From a virus, in IMG/VR virus record IMGVR_UViG_3300030380_002811, positions 1 through 43,595 of that record: DNA of 43,595 nucleotides; one strand, given 5' to 3'. The notes under the pieces were generated by a model. The model worked only from the letters and a program-made list of their open reading frames with translations, did no database searches and had not been told where the DNA came from. Position numbers and translations under genes: made by a program. This document shows, piece after piece, positions 1 to 43,595 of the stretch. The stretch's first letter is position 1. Every line of letters begins with the position of its first letter.

Positions 1-1
1 A

Positions 2-37
2 AGTACTACAGGTACTATAACAGTGAGTATTACATAA
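2..37 (+). CDS. 3' end of an upstream structural gene (partial)
   Basis: An open frame enters from the left edge and stops at TAA 35-37, reading STTGTITVSIT before the stop. The TAA overlaps the ATG of the next gene by one base (TAATG), the tight coupling seen elsewhere in this window. The Thr/Val/Ile-rich end resembles the beta-strand C-terminus of a virion protein, and a capsid-region gene is expected before an adaptor gene. Only eleven residues are visible, so identity cannot be assigned. Confidence 0.4.
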   Translation, partial: STTGTITVSIT

Positions 38-687
38 TGGCCATAACACATTCAGATTTTTTAACACAAGTAAGAAACTACACTGAAGTAGATAGTAATG
101 TTTTAACTGATTCTATTATTGATGGTTTTATTAGAGCAACAGAGTTGAATGTTGCAGGCCAAGTAGACTATGATGATTTAAGAAAATACTCAACTTCTAC
201 ATTTACGTCAGGAAACAGATATGTTTCATTACCTGCAGATTGTATGATTATCAGATCGATACAAGTAATAAATGGTTCTGATAGAACTTTTTTAGAACGT
301 AGAGACACTAGTTTTATATCTGAATACAACAGCGGTGGTACTACAGGAGAACCTAAATTTTGGGCAAATTGGGATGATTTTAATGTATTAGTAGCACCAA
401 CTCCTAATTCAGCTTACACAATTCAAATTAATTTTATTAAAGATCCTCCACATTTTAATAGTTCAACAAACACTTTTTTATCTACTTATCAAGAACCTAT
501 GTTATTACATGGTGTCTTAACAGAAGCTTTTTCTTATCTTAAAGGACCTCAGGATCTTTACACGTTGTATAAAAGCAAGTATGATGAAGAGATACAGAAT
601 TTTGCCCTTCAACAAATGGGTAGAAGAAGACGAGGAGAATACGATAGTGGGGTACCTAGAGTTAAGATACCTTCACCATCACCATAA
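37..687 (+). CDS. Head-tail adaptor-like virion protein
   Basis: This 216-residue protein begins MAITHSDFLTQVRNYTEVD, an N-terminus shared with small adaptor proteins of marine short-tailed phages. It has helical ends around a beta-rich centre (YVSLPADCMIIRSIQV, then YTIQINFIKDPPHF) and a basic end (QMGRRRRGEYD). Proteins with this layout form the ring below the portal that connects head and tail. The start overlaps the stop of the preceding gene, suggesting coupled translation. Position ahead of the fibre genes fits the role. The assignment rests on recognised sequence style and gene order, not on a catalytic motif. Confidence 0.6.
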   Translation: MAITHSDFLTQVRNYTEVDSNVLTDSIIDGFIRATELNVAGQVDYDDLRKYSTSTFTSGNRYVSLPADCMIIRSIQVINGSDRTFLERRDTSFISEYNSGGTTGEPKFWANWDDFNVLVAPTPNSAYTIQINFIKDPPHFNSSTNTFLSTYQEPMLLHGVLTEAFSYLKGPQDLYTLYKSKYDEEIQNFALQQMGRRRRGEYDSGVPRVKIPSPSP

Positions 688-708
688 AATTAATAAGGAG
701 AATAAACT

Positions 709-1179
709 ATGGCAATAACAACAAACGCAATTTGTGATTCTTTTAAAAAAGAATTACTAAAAGGATCTCACGACTTTGATACTTCAGGGGACGGTGGAGA
801 TACATTTAAATTAGCTATGTACACAAACGCAGCGACACTAGGTAAATCAACTACAAGCTACTCTACTAATCCAGGAGGTGGCTCTAATACTGAGGTAACT
901 TCATCTGGATATACAGCAGGTGGGGGATCTCTTGTCAACCAAGGGGTAAAAGTTTCATCTTCAGTAGCAATTACTGATTTTGCTGACTTATCTTTTACTG
1001 GAGTTACTTTAACTGCAAGAGGAGCTTTAATTTACAACACTCAAACTAATGGTGGTTCAAATACTACTGACGCAGTTTGTGTATTAGATTTTGGTGGAGA
1101 CAAGACTGCAACATCTGGAACATTTACAATCCAGTTCCCTGCGTTCACTACATCTGCTGCAATCTTGAGAATTGCATAA
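709..1179 (+). CDS. Small virion protein, decoration or fibre-like (hypothetical)
   Basis: This 156-residue protein is rich in Gly, Ser, Thr and Ala, with no cysteine cluster or catalytic motif. Alternating small and hydrophobic residues (SYSTNPGGGSNTEVTSSGYT, then DLSFTGVTLTARGALIYN) suggest an all-beta fold of the type found in capsid decoration or head-fibre proteins. It has a good ribosome site (AAGGAG) nine bases before the ATG. It sits between the adaptor and a long fibre gene, so a virion surface role is likely, but I do not recognise a named family. Confidence 0.55.
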   Translation: MAITTNAICDSFKKELLKGSHDFDTSGDGGDTFKLAMYTNAATLGKSTTSYSTNPGGGSNTEVTSSGYTAGGGSLVNQGVKVSSSVAITDFADLSFTGVTLTARGALIYNTQTNGGSNTTDAVCVLDFGGDKTATSGTFTIQFPAFTTSAAILRIA

Positions 1180-1194
1180 TAAAAAGGAGTAACC

Positions 1195-2937
1195 ATGGCT
1201 TTAGTAGTAAATGATAGAGTAAAAGAAACTTCAACAACAACAGGCACAGGAACCTTTGATTTAGCAGGAGCTGTATCTGGTTTTGAAACATTTGTTGCAG
1301 GAATTGGTAATTCTAACACTACTTACTATGCCATAACAAACTCAAACGGAGAGTTTGAGGTTGGTTTAGGTACTGTAACAGATGCGGGAACTGACACTTT
1401 AGCGAGGAATACAATTATCTCATCATCTAACAGTGATGCTGCAGTAAACTTTTCTGCAGGTACTAAAGATGTATTTTGTACTCTTCCTGCATCTAAAGCA
1501 GTTATTGAAGACGCAAGTAATCATGTAACTTTACCACATGATTTATTTGTTGAGGGTGGTCTTATTGATCTTAAAAATGATGGCGGTGCTGTATCACAGA
1601 TTAAATTTTATTGTGAGTCTAGTAACGCTCACGCACAGACACTTATTGGTGCACCACACTCAGTAGCTGCAACAAATACCTTAACGCTACCCGGTGGAAC
1701 CACAATAGGAAACAGTGCTGCAACTCTTGTATCTGATATAGGAACACAAACTTTAACAAACAAAACTTTAACAAGTGCAGTATTAAATAGCACAATAAGT
1801 GGAACTTCAATTAAAGATGAAGATAACATGGCATCTGACAGTGCCAGTCACTTAGCAACACAGCAATCAATTAAAGCATACGTAGATACACAAGTAGCTA
1901 CAGTTCCAGTAGGAGATATTACTTCAGTTGTAGCTGGTACAAACTTAACAGGTGGTGGAACATCAGGAGATGTTACATTAAATTTAGCTGACGCTTCTAC
2001 GTCTGCCAAAGGTGCTGCATCATTTAGTTCCGATAACTTTGCTGCTAGTTCTGGAGCAATAACAATTAAAGATGCTGGTGTAGCCACAGCCGAATTACAA
2101 GATAATGCAGTTACGACTGCAAAAATTACTGATTCTAATGTGACGACAGCCAAGATAGCAGATTCTAATGTGACGCTTGCCAAAATGGCTGCAAACAGTA
2201 TCGACAGTAATCAATATGTTGACGGTTCAATAGACACAGCCCACATTGCAAATGATCAAATTACGAATGCTTTAATGGCAGACGATGCTATAGACACAGC
2301 TCAGATTGCTGACAATGCTGTTTCATTAGCCAAAATGGCATCAGGTACAGATGGTAATATTATTTCTTATGACGCTTCAGGAAATCCAGTTGCAATAGCA
2401 ACAGGTAGTGCTGGACAAGTTTTAACTTCAGCAGGAGCTGGGGCACAGCCATCTTTTCAAACACCTACGGTTGGAGATATTACTTCAGTTGTAGCAGGCG
2501 ATGGTTTAACAGGTGGTGGAACATCAGGTGATGTAACTTTAAATGTTGGAGCAGGTACAGGTATTGATGTAGCTGCAGATGCAATTTCTGTAGACGTGTC
2601 TGACTTTATGACAAACGGATCTAACAACAGAGTTGTTACAGCAACTGGGACTGACGCACAAAATGCTGAAGCTAATATGACTTTTGATGGATCTACACTA
2701 ACAGTAACTGGAGATATTGTTCCAGGAGCTAACGATAGTCATGATCTTGGAGCATCTGGAAATGTTTGGCAACATGTATATACTGGTGACTTACATTTAA
2801 GTAATGAAGCGAAAGCTGAAGGTAATGCTGTTGATGGTACAAAAGGTAATTGGACTATTCAAGAGGGTGAAGAACATTTATTTATTTTAAATAATAAAAA
2901 TGGTAAAAAATATAGATTTAAACTAGAAGAGATGTAA
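1195..2937 (+). CDS. Tail-fibre-like protein with repeated beta motifs
   Basis: This 580-residue protein shows fibre hallmarks. Two copies of a DITSVVAG-GLTGGGTSGDV unit sit near residues 240-263 and 427-450. Between them is a tandem run of short units (DSNVTTAKIADSNVTLAKMA and similar). QTLTNKTLTSAVLNSTISGT near residue 185 is a common phage fibre stem motif. The last about 75 residues form a compact module (PGANDSHDLG ... GNVWQHVYTGDLHL ... KKYRFKLEEM) that recurs in the gene at 4082. It probably trimerises and contacts the host surface. The start has an AAAAAGGAGT ribosome site, and the stop overlaps the next ATG. Confidence 0.75.
   Translation: MALVVNDRVKETSTTTGTGTFDLAGAVSGFETFVAGIGNSNTTYYAITNSNGEFEVGLGTVTDAGTDTLARNTIISSSNSDAAVNFSAGTKDVFCTLPASKAVIEDASNHVTLPHDLFVEGGLIDLKNDGGAVSQIKFYCESSNAHAQTLIGAPHSVAATNTLTLPGGTTIGNSAATLVSDIGTQTLTNKTLTSAVLNSTISGTSIKDEDNMASDSASHLATQQSIKAYVDTQVATVPVGDITSVVAGTNLTGGGTSGDVTLNLADASTSAKGAASFSSDNFAASSGAITIKDAGVATAELQDNAVTTAKITDSNVTTAKIADSNVTLAKMAANSIDSNQYVDGSIDTAHIANDQITNALMADDAIDTAQIADNAVSLAKMASGTDGNIISYDASGNPVAIATGSAGQVLTSAGAGAQPSFQTPTVGDITSVVAGDGLTGGGTSGDVTLNVGAGTGIDVAADAISVDVSDFMTNGSNNRVVTATGTDAQNAEANMTFDGSTLTVTGDIVPGANDSHDLGASGNVWQHVYTGDLHLSNEAKAEGNAVDGTKGNWTIQEGEEHLFILNNKNGKKYRFKLEEM
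1912..2545 (+). repeat. Direct repeat pair within fibre gene
   Basis: Two near-identical stretches of about 70 bases, at 1912-1984 and 2473-2545, both begin GGAGATATTACTTCAGTTG and encode the D-I-T-S-V-V-A-G ... T-G-G-G-T-S-G-D-V unit. They are 561 bases apart and in the same frame, so recombination between them would delete an in-frame part of the fibre. A second, tandem repeat (GATTCTAATGTGACG) lies at about 2129-2176. Confidence 0.85.
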
Positions 2938-3149
2938 TGATTTTTAATTTTGACTCAAAACAATATGATAGTGAGAAGTTGTCTGAAAAAGGTAAGTTGT
3001 ATTTACAAAAAATACAAAGCGTTGTTTCTAAAAAAAGTCAATTAAGTTTTGAATATAATGATTTAGAAATTATACAAAAACACTACTCTGATCTGCTTAC
3101 TAAAGAATTACCATTACCAGAAAAGGTAGAAGAAAAAAAAGAGGCCTAA
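2937..3149 (+). CDS. Small acidic hypothetical protein (DUF6447-like)
   Basis: This 70-residue protein begins MIFNFDSKQYDSEKLSEKGK, followed by a helix (LYLQKIQSVVSKKSQLSFEY), and ends in a charged PLPEKVEEKKEA tail. The F-D-x-K-x-Y-D-x-E-x-L-S opening resembles small phage proteins grouped as DUF6447 that sit beside structural genes; I recall this only approximately. It overlaps the fibre stop by one base and is probably co-translated with it. It may be a fibre chaperone or minor virion component. Function is unknown. Confidence 0.6.
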   Translation: MIFNFDSKQYDSEKLSEKGKLYLQKIQSVVSKKSQLSFEYNDLEIIQKHYSDLLTKELPLPEKVEEKKEA

Positions 3150-3152
3150 CAC

Positions 3153-4064
3153 ATGGCTTTTGGAATAACCGCATATTCTGAAGCGGCCTTTGCATCAGAA
3201 TCAAATGATGTATTTGCTTATCCACAAGGAAGTGTTCTTACAGGTTCAGTAGGAAACGCTGGAACACCAGGAACTGCTAATATAGATGTTACGGGTAGTC
3301 AAGCTACAATTACAAATGCAGGTGCTGTTGCAGGTTCTTCAGTGCAGTTTTCTGTGTCCGGTGTACAACTTACTTCATCCATTGGAGAAGAAACTATTGA
3401 TATTGGTGTAACAATTTCAGGACAAGAATTATCTATAAGTAATAAAGAGTTCACACAAGATACCTTAACTGCTTTTGGTCAAGCACCTTTTTCCACATTA
3501 AGTCCTAGCACAATTGAAGTACCGATTGTAGATGTTGCCACAACAACTGGTGGAGATATTGGTGACTTTGGAATGACCGCAACTCTAGGATCTTTTTCAG
3601 TTTCAGCTAATGGAAATGTTTCAGTAGTTGTTACAGAGCATACAATGAACTCTTCTGTAGGAAGTGTTTCTGTGACTGGAATAGGTAATGTTTCAGTATC
3701 AGGAAATCAAATAACTTCTTCAATAGGTTCAGAATCAGCTTCTGCAAGTTTCACTGCTGAAGTAACAGGTTCTCAGTTAACAATGTCTATAGGGGAAGAA
3801 ACTCCTGCAGGAAATGCTGATGCTTCTATAACCGGTATTCAATTAACAAGTTCTATAGGAACTGCAACACAAGCAACAGTTTACGATGTTACAGGAATAC
3901 AGATGGCCTCATCTATTGGTTCGGTAACAATTACAGGTACTGCAGTTGTAATACCTACAGGAATACAGTTACAATCTAATACAGGAACTCCAAATGTTAC
4001 ACCATGGAATGAAATAGATTTAGGCGTTTCAAACGTTTGGACAGAGGTTGATAGAGCAGCATAA
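3153..4064 (+). CDS. Repetitive beta-rich virion protein
   Basis: This 303-residue protein is built from about ten imperfect copies of a short unit such as VTGIQLTSSIGTAT (also VSGVQLTSSIGEET, VTGSQLTMSIGEET). Each has the pattern hydrophobic-T/S-G-x-Q-L-T-S-S-I-G and presumably forms one strand or coil of a beta-solenoid or fibrous stalk. It ends in an aromatic cap (ITPWNEIDLGVSNVWTEVD-like). No enzyme motif is visible. Its place between two fibre-type genes suggests part of the tail fibre or a virion surface protein. The start is three bases after the previous stop. Confidence 0.6.
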   Translation: MAFGITAYSEAAFASESNDVFAYPQGSVLTGSVGNAGTPGTANIDVTGSQATITNAGAVAGSSVQFSVSGVQLTSSIGEETIDIGVTISGQELSISNKEFTQDTLTAFGQAPFSTLSPSTIEVPIVDVATTTGGDIGDFGMTATLGSFSVSANGNVSVVVTEHTMNSSVGSVSVTGIGNVSVSGNQITSSIGSESASASFTAEVTGSQLTMSIGEETPAGNADASITGIQLTSSIGTATQATVYDVTGIQMASSIGSVTITGTAVVIPTGIQLQSNTGTPNVTPWNEIDLGVSNVWTEVDRAA

Positions 4065-4081
4065 AAAGGATATAATAAATT

Positions 4082-4765
4082 ATGGCATCAAGTTACACAG
4101 ATTTAGGAGTAGAATTAATCACTACTGGTGAGAAAGCTGGTTTGTGGGGACAAATTACAAATACAAATCTTCAGATTATGGAACAGGAGTCTGGAGGATT
4201 TTTAGCCAAATCAATTGCTGGTGGTGCACAAACAACTGCTTTAGGTATTACTGATGGAGCAACAACAGGGTCTGATGCTAGAAATGCAATCATAGAACTT
4301 ACAGGAACTATAACAGGAAATCAGATAGTTACTGTTCCAGATTCTATTGAAAAAAATTATGTTATATTTAATAATACTTCAGGAGCTCATACAGTTCAAT
4401 TTAAAACAGTATCAGGAACTGGTCCAACATTTTCAACTACAAACAAATCAACAAAAATACTTTATTCAAATGGAACTAATATTATTGATGTTACTGCAAA
4501 TTTAGGAGATTTAGCAGTAGGTTCTGTTACTGCTACAGGGCATGTTTTACCTGGAGCCAATGATACTTACGATTTAGGCGCTGTAGGAAATGTATGGAGA
4601 CATGTATACACAGGAGATTTACACCTAAATAATGAGCATAAAACTGAAGGTAATATAGTAGACGGATCTAAAGGTAGTTGGACTTTACAGGAAGGCGCTA
4701 AAGATATATACTTGATTAATAATAAATCTAATGAAAAATTTAGATTGAAGCTAGAAAAAATTTAA
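4082..4765 (+). CDS. Tail-fibre-like protein sharing a C-terminal module with the 1195 gene
   Basis: This 227-residue protein has an N-terminal part with MASSYTDLGVELITTGEKAG and W-G-Q-x-T-N-x-N, a pattern found in marine phage fibre or baseplate-associated proteins. Its C-terminal half (from about residue 152) repeats the end of the fibre encoded at 1195: PGANDTYDLGAVGNVWRHVY, TGDLHLNNEHKTEGN and FRLKLEKI. The two copies differ at many positions, so this is an old or fast-evolving duplication rather than an assembly artefact. It is probably a second fibre or fibre-tip component. Confidence 0.65.
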   Translation: MASSYTDLGVELITTGEKAGLWGQITNTNLQIMEQESGGFLAKSIAGGAQTTALGITDGATTGSDARNAIIELTGTITGNQIVTVPDSIEKNYVIFNNTSGAHTVQFKTVSGTGPTFSTTNKSTKILYSNGTNIIDVTANLGDLAVGSVTATGHVLPGANDTYDLGAVGNVWRHVYTGDLHLNNEHKTEGNIVDGSKGSWTLQEGAKDIYLINNKSNEKFRLKLEKI

Positions 4766-4775
4766 AGGAGATACT

Positions 4776-5528
4776 ATGGGTATTATTTCAAATGGAGATA
4801 CAGTAATTGATAATGGTGCTATTTCAGCTAATGAAGTAGATACTACTCAAATTAATAATGATGCTGTAACTGCTGATAAAATAGCAAACACTGCAGTAAC
4901 TGCAGGTTCTTACACAACAGCTGACATTACCGTTGACGCTCAAGGCAGAGTTACTGCCGCTTCATCTGGACAAGCTGGTGGTGGAAATATGATTTTTAGT
5001 TTTTATGCTACTAGTAGTGGTAACTATGCCTCTCCTGCTAATACAAACAAAGCACAAGTATATATACAAGGCGGAGGCGGAGGTGGTGCTGGTGCAAACC
5101 AACAAAGTGCGGCTGGACCGGGTGGAGCCGGAGGCTACGGAGTTTTTGGAATAGCTGTATCGCCTAGCACAACTTATCCTTACACGATTGGAAATGGTGG
5201 AAACGGTGGAAATGGATCCACTAACTCATCTAATCCAGGGAACCCCGGAAACGCAACTACTTTTCATACCTTAGCAACTTCAAACGGAGGTGGCGGAAGA
5301 GCTGCTGTACCTTACAGTAGTAGTGCAGGACCAGGTACTCCCGGTAACGTTCCAGGTGGTGTACCTTTTGGACCTATTGGATACCCAACTACTCCATCTC
5401 AAGGACAAAGAAATTTTTATGGTATTCCAGCTAGAGGTGAAGGTGGAAACGCTGGAGCTACTCCAAGAGGATCAGGTGGAACTGGTCAAGCTGGTGGTAT
5501 ATTTTTATTTGATAACAGTCACTCATAG
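4776..5528 (+). CDS. Glycine-rich fibre tip protein
   Basis: This 250-residue protein begins with a stem-like segment (DNGAISANEVDTTQINNDAV, then TADITVDAQGRVTAAS) typical of phage fibres. After residue 95 it becomes very rich in Gly, Asn, Ala and Pro (QGGGGGGAGANQQ, AAGPGGAGGYGVFG, NGGNGGNGST, NPGNPGNATT). Such low-complexity glycine-rich tips form tight loop bundles in adhesins of other phages. Pro-Gly pairs make it a conceivable substrate for the prolyl-hydroxylase-like enzymes nearby, which is only inference. Strong AAAGGAG ribosome site. A long alternative frame at 5290-5562 is a shadow caused by its composition. Confidence 0.65.
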   Translation: MGIISNGDTVIDNGAISANEVDTTQINNDAVTADKIANTAVTAGSYTTADITVDAQGRVTAASSGQAGGGNMIFSFYATSSGNYASPANTNKAQVYIQGGGGGGAGANQQSAAGPGGAGGYGVFGIAVSPSTTYPYTIGNGGNGGNGSTNSSNPGNPGNATTFHTLATSNGGGGRAAVPYSSSAGPGTPGNVPGGVPFGPIGYPTTPSQGQRNFYGIPARGEGGNAGATPRGSGGTGQAGGIFLFDNSHS

Positions 5529-5536
5529 GAAAAATT

Positions 5537-5971
5537 ATGGCATATATTATAACTGCAGATGAAACAAAAACAAACGTATCAGGAATAGCAAGAGATGCAT
5601 CTGCTAGAGATAACATGGAAATGTCAGCACCATGTGTTGCTCACGAAATAAGTGAGGCTGATTTTAATAATTTAAAAAATGGCACTAAAAGAGTAAGTGA
5701 TCATGACGGCACTAATTTTGTTTATGTAGATATGATAACAGAATTTGAAGAGGAAAATGATTTAACTAATTATCTTGTTATAGTTAGTAACGCTATAAGT
5801 GAAATTATTAAAAAATATCCAGAACATCCAGACATGACAATTTGGACAACTTACAAAGATTTAATAGATAACTTCGATAAATCAACAATAACCTTTCCTT
5901 TAGCTACAAGTTGGGAAAAATATTGTGAAGACAATTCAATAAGTTACTTTAACTTACTAGAACTACCTTAA
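5537..5971 (+). CDS. Hypothetical protein after glycine-rich fibre gene
   Basis: This 144-residue acidic protein has no recognised motif. The N-terminal third is polar (YIITADETKTNVSGIARDAS) and the rest helical (YLVIVSNAISEIIKKYPEHP). It follows the fibre tip gene by eight bases with a GGAAAAATT leader and closes the first structural block. Proteins in this place are often fibre-assembly chaperones or tip attachments, but nothing in the sequence proves that here. The downstream gap (5972-6012) carries a TATATT element and no clear ribosome site for the next gene. Confidence 0.55.
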   Translation: MAYIITADETKTNVSGIARDASARDNMEMSAPCVAHEISEADFNNLKNGTKRVSDHDGTNFVYVDMITEFEEENDLTNYLVIVSNAISEIIKKYPEHPDMTIWTTYKDLIDNFDKSTITFPLATSWEKYCEDNSISYFNLLELP

Positions 5972-6012
5972 TTTTACTTGATTGTTTAAAAGATATACTA
6001 TATTCATTTTTA

Positions 6013-6753
6013 ATGAATGAGAAAATAATTAGGTTTACTGCTCATAAAGATTATTTTAAACTTAACGAAGAATTACCAAAGGCAGTTAAATTAAATATAC
6101 CTGATTGGTTTAAAAAACTAGAACATAGTACAGAAGCAAAAACTGTTAAAGGTTGTATTCCTTTTTTACAGACTTTAACTTATGGTTACGTTTTTAGTTT
6201 ACCTCAAGATTTTATTTTAAAACATAACAGTTTTAGTAAAGACGAAATTAAAACTACTTTAATAGCTTCTATTGAAGAAGATTATGGTTACAATTTAAAC
6301 GTAAGAGATAGGCCAGAACAACATAGCACAGAGCAAATAAAAGGATCTCCTTATAGTAAAAAAAATTCTAATTTATTTGTCAATAAAATTTTAAATCCTT
6401 GGATTATTAAAACGCCTCCAGGATACTCATGTCTTTTTGTTTCTCCGTTAAATAATTCAGATGATAGGTTTTCCATAATACCTGGAATTGTAGATACAGA
6501 CACTTTTCCATTATACATTAATTTTCCATTTGTTGTAAACGGAGATAAGTATCCTGTTTTAGATACTGAATTAAAAAAAGGAACTCCTTATGTTCAGGTA
6601 ATTCCTTTTAAAAGAGATTCATGGAAAATGAATATAGGTGAAATAGAAGAGAATAGTAAAAATAACTTTTGGCTAAAAAAAGGCAAATATTTTTTACAGC
6701 ATTTACACAATTATAAAAATCTTTTTTGGAATAAAAAAACAACTTGGAAATAA
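6013..6753 (+). CDS. Conserved marine phage protein (DUF6065-like)
   Basis: This 246-residue protein opens EKIIRFTAHKDYFKLNEELP, followed by K-L-N-I-P-D-W-F-K-K-L, T-V-K-G-C-I-P-F-L-Q and Y-G-Y-V-F-S-L-P-Q-D. This resembles a family of about 230-250 residues frequent in cyanophages and other marine phages, which I associate with DUF6065. A later signature is PPGYSCLFVSPLNN. Its biochemical role is unknown, but members commonly sit next to 2OG/Fe(II) oxygenases, as here. No Shine-Dalgarno sequence is visible; a TATATT box at 5999-6004 lies so close that the mRNA could be nearly leaderless. Confidence 0.6.
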   Translation: MNEKIIRFTAHKDYFKLNEELPKAVKLNIPDWFKKLEHSTEAKTVKGCIPFLQTLTYGYVFSLPQDFILKHNSFSKDEIKTTLIASIEEDYGYNLNVRDRPEQHSTEQIKGSPYSKKNSNLFVNKILNPWIIKTPPGYSCLFVSPLNNSDDRFSIIPGIVDTDTFPLYINFPFVVNGDKYPVLDTELKKGTPYVQVIPFKRDSWKMNIGEIEENSKNNFWLKKGKYFLQHLHNYKNLFWNKKTTWK

Positions 6754-6754
6754 G

Positions 6755-7297
6755 ATGAAAATTAAAGCAGATATACTACCAGAAAATATTGAAAGCATTA
6801 AAAACAATAAAGTAACTTTTGTTAAAAATTTTGCTACTATAAAGAATATATATGACTTTAATTTATTGTTTTCTTTTTTAGAGAAATTAGACATACCAGT
6901 TAATCATAAAAAAAATAATTTTGAACCAGAAAAAGAAAAAGAATTTAATTTTTTAGAGAAAGTTTTTCAAATATCTAATGTACATTATTTTTTTCCAGAT
7001 TTTCAATTTTTAAAAAGTTTTTTAGAACAAGTTTTTAAATACCCTAATCATCCTAGAGATGGCTGTGAACTTTTTTTTGGTTTAAAAAGTATGGCGGGAA
7101 TAAGTCATGAAGACATAGAAGATGTTTTTATAATTGGTTTAGATGGTACTGTAGTGTATAAAGTATTTACAGAAGAAACAAAGCATTATGAAATTAATAA
7201 GGGAGACTTAATATATATACCAAAGGGTATTAGACATAAAGTAGTTGGGTTGTCACCAAGAATAACTCTTTCAGTAGGTTTTTATAATGAAAAATAA
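6755..7297 (+). CDS. Cupin/JmjC-like putative 2OG-Fe(II) hydroxylase
   Basis: This 180-residue protein has a C-terminal cupin core in JmjC/ROX style: GISHEDIEDVFIIGLDG gives H118 and D120 as metal ligands, VVYKVF is the next strand, and GDLIYIPKGIRHKVVGL gives H161. The S-x-H-x-D ... D-V-F ... G ... Y-K-V ... P-x-G-x-x-H order matches protein hydroxylases that use Fe(II) and 2-oxoglutarate, although it is short. The N-terminal 90 residues are unfamiliar. It overlaps the following oxygenase gene by 11 bases. A plain metal-binding cupin is the alternative. Confidence 0.65.
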   Translation: MKIKADILPENIESIKNNKVTFVKNFATIKNIYDFNLLFSFLEKLDIPVNHKKNNFEPEKEKEFNFLEKVFQISNVHYFFPDFQFLKSFLEQVFKYPNHPRDGCELFFGLKSMAGISHEDIEDVFIIGLDGTVVYKVFTEETKHYEINKGDLIYIPKGIRHKVVGLSPRITLSVGFYNEK

Positions 7298-7868
7298 ATT
7301 GTCCGATTATATTTGTATATACGATAATGTTTTTGGTAATAGAAAAAATGATATTTTAAATAGAGTAATAGCAAAAAATGTTTTTCCATTTAAGTCAGCT
7401 GCAGTTTTTGGAGAAAATTCTAATCAAGTAATAGATAAAAAAATTAGAGATACAGAAACATTTGCTTTAGATAATATTAATACAGAAAGTAATACTATAA
7501 TTCATTACACAAATCTTTTTTGTTCTTGTTTACATCATTATGTACAAATATATGCTAAAGATACTGGAACTACTTTAGATTGTACAGTAACTGATATGCA
7601 AGTTTTAAAATATAAAGTTGGAGGTTTTTATAGACAACATATTGATTCAGGGCACTTCTCTCCTAGAACATTAAGTTTTATTTATTTGGTTAATGATAAT
7701 TATGAAGGAGGGGAATTAATTATGGAGTTGCCAAAAATAAAAGAAACTATACCAATAGAAGTTAAAAAAGATAGGTTGATTGTTTGGCCTAGTAATTTTA
7801 TGTATCCACATAAAGTAAATCCAGTAAAGAAAGGAATAAAGTATTCGGTAGTAGCATGGGCATTATAG
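7287..7868 (+). CDS. 2OG-Fe(II) oxygenase, prolyl-4-hydroxylase-like
   Basis: This 193-residue protein has the double-stranded beta-helix signature. YKVGGFYRQHIDSG supplies H118 and D120, FIYLVNDNYEGGELIM is the usual middle strand pair, and WPSNFMYPHKVNPV supplies H175. K185 in the last strand (GIKYSVVAW) is placed to bind 2-oxoglutarate as in prolyl 4-hydroxylases. It would couple decarboxylation of 2-oxoglutarate to hydroxylation of a protein or other substrate. The gene overlaps both neighbours, which are also oxygenase-like, so the three probably act as a set. Confidence 0.85.
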   Translation: MKNKLSDYICIYDNVFGNRKNDILNRVIAKNVFPFKSAAVFGENSNQVIDKKIRDTETFALDNINTESNTIIHYTNLFCSCLHHYVQIYAKDTGTTLDCTVTDMQVLKYKVGGFYRQHIDSGHFSPRTLSFIYLVNDNYEGGELIMELPKIKETIPIEVKKDRLIVWPSNFMYPHKVNPVKKGIKYSVVAWAL

Positions 7869-8437
7869 GTAAAGATTTTAAATATATAAAAGTAGAAAAT
7901 TTTATTGATGATAGTGTAATAAAAGTTTTAGAGACTTATACTAATATGAAACATAGATTTAATCTAAAACCTTTTTATCAAGAACATGAACAAAATAATT
8001 TTGAAACAGGTTTCTATTCAGACATGATGATGGAATCAATTATGTTAAATAAAAAATCTCATGTAGAAAAAATAACCGGTAAAGAATTACTTCCGACTTA
8101 TTCTTATTGGAGACTGTATACAAATTTAGGAACCTTACCAAAACATAATGATAGAGAATCTTGTGAAATATCTGTATCATTTAACATATCGAATAAAGGA
8201 GAACCCTGGCCAATATACATGGATGGAAAACCTTGTTACACTAAACCAGGTGATGCTGTTGTATATTTAGGTGAAAAGGTTCGTCATGAAAGAAAAGAAT
8301 TAAACGGAGATTACTGTACACAATGCTTTATACATTATGTAGACAAAAACGGTCCTTATACTGATTGGGCTATAGATAAAAGACCTTTCTATGGTTTAAA
8401 CAGACAACAACATGCACAAGTGAAAATAAATAAATGA
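7856..8437 (+). CDS. 2OG-Fe(II) oxygenase-like protein
   Basis: This 193-residue protein carries TLPKHNDRESCEISVSFN with H97 and D99. P-W-P-I-Y-M-D, P-G-D-A-V-V-Y and VRHERKEL (H144) follow in the order expected for an Fe(II)/2-oxoglutarate fold. The C-terminal HYVDKNGPYTDWAID resembles phage members of this superfamily. The distal Arg or Lys that binds 2-oxoglutarate is not obvious. The start overlaps the previous stop by 13 bases. The substrate is unknown; the setting beside fibre genes and two other hydroxylase-like proteins favours a virion or host-surface target. Confidence 0.7.
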   Translation: MGIIGKDFKYIKVENFIDDSVIKVLETYTNMKHRFNLKPFYQEHEQNNFETGFYSDMMMESIMLNKKSHVEKITGKELLPTYSYWRLYTNLGTLPKHNDRESCEISVSFNISNKGEPWPIYMDGKPCYTKPGDAVVYLGEKVRHERKELNGDYCTQCFIHYVDKNGPYTDWAIDKRPFYGLNRQQHAQVKINK

Positions 8438-8631
8438 AATTTTTTCAAAAAGAAGATGGAAGTTGTGACATAGTTTTTTCTCAAGAGGAAATTAAAACCT
8501 TAAATGAAACAAAAAAAATATCTTTTACTGCAGAAGGATTAAGAATCTTTAGTAATGATTTAATGAGAATGATAGTAGAATTTAATAACAGGTTTGATGA
8601 AGAGGTCAAAAATAAAACTAATCAGGATTAA
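8434..8631 (+). CDS. Small hypothetical protein
   Basis: This 65-residue protein (MKFFQKEDGSCDIVFSQEEI, then a helix ending VEFNNRFDEEVKNKTNQD) overlaps the preceding oxygenase stop by four bases (ATGA), which supports translation. It has a short beta-hairpin start and a helical, charged end, and no motif I recognise. It may be an accessory to the oxygenase cassette or a small regulator. Confidence 0.5.
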   Translation: MKFFQKEDGSCDIVFSQEEIKTLNETKKISFTAEGLRIFSNDLMRMIVEFNNRFDEEVKNKTNQD

Positions 8632-8633
8632 GA

Positions 8634-9095
8634 ATGTATTCTTGTGAAAATAATTATCTAAATAATATAGAAAATAGAAGGCTGTTTAGTGTTTTAAAAA
8701 ATAAGTTCCCTTGGTACTTATCAGAAAATGAAGGTTTCTTAAACCATATTATAGTCTTTGATAATAAAGTAGTAAGTACTTTCTATGATTTACTAGAACC
8801 TTTTCAAAAAAAAGTTAAGAAGAAAATAAACGAAGCTGTTTTTTATATGATACTAAACGATACTACTAATAAAAAAGTTATAGATGATTCAAAGAATATG
8901 TATAAAGAAAATGAATTTGTAAAACTTATATATCATATTGATAGCTCTGACGGGTACACTGAGATTTGTTCACAAGAGAAAATACCTCACACACAAAACA
9001 GATCAATTATAATAGATAATCAACTTAATACAGGTGAGTTTAACCCCATAAAATCAAGAGCAAGCCTTATACTCAAGCTACTATTCAAAAAATAG
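8634..9095 (+). CDS. Degenerate 2OG-oxygenase-like protein (probable pseudoenzyme)
   Basis: The C-terminal half of this 153-residue protein can be aligned by eye with the oxygenase at 36672. LIYHIDSSDGYTEI matches LFCLNTCNGFTNF, NRSIIIDNQLNTGE matches NRMILFDPSKLHNS, and R143 matches the 2-oxoglutarate-binding R155. The iron-binding His of the last motif is Asn (N132), and the first motif reads V-I-D instead of H-I-D. Both metal histidines therefore seem lost while the frame stays open. It may have a binding or regulatory role, or be early in decay. The alignment is manual and needs structure prediction. Confidence 0.5.
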   Translation: MYSCENNYLNNIENRRLFSVLKNKFPWYLSENEGFLNHIIVFDNKVVSTFYDLLEPFQKKVKKKINEAVFYMILNDTTNKKVIDDSKNMYKENEFVKLIYHIDSSDGYTEICSQEKIPHTQNRSIIIDNQLNTGEFNPIKSRASLILKLLFKK

Positions 9096-9112
9096 TTCGT
9101 ATAAGGTATAAT
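9084..9112 (+). promoter_or_regulatory. Candidate promoter at the start of the 9118 gene
   Basis: A perfect TATAAT (9107-9112) lies just before the ATG at 9118, with a weak TTCAAA -35 (9084-9089) 17 bases upstream. There is no Shine-Dalgarno sequence for the 9118 gene, and the expected transcription start would fall on or next to its ATG, so a leaderless mRNA is possible. Confidence 0.4.
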
Positions 9113-9117
9113 GCAAT

Positions 9118-11259
9118 ATGCCTTTAACAAATATACAAATAGCACCAGGCTTTAATAAACAAGTAACTGAAACAGGCGCAAAAGGTCAATGGACTGATGG
9201 CGATTTTGTTAGGTTTAGATATGGCCTTCCTGAAAAAATCGGTGGTTGGGAACAGATAACAGATAAAACATTGCTAGGGAAAGTTACAGAACAAATGATT
9301 TGGGCTGACCTAGATGGTAATAAATATGTAGCATTAGGGACAAACAGAACTTTAATTATTTATTATGAAGGTGCTTTTTACGATATTACTCCATTAGATA
9401 CTGCAATTACCGGATGTACTTTTACTACGGTTAATACATCAGCTACAGTTACCGTAAATAAAGTAGGACATGGATTATCTGCAGGAGATTTATTTACTTT
9501 TACATCTGTAACTCCTCCAACAGGAGCAGGTTATACAGCAGCAAATTTTACTGACAATTCATTTGAAGTGGTTAGTGCACCAACCATAGACACTTTTACT
9601 ATTACTATGGCATCTAACGCAGGAACATCTGTTGCTGCTAGTGGGTCTGCAACAGTCAATCCTTACATTAAACCAGGACCATTAACTCAAAGTTATGGTT
9701 ATGGTTGGGGAACTTCTTCATGGGGAGGAGCTTCAGGATTAATAAATACCTTAAATGGTTTATTACAAGATGATACAGCAGGTACTGGAGGATCTGGAAC
9801 CTCAGTTACTTTAACCTCTACTGCGGGTTTTCCTACAACTGGAACAATAAAAGTAGGTGCAGAATTTATTTCTTACACTGGAGTATCGAGCAATGATTTA
9901 ACTGGAATTACTAGAGGAGCAGGTGGCACAAGATCTGCACACGCAAGTGGAGCTAGTGTAGAATATTATACATCATGGGGACAAGCATCTCTTTCTTCTT
10001 CAGTAACACTAGATCCAGCAACATGGTCTCTTGATCATTTTGGACAAAAACTAGTTTGTACTATTAAAAATGGTAAAATTTTTAATTGGGATCCTATTAC
10101 AGTAACTCCTACAGCCTTACAAACAAGAGCTACAGTTATAACAAATGCACCTACAACTTCTGTTATGTCTATTATTTCGGAAAGAGACAGACATTTAATT
10201 CTTCTTGGAACTGAAACAACAGTTGGTGATGCATCAACACAAGATAAAATGTTTATAAGATTTTCAGATCAAGAAACATTAAATGATTTTCAACCTACTT
10301 CAGTAAATACTGCAGGTACTTTTAGGATTGATTCTGGAGTTAAAATAGTAGGTGCAGCAAAAGCTAAAGATTATATTTTAATTGTAACAGACACTTCTGC
10401 ATATGTTATGCAGTTTGTTGGTCCTCCTTTTATTTTTTCTATAAGACAGGTTGGAAGTAATTGTGGATTAATTGGTCAACATGCAATTAAATATATCAAT
10501 GGTAGAGTTTGGTGGATGGGACAAGCAGGTGGTTTTTTTGTATATGATGGTACAGTTAAATCTGTTCCATGTTTAGTTGAAGATTTTGTATTTACAAATA
10601 AAGGAGATAACTTAGGTATTAATTATAATGCAGGTGAAACAGTATATGCTGGTCTTAATCATTTGTATGAAGAGGTAATGTGGTTTTATCCTAAAGCAGG
10701 TTCTAATGAACCAGATAGAGTAGTGACTTACAATTATGGTGAGAACACTTGGGCAACAGGTTCTTTAGCTAGAACTTCTTGGCATGACTCAACTCTTTTT
10801 GATAATCCTTATGCTTCTGAATATGCTCCTACAGGATTACCTACTTTTCCTGTTATTCAAGGTGTAACAAATGCAAATGGTTCATCGACATATTACGCAC
10901 ATGAAATTGGAAACAATGAAGTAGACTCTTCAGGTAATAAAACAGTTATACCTGCTTTTATACAATCTGGAGATTTTGATTTAAGTGATGGTGATGTATT
11001 TATTAGTATGAAAAGATTTATACCTGATTTTAAATTACTTACAGGCAATGCACAGATTACTATTAACCTTAGAAACTATTCTAATGATACCTCTGCATCT
11101 TCTCCTTTAGGACCTTTTACAGTCACAACTTCCACAGACAAAGTAGATACGAGAGCTAGAGGGCGATCAGCTAGTCTAAAGATAGCTAATACAGCTACTG
11201 ATGAAAGCTGGAGATATGGTACTTTTAGAGCAGATATACAACCTGATGGACGTAGATAA
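9118..11259 (+). CDS. Large tail protein, P22 gp10-like DNA stabilisation/tail hub
   Basis: This 713-residue protein begins MPLTNIQIAPGFNKQVTETG, then W-T-D-G-D-F-V-R-F-R-Y-G-L-P-E-K-I-G-G-W. This opening is characteristic of the large tail or packaged-DNA-stabilisation proteins of short-tailed phages. It is followed by beta-rich modules and an aromatic stretch (SYGYGWGTSSWGGASG). Later motifs (FGQKLVCTIKNGKIFNWDP, DRHLILLGT, YNYGENTWATGSLARTSWHD) also occur in this family. It probably caps the adaptor as the tail nozzle or hub. Its length is in the usual range. The stop overlaps the next ATG. Confidence 0.7.
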   Translation: MPLTNIQIAPGFNKQVTETGAKGQWTDGDFVRFRYGLPEKIGGWEQITDKTLLGKVTEQMIWADLDGNKYVALGTNRTLIIYYEGAFYDITPLDTAITGCTFTTVNTSATVTVNKVGHGLSAGDLFTFTSVTPPTGAGYTAANFTDNSFEVVSAPTIDTFTITMASNAGTSVAASGSATVNPYIKPGPLTQSYGYGWGTSSWGGASGLINTLNGLLQDDTAGTGGSGTSVTLTSTAGFPTTGTIKVGAEFISYTGVSSNDLTGITRGAGGTRSAHASGASVEYYTSWGQASLSSSVTLDPATWSLDHFGQKLVCTIKNGKIFNWDPITVTPTALQTRATVITNAPTTSVMSIISERDRHLILLGTETTVGDASTQDKMFIRFSDQETLNDFQPTSVNTAGTFRIDSGVKIVGAAKAKDYILIVTDTSAYVMQFVGPPFIFSIRQVGSNCGLIGQHAIKYINGRVWWMGQAGGFFVYDGTVKSVPCLVEDFVFTNKGDNLGINYNAGETVYAGLNHLYEEVMWFYPKAGSNEPDRVVTYNYGENTWATGSLARTSWHDSTLFDNPYASEYAPTGLPTFPVIQGVTNANGSSTYYAHEIGNNEVDSSGNKTVIPAFIQSGDFDLSDGDVFISMKRFIPDFKLLTGNAQITINLRNYSNDTSASSPLGPFTVTTSTDKVDTRARGRSASLKIANTATDESWRYGTFRADIQPDGRR

Positions 11260-11423
11260 TGGCTAAAGTAGATATAGTTATCCCTGAACCTTCTTCTACA
11301 TATACAGAAGAAAATCAAAGACAAGTAACCCAGTCTTTACGAACGATGCAAGATAAGTTAAACACTTCTTACCAACAAGAATTAAAAAATGAACAAGATA
11401 CATTTAATTACTTTTTATCATGA
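11259..11423 (+). CDS. Small helical virion-operon protein (54 aa)
   Basis: This short frame starts at ATG 11259, overlapping the previous TAA (TAATG), and ends TGA 11421-11423, overlapping the next ATG (ATGA). The product, MAKVDIVIPEPSSTYTEENQ onward, is 54 residues with a Gln/Asn-rich helix ending DTFNYFLS. Double start/stop coupling and lack of any gap argue that it is real. Similar tiny proteins occur at this place in related marine phage operons. Function unknown. Confidence 0.6.
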   Translation: MAKVDIVIPEPSSTYTEENQRQVTQSLRTMQDKLNTSYQQELKNEQDTFNYFLS

Positions 11424-11761
11424 CAATACAGTATAAAAACGCAGGAATTAATTTAGGTGATACGAGCACAACATCAGTGCTTACTTCTCCAACTTCAGCA
11501 AGATGTTTAATAAAACAAATTCAGGTAGATAACTCTTCAGCAAGTTCTGTTGATCTATCAGTGCAAGTTACAGATACTTCAGCTTCAACTACTTTTTCAA
11601 TTTCTAGAAAAGCTATTGCAGCAAATACAGTAGAAAATATTATTACAGAAACTTTAGTTTTAGAAGAAGGAGATATTTTAAAAATGACAGCAGGAACAGG
11701 TGGGGAGATACAAGGGATAATTAGCTATGCTCAAATAGATAGATCACAAGAAAATGGCTAG
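11420..11761 (+). CDS. Small beta-rich virion protein
   Basis: This 113-residue protein (MTIQYKNAGINLGDTSTTSV) reads as a beta-sandwich: RCLIKQIQVDNSSASSVDLS, VQVTDTSASTTFSISRKAIA, VENIITETLVLEEGDILKMT, then a GEIQGIISYAQ strand. The pattern of N-T-V-E-x-I ... L-V-L-E-E-G-D-x-L-K is common in phage head or tail accessory proteins with an immunoglobulin-like fold. It has no cysteine pair or enzyme motif. It overlaps both neighbours by a few bases. Confidence 0.6.
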   Translation: MTIQYKNAGINLGDTSTTSVLTSPTSARCLIKQIQVDNSSASSVDLSVQVTDTSASTTFSISRKAIAANTVENIITETLVLEEGDILKMTAGTGGEIQGIISYAQIDRSQENG

Positions 11762-11891
11762 AAAATTTAAAGATTTTGTTGAAAGAGATAAGCCTAGAAA
11801 AAGGCCTCGAAGACATTGTAAGAATCCTAACAAAAAAAAGAAGTTGCAAAATAATAAAAAATATAATAGACAAGGAAGGAGGCAAAAATGA
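11754..11891 (+). CDS. Tiny highly basic protein (45 aa)
   Basis: The frame starts at ATG 11754 inside the end of the previous gene and stops at 11889-11891, overlapping the next ATG. The product begins MARKFKDFVERDKPRKRPRR and is about 40 percent Lys/Arg. Such a polybasic peptide could bind DNA or RNA or neutralise DNA in the head. The coupling to both neighbours supports expression. It contains one His and one Cys, not enough for a zinc site. Confidence 0.5.
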   Translation: MARKFKDFVERDKPRKRPRRHCKNPNKKKKLQNNKKYNRQGRRQK

Positions 11892-12085
11892 GTGAACCAA
11901 TTAAGATACCCGCAACAGCAACCGAAATTGTCAAGCATAAAAGAACAGGAAAAGTATATGCTGATAAAGCTGAGTTTGATGCTGATGTTGCTGACCCCAA
12001 CACTGACACTACTGTGGATGATTTTAGGCAAGACCTTGAAATTAAAGTTACTAAGGTTTCTATGGGTGCGCAAACCAAAAAATAA
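11888..12085 (+). CDS. Small acidic hypothetical protein
   Basis: This 65-residue protein starts MSEPIKIPATATEIVKHKRT, followed by GKVYADKAEFDADVADP. The phrase I-V-K-H-K-R-T-G-K-V-Y-x-D-K-A-E-F is reminiscent of small phage proteins of unknown role. The start has an AAGGAGG ribosome site 8 bases upstream, inside the previous gene. An overlapping frame at 11892 is a shadow. The next gene begins with GTG two bases later. Confidence 0.6.
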   Translation: MSEPIKIPATATEIVKHKRTGKVYADKAEFDADVADPNTDTTVDDFRQDLEIKVTKVSMGAQTKK

Positions 12086-12087
12086 TA

Positions 12088-12672
12088 GTGAGTAGATTTT
12101 ACCATTTAGGACCTTTATTATTTCATACTGAAGTAGAAGAAAAAGATCTTATTGAAGTAAATAAACTTTGTCATAAAAATGAAGATCTAAATAATAGAGA
12201 AAATTTAGCAGGACATATTGAAGATGAGTTTAAAATAGACTATAAAAAACTTGAATATATTTTAGATAAATACTTTGATGACTTTAAACATTATTTTTTA
12301 AATTTTTACGGAAATACTATAGATTTTTATATTAATGGTGCTTGGGTAAATTTTATGAAGGCAGGTGATTTTAATCCAATTCATACTCATAGCGGTACTT
12401 TATCTGCTGTATTGTTTGTGTCTATACCAGATGAAATAAAAAAAGAAAATATGAATTTTAAAGGTAACAAAAGAACAAGTAATATTTCTGGACCAGGAGA
12501 CCTTAAATTTATTGCTTCAGCCCCTATAGAAAAATTTATTACAGAAAAAAGTTTTCTTCCAAAAAACGGAGACTTATTTATATTCCCATCTAATTTACCT
12601 CATTGTGTTTCACCTTTTAAATCAAAGGTTGAAAGAATTTCTATAGCATTTAATTTACAGGAGAAAATATAA
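12088..12672 (+). CDS. 2OG-Fe(II) oxygenase (PF13759/TIGR02466-like)
   Basis: This 194-residue protein starts with GTG at 12088. It contains the family core INGAWVNFMKAGDFNPIHTH with H99 and H101, LSAVLFVSIP, then K-N-G-D-L-F-I-F-P-S-N-L-P-H with H172 and R183 in ERISIAFNL. The W-V-N ... H-x-H ... F-P-S-x-L-x-H ... R-I-S-x-x-F-N order is that of the putative 2OG/Fe(II) oxygenases in PF13759. The His-x-His pair stands where most relatives have His-x-Asp. Its stop overlaps a glycosyltransferase start (TAATG), suggesting that hydroxylation and glycosylation of one target are linked. Confidence 0.8.
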   Translation: MSRFYHLGPLLFHTEVEEKDLIEVNKLCHKNEDLNNRENLAGHIEDEFKIDYKKLEYILDKYFDDFKHYFLNFYGNTIDFYINGAWVNFMKAGDFNPIHTHSGTLSAVLFVSIPDEIKKENMNFKGNKRTSNISGPGDLKFIASAPIEKFITEKSFLPKNGDLFIFPSNLPHCVSPFKSKVERISIAFNLQEKI

Positions 12673-13607
12673 TGGAACCTAGAGGAGCCACTGAACTACA
12701 AATGGAAATGTTAAATAAACATGTTTCAAAAGAAATCTTAGATCAAGTACAGATATGTACATCTATACCTGGTAAAGTCCCAATAGACCCAAATAAATTA
12801 AATATTCTTTGGCAAAAAAATTCCTATGATCAACCTAATCTACAAGAGTTCTTTACTAATAAAGAAAGACATAAAGAATATGATTGGTATGTATTTAACA
12901 GTCATTGGAATTATGAAAAATTTAGAATGGTGTTTGATATACCAACTGAAAAATCTATAGTAATTAAAAATGGTATTGATAATTTTCCAATTAGAAAGAT
13001 ATACAAAAGGGGAGATCCTATTAAGTTGATACACCATTGTACTCCTTGGAGAGGTTTAAATGTTTTATTACGTGCTATGCAAGAAATTGAAAATCCAAAT
13101 ATAAAACTAGATGTATATAGTTCTTGTAAGGTTTATGGATCTGCGTTTGCAGATCATACTGAAAAAGACTTTGAGGCGTTGTATGAACAAGCTGAAAAAT
13201 TACCTAATGTAAATTATATTGGTTATAAACCTAATGAATATATTAGAGAGATGATGCCTAACTACGATATGTTTGTTTATCCATCTATATTTGAGGAAAC
13301 ATCATGTGCATCAGCACTTGAAGCATTAGCTTCTGGTGTACATGTTATTACCAATAACTTTGGTGCATTATATGAAACATGTGCAGAGTGGCCAGTATAT
13401 GTTAACTATTCAACAAACTACGAACAAATGGCTCAAGATACTGCAGGAGCAATTAATATAGCTGCTGGTTATTTACATGAAGACTACATTCAAGAACATT
13501 TAGAAGAACAACAAAAGTTCTATAAAAGATTTTACAACTGGCAGAAAAAAGGTATAGAGTGGACAAACTTTTTGAAAGGAGCTTTAAATGAAAGAAACAG
13601 TAAATGA
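12672..13607 (+). CDS. Glycosyltransferase, GT-B fold (GT4-like)
   Basis: This 311-residue protein looks like a retaining GT4-type enzyme. It has IVIKNGIDNFPI as the linker, IKLIHHCTPWRGLNVLLRAM as the start of the nucleotide-sugar-binding domain, and NVNYIGYKP. The E-x7-E motif lies in YPSIFEETSCASALEALASG (E209 and E217), followed by the acceptor loop GVHVITNNFGALYE. It lacks a long N-terminal domain, so it is shorter than bacterial GT4 enzymes. It should transfer a sugar from a nucleotide donor to a virion protein, a hydroxylated side chain or a surface glycan. It overlaps the next gene by 20 bases. Confidence 0.8.
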   Translation: MEPRGATELQMEMLNKHVSKEILDQVQICTSIPGKVPIDPNKLNILWQKNSYDQPNLQEFFTNKERHKEYDWYVFNSHWNYEKFRMVFDIPTEKSIVIKNGIDNFPIRKIYKRGDPIKLIHHCTPWRGLNVLLRAMQEIENPNIKLDVYSSCKVYGSAFADHTEKDFEALYEQAEKLPNVNYIGYKPNEYIREMMPNYDMFVYPSIFEETSCASALEALASGVHVITNNFGALYETCAEWPVYVNYSTNYEQMAQDTAGAINIAAGYLHEDYIQEHLEEQQKFYKRFYNWQKKGIEWTNFLKGALNERNSK

Positions 13608-14466
13608 AGATACGTATCAAACTTTAAAAGAGGTTGAGGTAACATCATACGAAAAAGCTTCTCTTCCTATGTGGAAACCGGCCACCGAAAAGAAAGAAAA
13701 AAAGATAGTTAAATCACCTTACAGCATTATGATTTGCACACCTTGTCATAGTGATGTAACTATGCATTACACACAAGCTCTTTTAGAATTACAACAACTT
13801 TGTATAAAAAACGGCATAAGAATTACATTTACTTTGTTAAAATCTTCTTTAGTAACTCAAGGAAGAAATTTATGTACTTCAGCTTTTTTAGAATCTAGTT
13901 GTACGCATATGGTGTTTATAGATTCAGATATATATTTTAGAGCAGAGTCTATTATAAAAATGTTAAATTTAGATAAAGAATTGATATCTATTCCCTATCC
14001 TCTTAAAACAATGATGTGGGATAAACTTTATAAAAAATGGGGTGAAGGTGAAGTAAAAAACCCTGAAGATATCCATAGATTTTTAAATACTTATCCAATG
14101 AAAGTACAAGATGCTAATAAAATAACTTTAGACAATGGGGTTATGGAAGTTACACACAGTCCTACAGGATGTATGATGATTAAAAGAAGTGTATTTGACA
14201 AAATGATAGACAAGTATCCAGATAAAAACATAGTACAAAAGACAATAATAAATGGTGAGTATGTAGATAGACCTAATTTATGGAACTTTTTTGATTGTAT
14301 ACATGACCCTGATACTAAGACTTATATGGGTGAAGACTTCTCCTTCTGTAAGCTTTGGAAGGACATTGGAGGTAAGTGTTATGCTTATGTTAATGACCCT
14401 ATTATACATGTTGGAGAACACCAATATGAAGGTCGCTTTCTTGATGAGTTGAAACTAGCCAAGTAA
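13588..14466 (+). CDS. Glycosyltransferase-like protein, GT-A fold
   Basis: In this 292-residue protein, residues 45-125 show YSIMICTPCHSDVTMHY, LLKSSLVTQGRNLCTSAFLE (R93, N94) and THMVFIDSDIYF with the D112-x-D114 metal and nucleotide-sugar motif. This arrangement (TPC ... GRN ... IDSD) is found in GT-A-type proteins of large and marine phages. GYKIT-like parts are absent, but ISIPYPLKT, HSPTGCMMIKR and MGEDFSFCKLWKDIGGKCYA fit the acceptor half. It follows an oxygenase and a GT4-like enzyme in one coupled operon. Sugar and acceptor are unknown. Confidence 0.7.
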   Translation: MKETVNEDTYQTLKEVEVTSYEKASLPMWKPATEKKEKKIVKSPYSIMICTPCHSDVTMHYTQALLELQQLCIKNGIRITFTLLKSSLVTQGRNLCTSAFLESSCTHMVFIDSDIYFRAESIIKMLNLDKELISIPYPLKTMMWDKLYKKWGEGEVKNPEDIHRFLNTYPMKVQDANKITLDNGVMEVTHSPTGCMMIKRSVFDKMIDKYPDKNIVQKTIINGEYVDRPNLWNFFDCIHDPDTKTYMGEDFSFCKLWKDIGGKCYAYVNDPIIHVGEHQYEGRFLDELKLAK

Positions 14467-14501
14467 AATGATATTATTATCCATATTTAAAAGAATAAAT
14501 T

Positions 14502-15449
14502 ATGGATCCATTTACACTAGCACTAGCCACATTTGGCGTACAAAAACTTCGAGGAAAATCAACTAAAAGATCTTTAAGAGATGCTTTAATGATTGGTGGA
14601 GCTGGCCAATTAGGTGGTATGGCAGGTGTTGGTGGGTTACAAGCATTTGGATCAGCTCCTGGAGCTATTCAAGGTATAGGACAAACTGCAGTAGGTAGAG
14701 GAGTAACAAGTTTATTTCCACAATTTGCAGGACAAAACGCAGCAACAAATGCAGCACAAATTGCAAGTGCTGGAGGAGATCCTGGAAATGCAATGGGTAT
14801 GGTTGGTGATAAAGGAAGTATTTTCTCTCAGCTTATTCCTAAAACTACTGGAGGTAAAATTGCACTAGGTTCAGCAATTCTTCCTTTGCTAGATTCGGGC
14901 GAAGAAATGTCAAACGAAAAACCAGGGTATAATAAAAATTTACAAAAACTTTACGAAAGTGGTTACGCAGGTGGACCTACAGGTTTTATGAGAAGAAAAT
15001 ATAATGAAGATGGAACATACACGGACACTCCACTAGAAGATAAAGATACTTATCAATCAGTAGAAGCAATATTAGACGAAGAACAACAACCTGAAGGATT
15101 AAAAGCAGGTGGTATTGCTAACGTTGCAAAATTTAATACAGGTGGACAAGCACTACCTTCTAAATTTAGTCATGATGAAAAAGATTACAACAACTACGTA
15201 AGAGCTCATGGTTTTGTTGAAGACGGAGCAGGTATGGGTAATGATAACGAAGATACAATGTTAGCTCAATTAGCTGATGGTGAATTTGTTTCTAGATCTG
15301 CCGCTGTAAGAGGAGCTGGTATTATTGCAGGAGCAAATATTTCAGACAAAGAAGATCAAAGAAAAAAAGGTGCTGAGTTTTTTTACGAACAACAAAAACG
15401 TTTTAAAAGAATTATGGATATTTTAGATGCAAGTAGAAAAGACAATTAA
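14502..15449 (+). CDS. Virion-associated protein, internal/ejection block
   Basis: This 315-residue protein has an N-terminal half rich in Gly and Ala (MDPFTLALATFGVQKLRG, GGAGQLGGMAGVGGLQAFGS). Its second half has SKFSHDEKDYNNYVRAHGFV and LAQLADGEFVSRSAAVRGAG. This D-x-x-x-A-x-L-x-x-G-E-F-V-x-x-x-A-A-V-x-G-A-G phrase is frequent in phage proteins coded just before the internal virion proteins. The amphipathic Gly/Ala helices suggest membrane or DNA contact during ejection. It lies first in a block of five genes with similar features. Confidence 0.55.
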   Translation: MDPFTLALATFGVQKLRGKSTKRSLRDALMIGGAGQLGGMAGVGGLQAFGSAPGAIQGIGQTAVGRGVTSLFPQFAGQNAATNAAQIASAGGDPGNAMGMVGDKGSIFSQLIPKTTGGKIALGSAILPLLDSGEEMSNEKPGYNKNLQKLYESGYAGGPTGFMRRKYNEDGTYTDTPLEDKDTYQSVEAILDEEQQPEGLKAGGIANVAKFNTGGQALPSKFSHDEKDYNNYVRAHGFVEDGAGMGNDNEDTMLAQLADGEFVSRSAAVRGAGIIAGANISDKEDQRKKGAEFFYEQQKRFKRIMDILDASRKDN

Positions 15450-15888
15450 ATCTAATGTAGAAGTACTTACTATTAAGCCATCAGAGGTAGACACTTTTTG
15501 GCCTTTAGTAGAGTTTCTTATTGCAGAAGCATTAAAGTTTAGTGGTCAATACGCTGACGCTAAACATATTAAAAAACTATTAAAACAAAACGTAATGCAT
15601 TTATGGGTTATGTTTGGAACAGATGATGATGGAGAAAACAAAGTATTTGGTTGTTGCACTAGTAGATTTTTTGACAATCCTAATTTTAAAGAACTACAAG
15701 GATTAATATGTACAGGTAAAAAAATGCATTTATGGTCTGACAAATTAGTAGAGACATTAGAAGAATTTGCTAAAGTAAATAATTGCAAAAGAGTAACAGC
15801 ACTAATGAGACCTGGATATAAAAAAGTTATGGATAAATATGATTGGAAAGTTAAACACTACGAATTTCAAAAGGAGTTAAGTAAATGA
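15427..15888 (+). CDS. GNAT-fold-like protein (T7 gp13-type position)
   Basis: This 153-residue protein has an acetyltransferase-like outline: LVEFLIAEALKFSGQYAD helix, LWVMFGTDDDGENKVFGCCT strands, then KLVETLEEFAKVNNCKRVTA helix-strand and a final KVKHYEFQKEL strand. The classical R/Q-x-x-G-x-G/A acetyl-CoA loop is not evident, so it may be a non-enzymatic GNAT-like virion protein, as reported for T7-like internal protein genes at the same place. It overlaps the previous gene by 23 bases and the next by four. Confidence 0.55.
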   Translation: MQVEKTIKSNVEVLTIKPSEVDTFWPLVEFLIAEALKFSGQYADAKHIKKLLKQNVMHLWVMFGTDDDGENKVFGCCTSRFFDNPNFKELQGLICTGKKMHLWSDKLVETLEEFAKVNNCKRVTALMRPGYKKVMDKYDWKVKHYEFQKELSK

Positions 15889-16748
15889 GTATATTTGGAG
15901 GAGGTGGAGGTGGTTCATCAGGACCCTCAACTACTACACAATACATAAGAGAAGCACCTGGTATAGAAGAAAGAAAACTTGGTTTAATGGATGTGGCAGC
16001 AAGTCTTGCTAAAACACCAACTAATATTCCTACTATGCAAGTAGCAGGTTTAGGTAATCTAGAACAACAAGGTATAACAGCATCTGGAGTCACAGGTGTT
16101 GGTCAACCAACTGTTGGTTCTGCAGTATCTGGAGTACAAGGAGCAATGGCTCCGATAGGTGCTCAACAAATTAGTCAATATTTAAATCCTTATCAATCAT
16201 ATGTAACTGGTGAAATTGCTAAACAAGGACAAATGATGCAAAATCAATTAGGAGCTCAAGCAGTTAATGCAGGAGCTTTTGGTGGTGGTAGAGAAGGTGT
16301 TCAACAAGCAGAATTACAAAAAGGAACTTTAGAAGCAATGGGTCAAGCACAGGCACAAGGTTTTCAAACTGCATTAGGTGCAGCTCAACAACAGCAACAA
16401 GTAGGATTACAAGGTGGTCAATTATTAGGTCAGCTAGGTTCACAACAACAAGCAATGGCTCAAGGCGATATAAATCAATTAATGGCTGCAGGTGGCTTAC
16501 AAAGACAGTTAGCACAACAAGCATTAGATGCACAAAGGCAAACAGCATTACAAAGAGAGTACGAGCCTTATCAAAGAGCAGAGTTTTTAAAAAATATTTA
16601 TGCTGCAGGACCTACATCTCAGTCTTCATTAACACAGACCACAACACCAGGTGGTGGAAATCCTTTAGCACAAGCTGCAGGAGCTGGACTTGGAGCTTAT
16701 GCCACATATTCACTATTAAATAAAAATCAAGCACCAGCTAAGGTTTAA
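15885..16748 (+). CDS. Gln/Ala/Gly-rich internal virion-type protein
   Basis: This 287-residue protein starts with a polyglycine patch (MSIFGGGGGGSSGPSTTTQY). It continues into a long Gln/Ala/Gly-rich helical part (QQQQQVGLQGGQLLGQLGSQ; LMAAGGLQRQLAQQALDAQR). The motif N-P-Y-Q-S-Y-V-T-G-E-I ... Q-x-G-A-Q-A-V-N-A-G-A-F-G-G-G-R-E is typical of marine podovirus proteins coded before the large internal cores. The final residues are a small hydrophobic segment (GLGAYATYSLL). Likely an ejection or core protein; no enzyme motif. A frame on the other strand (16264-16548) is a composition shadow. Confidence 0.6.
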   Translation: MSIFGGGGGGSSGPSTTTQYIREAPGIEERKLGLMDVAASLAKTPTNIPTMQVAGLGNLEQQGITASGVTGVGQPTVGSAVSGVQGAMAPIGAQQISQYLNPYQSYVTGEIAKQGQMMQNQLGAQAVNAGAFGGGREGVQQAELQKGTLEAMGQAQAQGFQTALGAAQQQQQVGLQGGQLLGQLGSQQQAMAQGDINQLMAAGGLQRQLAQQALDAQRQTALQREYEPYQRAEFLKNIYAAGPTSQSSLTQTTTPGGGNPLAQAAGAGLGAYATYSLLNKNQAPAKV

Positions 16749-16753
16749 GTCTA

Positions 16754-19021
16754 ATGGATAAAACATTAAACAGACCTCTATTTAAAAAAAGAGCACAAGA
16801 GATTCATCAACAGGTAAACCCTAAACAAGTACCTAAATTTTTTCTTGGTGGAATAATGCAAGCAGGTAATATGATTAGAGCAGGTGCTATGCCCGCTTAT
16901 AGATATTTATCTAATAAAGCTGGTCAAGCTTTTGCTAATCCTACAGTAAGAACTGGTTTAACAGGATTAGAAGCAGGATATGCTGGACAGGGAATAAATG
17001 AAATGGCTCAAGGGTTATCAGAAGGAAACATGTCTCAAACTGCTATGGGTGCTTCTATGGCTATACCTGGAATGGCTTTTTTACCTAAAACAGCTGCAGG
17101 ATCTGGAATAAAAGCTCTTAGAGAAAGTGGTGAATATGCTATGGATAGAACTACTGATTTAGCAAAACTTCTTTACAGAAATCCTGGAAAAACAGCTATA
17201 GGTAGTGTAGCAGGTACAGCTGGTTTTGGAATGATGGATGATGAAGCGGTTGCTCAAATAAAACCTGAAGAAATGTCTAACGAAGATTATGCAAAAAGTA
17301 TTGAAGACAGATTAATTTATTCAAAAAAACCTGAGTATAAACCTGATCCCAAAAAGAAAGTTACAGAAAATTTAAAAGAATATAAAGAACGTACAAAAGA
17401 CTTTGTTCCACAAGCTATTGGTATTGAAAATCCATTAACACAAGGGGAAGAAGAATTAAACGCAAAGTTAAGAACTTTAAATAAGGTAAATGAAGTTGCA
17501 AATAAATTAGGTGTAGATCCTATTGAAGCAACTGATGAACAATTAAAACAAATATCTATTGAGTCTAATGTGGATCTAAGCACTTTAAAAAATATGGTTG
17601 GACAAAAAGATGAAGGAGCAGTAATTGCAGATAACATGCCTGCACCTAACAATGATGGTGTTCCTGTACTAACAGGTAACGAAAGTCAAGAAGAAATTCA
17701 ACATTTAATAGATAAAAGAAAAAGAGACGTTGCAGCAGGTAACGAGCTAGCAGGTACTAATGCTTTATCAGGTCAATTCTTACAATTTAAAAATCAAATA
17801 AACAAAATGACTGGTACCGATAATTCTAATTTAAATAATTTATTAATGATGAGAGCAGCAGGCCAAATGTTATCAGGCAAATCTCCTGAAAAAGGAATAA
17901 AAGGATTCTTAGATATTACAGGTCAGACTTTAGCTTCTAGTGCTGATGCTATGATTGGTCTTAAATTAAAACAACAAGATTCAGATATGAAGTTAGCTCA
18001 GGCTTTCTTAAAAATGAAATCAGATAAAGCTAAAGGTGCAGGAATGTTAACGGGTGGAGATAAAACAGTTAAAGTAAGTGACCCAAGTGTACCGGGTGGT
18101 TTTAGAAATGTCAGAGTAGCTTTAGGTAAAGACAATAAATACTATCAAAGAGTTATGAATGCTGATGGATCACAAGGTTTTGTACCTGCTAATTTCACAG
18201 GAACTGATGTAGATTACGATAAAGATTTAATTAGAGATTCTTTAAAAGGTTTAAATGAAAACAGACGTGGTGGTAAAATGATTGAATTTGTAATTAAAAA
18301 TGCAGAAAAAGGAGGAACTAAAGCTGCTATAGGTTTATTAGCTGAGGATGCTTTAGGAACTTTTGATTTCTTTGCAGGTGGTAACATAGGAGGAGATACC
18401 TCTGTTATTGATGATGAAATTAGAATGGAAATGAGTAAGACTGAAGGAAGACAAATATTTGGTGATGAAGGTTCTGGTTCTCTTTTTGCTGTAGGTAAAA
18501 AAGAATCTGACAATATGCTTAATAGATTTGATTCAGACTTACAAGATGCTAGAGAAAACGGAGCAGAAAGAGTTGAAAAAGCATTAAGAAAAGCTGGAGT
18601 TATTGGTGAAAACTTTAGACCATCGGAAGATGATCTAAGAACTTATACTAAACTAGCTTTAATTGAACAACGTATGAAATATATTGTTGCAAATGCTAAC
18701 AAAGATAAAGATAGGTTGACACAAAAAGACATTAATAATGCTGCACAACGTACACAAATTATTAAATACATTGCTTCACCTAGAACTATTAGATTAAACT
18801 ATGAACAATTAAGAAACGAGTTTACTGAAAAAGCTGGTGATTATTTATCTGATTATAAATATGGTGGAGGAGATGAACAATTTATTCAAGAAAACTTAAT
18901 GGATATACCTGGTGTTGCTTTACAATATAAAATAAAAGAAAAAGATTTTATGCAAAAACAGAATGTTGCTAATAAAAAATCTAGACAAGATATATTAAAC
19001 ACAATACCAATTGGAGGTTAA
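16754..19021 (+). CDS. Large internal/ejection virion protein
   Basis: This 755-residue, largely helical protein has a Gly/Ala/Met-rich N-terminus (PKFFLGGIMQAGNMIRAGAM; MGASMAIPGMAFLPKTAAGS) that could insert into a membrane. It then has charged, coil-like stretches and a low-Cys composition. Position and size resemble the internal core proteins that short-tailed phages eject into the host envelope. No lysozyme or transglycosylase motif is apparent. It is followed after two bases by a still larger gene of similar type. Assignment rests on context and composition. Confidence 0.55.
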   Translation: MDKTLNRPLFKKRAQEIHQQVNPKQVPKFFLGGIMQAGNMIRAGAMPAYRYLSNKAGQAFANPTVRTGLTGLEAGYAGQGINEMAQGLSEGNMSQTAMGASMAIPGMAFLPKTAAGSGIKALRESGEYAMDRTTDLAKLLYRNPGKTAIGSVAGTAGFGMMDDEAVAQIKPEEMSNEDYAKSIEDRLIYSKKPEYKPDPKKKVTENLKEYKERTKDFVPQAIGIENPLTQGEEELNAKLRTLNKVNEVANKLGVDPIEATDEQLKQISIESNVDLSTLKNMVGQKDEGAVIADNMPAPNNDGVPVLTGNESQEEIQHLIDKRKRDVAAGNELAGTNALSGQFLQFKNQINKMTGTDNSNLNNLLMMRAAGQMLSGKSPEKGIKGFLDITGQTLASSADAMIGLKLKQQDSDMKLAQAFLKMKSDKAKGAGMLTGGDKTVKVSDPSVPGGFRNVRVALGKDNKYYQRVMNADGSQGFVPANFTGTDVDYDKDLIRDSLKGLNENRRGGKMIEFVIKNAEKGGTKAAIGLLAEDALGTFDFFAGGNIGGDTSVIDDEIRMEMSKTEGRQIFGDEGSGSLFAVGKKESDNMLNRFDSDLQDARENGAERVEKALRKAGVIGENFRPSEDDLRTYTKLALIEQRMKYIVANANKDKDRLTQKDINNAAQRTQIIKYIASPRTIRLNYEQLRNEFTEKAGDYLSDYKYGGGDEQFIQENLMDIPGVALQYKIKEKDFMQKQNVANKKSRQDILNTIPIGG

Positions 19022-19023
19022 TA

Positions 19024-22000
19024 GTGCCTACTATTAAAGAATTACAAACTGCTATTAACGAAAAAAACTTAGATACTAGAAAGTTAAACTCAGAACAGAT
19101 GCAAGCTCTTGATGCTGCTTTTGATAGTGGTGAGCTTACAGGTTACGATAGTATTCAAGATTACGATAGATTAATTAATTTAGGTGCAAAGAGTGTAGCT
19201 ATTGGTAAAGAACAAAAATTAGAACCATTAAAAACATCAACAGGAATAGAAAGAGGGGAACTTGTATTTGCAGGAGCTGCTTCTATGTCTATGATTCCTT
19301 ACTATATGAACAGAGACCAACTAATGAAAGCTTTTGTGCAAAGCGGATTTAAGGATAGGTTTGGTGTAGATATGCGTAACGCAGAGATGTTTGGCATGTA
19401 TCAAAAAAGATTTACAGCTTTAAGTGATCAAGTAAAAAAACTACCTAAGATAAGAGGAAGAGCAGGACTGCCTGTAAGAATGTTAGGAAGTCTAGCAGGT
19501 ATGGCAGACAACACTATAGATTTTTTTAAAAAATTAAAAAGATATGGTGCAACACCAGCATTATCTACAGAAGCGCAATCTAATTTGTTGGGTGCAGCGG
19601 GAGCACTAGGTGGAAACACTCTTTATGAAATAGGTAATTTAGGTTCTGATTATGTAGGAGCTACTTCTCAAGACTTAGCTAACCTTACTGATAATGATAT
19701 TAGAAAACTACCTTTTGCACAAAGAGCTTTGTACAATGGTTTAAATGAAGCTTATAACGATCTGCTTTGGGCAGGTGGTGCTATGTCTTTAATACCTTTA
19801 GTTAGATTTGCTGGAAGAGAAACCGTAAAACAATCGTTAGGTTTAAATTCTGCTCAATCTAAAGAAATCGCACAATCCTTTGAAAAGTTAGGTCTTAAAC
19901 CTACAGTTGCTGCTTTAATACCAGGTAACAATGCCTTTCAAAACTTTTTTAAAAAATTCTTTTCTACTATTGGTGTGTATCCTCTTGTTAGTGGTCCATT
20001 AGTAAAATTTAATAAAGATGTAAATACTAAACTTACACAAGAAGAATTTTTAAATACTGTAGATAATTTAAACATGGCACCTGGAAGTAATCAAAGTATT
20101 ATGAACTACGCAGGTATTAATGAAATTAAAAAAGAATGGAAGAATGTTTGGAAAACAGTAGACACTGAATATGGAAAAGTTAGAAAACATTGGGAAGATA
20201 TAGGTAATCCTAAAATGATTCCAACAGCAACTATCAAACAAGAAACAGAAAGATTACTTACTCAAATGAAAAATGAGTATCCTAGCACTTATTCTTATAG
20301 TGGTGCTTTTGATAACATGCAGAAAGGTGCAAGAGATTTAACACCAGCTGATGATCCTTTAGTGCAATATACACAATTTCTTAATGACATAACAAGAAAC
20401 AGTGATTACATTAGAATGAGTGATTGGACTGGATTATCTAGAATGCAAACTGCAGCATACACAGGAACTAAATTTAAAAATGTTAAACCTCAAATATTAG
20501 TTATTAGAAATGCTATGGAAAAAGATTTAAATAGTATGGGAGAAGCAACCGTTAGAACTAATTTAAAAGATAAGATATTTAAAGATGAATATAAAAATAT
20601 ATTAGATAGTGAAGGACCACAAGCAGCAGAAGCTTTTATAGATCAACAAATAAGAGTAGCTAATTCTGGTTTCAATCAATTAAAAGAAGCTAATGCTTAT
20701 TACTCATTAGTTCTTAGACCTTTTAGTACAAACAAAGTTGCAAGACAATTAGCTTCTGCAGATGCTAAAATATTTGCAGACAAAGGTATTGAAATGCAGG
20801 GTAATGCGGGCATATATCCAGATCAAGTATTTGATAAAGTCATAAGAAGAGTTTTAAGTGACAATAGTCCTGAAGGTGTTAGACAATTAAAACAAGTATT
20901 AGGGGTTACAAAATCCAGTTATGATGTTTTAGGTAAAGATGGTCAAGTAAAAAGAACTATTAAAATTCCTAAAAGCAAAGAATCTCAAGAAATGTATGAC
21001 AGATATGTTAGAACTTGGTTATGGGATTCATGGAATGAATCTACACAATTTCCATTAAGAGATCATAGATCTCTATCTGCTCAAGCTATTGCTGCTCAAG
21101 CCGCTAAAAAAGGTTTTGTTAACAAAAGAATATTTGCTTTAGATGATGCAACAGAACAAAGAGTTAGAGCTAAAACAAAAGTAAATGAAACTTTAGATGT
21201 TACTGAAATAGATGGAAGAGTATTTACTCAAGGTGACGGCATGGCTAATTTAAATGATGGTATGATAAGAGACCATAATTTTGGTGAATTAAATATAGAA
21301 AAATTTGTTAAGAATATAGGATATGATACTCCACAAGGGAGAGATGCTATTAGAGAAATTTTTGGTGGTGGAAAAGAAGGAGACAAAGCATTGAAAAGAA
21401 TTGGAGATATAATTAATGTAAAAAGATCTTTAGATACTGTTGATTTCACAGATCCTTCTAAGTTTGTACAAAGATCTATTACATTAAGAGCTGGTTCTTC
21501 TGGTGGTATAATGGCTGGAGCTACAAGTGCTGCATTTGGTTTTGGTAACACTCTGAAATTAATTATAGGAGCTAGAATTTTTGGTAATCTTATTACTAAT
21601 CCTGCTGTAGGTGAAAATTTTATGGAGTTAAATAAAGCAATGAGATTTATGTCTGATGATCCTAAAATATATACATTATCTCCACAATTATCTCCTAGAG
21701 TAGCTACAACATTTACTAGATTTATAAATAGTGTAATGGAAGCAGAAGGAGATGATTTTAGAGTTGATCCAGAAAAAATAGATTTTAAAGAAATACAAGA
21801 TAAAATAAGAAGTTTAGATCCTAATATACCTTTATCAGTAAGCTATGACTTTGGTTCTATGCCTAAATTTTCTAGAGATAGAATATATCCTGAGTTTGAT
21901 ATGATGAAAAAAATGTCAGCATCTACACAAAGAGCAGGTGAAGAGTTTTTACAAGGAGCTAATGTAATGGCACTTCAAGAACAAAAGTTTGAAGAGATGG

Positions 22001-22245
22001 CTGAAGGTAAAGAAATGTTACCGCAGAGTACACAACCACAGAACATGGGTGTACCTCCTACAAATACTCAACCACAAGCGATGACACCACCACCGCCACA
22101 GAACACCGGCCAACAACAAGCGCAACAATACGCAACATTGTTTCCACAAGATACATTGGGCCAAGCAGTAGCTACTAGACAATTAAAAGAAGGTGGTTTT
22201 GTAGAAGATATCTACAAGCAAGTAGACGAGGTGTTAAATGGCTAA
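19024..22245 (+). CDS. Very large internal/ejection virion protein
   Basis: This 1073-residue protein starts with GTG at 19024 (PTIKELQTAINEKNLDTRKL). It is mostly helical with a few Gly/Ala hydrophobic hairpins (SSGGIMAGATSAAFGFGNTL near residues 823-842) and a Pro/Gln-rich end (NTQPQAMTPPPPQNTGQQQA). It is the longest gene in the window and the last of the ejection-type block, the place of gp16-like proteins in T7-type phages. I see no catalytic Glu motif of a lytic transglycosylase. The Pro-rich end contains one of the rare ACACCGGCCA words (22103-22112). Confidence 0.6.
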   Translation: MPTIKELQTAINEKNLDTRKLNSEQMQALDAAFDSGELTGYDSIQDYDRLINLGAKSVAIGKEQKLEPLKTSTGIERGELVFAGAASMSMIPYYMNRDQLMKAFVQSGFKDRFGVDMRNAEMFGMYQKRFTALSDQVKKLPKIRGRAGLPVRMLGSLAGMADNTIDFFKKLKRYGATPALSTEAQSNLLGAAGALGGNTLYEIGNLGSDYVGATSQDLANLTDNDIRKLPFAQRALYNGLNEAYNDLLWAGGAMSLIPLVRFAGRETVKQSLGLNSAQSKEIAQSFEKLGLKPTVAALIPGNNAFQNFFKKFFSTIGVYPLVSGPLVKFNKDVNTKLTQEEFLNTVDNLNMAPGSNQSIMNYAGINEIKKEWKNVWKTVDTEYGKVRKHWEDIGNPKMIPTATIKQETERLLTQMKNEYPSTYSYSGAFDNMQKGARDLTPADDPLVQYTQFLNDITRNSDYIRMSDWTGLSRMQTAAYTGTKFKNVKPQILVIRNAMEKDLNSMGEATVRTNLKDKIFKDEYKNILDSEGPQAAEAFIDQQIRVANSGFNQLKEANAYYSLVLRPFSTNKVARQLASADAKIFADKGIEMQGNAGIYPDQVFDKVIRRVLSDNSPEGVRQLKQVLGVTKSSYDVLGKDGQVKRTIKIPKSKESQEMYDRYVRTWLWDSWNESTQFPLRDHRSLSAQAIAAQAAKKGFVNKRIFALDDATEQRVRAKTKVNETLDVTEIDGRVFTQGDGMANLNDGMIRDHNFGELNIEKFVKNIGYDTPQGRDAIREIFGGGKEGDKALKRIGDIINVKRSLDTVDFTDPSKFVQRSITLRAGSSGGIMAGATSAAFGFGNTLKLIIGARIFGNLITNPAVGENFMELNKAMRFMSDDPKIYTLSPQLSPRVATTFTRFINSVMEAEGDDFRVDPEKIDFKEIQDKIRSLDPNIPLSVSYDFGSMPKFSRDRIYPEFDMMKKMSASTQRAGEEFLQGANVMALQEQKFEEMAEGKEMLPQSTQPQNMGVPPTNTQPQAMTPPPPQNTGQQQAQQYATLFPQDTLGQAVATRQLKEGGFVEDIYKQVDEVLNG

Positions 22246-22420
22246 AAAAACCACAGCTTTACAAAAGATAGAAAGTCACGAGAAGCTGTGTCGTATCATG
22301 CAAAAACAAACATTTGAACAAATAAAAGAGATGCAAGAAAGAATAAAAAGAATAGAGTACTGGATTGTTGGTGGTATGGGAGCTGTTCTTTTAGCTTTAC
22401 TTTTAAATATGATGAAGTAA
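22238..22420 (+). CDS. Small coiled-coil membrane protein, holin-like
   Basis: This 60-residue protein has a charged N-terminal coiled coil (residues 7-40, EQIKEMQERIKRIEYW) and a single hydrophobic segment WIVGGMGAVLLALLLNMM (residues 42-59). The cytoplasmic coil plus C-terminal helix resembles XhlA-type and other one-helix lysis-associated proteins. It overlaps the end of the large internal protein gene by eight bases. I saw no endolysin nearby, so a lysis role is plausible but unproven. Confidence 0.6.
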   Translation: MAKKTTALQKIESHEKLCRIMQKQTFEQIKEMQERIKRIEYWIVGGMGAVLLALLLNMMK

Positions 22421-22429
22421 TAGTATGGA

Positions 22430-23050
22430 ATGAATACAGAACCTGTGGTACACAGTTTGTTTGGAGTCCATGTTTACGCAACTAAATTAAATAGAGAATT
22501 TAATTCTGAAGAAATCAAAGAAATAAATGAACATCAAAACAAAAGTGTTAAAAATGTTTCTAACTTTAGTACTATAAATACTTATATTTTAAACGAACCA
22601 GTATTTTCAAATTTAAAAAATGATTTACATATTGTAGTTAAAGACTATTTTGATAAAATTATTAGACCAAAAGAAGAAACAATTACACCATACATTACTC
22701 AATCTTGGTTAAATTATACTAGAGAAAAAGAATATCATCATATGCATTCGCATTCAAACTCTATATTGTCTGGTGTTTTATATATAAAATCTGATCCAGA
22801 AAACGATATGATAGATTTTTATGATCCAATTGAAAATCAATTTGAAATACCTACTAAAGAATTTACACAATATAATTCTAAAAAATGGTCTTTTAAAGTA
22901 TCTGAAAAAGATATACTATTATTTCCATCTAACACAAAACATTCTGTTCAGATTAAAAATAAAAATAATTTGAGAATAAGTTTAGCTTTTAATGTTTTTG
23001 TTAAAGGTAAAATGGGTAACAATTTTGATCTTACGGAGTTGATAATATGA
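22430..23050 (+). CDS. 2OG-Fe(II) oxygenase (PF13759/TIGR02466-like)
   Basis: This 206-residue protein has the same subfamily pattern as the gene at 12088: TQSWLNYTREKEYHHMHSHS with H106-x-H108, ILSGVLYIKSDP, DFYDPIENQF, DILLFPSNTKHSV with H171, and R182 in LRISLAFNVF. FGVHVYATKL near the N-terminus is also typical of TIGR02466 proteins. It stands alone between the structural block and the replication block, where accessory genes often insert. The substrate is unknown. Divergence from the 12088 copy argues for separate acquisition rather than recent duplication. Confidence 0.8.
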   Translation: MNTEPVVHSLFGVHVYATKLNREFNSEEIKEINEHQNKSVKNVSNFSTINTYILNEPVFSNLKNDLHIVVKDYFDKIIRPKEETITPYITQSWLNYTREKEYHHMHSHSNSILSGVLYIKSDPENDMIDFYDPIENQFEIPTKEFTQYNSKKWSFKVSEKDILLFPSNTKHSVQIKNKNNLRISLAFNVFVKGKMGNNFDLTELII

Positions 23051-23772
23051 AATTTATAGAAAACGACAATAATTTTTATTTAGAAGAATTTGAATTAATA
23101 AAAAAATATCCTTATAAAAAATACTCAAGAGCATCAGATCCTGAAACAGGTAAGCGTATGTATTCTGTAGATGGGAAAAAACTACCTAGTGTAACTACAA
23201 TATTAGGTGCAACAAAAGATCAAGAATCTATAGATGCCTTAGCTAGGTGGAAAGAAAAAGTTGGTGAAGAAGGTGCAGAAAGAATAAAAAACGAAGCGTC
23301 TGCTAGAGGAACTGAAATGCATTTAGTTATAGAAAAATATATTGAAGGAGAAGGTTATCTAAACCTTACAGAAAAAGGAAACAGAGCTAGAAAAATGGCT
23401 CATACTATTTTAAAAAACTTAGATCCATTATCACAAGTTTGGGGTAATGAAATAAGTTTAGCCTATCCAGAAAAATATGCGGGAGCTACAGACTGCGTGG
23501 GGGTCATGAATGATAAGCCCACTATCTTTGATTGGAAACAAACTAATAAACCCAAGAGGAGAGAGTGGAGCGCAGTCCAAGATTACTTCACACAGTTAGC
23601 TGCTTACAGTTTAGCACATGAATCTATGTATGGAGAAATAGAACAGGCTAAGATATGTATGTGTTCTAAAGATTTTAATTATCAAGAGTTCACTATTGAA
23701 GGTCAGGAACTAAAAGACTACCAAGGTAAGTGGTGGGAAAGATATGATAAATATTTAGAAACTATAAAATAG
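23047..23772 (+). CDS. PD-(D/E)XK exonuclease, Cas4/MGME1-like
   Basis: This 241-residue protein carries the Cas4-type nuclease motifs in order: ASARGTEMH (H92), E135 in NEISLAYP, GATDCVG (D149), TIFDWKQTNK (D162 and K164) and the Q183-x3-Y187 helix (QLAAY). No four-cysteine iron-sulphur cluster is visible, so it is closer to the mitochondrial MGME1 and phage exonuclease branch than to true Cas4. It would degrade or process DNA ends during replication, recombination or host DNA breakdown. It overlaps the oxygenase stop by four bases (ATGA). Confidence 0.85.
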   Translation: MKFIENDNNFYLEEFELIKKYPYKKYSRASDPETGKRMYSVDGKKLPSVTTILGATKDQESIDALARWKEKVGEEGAERIKNEASARGTEMHLVIEKYIEGEGYLNLTEKGNRARKMAHTILKNLDPLSQVWGNEISLAYPEKYAGATDCVGVMNDKPTIFDWKQTNKPKRREWSAVQDYFTQLAAYSLAHESMYGEIEQAKICMCSKDFNYQEFTIEGQELKDYQGKWWERYDKYLETIK

Positions 23773-23777
23773 TTTTT

Positions 23778-24293
23778 ATGTTTTTTATTGAAGATAAAGA
23801 TTTTTTAAATGATACTCAAAAAAAATATATAGATGAGTTATTATTATATGAAAACATGTCTTTTAAGTTAGCAACTCAAGCTGCAGAAGTTGGAGATAAC
23901 GGGTTTCATTTTATTAATCATATATTAAAACTTGAAGAAAAAGAAAAAAATACTTTAAAACAACATGAAGAATTAATTAATATCTTTAGATTTTTTTTAC
24001 AAAAAAATAAAATAGAATTAAATAATCTTTTTAGAGTTGCTATTAATATAACTTTTAATAATGGATTTGTTTACAAATGTCCTATACACACTGACCATGA
24101 TTTTGAATACAAGCAAGTTATACTTTATTTAAACGATGCTGTTGGAGATACAATTATTTGTAATAAAAATAAAGAACCAGTTATAATATCAAAACCAGAA
24201 AAGTATAAAGCTATTGTTTTTGATAAACAACCTCACTATCATTACTTTCCTAATTATGGGTTACGAGCTATAGCTGTATTTACATTTAATTAA
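23778..24293 (+). CDS. 2OG-Fe(II) oxygenase-like protein
   Basis: This 171-residue protein has YKCPIHTDHDFEYKQVILYL (H104-x-D106), LNDAVGDTIICN, a P-E-K-Y-K-A-I-V-F-D strand, then QPHYHYFPNYGLRAIAVFTF with H153 or H155 and R163 as the 2-oxoglutarate contact. The set is complete for the Fe(II)/2-oxoglutarate superfamily and resembles short cyanophage members. It ends tail to tail with the minus-strand helicase, overlapping by eight bases. No ribosome site is obvious. Confidence 0.75.
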   Translation: MFFIEDKDFLNDTQKKYIDELLLYENMSFKLATQAAEVGDNGFHFINHILKLEEKEKNTLKQHEELINIFRFFLQKNKIELNNLFRVAINITFNNGFVYKCPIHTDHDFEYKQVILYLNDAVGDTIICNKNKEPVIISKPEKYKAIVFDKQPHYHYFPNYGLRAIAVFTFN

Positions 24294-25719
24294 GCCATTC
24301 TTTAAACTCATCACCTAAAGTTTTAATAGCTAGTTTATTTTTATTAGATAGAGAAGAAATAATTCTTTCATCAATCGTACCTTTGCATATTAAATCTGTA
24401 TATAACACTCTATGTTTTAATCCTGATCTATGTGCTCTATCTTCTGATTGTCTTCTATGTTCAAAGTTAAAACTATTAGAAAAATAAATAATATTTTTAG
24501 CCTCTGTAAGAGTAAGACCAAAACCACCTGTTGCAGGATTACCTACAAAGAATCTACAAGTATCATCTTCTTGAAACTTTTTTACTGCTTCAGCACGTTT
24601 AAGAGTATCTACAGCTCCATAGTTAGATACAACAGAATACACTCCATACTTTTCCTGTAAAAATTTTATTATAGATTCTATATTATATATGTAGTTGGCC
24701 CATATAATTACCTTACCTTCTGATTCTTCTATGATATCTGATAGTGCATGTAGTTTAGGATTCTTAAACTCTTTAAGTTCTCCATCATTTGTTTTGACAA
24801 AACCATTACAGACCTGGTGTAATTTTATTATCTCAGTTAGTTTATTATTATATGACACAGCTTCATCTTCTATAATAGCTATTGCAGCTATTCTTAATCT
24901 TTCATAAAAATCTTTCTGTTCATCATTCATATCTATATATCGTTTAGAGTATAGTTTAGGTGGTAGATCTAGACATTCATCTTTAGTTACTCTGTAAGAG
25001 AACTTACTTAATTTATCTTCTAATTCATCAAGATGTACATAGTATTTAGGTATCTCTGTGTATTTACCATTACCAAGATCTAATCTGTGAGTTACACAAT
25101 ATCTGTTTCTAAAAGTAAAATAAGAAGAAAATCCTAGATGTGTACCATCTAAAAAATTACATTGTGTATATAAATCTAACGGTGATTTAGTTACTGGTGA
25201 ACCTGTAAGTATTCTTTTGTATTTAGAATAATCAGATAATTTTAAAACGTTTCTAGTACGAATAGCTTTGTGATTTTTGATTGTAGTAGACTCATCTATG
25301 ATAGTAAGGTTTTCTTTGTGGTTGTATAAAAATTCTGTTGCACCTTTTATACCTCTACTAGTAGAAAGTGCTTCTATGTTCATACAAAATATTTTTAATT
25401 TACCTTTAGGATCTAATGATTTTTTTAATTGTTTAGGTTTATCTATGTTCCAAGAGTATATTTCATAGTCAACATCTGGAGACATGTGTTTATTTATTTC
25501 ATCAAAAGCCCATACAGTATATACTGATTTTGGTGCTAGTATTAATACTCCGGTAATATTTTTATTAATTCTTAAAAGGCCTATATTATCTACAGCAACT
25601 TTTGTTTTGCCTGTACCCATTTCCATAAAAAAAGCGTATGTGGGTTTATCCCATGCTTTAATAAGGCAAGTTTTCTGGTGTTCGTATGGTTGTGTTTTAA
25701 AGTTAAACAAGTTCAACAT
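24286..25719 (-). CDS. SNF2-type superfamily 2 helicase
   Basis: This protein of about 477 residues has YEHQK (Q-like), FFMEMGTGKTKVA (Walker A), LILAPKSVYTVW (motif Ia), TIIDESTTIKNH (motif II as D-E-S-T), RILTGSPVTKSPLDLY (motif III), and C-terminal NPATGGFGLTLTEAKNIIYF and RRQSEDRAHRSG (motif VI). These place it with SNF2/RapA-like phage helicases involved in replication or recombination. I chose ATG 25719 over the upstream TTG at 25731 because a minus-strand promoter (25757 down to 25730) would start transcription at about 25722. There is no Shine-Dalgarno sequence, consistent with a leaderless mRNA. It is the only large minus-strand gene. Confidence 0.9.
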   Translation of the reverse strand: MLNLFNFKTQPYEHQKTCLIKAWDKPTYAFFMEMGTGKTKVAVDNIGLLRINKNITGVLILAPKSVYTVWAFDEINKHMSPDVDYEIYSWNIDKPKQLKKSLDPKGKLKIFCMNIEALSTSRGIKGATEFLYNHKENLTIIDESTTIKNHKAIRTRNVLKLSDYSKYKRILTGSPVTKSPLDLYTQCNFLDGTHLGFSSYFTFRNRYCVTHRLDLGNGKYTEIPKYYVHLDELEDKLSKFSYRVTKDECLDLPPKLYSKRYIDMNDEQKDFYERLRIAAIAIIEDEAVSYNNKLTEIIKLHQVCNGFVKTNDGELKEFKNPKLHALSDIIEESEGKVIIWANYIYNIESIIKFLQEKYGVYSVVSNYGAVDTLKRAEAVKKFQEDDTCRFFVGNPATGGFGLTLTEAKNIIYFSNSFNFEHRRQSEDRAHRSGLKHRVLYTDLICKGTIDERIISSLSNKNKLAIKTLGDEFKEWLN

Positions 25720-25724
25720 AATGA

Positions 25725-25752
25725 TTGACAATATATTTGATTTAGGTATAAA
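25725..25752 (+). promoter_or_regulatory. Promoter for the SSB/primase operon
   Basis: TTGACA (25725-25730) and TATAAA (25747-25752) are separated by 16 bases. Transcription would start at about 25759 and give a short leader with an AAAAAGGAGG ribosome site before ATG 25782. This is the strongest sigma70-like promoter in the middle of the window. Confidence 0.7.
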
Positions 25753-25757
25753 GTCAA
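25730..25757 (-). promoter_or_regulatory. Opposing promoter for the minus-strand helicase
   Basis: Read on the minus strand, TTGACT (25757-25752) and TATATT (25735-25730) are 16 bases apart, with a predicted start at about 25722, three bases before the helicase ATG. It lies within the same 33 bases as the plus-strand promoter, so the two polymerase sites are mutually exclusive. Confidence 0.6.
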
Positions 25758-25781
25758 CTTATTAAAAAGGAGGTCATATTT

Positions 25782-26324
25782 ATGAACCTAGAACAACTAA
25801 CAAAGATAAATATAAAAACTAACGAAGTAACAGAAATATCAGAGGCTTGTAAAAAGCTAACTTCCCAAAATAAAACAGTCGAAGAAACAAAAGATCTTCT
25901 TAAAGAACAAGAAGAAGAAGCTAGACGTTTATCTGAAGAAGTGATACCTACTCTAATGCAACAAGCAGGAGTCTCATCAATAACACTTGATGATGGTACT
26001 TCGGTTCAAGTTTCACCTTACTACTATGCGAAGATCCAAGAGGCAAATAAAGACGAAGCCTTCCGATGGTTGCGTGAGAACAACCACGGGGATTTGATAA
26101 AAAATAATTTATCAGTTTCGTTTGGTAAGGGGGAAGATGCTGATGCAGTGAAACTAAAAGAATCACTGGAGAAGCAAGGTCTTGTCGTAGACCAAAAACA
26201 GGACGTTCATTGGCAAACTCTTCGAGGATTTGTAAAAGAACAAATTGAGAAGAATAAAACTATACCATCTGAAACTTTTGGATTGTATATTGCTAACCGA
26301 ACTAAAATAAAAACTAACAACTAA
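25782..26324 (+). CDS. Coiled-coil hypothetical protein of the replication operon
   Basis: This 180-residue protein has a long charged coiled coil in residues 15-60 (EISEACKKLTSQNKTVEETK, LLKEQEEEARRLSEEVIPTL). A small mixed domain follows (SSITLDDGTSVQVSPYYYAK), then a DEAFRWLRENNHGDLIKNN segment and a basic end. It is first in the operon that encodes the SSB candidate, primase and helicase, with a near-perfect ribosome site. This gene pair (coiled coil then SSB candidate) looks conserved in marine phages. I do not know its function; a replication scaffold or SSB partner is possible. Confidence 0.7.
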   Translation: MNLEQLTKINIKTNEVTEISEACKKLTSQNKTVEETKDLLKEQEEEARRLSEEVIPTLMQQAGVSSITLDDGTSVQVSPYYYAKIQEANKDEAFRWLRENNHGDLIKNNLSVSFGKGEDADAVKLKESLEKQGLVVDQKQDVHWQTLRGFVKEQIEKNKTIPSETFGLYIANRTKIKTNN

Positions 26325-26342
26325 CAACTAAAGAGGTAACAA

Positions 26343-27137
26343 ATGGCACAAGAAAAAGCCAACGCAGTTGCAACTAAGGCAACAGCACAAGCACCTATGG
26401 TTTCAAACATGGAACAGTTCGCAGGTGCAGGAGCGGAGAACATCACGTCAAAAGATGTGTCACTTCCGTTCTTAAAAATACTTACTAATAATTCTCCTCA
26501 CGTCACTCAAGGTGATGCGAAGTTTATTAGTGAGGCAAGACCAGGTATGGTTATTAATTCTGTTTTAAATAAGCTCTATGATGGGCAAACAGGATTTAAA
26601 GCTATTCCTTGTTTCTTTAAATTCGAATATGTTGAATGGGCTGATAGGGGTACACAGAATTCTGTTGCACCTGTTAATTCATATCCTGCTGATTCGGATA
26701 TAATGACTAAAACAACTAGGGGTGACGATCGGAAAGATAGATTACCAAATGGTAATTATATCGAGCCAACTCACTATCATTATGTTTTGATGGTAGATGA
26801 GAATGATATGGCAACCGATACTGCTGTCATAGTTATGAAAGCTACTCAGGCTAAAAAGTCTAAGAAGTGGAATTCTATGATGCTCTCTCAAAGGAGAAAA
26901 GGCAGTAAAGGTATGTTCCAACCACCTACATGGTCTCAAATTTATACTTTGAGAACTGTGTTAGAAAAGAACTCTTTGGGTTCTTGGTTTGGTTGGGAAG
27001 TTGACCATAACAAAGACATTCCTAATGATGCACTCATGAATGCTGCGATGGCATTTTATGATACGTGTAAAAAAGGTAATGCCAAGGTCAACCTTACCGA
27101 GGAACAACAAGCACAAACTGGCACAGCACCATTTTAA
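26343..27137 (+). CDS. Single-stranded DNA-binding protein candidate
   Basis: The 264 residues start with an Ala/Gln/Lys-rich arm, then LPFLKILTNNSPHVTQGDAK, ARPGMVINSVLNKLYDGQTG, FKAIPCFFKFEYVEWADRGT and MFQPPTWSQIYTLRTVLEKN. The protein resembles phage proteins annotated as SSB or recombination-associated ssDNA-binding proteins. The end, EEQQAQTGTAPF, finishes in Pro-Phe, as do SSB tails that recruit partners, though it is less acidic. It is encoded directly before the primase, overlapping its ATG. No enzyme motif is seen. Confidence 0.6.
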   Translation: MAQEKANAVATKATAQAPMVSNMEQFAGAGAENITSKDVSLPFLKILTNNSPHVTQGDAKFISEARPGMVINSVLNKLYDGQTGFKAIPCFFKFEYVEWADRGTQNSVAPVNSYPADSDIMTKTTRGDDRKDRLPNGNYIEPTHYHYVLMVDENDMATDTAVIVMKATQAKKSKKWNSMMLSQRRKGSKGMFQPPTWSQIYTLRTVLEKNSLGSWFGWEVDHNKDIPNDALMNAAMAFYDTCKKGNAKVNLTEEQQAQTGTAPF

Positions 27138-28684
27138 TGAGTTCACTAAATTTTTTTAGTAAACTTTTTGGTGGCTTAACGTCAGCATATGGTACTTACG
27201 AGCTCTCCGGAGCTCGTAGGTCCGATGGTAAAGCTGAAGGTAGAGCATTAACAAAAAAAGCAGAAGTCACTTTAGAACTATTTGCTAAACATCTTAAAGG
27301 AGAATTGTCTTTAGGTATCGTGCCTATTATGAAAGACAACAACTGCAAATGGGGTTGTATAGATGTTGATGAGTATGATGGATTTAATCCACTTCATGTA
27401 ATCAAAAAAATTAGAGATTTAAAACTACCACTCTTTCCTTACAGATCAAAGTCTGGAGGACTACATATATTTTTACATATCAATGGTGTGATACCAGCAA
27501 CTGATATGATCGATAAACTTACTAAGTTAGCTAGTAGATTAGGTTTAGCTGATTGTGAAATATTTCCTAAACAAAGAACAATAAATGTTGAGTTAGGTAC
27601 AATAGGTAATTGGTTAAACTTACCATATCAAAATGCTCACTTGACTACACGTCATGCAATAGACGACACCGGCCAATCAATACCCATAGAAAAACTAGAA
27701 GAGGCAGTGCAACCTTTTTTAATTACACCAGAAGATTTTTATAAAATAGAATTAGATGAGTTGAATGATGATGACAAAGAGTTTGCTGATTATCCACCTT
27801 GTGTACAGAATTTTGTTAAGCATGCAGTTAAGCCAGGGGATGGTAGAAACGAGGCATTATTTAATGTTGGTGTTTGTATGCTTAAAAAACACGGTAAGGA
27901 TGGCGCTTGGGAAGATGAATTAGGTGACATAAATAAATCATGGGGTGATGATAGAATAGATCCAAAAGAATTAAAGATAACTGTTATTAAAAGTTTAAGT
28001 GGAGACAAAGATTATAATTACAAATGCAGTTCTCCTATTGCTAAAAAATACTGTGATCAAGCTGCATGTGTAAAAAGAAAACTTGGTATTGGTAAAAAAG
28101 ATTACAACTTTCATGTAGATTCTTTTCAAAAGATAAGCACTAAACCACCTAAATATATTCTAACTATAGATAAGAAACCTGTAAGACTAACGGGTCAACA
28201 ACTTTGTCAGCAACAATTATTAAAAACAGAACTATTTGATTGTGATATTGTATGGAAAACTATGAAGACAGAAGAGTTTGGCTTATGGTTAAACTATCTT
28301 AAATCTATTCAAACTGCTGTAGAAGGTTATGACTTTACTGATGATGATAAAGATGAATTTGATTATCTATTTAGAAACTTTATAGATGATAGTCAGCTTG
28401 CGGATGATATTACACAGACACAAACAGATTATGTTCATGAAGAAGATGGTCATTTGTTTTTTAGAGCAGAACTATTTAAAAAATTTTTAAAGAAAGACGG
28501 AAACAACTTAAAACCTTTTGAAGTAAAAGAATTATTAATTGACAATGGAGCGGAGTACATAAGACAACATAAAGAATACAAAGGTCGATTGTGGAAGATA
28601 CCTAAACCAACTAAGATTGATGTTAAAGAACGTAACGTCAGCTTCAACCAACAGAGTGCACCTTTTGACCCAGATTCACAATAA
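27137..28684 (+). CDS. Archaeo-eukaryotic-type primase (AEP)
   Basis: This 515-residue protein carries the AEP signature: CKWGCIDVDEYDG (D76 and D78), FPYRSKSGGLHIFLHING (S-x-G-x-H with H110) and CEIFPKQ (E141 as third acidic ligand). After the catalytic domain, PPCVQNFVKHAVKPGDGRNE resembles a PriCT-type segment, and C297, C306 and C311 in KCSSPIAKKYCDQAAC suggest a metal site. Residues 320-515 are an extra domain of unknown role. It should make primers for the family A polymerase, and the SF1 helicase gene follows. It contains a GC-rich palindrome (27195-27220) and an ACACCGGCCA word (27666-27675). Confidence 0.85.
   Translation: MSSLNFFSKLFGGLTSAYGTYELSGARRSDGKAEGRALTKKAEVTLELFAKHLKGELSLGIVPIMKDNNCKWGCIDVDEYDGFNPLHVIKKIRDLKLPLFPYRSKSGGLHIFLHINGVIPATDMIDKLTKLASRLGLADCEIFPKQRTINVELGTIGNWLNLPYQNAHLTTRHAIDDTGQSIPIEKLEEAVQPFLITPEDFYKIELDELNDDDKEFADYPPCVQNFVKHAVKPGDGRNEALFNVGVCMLKKHGKDGAWEDELGDINKSWGDDRIDPKELKITVIKSLSGDKDYNYKCSSPIAKKYCDQAACVKRKLGIGKKDYNFHVDSFQKISTKPPKYILTIDKKPVRLTGQQLCQQQLLKTELFDCDIVWKTMKTEEFGLWLNYLKSIQTAVEGYDFTDDDKDEFDYLFRNFIDDSQLADDITQTQTDYVHEEDGHLFFRAELFKKFLKKDGNNLKPFEVKELLIDNGAEYIRQHKEYKGRLWKIPKPTKIDVKERNVSFNQQSAPFDPDSQ
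27195..27220. repeat. GC-rich palindrome inside the primase gene
   Basis: TACGAGCTC (27197-27205) and GAGCTCGTA (27210-27218) are perfect inverted repeats around TCCG, extended by a T-G and a C-G pair to an 11-pair stem. It lies in codons for Y-E-L-S-G-A-R-R and stands out in an AT-rich gene. Confidence 0.7.
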
Positions 28685-30242
28685 AACATTTAAGATATTT
28701 GGTCCTCCAGGTACAGGAAAGACTACTAGATTAATTAAAATAGTAGAAAAACATTTAAGGTTAGGTGTGAAACCACATGAAATGGTTTATGTTTCCTTTA
28801 CAAATAAAGCTATTGATGAAGCTGTAGATAGAGTATTGAAAAAGTTTAAACAATATAATGAAGATGATTTTAATAATTTTAGAACTATACATTCTTTCTG
28901 CAAAAAAGAATTGTCATCATTACCTGTACTTGATCCTAGAGTAGACATGTTAAAATTTCACACTGATTGGGGAACTATTAGTGCTAACTTTACAGAAGAA
29001 GATGCTAACCACAAAGTATTTAATAATTGGTCCTTGAGAGTATATGATAAGGCTAGAAATATGTTGGTAGATCCTATCTCTTTATACAAAGCAGAACCAA
29101 TTAAAAAAGTAAGATTACAACAATTTACCGATATAATAAGAAATTATATAAAATTTAAAAAAGATAATAAAATGGATTTTACTGATATGGTAGAGAAGTA
29201 TGTAGAGGAAGTTAGTCCACCATCTTATAAAGTGTTTATAGTAGATGAAGCTCAAGATCTAACACCACTGCAATGGCAGTTTGTAGATAAGGTTGCAGCT
29301 CAAGCTAATAGAATTTATTTAGCTGGGGATGATGACCAGGCTATTTATGAATGGAACGGTGCTAGAGTTAGAAGTTTTTTAGACTTTGCAGGTAAAATAT
29401 TTATATTAAATAAATCATACAGATTAAATGAAACTATACTTAACTTCTCTAAAGAAATACTTAAATTTATACCTGAAAGGCAACACAAAGAATTTACCTC
29501 AACTAATAAATCAGAAGGTTTTATTAAGACCTACAGTAGATTTAACGAGGTTCCTTTTGATTCTTTAGAAGGGACTTGGTTTGTGTTAGGCAGAGTTGGA
29601 GATAATGTCGATGAGCTAAAAGAATATGCTAGGCAAAAAGGCTTATACTTCCAAGATATGCGAGGAAATAAATCGTTCAATATAAACAAATGGAATGCCA
29701 TAAATCATTGGTTAGCTTTACAAAAAGGTGAGAGCATAACTAAAGAACAGGTAGGGGTTTTGTATGATTTTATTGATCAAATTAAAAAAGGATGGAGAAA
29801 AATTGACAACAAAGCCTGGTCAAATATTCACCCTAATCAACCTTTAGATCTAGAGTTCTTAAAAAAGAATTGTGGGTTAGAAACTACCGAGAGCGACTGG
29901 TGGAAAGTCTTAAACAGAAAATTTACTGTGCGAGACTTGGATTATTTTGAAAGTATGTTAAAAAGGAATATTCAATTTAATGAAAAAGCAAAAATAATAA
30001 TTGACACAATCCACTCAGTTAAAGGTGGGGAGGCAGACAACGTACTAATATATGAAAAAGCTAATTGGCCATCTAATTTTTCAACCAAGAACTTCAAAGA
30101 CAAGATGGCTGAAGCGAGGGTTTGGTATACTGGTATTACACGGTCTAAGACATCCCTACATATACTCTCTACTAACCATACATATTTTTTTCCTTTGGGG
30201 CGTCTTGCATCTAATTTCAACCGGAGAACTATGAATGTATGA
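28656..30242 (+). CDS. UvrD/Rep-like superfamily 1 helicase
   Basis: All main SF1 motifs are present: IFGPPGTGKTTRL (Walker A, residues 16-23 from the chosen start), VSFTNKAIDEA (Ia), FIVDEAQDLTPLQW (II, D-E-A-Q), LAGDDDQAIYEWNGA (III), LNKSYRLNETI (IV), IIDTIHSVKGGEADNV (V) and VWYTGITRSKTSL (VI). It lacks the long 1B/2B insertions, so it is a compact, possibly 3'-5' or Pif1/RecD-like phage enzyme. I prefer GTG 28656, which overlaps the primase by 29 bases; ATG 28620 or TTG 28617 and 28665 are alternatives. It acts in replication or recombination with the primase. Confidence 0.85.
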   Translation: MHLLTQIHNKTFKIFGPPGTGKTTRLIKIVEKHLRLGVKPHEMVYVSFTNKAIDEAVDRVLKKFKQYNEDDFNNFRTIHSFCKKELSSLPVLDPRVDMLKFHTDWGTISANFTEEDANHKVFNNWSLRVYDKARNMLVDPISLYKAEPIKKVRLQQFTDIIRNYIKFKKDNKMDFTDMVEKYVEEVSPPSYKVFIVDEAQDLTPLQWQFVDKVAAQANRIYLAGDDDQAIYEWNGARVRSFLDFAGKIFILNKSYRLNETILNFSKEILKFIPERQHKEFTSTNKSEGFIKTYSRFNEVPFDSLEGTWFVLGRVGDNVDELKEYARQKGLYFQDMRGNKSFNINKWNAINHWLALQKGESITKEQVGVLYDFIDQIKKGWRKIDNKAWSNIHPNQPLDLEFLKKNCGLETTESDWWKVLNRKFTVRDLDYFESMLKRNIQFNEKAKIIIDTIHSVKGGEADNVLIYEKANWPSNFSTKNFKDKMAEARVWYTGITRSKTSLHILSTNHTYFFPLGRLASNFNRRTMNV

Positions 30243-30844
30243 AAGTTTTTAGTAACAATCATATAATTACAGATATTGATGGTATAAAAGTTGTAGATAA
30301 TTTTTTTACAGATGATTGCCTAAAAGCTTTAAGATATCGAGTTTTGTTTGGTAAACACTTTGATAAAGAATATCCAGGATATCTTGCAATTGATTACAAA
30401 GCAAATCAAGATTATTTAACAGATTTAATTGTAAATGAAATAAAAAACAAATTTGATCTTCCAGAATTTATTAGAGGTTGGAGTTTTCTTTATTTAAAAA
30501 ATACATCTGGTGTACCTCTCCACTGTGATCCATCTATAGTAAATTTAAATGCTTGGATTTCTTCAGACGAAAGCGTGTTAGATGCTGACAAAAATGGATT
30601 ACATATTTATAAAATTTTACCTCCTGAACATTGGAACAGATTAGATTGGAATGAAAATGAAGATAAATGTTTTGAATATATTAGAGAACAAAAAGTTGAA
30701 CCTGTAAAAATTAAGTATAAAAGTAATAGGGTAGTTTTTTTTAATGGAGCTTTTTTTCATAAAACAAATGATGTTTCTATGAAAGAAGGTTTTGAAAACA
30801 AAAGAGTAAGTTATACATTACTTTTTGGTAATAATTTAGAATAA
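30239..30844 (+). CDS. 2OG-Fe(II) oxygenase-like protein
   Basis: This 201-residue protein has SFLYLKNTSGVPLHCDPSIV with H95-x-D97, VNLNAWISSDE, LHIYKILPPEHW, then KSNRVVFFNGAFFHKTND with H174 and R189 in the last strand (KRVSYTLLFG). The H-x-D ... H ... R set is complete. The insert between strands (residues 120-155) with P-P-E-H-W is common in 2OG enzymes of tetratricopeptide-linked and phage groups. It is inserted between the SF1 helicase and DUF3310 genes, overlapping the helicase stop by four bases. Confidence 0.75.
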   Translation: MKVFSNNHIITDIDGIKVVDNFFTDDCLKALRYRVLFGKHFDKEYPGYLAIDYKANQDYLTDLIVNEIKNKFDLPEFIRGWSFLYLKNTSGVPLHCDPSIVNLNAWISSDESVLDADKNGLHIYKILPPEHWNRLDWNENEDKCFEYIREQKVEPVKIKYKSNRVVFFNGAFFHKTNDVSMKEGFENKRVSYTLLFGNNLE

Positions 30845-30858
30845 ACAATGGAGTATAA

Positions 30859-31122
30859 ATGAGCGATAAAGATATGTTTGATGAAGCGTTTCCAGATGGA
30901 AAACAAATTGGAGGATCTCACTATAAAAAATTTATTATTCAACCGTGGACTTTTATTAGAAAAAATGCCTTGAATCCTTTTCAAGCAAATGTAATAAAGT
31001 ATGTCTGTAGATATTTAACTAAGGGTAAAACAATAGAAGATCTTAATAAAATAAAACATTATTGTGATCTAGAAATACAACACTTAAAAGAGGAAAATAA
31101 AAATGGCTTATCTAAACGCTAA
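30859..31122 (+). CDS. DUF3310 protein
   Basis: This 87-residue protein has QIGGSHYKKFIIQPWTFIRK, then L-N-P-F-Q-A-N-V-I-K-Y-V-C-R-Y and DLNKIKHYCDLEIQHL. This is the standard DUF3310 pattern (G-G-x-H-Y ... I-Q-P ... N-x-I-K-Y-x-x-R ... D-L-x-K-x-x-H-Y-x). The family is common in phage replication regions and has been annotated as a nucleotide-kinase-like or nucleotide-metabolism protein without firm proof. It overlaps the next gene by 20 bases. Confidence 0.85.
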   Translation: MSDKDMFDEAFPDGKQIGGSHYKKFIIQPWTFIRKNALNPFQANVIKYVCRYLTKGKTIEDLNKIKHYCDLEIQHLKEENKNGLSKR

Positions 31123-31759
31123 TATACCAGTAATTGAATGTTGGGTTAGAGGTAACTACCTAAGAGATCAAAAAGATTCACACGATAAATATTTTGAAGT
31201 AGGAGTATTTGGTTTTAGTTCTATACCAAACAGAGTACCTTTGTTTCATTTTTTAATGGAAGATGGTGGACTATGGTGGCGAGCACCGATTACAGCTTTC
31301 TGCACTAAACCAGGTGTAAAAGAATTACCATTAGATGAAGTGGTTATGTGGGACAGCTTTAGCTACAATGTAAGTGTTACAACTTTTTATGAACTAGCTG
31401 GTGCTACAATGCAATACACATCTAGACGTAAGGTAAAACGTAAAGGTAAATATCTTTTTACAATAGATTGGTGTGCAGGAGATTTTAATGAATTAAATTT
31501 TGGTTATGCAGAAAAACCAGACCAACATAAGTGTGGTCATGTACTTGAATTAGAAGACGGTAATTTTGCTATACAACCAAACAACAGATTAAAAATGTTT
31601 GATGCATCAATGGGTGTAGATCCGTCTAAAAATTGTATTAATAGGTTGGTTACAAGTAAAATATTTTCTGTTGAAAATTCTGCAAAATGGATTACCGATG
31701 AACATGAACAAGGTAGCTATGATTACCAACTAAGGAATTTAGATGAAGAAAAAGATTAG
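31103..31759 (+). CDS. Conserved marine phage protein of unknown function
   Basis: This 218-residue protein reads IPVIECWVRGNYLRDQKDSH, FGFSSIPNRVPLFHFLMEDG, GLWWRAPITAFCTKP and VVMWDSFSYNVSVTTFYEL. I recall this tryptophan-rich family from cyanophage and other marine phage replication modules; its role is not known. A later part has RRKVKRKGKYLFTIDWCAGD, with several Cys (including KCGHV and KNCINR) but no clear paired metal motif. It is coded just before the DNA polymerase, with an AGAGGA ribosome site inside the DUF3310 gene. Confidence 0.65.
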   Translation: MAYLNANIPVIECWVRGNYLRDQKDSHDKYFEVGVFGFSSIPNRVPLFHFLMEDGGLWWRAPITAFCTKPGVKELPLDEVVMWDSFSYNVSVTTFYELAGATMQYTSRRKVKRKGKYLFTIDWCAGDFNELNFGYAEKPDQHKCGHVLELEDGNFAIQPNNRLKMFDASMGVDPSKNCINRLVTSKIFSVENSAKWITDEHEQGSYDYQLRNLDEEKD

Positions 31760-31907
31760 ATGCGAACATAGTAAGTGTAGAAGAAACGCCATCGTTGTTG
31801 AAAATAAAAAATTTTATTGTGCAGATTGTTATTTGTTTGCAAAAGGAATTAATTTACGTAAAGTAAAATCAATACACGATACAAATAATAGTCAAAGAAT
31901 ACATTAA
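31743..31907 (+). CDS. Small zinc-ribbon-like protein (54 aa)
   Basis: This short frame begins at ATG 31743 inside the previous gene and ends at TAA 31905-31907, overlapping the polymerase ATG. The product is MKKKIRCEHSKCRRNAIVVE followed by N-K-K-F-Y-C-A-D-C-Y. C7, C12, C26 and C29 form a plausible four-cysteine zinc knuckle, and the rest is basic. Start/stop coupling on both sides supports translation. It may bind nucleic acid or assist the polymerase. Confidence 0.65.
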   Translation: MKKKIRCEHSKCRRNAIVVENKKFYCADCYLFAKGINLRKVKSIHDTNNSQRIH

Positions 31908-33907
31908 TGACAACTGAATTAGTTTTTAATCAAACAGAATCTGATTGGAAAAGGCCAGAGAGTTACCCAGACTTATCTGATAGATCTATTATAGCTGTAG
32001 ACTTAGAGACTAGAGATCCTAACATCAAAACTAAAGGACCAGGGTGGGCTACTAAAGAGGGTGAAGTAGTTGGAATAGCTGTAGCTGCAGATGGTTTTAA
32101 AGGTTACTTTCCCATTGGACATGAAGCTGGTGGTAACATGGATAAGAATATGACTTTGAAATGGTACAAAGAATTAATGGAAAATGGTGTGGATAAAGTT
32201 TGTCACAATGCTTCTTATGATATTGGTTGGACTAGATCTTTAGGTATTAAACCTGTAGGTAAAGTTTACGATACGATGATAGCTGGTGCATTAATTAATG
32301 AAGATAGATTTAGTTATTCTTTAAATGCATTATCATTTGATTATTTAGGAGAAGTAAAATCAGAAGCACAACTAAAAGAGAAAGCAGAAGAGTGGGGCCT
32401 TGATGCTAAAGCAGATATGTGGAGACTACCTGCAGGTTATGTAGGTCCTTATGCAGAACAAGATGCTGAACTTACATTAAAACTTTGGAATAGATTTAAA
32501 ATAGAAATACAACAACAAAACTTATCTAATATATTTAGTCTAGAAACTGAACTGCAACCTATCTTAATTGAAATGAGAGAGCATGGAATTAAAGTTGATG
32601 TCAGTAAAGCAGATTCATTAAAGAAAAATTTTATACAAGAAGAAAATAAAAGATTAAAACAAATAAAAGACATGAGTGGCCATGATGTAGAGATATGGGC
32701 AGCAGTAAGTGTGGCTAAAGCATTTGATGCATTAAAGATTCCATACGAAAGAACTGCAAAGACTAAAGCTCCGAGCTTTACAACCAATTGGTTGCACAAC
32801 TGTCCTCACCCATTAGCTAAACTTATTAGAGAAACTAGAGAGATGAATAAGTTTCACTCTACATTTATTGATTCAATATTAAGATACGAGCATAAAGGTA
32901 GAATCCATGCAGAAATAAATCAATTAAAATCAGATTCTGGAGGCACTGCTACAGGTAGATTATCTATGAGTAACCCTAATTTACAGCAGATTCCAGCTAG
33001 AAATAAGGAGTTTGGTAAACATATTAGGGCCCTTTTTTTACCTGATGAGGGTAAAAAGTGGGGTAGCTTCGATTATAGCCAACAAGAGCCTAGATTGGTG
33101 GTACACTATGCATCTAGCGTTGATCAGGGTTTTGAGGGCTCCTATGAGCTTTTAAAGGCCTATGAAAACGATGATGCAGACTTTCACCAGGTTGTAGCAG
33201 AAATGGCTGATATACCTAGATCTCAGGCAAAAACCATCAATTTAGGCATGTTTTATGGTATGGGAAAAGCTAAATTATCTGCAGAATTAGGTATAGATAT
33301 TGAACAGGCTAAAGCTATTTTAAATGCCTATAACGAAAGGGTTCCTTTTGTTAAAATGTTATCTAATAGATGTATGACTACAGCTGATAAGAAAGGTTGT
33401 GTTGTTACTATTAAAGGAAGACATTGTAGATTTGATAGATGGGAACCTAAGACTTTTGGTATTCATAAATCTATGACTAGAACTGAAGCTGAAAGTAAAT
33501 ACGAAAGAGGTTCAATTAAAAGAGCCATGACTTATAAGGCATTAAATAGATTGATACAGGGATCAGCAGCAGATCAGACTAAACAAGCTATGATTAACTG
33601 TTACAACACCGGCCACCGGCCACTACTACAAATACATGACGAGCTTTGTTTTAATATTAGTAAAGATTCCGACATAGAAGAAATAAAAAATCAAATGGAA
33701 CATTGTCTAAGCTACATAATGGCCTCTAAACTAGATGATCTAGCATTAGGTAAATGTCCTTATTGTGATACAGTTACTACTTTCATCCCTACAAAAAAAC
33801 CAACTATTTATATTTGTGATTATTGTGAAAGCAAAGTTAGACAACATGTAAATGGTAAAGTGCATTGGTATAAATTTAGTGAAGTACCTTTAGGTAAATT
33901 TGATTAA
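31907..33907 (+). CDS. polA: DNA polymerase I family (PolA) with 3'-5' exonuclease
   Basis: This 666-residue protein has an N-terminal 3'-5' exonuclease: IIAVDLETRDPN (D32 and E34), VCHNASYDIGWT (Exo II) and YAEQDAELTLKLW (Exo III). The polymerase has motif A in KWGSFDYSQQEPRLVVHYAS, motif B in SQAKTINLGMFYGMGKAK and motif C in LLQIHDELCFN. The residue matching E. coli Phe762 is Leu446. After the polymerase fold, C617, C620, C637 and C640 (CPYC and CDYC) form an unusual C-terminal zinc ribbon. No 5'-3' exonuclease domain is present, as is usual in phages. It contains a double ACCGGCCA word at 33608-33622. Confidence 0.95.
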   Translation: MTTELVFNQTESDWKRPESYPDLSDRSIIAVDLETRDPNIKTKGPGWATKEGEVVGIAVAADGFKGYFPIGHEAGGNMDKNMTLKWYKELMENGVDKVCHNASYDIGWTRSLGIKPVGKVYDTMIAGALINEDRFSYSLNALSFDYLGEVKSEAQLKEKAEEWGLDAKADMWRLPAGYVGPYAEQDAELTLKLWNRFKIEIQQQNLSNIFSLETELQPILIEMREHGIKVDVSKADSLKKNFIQEENKRLKQIKDMSGHDVEIWAAVSVAKAFDALKIPYERTAKTKAPSFTTNWLHNCPHPLAKLIRETREMNKFHSTFIDSILRYEHKGRIHAEINQLKSDSGGTATGRLSMSNPNLQQIPARNKEFGKHIRALFLPDEGKKWGSFDYSQQEPRLVVHYASSVDQGFEGSYELLKAYENDDADFHQVVAEMADIPRSQAKTINLGMFYGMGKAKLSAELGIDIEQAKAILNAYNERVPFVKMLSNRCMTTADKKGCVVTIKGRHCRFDRWEPKTFGIHKSMTRTEAESKYERGSIKRAMTYKALNRLIQGSAADQTKQAMINCYNTGHRPLLQIHDELCFNISKDSDIEEIKNQMEHCLSYIMASKLDDLALGKCPYCDTVTTFIPTKKPTIYICDYCESKVRQHVNGKVHWYKFSEVPLGKFD

Positions 33908-34497
33908 TGAAATTAAAAATGAAAGTTTTAATAGCTTGTGAATACTCAGGTATTGTAAGAGAAGCTTTCAAAAAAAAGGGTCATGATGCAGTAAGTTGTG
34001 ACATAATTCCGACTGAAACAATAGGAAATCACATACAAGATGATGTTTTAAAACATCTAGATAAAAAGTGGGACCTTATGATTGCACACCCACCCTGTAC
34101 TTATTTATCAAACGCAGGAGCTAGATTTTTATATCCAAAAGGCGAATTAAATAAAGATAGATTAAAATTAGGATTAGAAGGCAAAAAGTTTTTTATGGCA
34201 TTACATAATGCTAATGTAAATAAAATATGTGTAGAAAATCCTATTCCATCAAGAATATTTGAACTACCAAAATATAGTCAGATTATACAACCATATGAAC
34301 ATGGCCACCCAATACAAAAAAGAACTTGTCTATGGTTAAAAAATTTACCTAAATTAAAACCTACAACTATAGTAGATATACGTCAAAGCACCAAAATACC
34401 AGGTAATTGGTTTAATAAAGGTGGTAAAGAAAGACAAAAAAATAGAGCTAGATTTTTTGAAGGTATTGCAAAAGCAATGGCTGATCAATGGGGTTAA
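33907..34497 (+). CDS. Small cytosine-methyltransferase-like protein
   Basis: This 196-residue protein has a Rossmann start MKVLIACEYSGIVREAFKKK, AVSCDIIPTE (acidic ligand), HIQDDVLKHL, then WDLMIAHPPCTYLSNAGARF with the P-P-C catalytic-type loop of C5 methyltransferases. KICVENPIPSRIF follows, with an E-N-P motif VI. There is no long target-recognition region, so it is much shorter than restriction-type enzymes. Proteins of this type are frequent in phages and often annotated as DNA methyltransferase. Activity is plausible but not certain. It overlaps the polymerase stop (TAATG). Confidence 0.7.
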   Translation: MKLKMKVLIACEYSGIVREAFKKKGHDAVSCDIIPTETIGNHIQDDVLKHLDKKWDLMIAHPPCTYLSNAGARFLYPKGELNKDRLKLGLEGKKFFMALHNANVNKICVENPIPSRIFELPKYSQIIQPYEHGHPIQKRTCLWLKNLPKLKPTTIVDIRQSTKIPGNWFNKGGKERQKNRARFFEGIAKAMADQWG

Positions 34498-34525
34498 TTT
34501 AGAGCGCAGTATCCTTGGGTATATT

Positions 34526-34551
34526 GTTAAGTTTTTTAAAGATTACTTAAC
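34526..34551. terminator. Possible bidirectional terminator
   Basis: GTTAAGT (34526-34532) and ACTTAAC (34545-34551) form a 7-pair stem around a loop containing TTTTTAAA, between the convergent methyltransferase and minus-strand small genes. The stem is AT-rich and the T run lies in the loop, so termination is uncertain. Confidence 0.3.
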
Positions 34552-34735
34552 TAGCAATATCTAGAAGACCTTTTTGTGCGTCTTCAACACTTTGATCATT
34601 GATCTTTTTTCTAAGCTCTTTGATCTCTATATCCATCCACTTCATGTCAGGAGTTACTCTGCCCTGTACCAATGCTTGATTGGCCCATTTGGACTCCAGC
34701 TGAAGTTTCTCCGAGATTAACTTTTGTAGTGCCAT
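34547..34735 (-). CDS. Small helical hypothetical protein (minus strand)
   Basis: The 62-residue product begins MALQKLISEKLQLESKWANQ, includes VTPDMKWMDIEIKELRKKIN, and appears to be a helical hairpin or coiled coil. A strong ribosome site (AGAGGAGG) lies nine bases before the ATG, within the upstream minus-strand gene, whose last 89 bases it overlaps in another frame. The good ribosome site makes it credible despite the long overlap. Function unknown. Confidence 0.55.
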   Translation of the reverse strand: MALQKLISEKLQLESKWANQALVQGRVTPDMKWMDIEIKELRKKINDQSVEDAQKGLLDIAS

Positions 34736-34925
34736 CTCTTTTAACCTCCTCTAAGGTTAAGAAAAGTATGTCTGGATTATGAAATCCGGGACCTTCCTTT
34801 TCGGTTATCTGCTCTGAATCATAACTCTCACTAAAAGACTCTAAAGCAGCTTTATCATTATCAGCTTCTACATTTTCGTCCAAATAAACGTTTTTGTAGT
34901 TCGCTTGGATACGATAAAGTTTCAT
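34647..34925 (-). CDS. Small acidic hypothetical protein (minus strand)
   Basis: The 92-residue product starts MKLYRIQANYKNVYLDENVE, then has an acidic helix (DNDKAALESFSESYDSEQIT) and a strand pair ending in ILFLTLEEVKRDG. The beginning looks like a compact alpha/beta domain, as in small phage DUFs that open K-x-Y-x-I. The last 30 residues are Gly/Ser/Gln-rich and overlap the start of the downstream gene. It probably forms a two-gene minus-strand operon from the promoter at 34960. Confidence 0.55.
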   Translation of the reverse strand: MKLYRIQANYKNVYLDENVEADNDKAALESFSESYDSEQITEKEGPGFHNPDILFLTLEEVKRDGTTKVNLGETSAGVQMGQSSIGTGQSNS

Positions 34926-34931
34926 GAGATA

Positions 34932-34960
34932 ATCTTATCAAAAAAGTGGTATAAATGCAA
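34932..34960 (-). promoter_or_regulatory. Candidate promoter for the minus-strand small genes
   Basis: On the minus strand TTGCAT (34960-34955) and TAAGAT (34937-34932) are 17 bases apart, but the predicted start would fall inside or next to the ATG at 34925. A TTGACA further upstream (34967-34962) is too far from this -10. The GATAAGAT word also occurs near 35253-35260. Confidence 0.35.
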
Positions 34961-35000
34961 CGTGTCAATAGGGGGTAAAAGTGTTGAAAACAGTAGGTTT

Positions 35001-35216
35001 TTAAGTATTAGTTGTTTTTTGACACACAAATTTAGTGTAAGCTCCGTATGTATTTACAAATTCTCTAGCTAAAGAAATCATTACATCGGTAGAATAAGTA
35101 TATCCATAAACAGTACATTCATAATTATCATTAAATTCTTTTATAGGAGTAGGTATAACTTTACAGTCATTACCTGGCGTTGTACTGCATATTAACATTA
35201 TTAAAATATACTTCAT
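35001..35216 (-). CDS. Small secreted or periplasmic-type protein (minus strand)
   Basis: The 71-residue product starts with a short hydrophobic leader, MKYILIMLICSTTPGNDCKV. The body has four Cys in total (C10, C18, C34, C65), with YECTVYGYTYSTDVMISLAR and AYTKFVCQKT. The leader plus paired cysteines suggest export and disulphide bonding or membrane attachment, such as a superinfection-exclusion or envelope factor; this is inference. No strong ribosome site is seen before the ATG. It is separated from the other minus genes by about 75 bases. Confidence 0.5.
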   Translation of the reverse strand: MKYILIMLICSTTPGNDCKVIPTPIKEFNDNYECTVYGYTYSTDVMISLAREFVNTYGAYTKFVCQKTTNT

Positions 35217-35224
35217 TTTTTATA

Positions 35225-35254
35225 TTGACCTATCTTATTATTCATCTATATAGA
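35225..35254 (+). promoter_or_regulatory. Candidate early promoter with overlapping palindrome
   Basis: TTGACC (35225-35230) and TATAGA (35249-35254) are 18 bases apart. The -10 region is part of a perfect palindrome ATCTATATAGAT, itself nested between ATCTTAT (35232-35238) and ATAAGAT (35254-35260). Transcription would serve the small plus-strand genes from 35300; the palindrome could be an operator. Confidence 0.45.
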
Positions 35255-35299
35255 TAAGATGATTAAATTATTAATATTAACTATTATACAGGAGATAAC

Positions 35300-35581
35300 A
35301 TGAAGAGTAAAAGTAGAACCTTCTTTAATCTTGTCACAGAAGTAGATAACATACTTGGCAAAATGCATGCCAACGATTCGAATGGTCAACCTATAAATCC
35401 AGGATCAGATCATTGGAATGAAACAAGAGATAGGTTGATGTCGGTTAAAATAGGTGGTGTAACTAGGTTTACTACCTATCCAATTAATTGGAGTATGTCA
35501 GAACATTTGATACTTGACGAATTATGTAGCAGAAAAGATGTTCATGAAGCTCATATACAGCTTAGAAAGGATATGGAATAA
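35300..35581 (+). CDS. Small hypothetical protein
   Basis: The 93-residue product starts MKSKSRTFFNLVTEVDNILG, then QPINPGSDHWNETRDRLMSV and a helical end (MSEHLILDELCSRKDVHEAH). It has a good AGGAG ribosome site and is first in a run of small coupled genes, typical of early phage genes directed at host takeover. No known family comes to mind. Confidence 0.6.
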   Translation: MKSKSRTFFNLVTEVDNILGKMHANDSNGQPINPGSDHWNETRDRLMSVKIGGVTRFTTYPINWSMSEHLILDELCSRKDVHEAHIQLRKDME

Positions 35582-35694
35582 TGGGTGATCACATTACATT
35601 AGCACTTATTGTTTTGTTTATTATATTTTTTCCTAAATTATTTATAGGAACAATAGCTGTTATCGTTGCATTTTTTATGGGAGTAACAATATAA
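35581..35694 (+). CDS. Single-helix membrane peptide (37 aa)
   Basis: The frame starts at ATG 35581 (TAATG with the previous stop) and ends TAA 35692-35694, overlapping the next ATG. The peptide MGDHITLALIVLFIIFFPKL and its end (FIGTIAVIVAFFMGVTI) are almost wholly hydrophobic and would form one kinked or two short membrane helices. Double coupling supports translation. It may alter the host membrane; function unknown. Confidence 0.6.
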   Translation: MGDHITLALIVLFIIFFPKLFIGTIAVIVAFFMGVTI

Positions 35695-35867
35695 TGGATT
35701 GGAAAGATAAACAGTATGCAGCTATTACTCGATTAAGTAAAAGAAAAGGTTGGGACTTCAGTGACAACAATCCCTATTTTGAAAGAGCATATATAGTATT
35801 ACCAAATCCAGAAATTAAAACTAAATTACAAATGAAAAAGGAGTTAAGAAAACATGGATATAAATAA
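35694..35867 (+). CDS. Small basic hypothetical protein (57 aa)
   Basis: The frame runs from ATG 35694, overlapping the membrane peptide stop, to TAA 35865-35867. The product begins MDWKDKQYAAITRLSKRKGW and ends in a basic helix (KTKLQMKKELRKHGYK). It overlaps the start of the next gene by 14 bases. The small size and basic charge would fit a nucleic-acid-binding or host-factor-binding peptide, but there is no diagnostic motif. Confidence 0.55.
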   Translation: MDWKDKQYAAITRLSKRKGWDFSDNNPYFERAYIVLPNPEIKTKLQMKKELRKHGYK

Positions 35868-36063
35868 ATGGAAATCAGTAGCAGTAAAAAAGGATACACA
35901 TACGTTATTAACTGCTCTTTGTAATGAAAAAGAACGTAACCCAGCTAGGATGATATCTAAATTAGTAAAAGATTATGCAGAATTTCAAGCAAAGAAAAAA
36001 AATATATCAGTCGATAAATATATTTCAACTTTACTAAAAAAGAATGCGTCTAAACAGAGATAA
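35854..36063 (+). CDS. Ribbon-helix-helix-like small protein
   Basis: In this 69-residue protein, NKWKSVAVKKDTHTLLTALC gives a strand followed by helix, and ERNPARMISKLVKDYAEFQA gives a second helix, the order of MetJ/Arc-type DNA-binding dimers. A third basic helix follows. It could be an early transcription regulator acting on nearby palindromes such as 35243-35254. It has an AAGGAG ribosome site 13 bases upstream and overlaps the GIY-YIG gene by 20 bases. The fold call is by eye. Confidence 0.55.
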   Translation: MDINKWKSVAVKKDTHTLLTALCNEKERNPARMISKLVKDYAEFQAKKKNISVDKYISTLLKKNASKQR

Positions 36064-36544
36064 ACTTAATTGTATAAACAAAGAAACTGTAATTGATATT
36101 ACTGCTAGTAACAATCCTGGTTTGTACTTCTTTTTTAATGAACAATATAAATTAATTTATATTGGAGAGAGTAAATTTCCTTTGGCTAGAATATTAGATC
36201 ATTACTGGAGAAGTTATTCAGAAGGCAAAACTAAAAAAGGTGTTGGTCCTATATTTACATATTTTAGAATTATATCATTAAACACTGATGAAATAAGGAT
36301 TAGACAGCACTACGAAAAACGTTTTATAAAAAAATATAATCCAGAACTAAATTCTAATTCTAACACAGCACCTTACACATTAACTTCTAGACAATTAAAA
36401 GCACATGTATTGCTTCATGAAAAGTTTTTTAAAAACATGAGTTGGTATAGATATATAAATGATGAGGTTTTAAAAAAAATGGATGAGGGTTTAGAACATA
36501 AAAAAAAATTAAGAAGAGCAACTTATTTAAAAACGGGGAAATGA
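36044..36544 (+). CDS. GIY-YIG endonuclease-like protein
   Basis: This 166-residue protein contains NPGLYFFFNEQYKLIYIGES, matching the GIY-YIG core (G26-L-Y28, Y39-I-G41), followed by R49, and HYEKRFIKKYNPELN with the catalytic-type E91 and N99. The remaining C-terminal part is basic and helical. Free-standing GIY-YIG nucleases in phages act as homing endonucleases or in host DNA breakdown. No intron is seen beside it. It overlaps the neighbouring genes at both ends. Confidence 0.7.
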   Translation: MRLNRDKLNCINKETVIDITASNNPGLYFFFNEQYKLIYIGESKFPLARILDHYWRSYSEGKTKKGVGPIFTYFRIISLNTDEIRIRQHYEKRFIKKYNPELNSNSNTAPYTLTSRQLKAHVLLHEKFFKNMSWYRYINDEVLKKMDEGLEHKKKLRRATYLKTGK

Positions 36545-36675
36545 TGTTTAAATTTTATATATGGTTGATGGGTTGGTCTGGCACATTGAGTGCTTGGGCC
36601 TGGAGAAAACATGTTGCAATACTAAAAACAAGACAGAAAAAAATTAGGGCAGGAAGGTTTGATGATTTAGAATGA
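36541..36675 (+). CDS. Small membrane-associated peptide (44 aa)
   Basis: ATG 36541 overlaps the GIY-YIG stop (ATGA), and TGA 36673-36675 overlaps the next ATG. The peptide MMFKFYIWLMGWSGTLSAWA is a Trp-rich hydrophobic segment, followed by a strongly basic tail (RKHVAILKTRQKKIRAGR). It looks like a signal-anchor membrane peptide with a cytoplasmic basic end. Double coupling supports its being real. Confidence 0.55.
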   Translation: MMFKFYIWLMGWSGTLSAWAWRKHVAILKTRQKKIRAGRFDDLE

Positions 36676-37163
36676 ACAACGAAGTAGAAATTATAGATAA
36701 TTTTTTACCTGAAGAAACAACTAAAAGAATTTATAAGGAAATGATGAGTGGATATTTCCCATGGCACATTTGTACTAATGTTGCAAACGAAGAAGATGAC
36801 TCTGATGATTATTATTTTACTCATCAATATATTAAAGATGAAAAAGTTAATTCAGATTGGTATGAAATACATATTGTACCAATTATAGAAAAACTTAATA
36901 TAAAAAAAATTATTAGAGCAAAAGGTAATTTGTATACAAATCAAAAACAATTAATAGAACATAATCCTCATATAGATTATGATTTTGAACACAAAGGAGC
37001 TTTGTTTTGTTTAAACACGTGTAATGGTTTTACTAATTTTGGTTTTACAAAAGTAGATAGTGTTTTTAATAGAATGATTTTGTTTGATCCTAGTAAATTA
37101 CATAATAGTTCTACAGCTACAGATGTAATAGCAAGAGTAAATATTAATTTTAATTATTGGTAA
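36672..37163 (+). CDS. 2OG-Fe(II) oxygenase-like protein
   Basis: This 163-residue protein begins NNEVEIIDNFLPEETTKRIY, the usual opening helix of short phage 2OG enzymes. It has QLIEHNPHIDYDFEHKGALF (H100-x-D102), LNTCNGFTNFGF, NRMILFDPSKLHNSSTAT (H144) and R155 in VIARVNINF. This is the compact form found in many cyanophages. It is the nearest recognisable relative in the window of the degenerate gene at 8634. It lies among small early genes rather than beside virion genes, so its target may differ from the others. Confidence 0.8.
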   Translation: MNNEVEIIDNFLPEETTKRIYKEMMSGYFPWHICTNVANEEDDSDDYYFTHQYIKDEKVNSDWYEIHIVPIIEKLNIKKIIRAKGNLYTNQKQLIEHNPHIDYDFEHKGALFCLNTCNGFTNFGFTKVDSVFNRMILFDPSKLHNSSTATDVIARVNINFNYW

Positions 37164-37164
37164 T

Positions 37165-37473
37165 ATGAAAAAGACATTATTAAAAATAAACAACATGAAA
37201 AGATTCTGTAAATGGTTAGACCAAACAGGGGTACATCTAGAAATTATACGGACACTGACCACACATCCTTGGATGATGTCGTGGAAAGAGAGAGCTGGAA
37301 TTGAAAAAAGATTAAAACAAACTCGTGATAGAGATTATTTTTGTTTTCATAGAGCAAAAAATAGATTAAGATGGCGAAGTGTTTATACACGTTTTCATCA
37401 TTACGAAAAATCACAGGAGTTGTTAATATATGTTAAAAAAAGATATGCCCGGAAAAAGAATCAGAAAATCTAA
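37165..37473 (+). CDS. Basic hypothetical protein
   Basis: The 102-residue product is strongly basic and aromatic (THPWMMSWKERAGIEKRLKQ, YFCFHRAKNRLRWRSVYTRF). The first candidate ATG (37165) follows the previous stop directly; an internal ATG at 37195 (MKRFCKWLDQTG) is an alternative start. Neither has a clear ribosome site. Its charge would suit nucleic-acid binding. It overlaps the next gene by 44 bases. Confidence 0.5.
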   Translation: MKKTLLKINNMKRFCKWLDQTGVHLEIIRTLTTHPWMMSWKERAGIEKRLKQTRDRDYFCFHRAKNRLRWRSVYTRFHHYEKSQELLIYVKKRYARKKNQKI

Positions 37474-37699
37474 TTTAGAATCAGCACTAGAAATATTAGC
37501 ACAAAAGCTAGATTCTAAGGAATATTCTAAAGTTACAAGTGTGATGTCCATGTTATTTATAGGACACCAGTTTGATTTAACTTCAGATGGTTTTGAGTTT
37601 ATTAATTTAGCCATAAAAATTAAGAAAGAATCACATAAAAAAACATTTAAAAAAGCTTTACATAACAATGTTATTCGGTTAAAACCGAAATTGACTTAG
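37430..37699 (+). CDS. Small helical hypothetical protein
   Basis: The 89-residue product reads MLKKDMPGKRIRKSNLESAL, then two or three helices (LDSKEYSKVTSVMSMLFIGH; FEFINLAIKIKKESHKKTFK). A good AGGAG ribosome site lies before ATG 37430. The stop codon is inside the hairpin at 37691-37710 that probably ends this transcript. No family recognised. Confidence 0.55.
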   Translation: MLKKDMPGKRIRKSNLESALEILAQKLDSKEYSKVTSVMSMLFIGHQFDLTSDGFEFINLAIKIKKESHKKTFKKALHNNVIRLKPKLT

Positions 37700-37722
37700 G
37701 CATAAGTCAACTCTCTTTTTTT
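37691..37722 (+). terminator. Terminator at the end of the small-gene operon
   Basis: TTGACTTA (37691-37698) and TAAGTCAA (37703-37710) form a perfect 8-pair stem with a GGCA loop, followed after CTCTC by seven T (37716-37722). The stem includes the stop codon of the preceding gene. A second inverted repeat, TTCGGTT/AACCGAA, lies just upstream (37674-37689). Confidence 0.6.
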
Positions 37723-37737
37723 AGTTAATATAGAGTG

Positions 37738-37773
37738 AGAGGGTAGCAAACGGGAGACTGTAGCTACCCTCTT
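37738..37773 (+). terminator. Second hairpin terminator
   Basis: AGAGGGTAGC (37738-37747) pairs with GCTACCCTCT (37763-37772) in a perfect 10-pair stem, with a 15-base loop and a short T run (37772-37774). It sits 11 bases before the TTGACA of the next promoter, isolating that transcription unit. Confidence 0.6.
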
Positions 37774-37782
37774 TGAACACAC

Positions 37783-37811
37783 TTGACATTGACTTTAATA
37801 CAACATATTCG
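37783..37811 (+). promoter_or_regulatory. Candidate promoter before the 37832 gene
   Basis: TTGACA (37783-37788) is followed 17 bases later by TATTCG (37806-37811). A second TTGACT overlaps at 37789. The -10 is weak, but the place directly after two terminator-like hairpins and before ATG 37832 (with GGAG at 37821-37824) fits a new transcription unit. Confidence 0.5.
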
Positions 37812-37831
37812 TGTAAGTATGGAGCTACTAC

Positions 37832-38263
37832 ATGAACATATCATCAAAAATTTTAAAGATTATGGGTTTGAATATAGCTGAAAAGTTAATAGAAAACACA
37901 CCTAATCCTGATACTCGAATATGGCGTTCAGTAATTTCGCTAGCTTTAGAAGATGTAATGATTACAAATCAAAATAGAACTGAATCTGTGTTGAAGGGAG
38001 AAGCACATGATTGGTTTTGTAGTGACAGTGAGGACTATAATATGGTATGCTTTCAGGCAGAATTAGATCCTAAATGGGTTAGAATGCGCTATTTAGATGC
38101 GTTAGAGAAGGGTATAATTAAGTTTACACGTAAACAGAATTTGAATATAAAGTATACTAAACAATATGAAAAACTTAGAGCAGCTACCGACAAAGATCAG
38201 AGACGCAAGATCAACAAAGTTATTGACCAATTGCGGAAAGCTATATTTGAGTGCACCGATTAA
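37832..38263 (+). CDS. Conserved early-type protein, possible DNA-binding
   Basis: The 143-residue protein reads RIWRSVISLALEDVMITNQN, LKGEAHDWFCSDSEDYNMVC and FQAELDPKWVRMRYLDALEK, with a basic end (KYTKQYEKLRAATDKDQRRK). The W-R-x-V-I-S-L-A-L-E-D ... A-x-x-W-F ... C-x-x-A-x-L-D-P-x-W-V-R-x-R pattern resembles small proteins of alphaproteobacterial phages and prophages whose role is unknown, perhaps a helix-turn-helix regulator. It has its own promoter and ribosome site. Confidence 0.65.
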   Translation: MNISSKILKIMGLNIAEKLIENTPNPDTRIWRSVISLALEDVMITNQNRTESVLKGEAHDWFCSDSEDYNMVCFQAELDPKWVRMRYLDALEKGIIKFTRKQNLNIKYTKQYEKLRAATDKDQRRKINKVIDQLRKAIFECTD

Positions 38264-38326
38264 ATCGATAGATCGTAATTTCTATAAATTTTTATTTAAA
38301 AAAATAAAGTCGAGGTTTTATAACTG

Positions 38327-38479
38327 ATGATGACTACAGCTGACTGCGAACGTTTAGAAAAATACTTAGAAGGTATAAGAAAAAGAACAGATTACGAAAC
38401 AGATAGGGTTGAAGAAAAAGAAATGCCACAGGACACCGGACAAAAAGTGAGTAAAGACACCATTCTTCAATCTAAATAA
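38327..38479 (+). CDS. Small hydrophilic protein (50 aa)
   Basis: ATG 38327 is preceded by GAGG at 38312-38315, and the frame ends TAA 38477-38479. The product starts MMTTADCERLEKYLEGIRKR and continues acidic, then DTGQKVSKDTILQSK. The DTGQ codons include GACACCGGACA, one base off the rare GC-rich word found in three larger genes. It is helical with no known motif. Existence is supported only by ribosome site and spacing. Confidence 0.4.
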   Translation: MMTTADCERLEKYLEGIRKRTDYETDRVEEKEMPQDTGQKVSKDTILQSK

Positions 38480-38522
38480 GATATTTCTAACTAAAACACT
38501 TTACACACACTCTCAGAATGTC

Positions 38523-38629
38523 TGACACTTGTGACATAGACCTCTTTTTAGACTATTTACATTGATATTACTTACTTATTTGATGTCACAACCACTTTTA
38601 TTCTGTGACATACACTGACATTAGTGACA
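38523..38629. promoter_or_regulatory. Cluster of TGACA/TGTCA sites upstream of terS
   Basis: Within 107 noncoding bases there are five TGACA words (38523, 38532, 38606, 38616, 38625) and one inverted TGTCA (38584). TGTCACA (38584-38590) and TGTGACA (38604-38610) form a perfect 7-base inverted repeat. TAGAC also recurs (for example in TAGACC and TAGACT). This looks like an operator array, iteron-like origin or packaging recognition tract. The 38480-38700 interval holds no gene. Confidence 0.5.
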
Positions 38630-38700
38630 CTAGACCACTTATGGACAAAACACCTAAACTTGGATACAGTCTTACTTGAGTTACAAATATCTTATTAGAA

Positions 38701-39195
38701 ATGGCTGGAAAAAAGAACACTATAAAAACGATGCATGATTTGACTGCAAAACAAAGAAAGTTTGTAGATATCTATGTTGCTAATTACGGATTGATTAGTA
38801 AAACTGAAGCTGCTAAACAAGCGGGCTATGTTGCAAAAGATCCACACACCATTGCATCTAAGTTGACTAACCCAACTAGAAACCCACACGTTGTAAGATA
38901 TTTAGAAAAGAGATTAGCTGTTGAAAGAAACAAGTATGCTAATCCATTACGTTCACATAAAAGATTCGAAAAATTTGGCGATGATGCTGCAAAGAAAAGT
39001 CAATTTGCATCTGCAATTAATGCTGAGTATAGATCTGGGCAATTAGCAGGAATGTTTATTGATAAGAAAGAAATAACTAACAACACTCTGGAGGGTATGT
39101 CCCGTGAACAACTTGAGAAGCGCTTATCTGAACTCGAATCAAAGATTGGTGAAGCGAAAAACATCATTAACGTTACGCCAACAGAAGATAGTTAA
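38701..39195 (+). CDS. terS: Terminase small subunit
   Basis: This 164-residue protein has the Terminase_2-type helix-turn-helix opening: LTAKQRKFVDIYVANYGLIS, K-T-E-A-A-K-Q-A-G-Y, then HTIASKLTNPTRNPHVVRYL. A central basic helical part and a C-terminal coiled coil (MSREQLEKRLSELESKIGEA) would form the oligomer ring. It recognises packaging sites and recruits the large subunit. Unusually, terL begins 4.3 kb downstream. No clear ribosome site; the upstream TGACA cluster may be its binding or regulatory region. Confidence 0.75.
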   Translation: MAGKKNTIKTMHDLTAKQRKFVDIYVANYGLISKTEAAKQAGYVAKDPHTIASKLTNPTRNPHVVRYLEKRLAVERNKYANPLRSHKRFEKFGDDAAKKSQFASAINAEYRSGQLAGMFIDKKEITNNTLEGMSREQLEKRLSELESKIGEAKNIINVTPTEDS

Positions 39196-39208
39196 AACAG
39201 ATAAGTGG

Positions 39209-39358
39209 ATGATTGTATTTAATGAAATACATAATTCTCATTTGTCGATGAACGTAGGAGAAGTTATTATTAAAACTAGTGATACAAGAACATATGAAAA
39301 GAAGAAAGATCATGGTACTGATATGACATATGAAAATGAATTTAAGGTAAGTAAATGA
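39209..39358 (+). CDS. Small hypothetical protein (49 aa)
   Basis: The open frame could start at 39104, but this would lie 92 bases inside terS. ATG 39209 gives MIVFNEIHNSHLSMNVGEVI and ends DMTYENEFKVSK. The stop overlaps the next ATG (ATGA), which supports a real gene ending here. The product appears to be a small beta-rich domain. No family recognised. Confidence 0.4.
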   Translation: MIVFNEIHNSHLSMNVGEVIIKTSDTRTYEKKKDHGTDMTYENEFKVSK

Positions 39359-39681
39359 ATAAATATAAAATAGGTAAGACATATAAAAAAACAATTCCTT
39401 TAAATACTAAAAAGTTAGGCACAAAAATAAATGATTATCCTTTTGTAGAAATAGCTTGGCTTGATATCGAGGGGAATGCCGGTTGGTCTGACACAAAAAC
39501 ATTAAACAAAGAAAAATTACCTGTCTGTGTTTCTAAAGGTTATCTCGTATCACAAATAAAAGGTGTAACTAGAATATTTACTGATTACATCAAAGCCAAA
39601 GAAGGAGACTCATTCGAGAATATTGGTAATACAACTATAATCCCAACATCAGTTATACAGTCTATAAAAATATTGCATTAA
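39355..39681 (+). CDS. Hypothetical protein
   Basis: This 108-residue protein reads MNKYKIGKTYKKTIPLNTKK, PFVEIAWLDIEGNAGWSDTK, LPVCVSKGYLVSQIKGVTRI and TTIIPTSVIQSIKIL. The middle resembles small phage proteins with a W-x-D-x-x-x-x-x-G-W core and a final I-P-T-S-V-I-x-x-I, possibly an SH3-like beta barrel. It is coupled to both neighbours by ATGA/TAATG overlaps. Function unknown. Confidence 0.55.
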   Translation: MNKYKIGKTYKKTIPLNTKKLGTKINDYPFVEIAWLDIEGNAGWSDTKTLNKEKLPVCVSKGYLVSQIKGVTRIFTDYIKAKEGDSFENIGNTTIIPTSVIQSIKILH

Positions 39682-39887
39682 TGGATTTAATTATCTTACA
39701 AGACGGACTGTACGAGCTTATACCTGCAACAAAAGAAATGTTTGTAGGAGCAATCAAACCAGCAATTGTAGATTGTTTTTCTATGTGTGAAATTGTTAGA
39801 AATATACAAACAACTTACCTAGAAAGTATAAATAAATACGTTATGGTGGACAGTGGAGCGTATTTTTATGGTTGTATTTGCAACTAA
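39681..39887 (+). CDS. Small hypothetical protein
   Basis: The 68-residue product (MDLIILQDGLYELIPATKEM, then a helix and YVMVDSGAYFYGCIC) starts within the stop of the previous gene (TAATG). It has four Cys, two in the final C-I-C, but no classical metal motif. No family recognised. The nuclease gene starts 15 bases later. Confidence 0.5.
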   Translation: MDLIILQDGLYELIPATKEMFVGAIKPAIVDCFSMCEIVRNIQTTYLESINKYVMVDSGAYFYGCICN

Positions 39888-39902
39888 CTTGTCTTACATC
39901 AA

Positions 39903-40319
39903 ATGGCCTTAAAAAAACGTGAATCATTGTTGTTTCAACGAATGCGTAAGAACATTAAAAAGGCGCATTTTACAAGGATAGAAAGCTCAACTGTACAAGG
40001 TATTCCAGACGTACACGGGTGTATAGATAGTAAGTCTTTTTGGATAGAAATGAAGTCAACTCAGGACAAGTTTCCGATACTGTCTAAGTTTCAAATGGCT
40101 TGGTGTTATGAGTATCAAAGACATGGTGGTAATGTATTCGTGCTGCACTCGGCCCTCTCGCACAGAGCTTTAAAACTTTACAGAGTGTCCGGTGAGGTGG
40201 ATCCCTCGTCCCCTTCCTCGTTTTCTCGTTCCCTCGTTCTCGTTTATAGCTCACCGGACCCTGTACCGGAGCTGGCCTGGAAGGAGCTCAGGATGCAGCT
40301 GGTGAGAAATAGTTCTTGA
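39903..40319 (+). CDS. VRR-NUC-like nuclease (PD-(D/E)XK)
   Basis: In this 138-residue protein, RIESSTVQGIPDVHGCID has the conserved E27 and D36. SFWIEMKSTQDKFPILSKFQ has E49-x-K51, the catalytic core, and Q64. GGNVFVLH is the next strand. This order matches VRR-NUC and phage Holliday-junction-type resolvases. The C-terminal part (PSSPSSFSRSLVLVYSS) is encoded by four CTCGTT repeats and looks like a tail created by the repeat tract. The last codons (NSS-stop) are part of the repeated promoter sequence AAATAGTTCTTGACA. Confidence 0.7.
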   Translation: MALKKRESLLFQRMRKNIKKAHFTRIESSTVQGIPDVHGCIDSKSFWIEMKSTQDKFPILSKFQMAWCYEYQRHGGNVFVLHSALSHRALKLYRVSGEVDPSSPSSFSRSLVLVYSSPDPVPELAWKELRMQLVRNSS

Positions 40320-40343
40320 CAGCAAAACCTCGTTTGATATAAA
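40316..40343 (+). promoter_or_regulatory. Strong promoter at the end of the nuclease gene
   Basis: TTGACA (40316-40321), 16 bases, TATAAA (40338-40343). It is preceded by AAATAGTTC, an extension shared with the promoter at 40711. Transcription should start at about 40350, directly before the structured element at 40354. One CTCGTT copy lies in the spacer. Confidence 0.65.
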
Positions 40344-40353
40344 GGAAAAGTCC

Positions 40354-40432
40354 ATAAGGATTACTCAAGAGTAAAGCTCTGGCCTCCGTCCATGGAGAGA
40401 GTGCAGCGTGGCGAAACCTCGGTAGTCCTTAT
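40354..40432 (+). ncRNA. Candidate structured RNA (leader or small RNA)
   Basis: ATAAGGATTAC (40354-40364) pairs with GTAGTCCTTAT (40422-40432) over 11 positions with one G-U pair, enclosing 57 bases. Inside, AGAG/CTCT (40368-40371 with 40377-40380) and CTCC/GGAG (40384-40387 with 40394-40397) form local hairpins, giving a multibranched shape. The promoter at 40316-40343 would begin transcription at about 40350, placing this element at the very 5' end. It does not fit a tRNA or hammerhead. A GC-rich hairpin (40446-40473) follows. It may be a phage small RNA, protected 5' end or riboswitch; this is inferred from sequence only. Confidence 0.45.
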
Positions 40433-40445
40433 TTATCATCTGTCA

Positions 40446-40473
40446 CCACCGGCTGGTCCTTGCTGGCCGGTGG
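40446..40473 (+). terminator. GC-rich hairpin
   Basis: CCACCGGC (40446-40453) pairs perfectly with GCCGGTGG (40466-40473) around a 12-base loop. No T run follows, so intrinsic termination is unsure; it may be an RNA stability element or part of the structured RNA above. The 3' arm contains the reverse complement of the rare word ACCGGCCA. Confidence 0.4.
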
Positions 40474-40657
40474 CCTTCACCAAATCCTCGTTTCTAATCC
40501 TCGTTTCCTCGTTCCCGTTCCTCGTTTTAGTTCCAGCGTCCCTAGCGTGCCAACGGCTGCATCTCACCGACAGCAGACTGGCGTGGAACCTGTAGTGGAT
40601 CCTCGTTTTCTCGTAGGGAAATGTACCTTTTGCTTACCTGATAGGCTGCTCCGCATC

Positions 40658-40675
40658 AGCCGCTGCGAAGCGGCT
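40658..40675 (+). repeat. GNRA-loop hairpin
   Basis: AGCCGCT (40658-40664), loop GCGA, AGCGGCT (40669-40675): a perfect 7-pair stem with a GNRA tetraloop, unusually GC-rich for this genome. It lies 36 bases before the next promoter -35 and may end or stabilise the RNA started at 40350. Confidence 0.5.
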
Positions 40676-40710
40676 TCCCTGCTGGTTAAAAAATTATTTA
40701 AAAATAGTTC

Positions 40711-40739
40711 TTGACATCTATCCCATCAGATCTTATCTA
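40711..40739 (+). promoter_or_regulatory. Promoter for the 40834 gene
   Basis: TTGACA (40711-40716), 17 bases, TATCTA (40734-40739). Upstream it shares AAATAGTTCTTGACA with the promoter at 40316; downstream of the -35 it shares TCTATCCCATC with the element at 41365. The transcript would have a leader of about 85 bases and a strong AAAGGAGG ribosome site. Confidence 0.6.
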
Positions 40740-40833
40740 TACACACATGTGGATTTTATATACGACAACAATTTACCTACTGCTGTTATTCGGCACCGGT
40801 ATAGTATCAATTAATTTTTAAAGGAGGAAACAG

Positions 40834-41184
40834 ATGGGGACGGTAGACATTAAACAGTGGCTCGTTTTAGAGGAGAAGAGAGATGTATTATTAATTAAAG
40901 ATATAGCAGAACACGGATGCGAAGGAGGCGTAACTGGACTGATATACTATTGGGAAACCACCGCATTCCATGACGAACATGAAAAGGAAATTTGGGATAT
41001 CATACAACGTTTTGCCGTTGACAGCGGGCAGACGATAATGGAGTACTTAGCAATTGTTGCGAAGGATGCTGGGGACCTGAAGCAGCTAAAGAATAACCTC
41101 GTTTGGATTGCCGTTGAGTCGGTAGCACAGGACCTGGATCAAGAGCGCCAGCAGCCGGATGCAGGTGAAGCTGCGTGTTCGTAA
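40834..41184 (+). CDS. Conserved marine phage protein of unknown function
   Basis: This 116-residue protein (VDIKQWLVLEEKRDVLLIKD, IAEHGCEGGVTGLIYYWETT, AFHDEHEKEIWDIIQRFAVD) belongs to a family I recognise from cyanophage and marine phage early regions: a helical protein with a conserved A-E-H-G-C-x-G-G ... Y-Y-x-E-T-x-x-F-x-D core. No function is established to my knowledge. It has a near-perfect ribosome site. Two CTCGTT copies (40861 and 41098) fall in its coding sequence as Leu-Val codons. Confidence 0.75.
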   Translation: MGTVDIKQWLVLEEKRDVLLIKDIAEHGCEGGVTGLIYYWETTAFHDEHEKEIWDIIQRFAVDSGQTIMEYLAIVAKDAGDLKQLKNNLVWIAVESVAQDLDQERQQPDAGEAACS

Positions 41185-41423
41185 TTTTTCTACTAATATT
41201 TGCCTGTATTCTCTGGCCTGAGCTCACCTCGTTCTCGTTCTGGATCGTTGTCTCGTTGGTGGTAATGGCTTTCCAGGGGGCAGGACACGCTGCTGGTTGG
41301 CAGCCTTCACCAGTTCCTGCTGGATCAGGCTACGAAGCTGTCTTACCTGTGGAAAAAATTAAGTTTGACTTCTATCCCATCTATGATAAGTCTTTATCAT
41401 TAACTAAAACAAAGGAGAAAAAA
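41175..41423 (+). other. Open frame encoding possible membrane segments, upstream of the 41424 gene
   Basis: From GTG 41175 an open frame of 83 codons reads into the 41424 gene without a stop. It starts MFVIFLLIFACILWPELTSF, followed by FWIVVSLVVMAF, both hydrophobic, then a Pro/Gly-rich segment. The real downstream gene has its own AAAGGAG and ATG, so this may be only leader DNA whose CTCGTT repeats create hydrophobic codons. A translated N-terminal membrane extension cannot be excluded. Confidence 0.3.
41365..41391 (+). promoter_or_regulatory. Promoter-like repeat before the 41424 gene
   Basis: TTGACTTCTATCCCATC (41365-41381) matches TTGACATCTATCCCATC at 40711-40727 with one difference. 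A suitable -10 is weaker (ATAAGT at 41386-41391, spacer 15). Together with the AAAGGAG ribosome site it probably drives the next gene. Confidence 0.45.
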
Positions 41424-41846
41424 ATGGGACTAGATCAATTTGCACATTTGCGAGATCAAAAACCTGATTGGGAAAAGATCTATTCAGATGAACATGAGCC
41501 AAAGAAAGATGGATTTGTGTGGAGAAAACACGCAAGACTTCAGCAGTTCATGGCAGTCCAACACGCTAAACAAAACAAGCACCAAGTACATGAGGGAAAT
41601 CTAGCACATCTCGGATTTAATGGTGGCGATGAACCTGTATACATTACAGAAGAACTCGTTAAAGATTTAGCTGAAGCCATTCGTACTGACTTTAAAAACT
41701 TTGTAGCCAAAGATGGTTTCTTTTGGGGACAACAGTTTCAAGAAGAAAGTGTGAAGGATAATAAAGAAATGGATTTAGAGTTTTTGCAATGGTGTCGTGA
41801 CATGATTGCAGAAAAGAAGGTGGCTATCTATCATTGTAGTTGGTAG
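41424..41846 (+). CDS. Conserved phage protein beginning MGLDQ
   Basis: This 140-residue protein starts at ATG 41424, chosen because AAAGGAG lies seven bases upstream and because MGLDQFAHLRDQ is a recognisable family start. It continues FVWRKHARLQQFMAVQHAKQ, EPVYITEELVKDLAEAIRTD and KDGFFWGQQFQEESVKDNKE, with a final helix and H-C-S-W. The W-R-K-H-x-x-L-Q and G-F-F-W/F-G elements recur in cyanophage early proteins of unknown function. One CTCGTT copy (41655) encodes Leu-Val. Confidence 0.75.
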   Translation: MGLDQFAHLRDQKPDWEKIYSDEHEPKKDGFVWRKHARLQQFMAVQHAKQNKHQVHEGNLAHLGFNGGDEPVYITEELVKDLAEAIRTDFKNFVAKDGFFWGQQFQEESVKDNKEMDLEFLQWCRDMIAEKKVAIYHCSW

Positions 41847-41913
41847 ATACTCACACTACGAGCGAGGTCTTTTGTCAGAGTAGCTCCTGTTTAGGCCTCG
41901 TTTCTCGTTTGTC

Positions 41914-41934
41914 GTTTGGTCGGCAAACTTTTTT
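41914..41934 (+). terminator. Intrinsic terminator after the MGLDQ gene
   Basis: GTTTG (41914-41918), loop GTCGG, CAAAC (41924-41928), then six T (41929-41934). The 5-pair stem is short but directly abuts the T run. The preceding 60 bases hold two CTCGTT copies. Confidence 0.6.
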
Positions 41935-41987
41935 ATTTAACTTACTAGCACCAGCTGGGAGAATTTACTTCGGAAGGACAGGTGGAG

Positions 41988-42173
41988 ATGACAGATAAAG
42001 TAGATCAATGGATTTGGTTTAAAAATAAAAATGGAAGAACTTGTAAAATTAAGTTGAAGACTTTACTTACTCGTGTTAGTAATTCTAACATTAACTATTA
42101 CGCAACAAGGAGAGAAACAAATGGCACAACAAAACGAAGAACATCTAGAAGTAATAAGTCGGAACAAAGCTAA
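41988..42173 (+). CDS. Small basic hypothetical protein
   Basis: ATG 41988 has AAGGA nine bases upstream and gives MTDKVDQWIWFKNKNGRTCK, then a Lys/Arg/Thr/Ser-rich end. The first 25 residues look protein-like; the remainder overlaps the next gene in another frame and is probably by-product sequence. An alternative GTG start is at 41982. Uncertain. Confidence 0.35.
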   Translation: MTDKVDQWIWFKNKNGRTCKIKLKTLLTRVSNSNINYYATRRETNGTTKRRTSRSNKSEQS

Positions 42174-42291
42174 AGCATTCGAAGAGCAGAAAGAAATGCG
42201 TGAGGAGTGTTCGGCATTCATTAGCACTTGCTCAACCTTTCATTTGCAGGAAATACATTCAGAGATCAGACGATTGAAAAAGAGGTATTAA
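42121..42291 (+). CDS. Small coiled-coil protein (56 aa)
   Basis: ATG 42121 is preceded by AAGGAG at 42107-42112. The product is MAQQNEEHLEVISRNKAKAF, then EEQKEMREECSAFISTCSTF and a basic helical end (EIHSEIRRLKKRY). It has two Cys and a heptad-like helix. The longer frame from 42073 adds a hydrophobic stretch (LVILTLTITQQ) without a better start, so I take the shorter one. Its stop overlaps an 18-residue hydrophobic frame. Confidence 0.55.
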   Translation: MAQQNEEHLEVISRNKAKAFEEQKEMREECSAFISTCSTFHLQEIHSEIRRLKKRY

Positions 42292-42347
42292 TGTTAGTCC
42301 TCGTTATAGTCCTCGTTGCGATCTCGTTTCTCGTTATAGAACAATAG
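42291..42347 (+). CDS. Possible 18-residue hydrophobic peptide built from CTCGTT repeats
   Basis: ATG 42291 overlaps the previous stop (TAATG) and the frame ends TAG 42345-42347: MLVLVIVLVAISFLVIEQ. Four CTCGTT copies supply most of its Leu-Val and Ser-Phe codons. It could be a translationally coupled membrane peptide or an accident of the repeats. The following 42348-42599 has no gene; it is AT-rich towards the end, with an AAGGA ribosome site before ATG 42600. Confidence 0.3.
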   Translation: MLVLVIVLVAISFLVIEQ

Positions 42348-42599
42348 TAGCGGAGCCAGCAGCAAAACCTGACGTCCCACGCAGGTAGATTTCTCTGGTG
42401 TCAAGTTATTTTTTTGTCGTGAAGTTCTAAAAATTTACTGTGATGTCTAGGTCGCATTAGGTTTCAAATCTTAATGTGTGTTGCTCTATGGAAGACTTTT
42501 TTTTAGATAAAAAAAGAATTTGCATTATCTTTTAAAATAAATTAGATTTAATACAAATCTATATTTTATAGATTAACAACTAAACAAGGATAAATAACA

Positions 42600-42980
42600 A
42601 TGAACAAAAAACAAAAAGCACAAGCACCTACATTAAGTAGAGCAGATAAGCGAGTATGTAAAAGTTACATAGATCAATCTTATCTTTTAAATAAATATCA
42701 AACATTGAAAGCTGACACAAAAGAGATCGTGGTTTCATACTTTGATAAAATAAAAACTAATGTCATTATTCTAGATGACCAATCTTACATTCAAAAGATT
42801 GAACGAACTCAACGAAGATTTGATAGTAAATCTTTTATTGAGTATGTTAAAAACTGTGGCGATCACAAATTGCAGTTGTTAGTTAATGGCTATTACAAGC
42901 AAATTGAAACGCTTGAATTAAAACCATTTAACGATAATCTAGAGAAAATAAAAAAAGGAGTAAAAACAAATGCCAAATAA
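42600..42980 (+). CDS. Hypothetical protein
   Basis: This 126-residue, helical, basic protein (MNKKQKAQAPTLSRADKRVC; SYLLNKYQTLKADTKEIVVS; YIQKIERTQRRFDSKSFIEY) has no recognised motif. It has an AAGGA ribosome site 11 bases before the ATG. It and the next gene lie between the repeat tract and terL. It overlaps the next start by 11 bases. A role in packaging or head assembly is possible only from place. Confidence 0.6.
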   Translation: MNKKQKAQAPTLSRADKRVCKSYIDQSYLLNKYQTLKADTKEIVVSYFDKIKTNVIILDDQSYIQKIERTQRRFDSKSFIEYVKNCGDHKLQLLVNGYYKQIETLELKPFNDNLEKIKKGVKTNAK

Positions 42981-43272
42981 TAATGACAATAGCAACCTAC
43001 CATCAATGAGTGTTTTATCTCAAATGATACAGACGACTATGCAGAATAAAGGCATAGATCAATCAAGAGTGCAATCACTATTGAACGAAGACGCAAATGG
43101 TAAAACACTTAACTACCAGATACTTTATAAGTTATTGGAAAGTGCAGTCGAGGAGTTTATCTTAATTAACAATGGCAACCCTTTAGCTGATGACTTTAGA
43201 AATAGAGTATTAGATAAAATGTCTGATGTTGTTAATATGCTGACAGGCAACCAACCACCAAACAATAGCTAA
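42970..43272 (+). CDS. Hypothetical protein upstream of terL
   Basis: This 100-residue protein has an Asn/Ser-rich start (MPNNNDNSNLPSMSVLSQMI), a helical middle (YQILYKLLESAVEEFILINN; FRNRVLDKMSDVVNMLTGN) and a Pro/Asn end. It has a strong AAGGAG ribosome site within the previous gene. No family recognised. The stop is followed by the hairpin region that separates it from terL. Confidence 0.6.
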   Translation: MPNNNDNSNLPSMSVLSQMIQTTMQNKGIDQSRVQSLLNEDANGKTLNYQILYKLLESAVEEFILINNGNPLADDFRNRVLDKMSDVVNMLTGNQPPNNS

Positions 43273-43282
43273 TCAATTCTGA

Positions 43283-43323
43283 TTGCGTGGCGACTAGATC
43301 GCCACGCAACCCACCACGCAACC
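43283..43323. repeat. GC-rich hairpin plus direct repeat before terL
   Basis: TTGCGTGGCGA (43283-43293) and TCGCCACGCAA (43299-43309) form a perfect 11-pair stem with a CTAGA loop. CCACGCAACC at 43302-43311 is repeated at 43314-43323. Further on, CCCGACCCCGACCCCCC (43367-43383) is a C-rich tract. There is no T run after the stem, so this may be a packaging or end-processing site rather than a terminator. Confidence 0.6.
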
Positions 43324-43416
43324 TCAATAGAGGTACCAAGCTCACCAATTACACAGCATCTCACAACCCGACCCCGACCCCCCTTTTTGCTTGTTTATGG
43401 TACCTGACGCTTGCCC

Positions 43417-43444
43417 TTTACAATCAGAAACACACATGTATAAA
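43417..43444 (+). promoter_or_regulatory. Promoter for terL
   Basis: TTTACA (43417-43422), 16 bases, TATAAA (43439-43444), placing the start at about 43451, only seven bases before ATG 43458. No Shine-Dalgarno sequence precedes the ATG, so the message would have a very short leader. Confidence 0.5.
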
Positions 43445-43457
43445 CTATAAAATACTT

Positions 43458-43595
43458 ATGAATCTCGATACACTAACTACTGATCAATTAAGAGATCGTG
43501 TAGAAAAAGCATTTATTGAACATATTAAACTTTGTCAGGATAATTTTTTATATTTTGTTCAAGCGGTTTGGCCAGATTTTATTTGCAGAAAAGAA
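43458..43595 (+). CDS. terL: Terminase large subunit, N-terminal fragment
   Basis: The visible 46 residues read MNLDTLTTDQLRDRVEKAFI and then DNFLYFVQAVWPDFICRKE. The F-L-x-F-V-x-x-V-W-P-x-F phrase is the standard start of T7- and P60-like large terminases, just before the ATPase domain. The gene runs off the right edge, so Walker and nuclease motifs cannot be checked. It powers DNA packaging with the portal. Its distance from terS (4.3 kb) is unusual. Confidence 0.7.
   Translation, partial: MNLDTLTTDQLRDRVEKAFIEHIKLCQDNFLYFVQAVWPDFICRKE

Follow-up and report, generated by a model that had tools for sequence, protein, structure and literature searches.

Overlapping divergent core promoters within palindromic DNA are found in E. 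coli at bioA/bioBFCD and argE/argCBH, where the repressors are BirA and ArgR. The bidirectional promoters described in bacteria and archaea by the Grainger and Wade groups are organized around one symmetric, shared -10 element, with transcription starts 7–25 bp apart and modes at 10, 18 and 23 bp (PMC12825309, PMC10268837). In published tests, most E. coli bidirectional promoters that share a -10 fired too weakly for the two directions to compete, except where one of them was activated (PMC12825309). A search of open-licence papers found no report of the interlocked geometry described below.

The sequence analysed here (the window) is a 43,595-nucleotide stretch of viral DNA, IMG/VR record IMGVR_UViG_3300030380_002811, and it belongs to an HTVC023P-type pelagiphage. 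The SAR11 hosts are the ocean's commonest bacteria. The helicase region of the window matches Pelagibacter phages HTVC023P and HTVC027P and phage 023Pt_psg01, all of which show the same divergent order, with the helicase on the left and a replication operon containing a primase on the right; in HTVC023P, a helicase and a polymerase are annotated in this operon too. HTVC027P has no RNA polymerase of its own and depends on that of the host (PMC12753301).

At the point of divergence in the window, positions 25725–25757 read TTGACAATATATTTGATTTAGGTATAAAGTCAA, which has the form TTGAC-N23-GTCAA and holds two promoters, one per strand. The original prediction had placed TTGACA-16-TATAAA on the plus strand and TTGACT-16-TATATT on the minus strand, and both were found exact to the base. 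Judged against sigma70-type hexamers, the two promoters score 11/12 and 10/12 matches, each with a 16-nt spacer. The ends of the element are TTGAC/GTCAA mirror images, and each -10 box shares a single base with the opposite -35 box, at positions 25730 and 25752. The features of the locus are as follows.

25725 to 25757, no strand: interlocked bidirectional promoter element, 33 bp, conserved in close relatives, 12 distinct versions
25725 to 25730, plus strand: rightward (replication operon) -35 box TTGACA; TTGAC invariant in the clade
25747 to 25752, plus strand: rightward -10 box TATAAA, 16-nt spacer; TATA invariant in the clade
25752 to 25757, minus strand: leftward (helicase) -35 box TTGACT; GTCAA invariant in the clade
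25730 to 25735, minus strand: leftward -10 box TATATT, 16-nt spacer; 4–5 of 6 matches in 12/12 clade elements, at a 16- or 17-nt spacer
25723, minus strand: helicase mRNA start predicted from geometry, about +7 from the -10 box, leader of about 4 nt
25759, plus strand: replication operon start predicted from geometry, leader of about 23 nt
24286 to 25719, minus strand: SNF2/DEAD-type helicase, 477 aa, predicted near-leaderless, no Shine-Dalgarno (SD) sequence (PF00176, E=4.8e-24; phrog_62, E=6.5e-115)
25767 to 25773, plus strand: SD sequence AAGGAGG of the right-hand gene, read from the sequence
25782 to 26324, plus strand: DUF7307 protein (Pam3 gp33-like), gene 1 of the replication operon, ATG at 25782 (PF23984, E=3.9e-33)
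26343 to 27137, plus strand: Pam3_Gp34-like protein (PF23977, E=7.7e-61)
27137 to 28684, plus strand: archaeo-eukaryotic-type (AEP) primase (PF22548, phrog_21866)
28617 to 30242, plus strand: UvrD-type helicase (PF00580, phrog_1967)
31907 to 33907, plus strand: DNA polymerase I-type polymerase, PolA (phrog_17, E=2.1e-112)

The predicted starts are 36 bp apart. The helicase ATG at 25719 lies 5 nt from the element, a gap that is kept in most of the clade. The comparative evidence supports the earlier claim that the helicase mRNA, which lacks a ribosome site, would be near-leaderless. The right-hand gene does have the ribosome site attributed to it. The operon that follows had been thought to open with SSB; its first two genes match DUF7307 and Pam3_Gp34 instead, and a ferredoxin-like gene lies between the UvrD-type helicase and PolA. 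The rightward TATAAA has no T at -7, and it thus fits alphaproteobacterial promoters, most of which also lack that T (PMC8407463).

A palindromic pair of this kind is expected to occur by chance in a sequence of this size: for TTGAC-N18..34-GTCAA, 0.86 pairs are expected per window. The lone window sequence is therefore no proof, and its significance comes from its position at a divergent junction and from conservation in relatives. A chance origin was rejected on this conservation and on the length-specific enrichment described below, single-window statistics being insufficient by themselves. Between positions 16000 and 35900 of the window, promoter-like sites are rarer than in shuffled sequences (66 vs 90.7, about 2.8 sd below), which suggests selection against spurious promoters in this part of the window. 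Terminator-like sites in the same interval are above shuffles (14 vs 6.8).

Conservation was assessed in 68 loci fetched by helicase protein. TTGAC-N23-GTCAA was observed at the same place and with the same spacing in every close relative that has the region (84–100% identity). Across the 12 distinct elements of the clade, TTGAC, GTCAA and the right-hand TATA are invariant, and the two -10 boxes score 4.92 and 4.42 of 6, shuffles giving about 3.1. Identity averages 34% over the middle 11 positions vs 84% over the hexamer positions. Invariant arms and good -10 boxes around a scrambled middle are the sequence pattern expected from selection on both promoters. This two-sided conservation is part of the comparative evidence that the two promoters are real and interlocked, as had been proposed.

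The expectation that relatives would keep the two-sided spacing held for all close relatives and broke down in distant helicase homologues, in which group B has an offset overlap and group E a palindromic variant, and no clear promoter pair was seen at the group C helicase junction. HTVC023P and HTVC027P also use other promoter arrangements at this junction, with an overlapping layout in HTVC027P. These other geometries indicate that the exact 33-bp design is clade-specific. Another interlocked layout was seen upstream of the helicase in L062 and L063, where the palindrome CCCATAATTATATACTTG...CAAGTGTATAATAATGGG carries TATAAT on both strands and overlapping -35 regions.

A related 34-bp form is found in other marine phages. 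It reads TTGACA-17-TATAWT on both strands, with the canonical N17 spacer, and -10 matches peak at N16 in 33-bp elements and at N17 in 34-bp elements on both strands. In a motif scan of viral contigs that required the -10 boxes and allowed 31–37 bp, 83/91 among the matches listed were exactly 34 bp. A second scan of viral contigs required only TTGAC-N15..34-GTCAA-N-ATGAAA, leaving the -10 boxes and the far side unselected, and gave 22 matches at 34 bp, against 1–6 for every other length that occurred. On the far side, a divergent ATG lay within 8 nt in 15/22 of these matches at 34 bp vs 0/58 elsewhere, and the unselected -10 boxes scored 4.35 and 3.65 at 34 bp vs 1.86 and 1.74 elsewhere (p ~1e-7 and 5e-6, with kinship among the sequences ignored).

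The 34-bp form occurs mainly in two contexts, the helicase junction of other clades (12 distinct elements) and a divergent pair that includes the terminase small subunit (45 distinct). The helicase elements show near-perfect dyad symmetry, with 11-bp arms TTGACAATATA/TATATTGTCAA, and the terminase-side elements have a partly conserved middle (AAGGTAAC..TCC) that the core promoters do not need. The arms-only pattern was present in 18/20 virus records, a count that gives no frequency since most records were picked for carrying it; 2/20 have two copies, and G012 combines a helicase and a terminase copy. More 34-bp elements (TTGACATTCTATCCCA...), whose spacer contains TATCCCA, were seen in other gene contexts in L150, L176, L256 and L297.

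To obtain terminase loci free of DNA selection, 76 terminase-small-subunit (terS) loci were fetched by protein. The element was found in 74 of them and was always 34 bp; in 56/76 it lies within 120 nt, and in 18 of the other 20 it lies 87–89 nt upstream. Eighteen terS loci (L497–L549) have a small gene inserted before terS, with its own ATG 2–4 nt from the element. The inserted gene, present in about a quarter of loci, encodes a very small, hydrophobic protein that starts MNF... The ATGs at terS loci are mostly 1–4 nt outside both ends of the element, about 7–10 nt past each -10 box, with exceptions on the far side. Because this is the distance expected of a transcription start, both sides of the 34-bp loci are probably leaderless. 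The far-side gene opposite terS is highly variable, encoding unrelated short proteins, several of which start MKD (L105, L106, L109, L113, L127, L131 and L147), giving the impression that small neighbouring genes are swapped around an element that stays in place as the junction.

Across clades, the arm spacing takes the values 23, 24, 27 and 28. The 37-bp variants, of which 023Pt_psg01 carries one, have their best leftward -10 at N19 (5.57/6); at N17 a weaker leftward box scores 4.0, and their rightward -10 is poor. The proposal that these variants simply keep the N17 spacing was thus only half borne out, and no decisive weight was placed on it. In HTVC027P, a degenerate 33-bp version, TTGAT-N23-ATCAA, lies between gp31 and gp30 (record positions 15947–15979; L223:2303–2335), and both annotated starts are 2–3 nt outside it. 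The gp30 product is reported to be ArfA and to be high at 3 h and again at 12–15 h (PMC12753301).

The core pattern was found in only 1/147 SAR11-family genomes. This 34-bp match (L391:6223–6256) is flanked by a leaderless ORF of 33 codons and by a 445-aa gene that gave no Pfam match; genes for a cytosine methylase, an HNH protein and a Z1-domain helicase lie beside it, and the region is possibly a mobile or defence island. Bacterial genomes at large gave 80 matches, nearly all one-sided, with a far-side ATG in 3/80; of these three, at least one is on a viral contig. The rarity of the SAR11 match and the one-sidedness of the bacterial matches make the element look like a phage design and not a host habit. 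A host origin was rejected on the single match among 147 SAR11-family genomes and on the methylase and HNH genes of that contig. A SAR11 promoter consensus was also sought in 343 kb of host DNA, where 13 usable TTGAC sites proved uninformative. Two contigs filed as bacterial, L429 (Rhodobacteraceae REDSEA-S34_B6) and L364 (Actinomycetota RS345), carry the phage terminase-type element and are for that reason probably mis-binned viral contigs. In the bacterial contigs L413 and L418, a long palindrome, TTGACTATATTAG...CTAATATATTGTCAA, stands just before a start codon and looks like a regulator's operator.

Taken together, these observations suggest, with a probability of roughly three in four, that the 33-bp element serves host sigma70 as a compact promoter in both directions, with polymerase binding that would be exclusive and initiations that would be divided between the helicase and the replication operon. 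We infer the start sites, the use of host sigma70 and the mutual exclusion from DNA sequence. The host housekeeping (sigma70-type) RNA polymerase would bind the 33 bp in either orientation and, once bound, would cover both core promoters. With two complete core promoters packed into one stretch of 33–34 bp, only one polymerase could be accommodated at a time. Leftward initiation would give a near-leaderless helicase mRNA, and rightward initiation an SD-led mRNA of the replication operon. The 34-bp version, in which both spacers are 17 nt long, would work in the same way and would usually have a leaderless gene on either side.

An expression switch had been suggested for this locus but is not supported. 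Among the scanned window ORFs no regulator was recognised, and competition between RNA polymerases alone has no memory, which argues for a divider; the tested E. coli cases, moreover, are mostly weak. A splitter that would set the ratio of the two transcripts is thus more likely than a switch. Both sides of the window element are near consensus, which makes polymerase competition more plausible here than at the E. coli promoters.

The palindrome could also be mainly an operator, on which a dimeric phage or host regulator would bind the TTGAC...GTCAA half-sites over one or two promoters in the manner of BirA. The near-perfect dyad symmetry is consistent with this, as are an arm spacing that is fixed within each clade, the two copies in G012 and the partly conserved middle on the terminase side. 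We nevertheless consider it unlikely, since the arm spacing shifts between clades by non-helical steps that a rigid dimer would not tolerate, the arms correspond to sigma70 boxes, correctly spaced on either strand, the start codons are placed as expected of promoter-initiated transcripts, and the window ORFs that were scanned offered no candidate regulator. An operator superimposed on both promoters is possible.

If only one direction were functional, the boxes on the opposite strand would be decorative or due to chance. About one TTGAC..GTCAA pair is indeed expected by chance in the window, and many bacterial matches are one-sided with a chance GTCAA (far-side ATG in 3/80). The two-sided conservation in the clade, the double start codons at 34-bp loci and the enrichment at one length make this reading very improbable. 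The palindrome might instead serve something other than transcription at the point of divergence, for instance as an origin of replication or a site of recombination. Such a role would account for the adjoining replication genes and for the varying far-side genes beside terS, but it is scarcely credible given that the element also occurs at the terminase locus, that the arms consist of promoter hexamers spaced as in a promoter and that start codons are locked to the element's ends.

The compact-promoter reading extends to a broader proposal, for which we judge the chances evenly balanced: that elements of 33–34 bp in which two full consensus promoters interlock, with leaderless genes at both ends, form a distinct promoter class, widespread in HTVC023P-type and related marine phages, which would fix the ratio of divergent transcripts by polymerase competition and act as a modular junction for gene exchange. 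If this is true, neighbouring genes could be exchanged at the junction without loss of expression. The element recurs in the SAR11 phage group that is the most abundant one known, and it would make a very small two-way expression part that needs no ribosome site. Whether polymerase competition sets phage gene ratios becomes a testable question in cultured HTVC027P.

Compared with known systems, the element is familiar in principle, as a case of overlapping divergent promoters; what appears new is its geometry and the way leaderless genes recur beside it. Like the bidirectional promoters of the Grainger and Wade groups, it is a short, pseudo-symmetric piece of DNA, often between divergent genes, that would produce divergent RNAs with one polymerase orientation at a time. 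Unlike them, it interlocks two full -35/-10 pairs, with the -10 boxes at opposite ends and near-perfect -35 boxes, and its predicted starts are about 36–40 bp apart, outside the 7–25 bp range of promoters with a shared -10. It also differs from the cellular bioA/bioBFCD and argE/argCBH regions in that the phage element is tightly spaced, recurs at different loci and in many phages, and often has genes beside it that appear leaderless. Until now, a shared -10 has been the defining feature of bidirectional promoters in prokaryotes, and the element described here would represent a second geometry.
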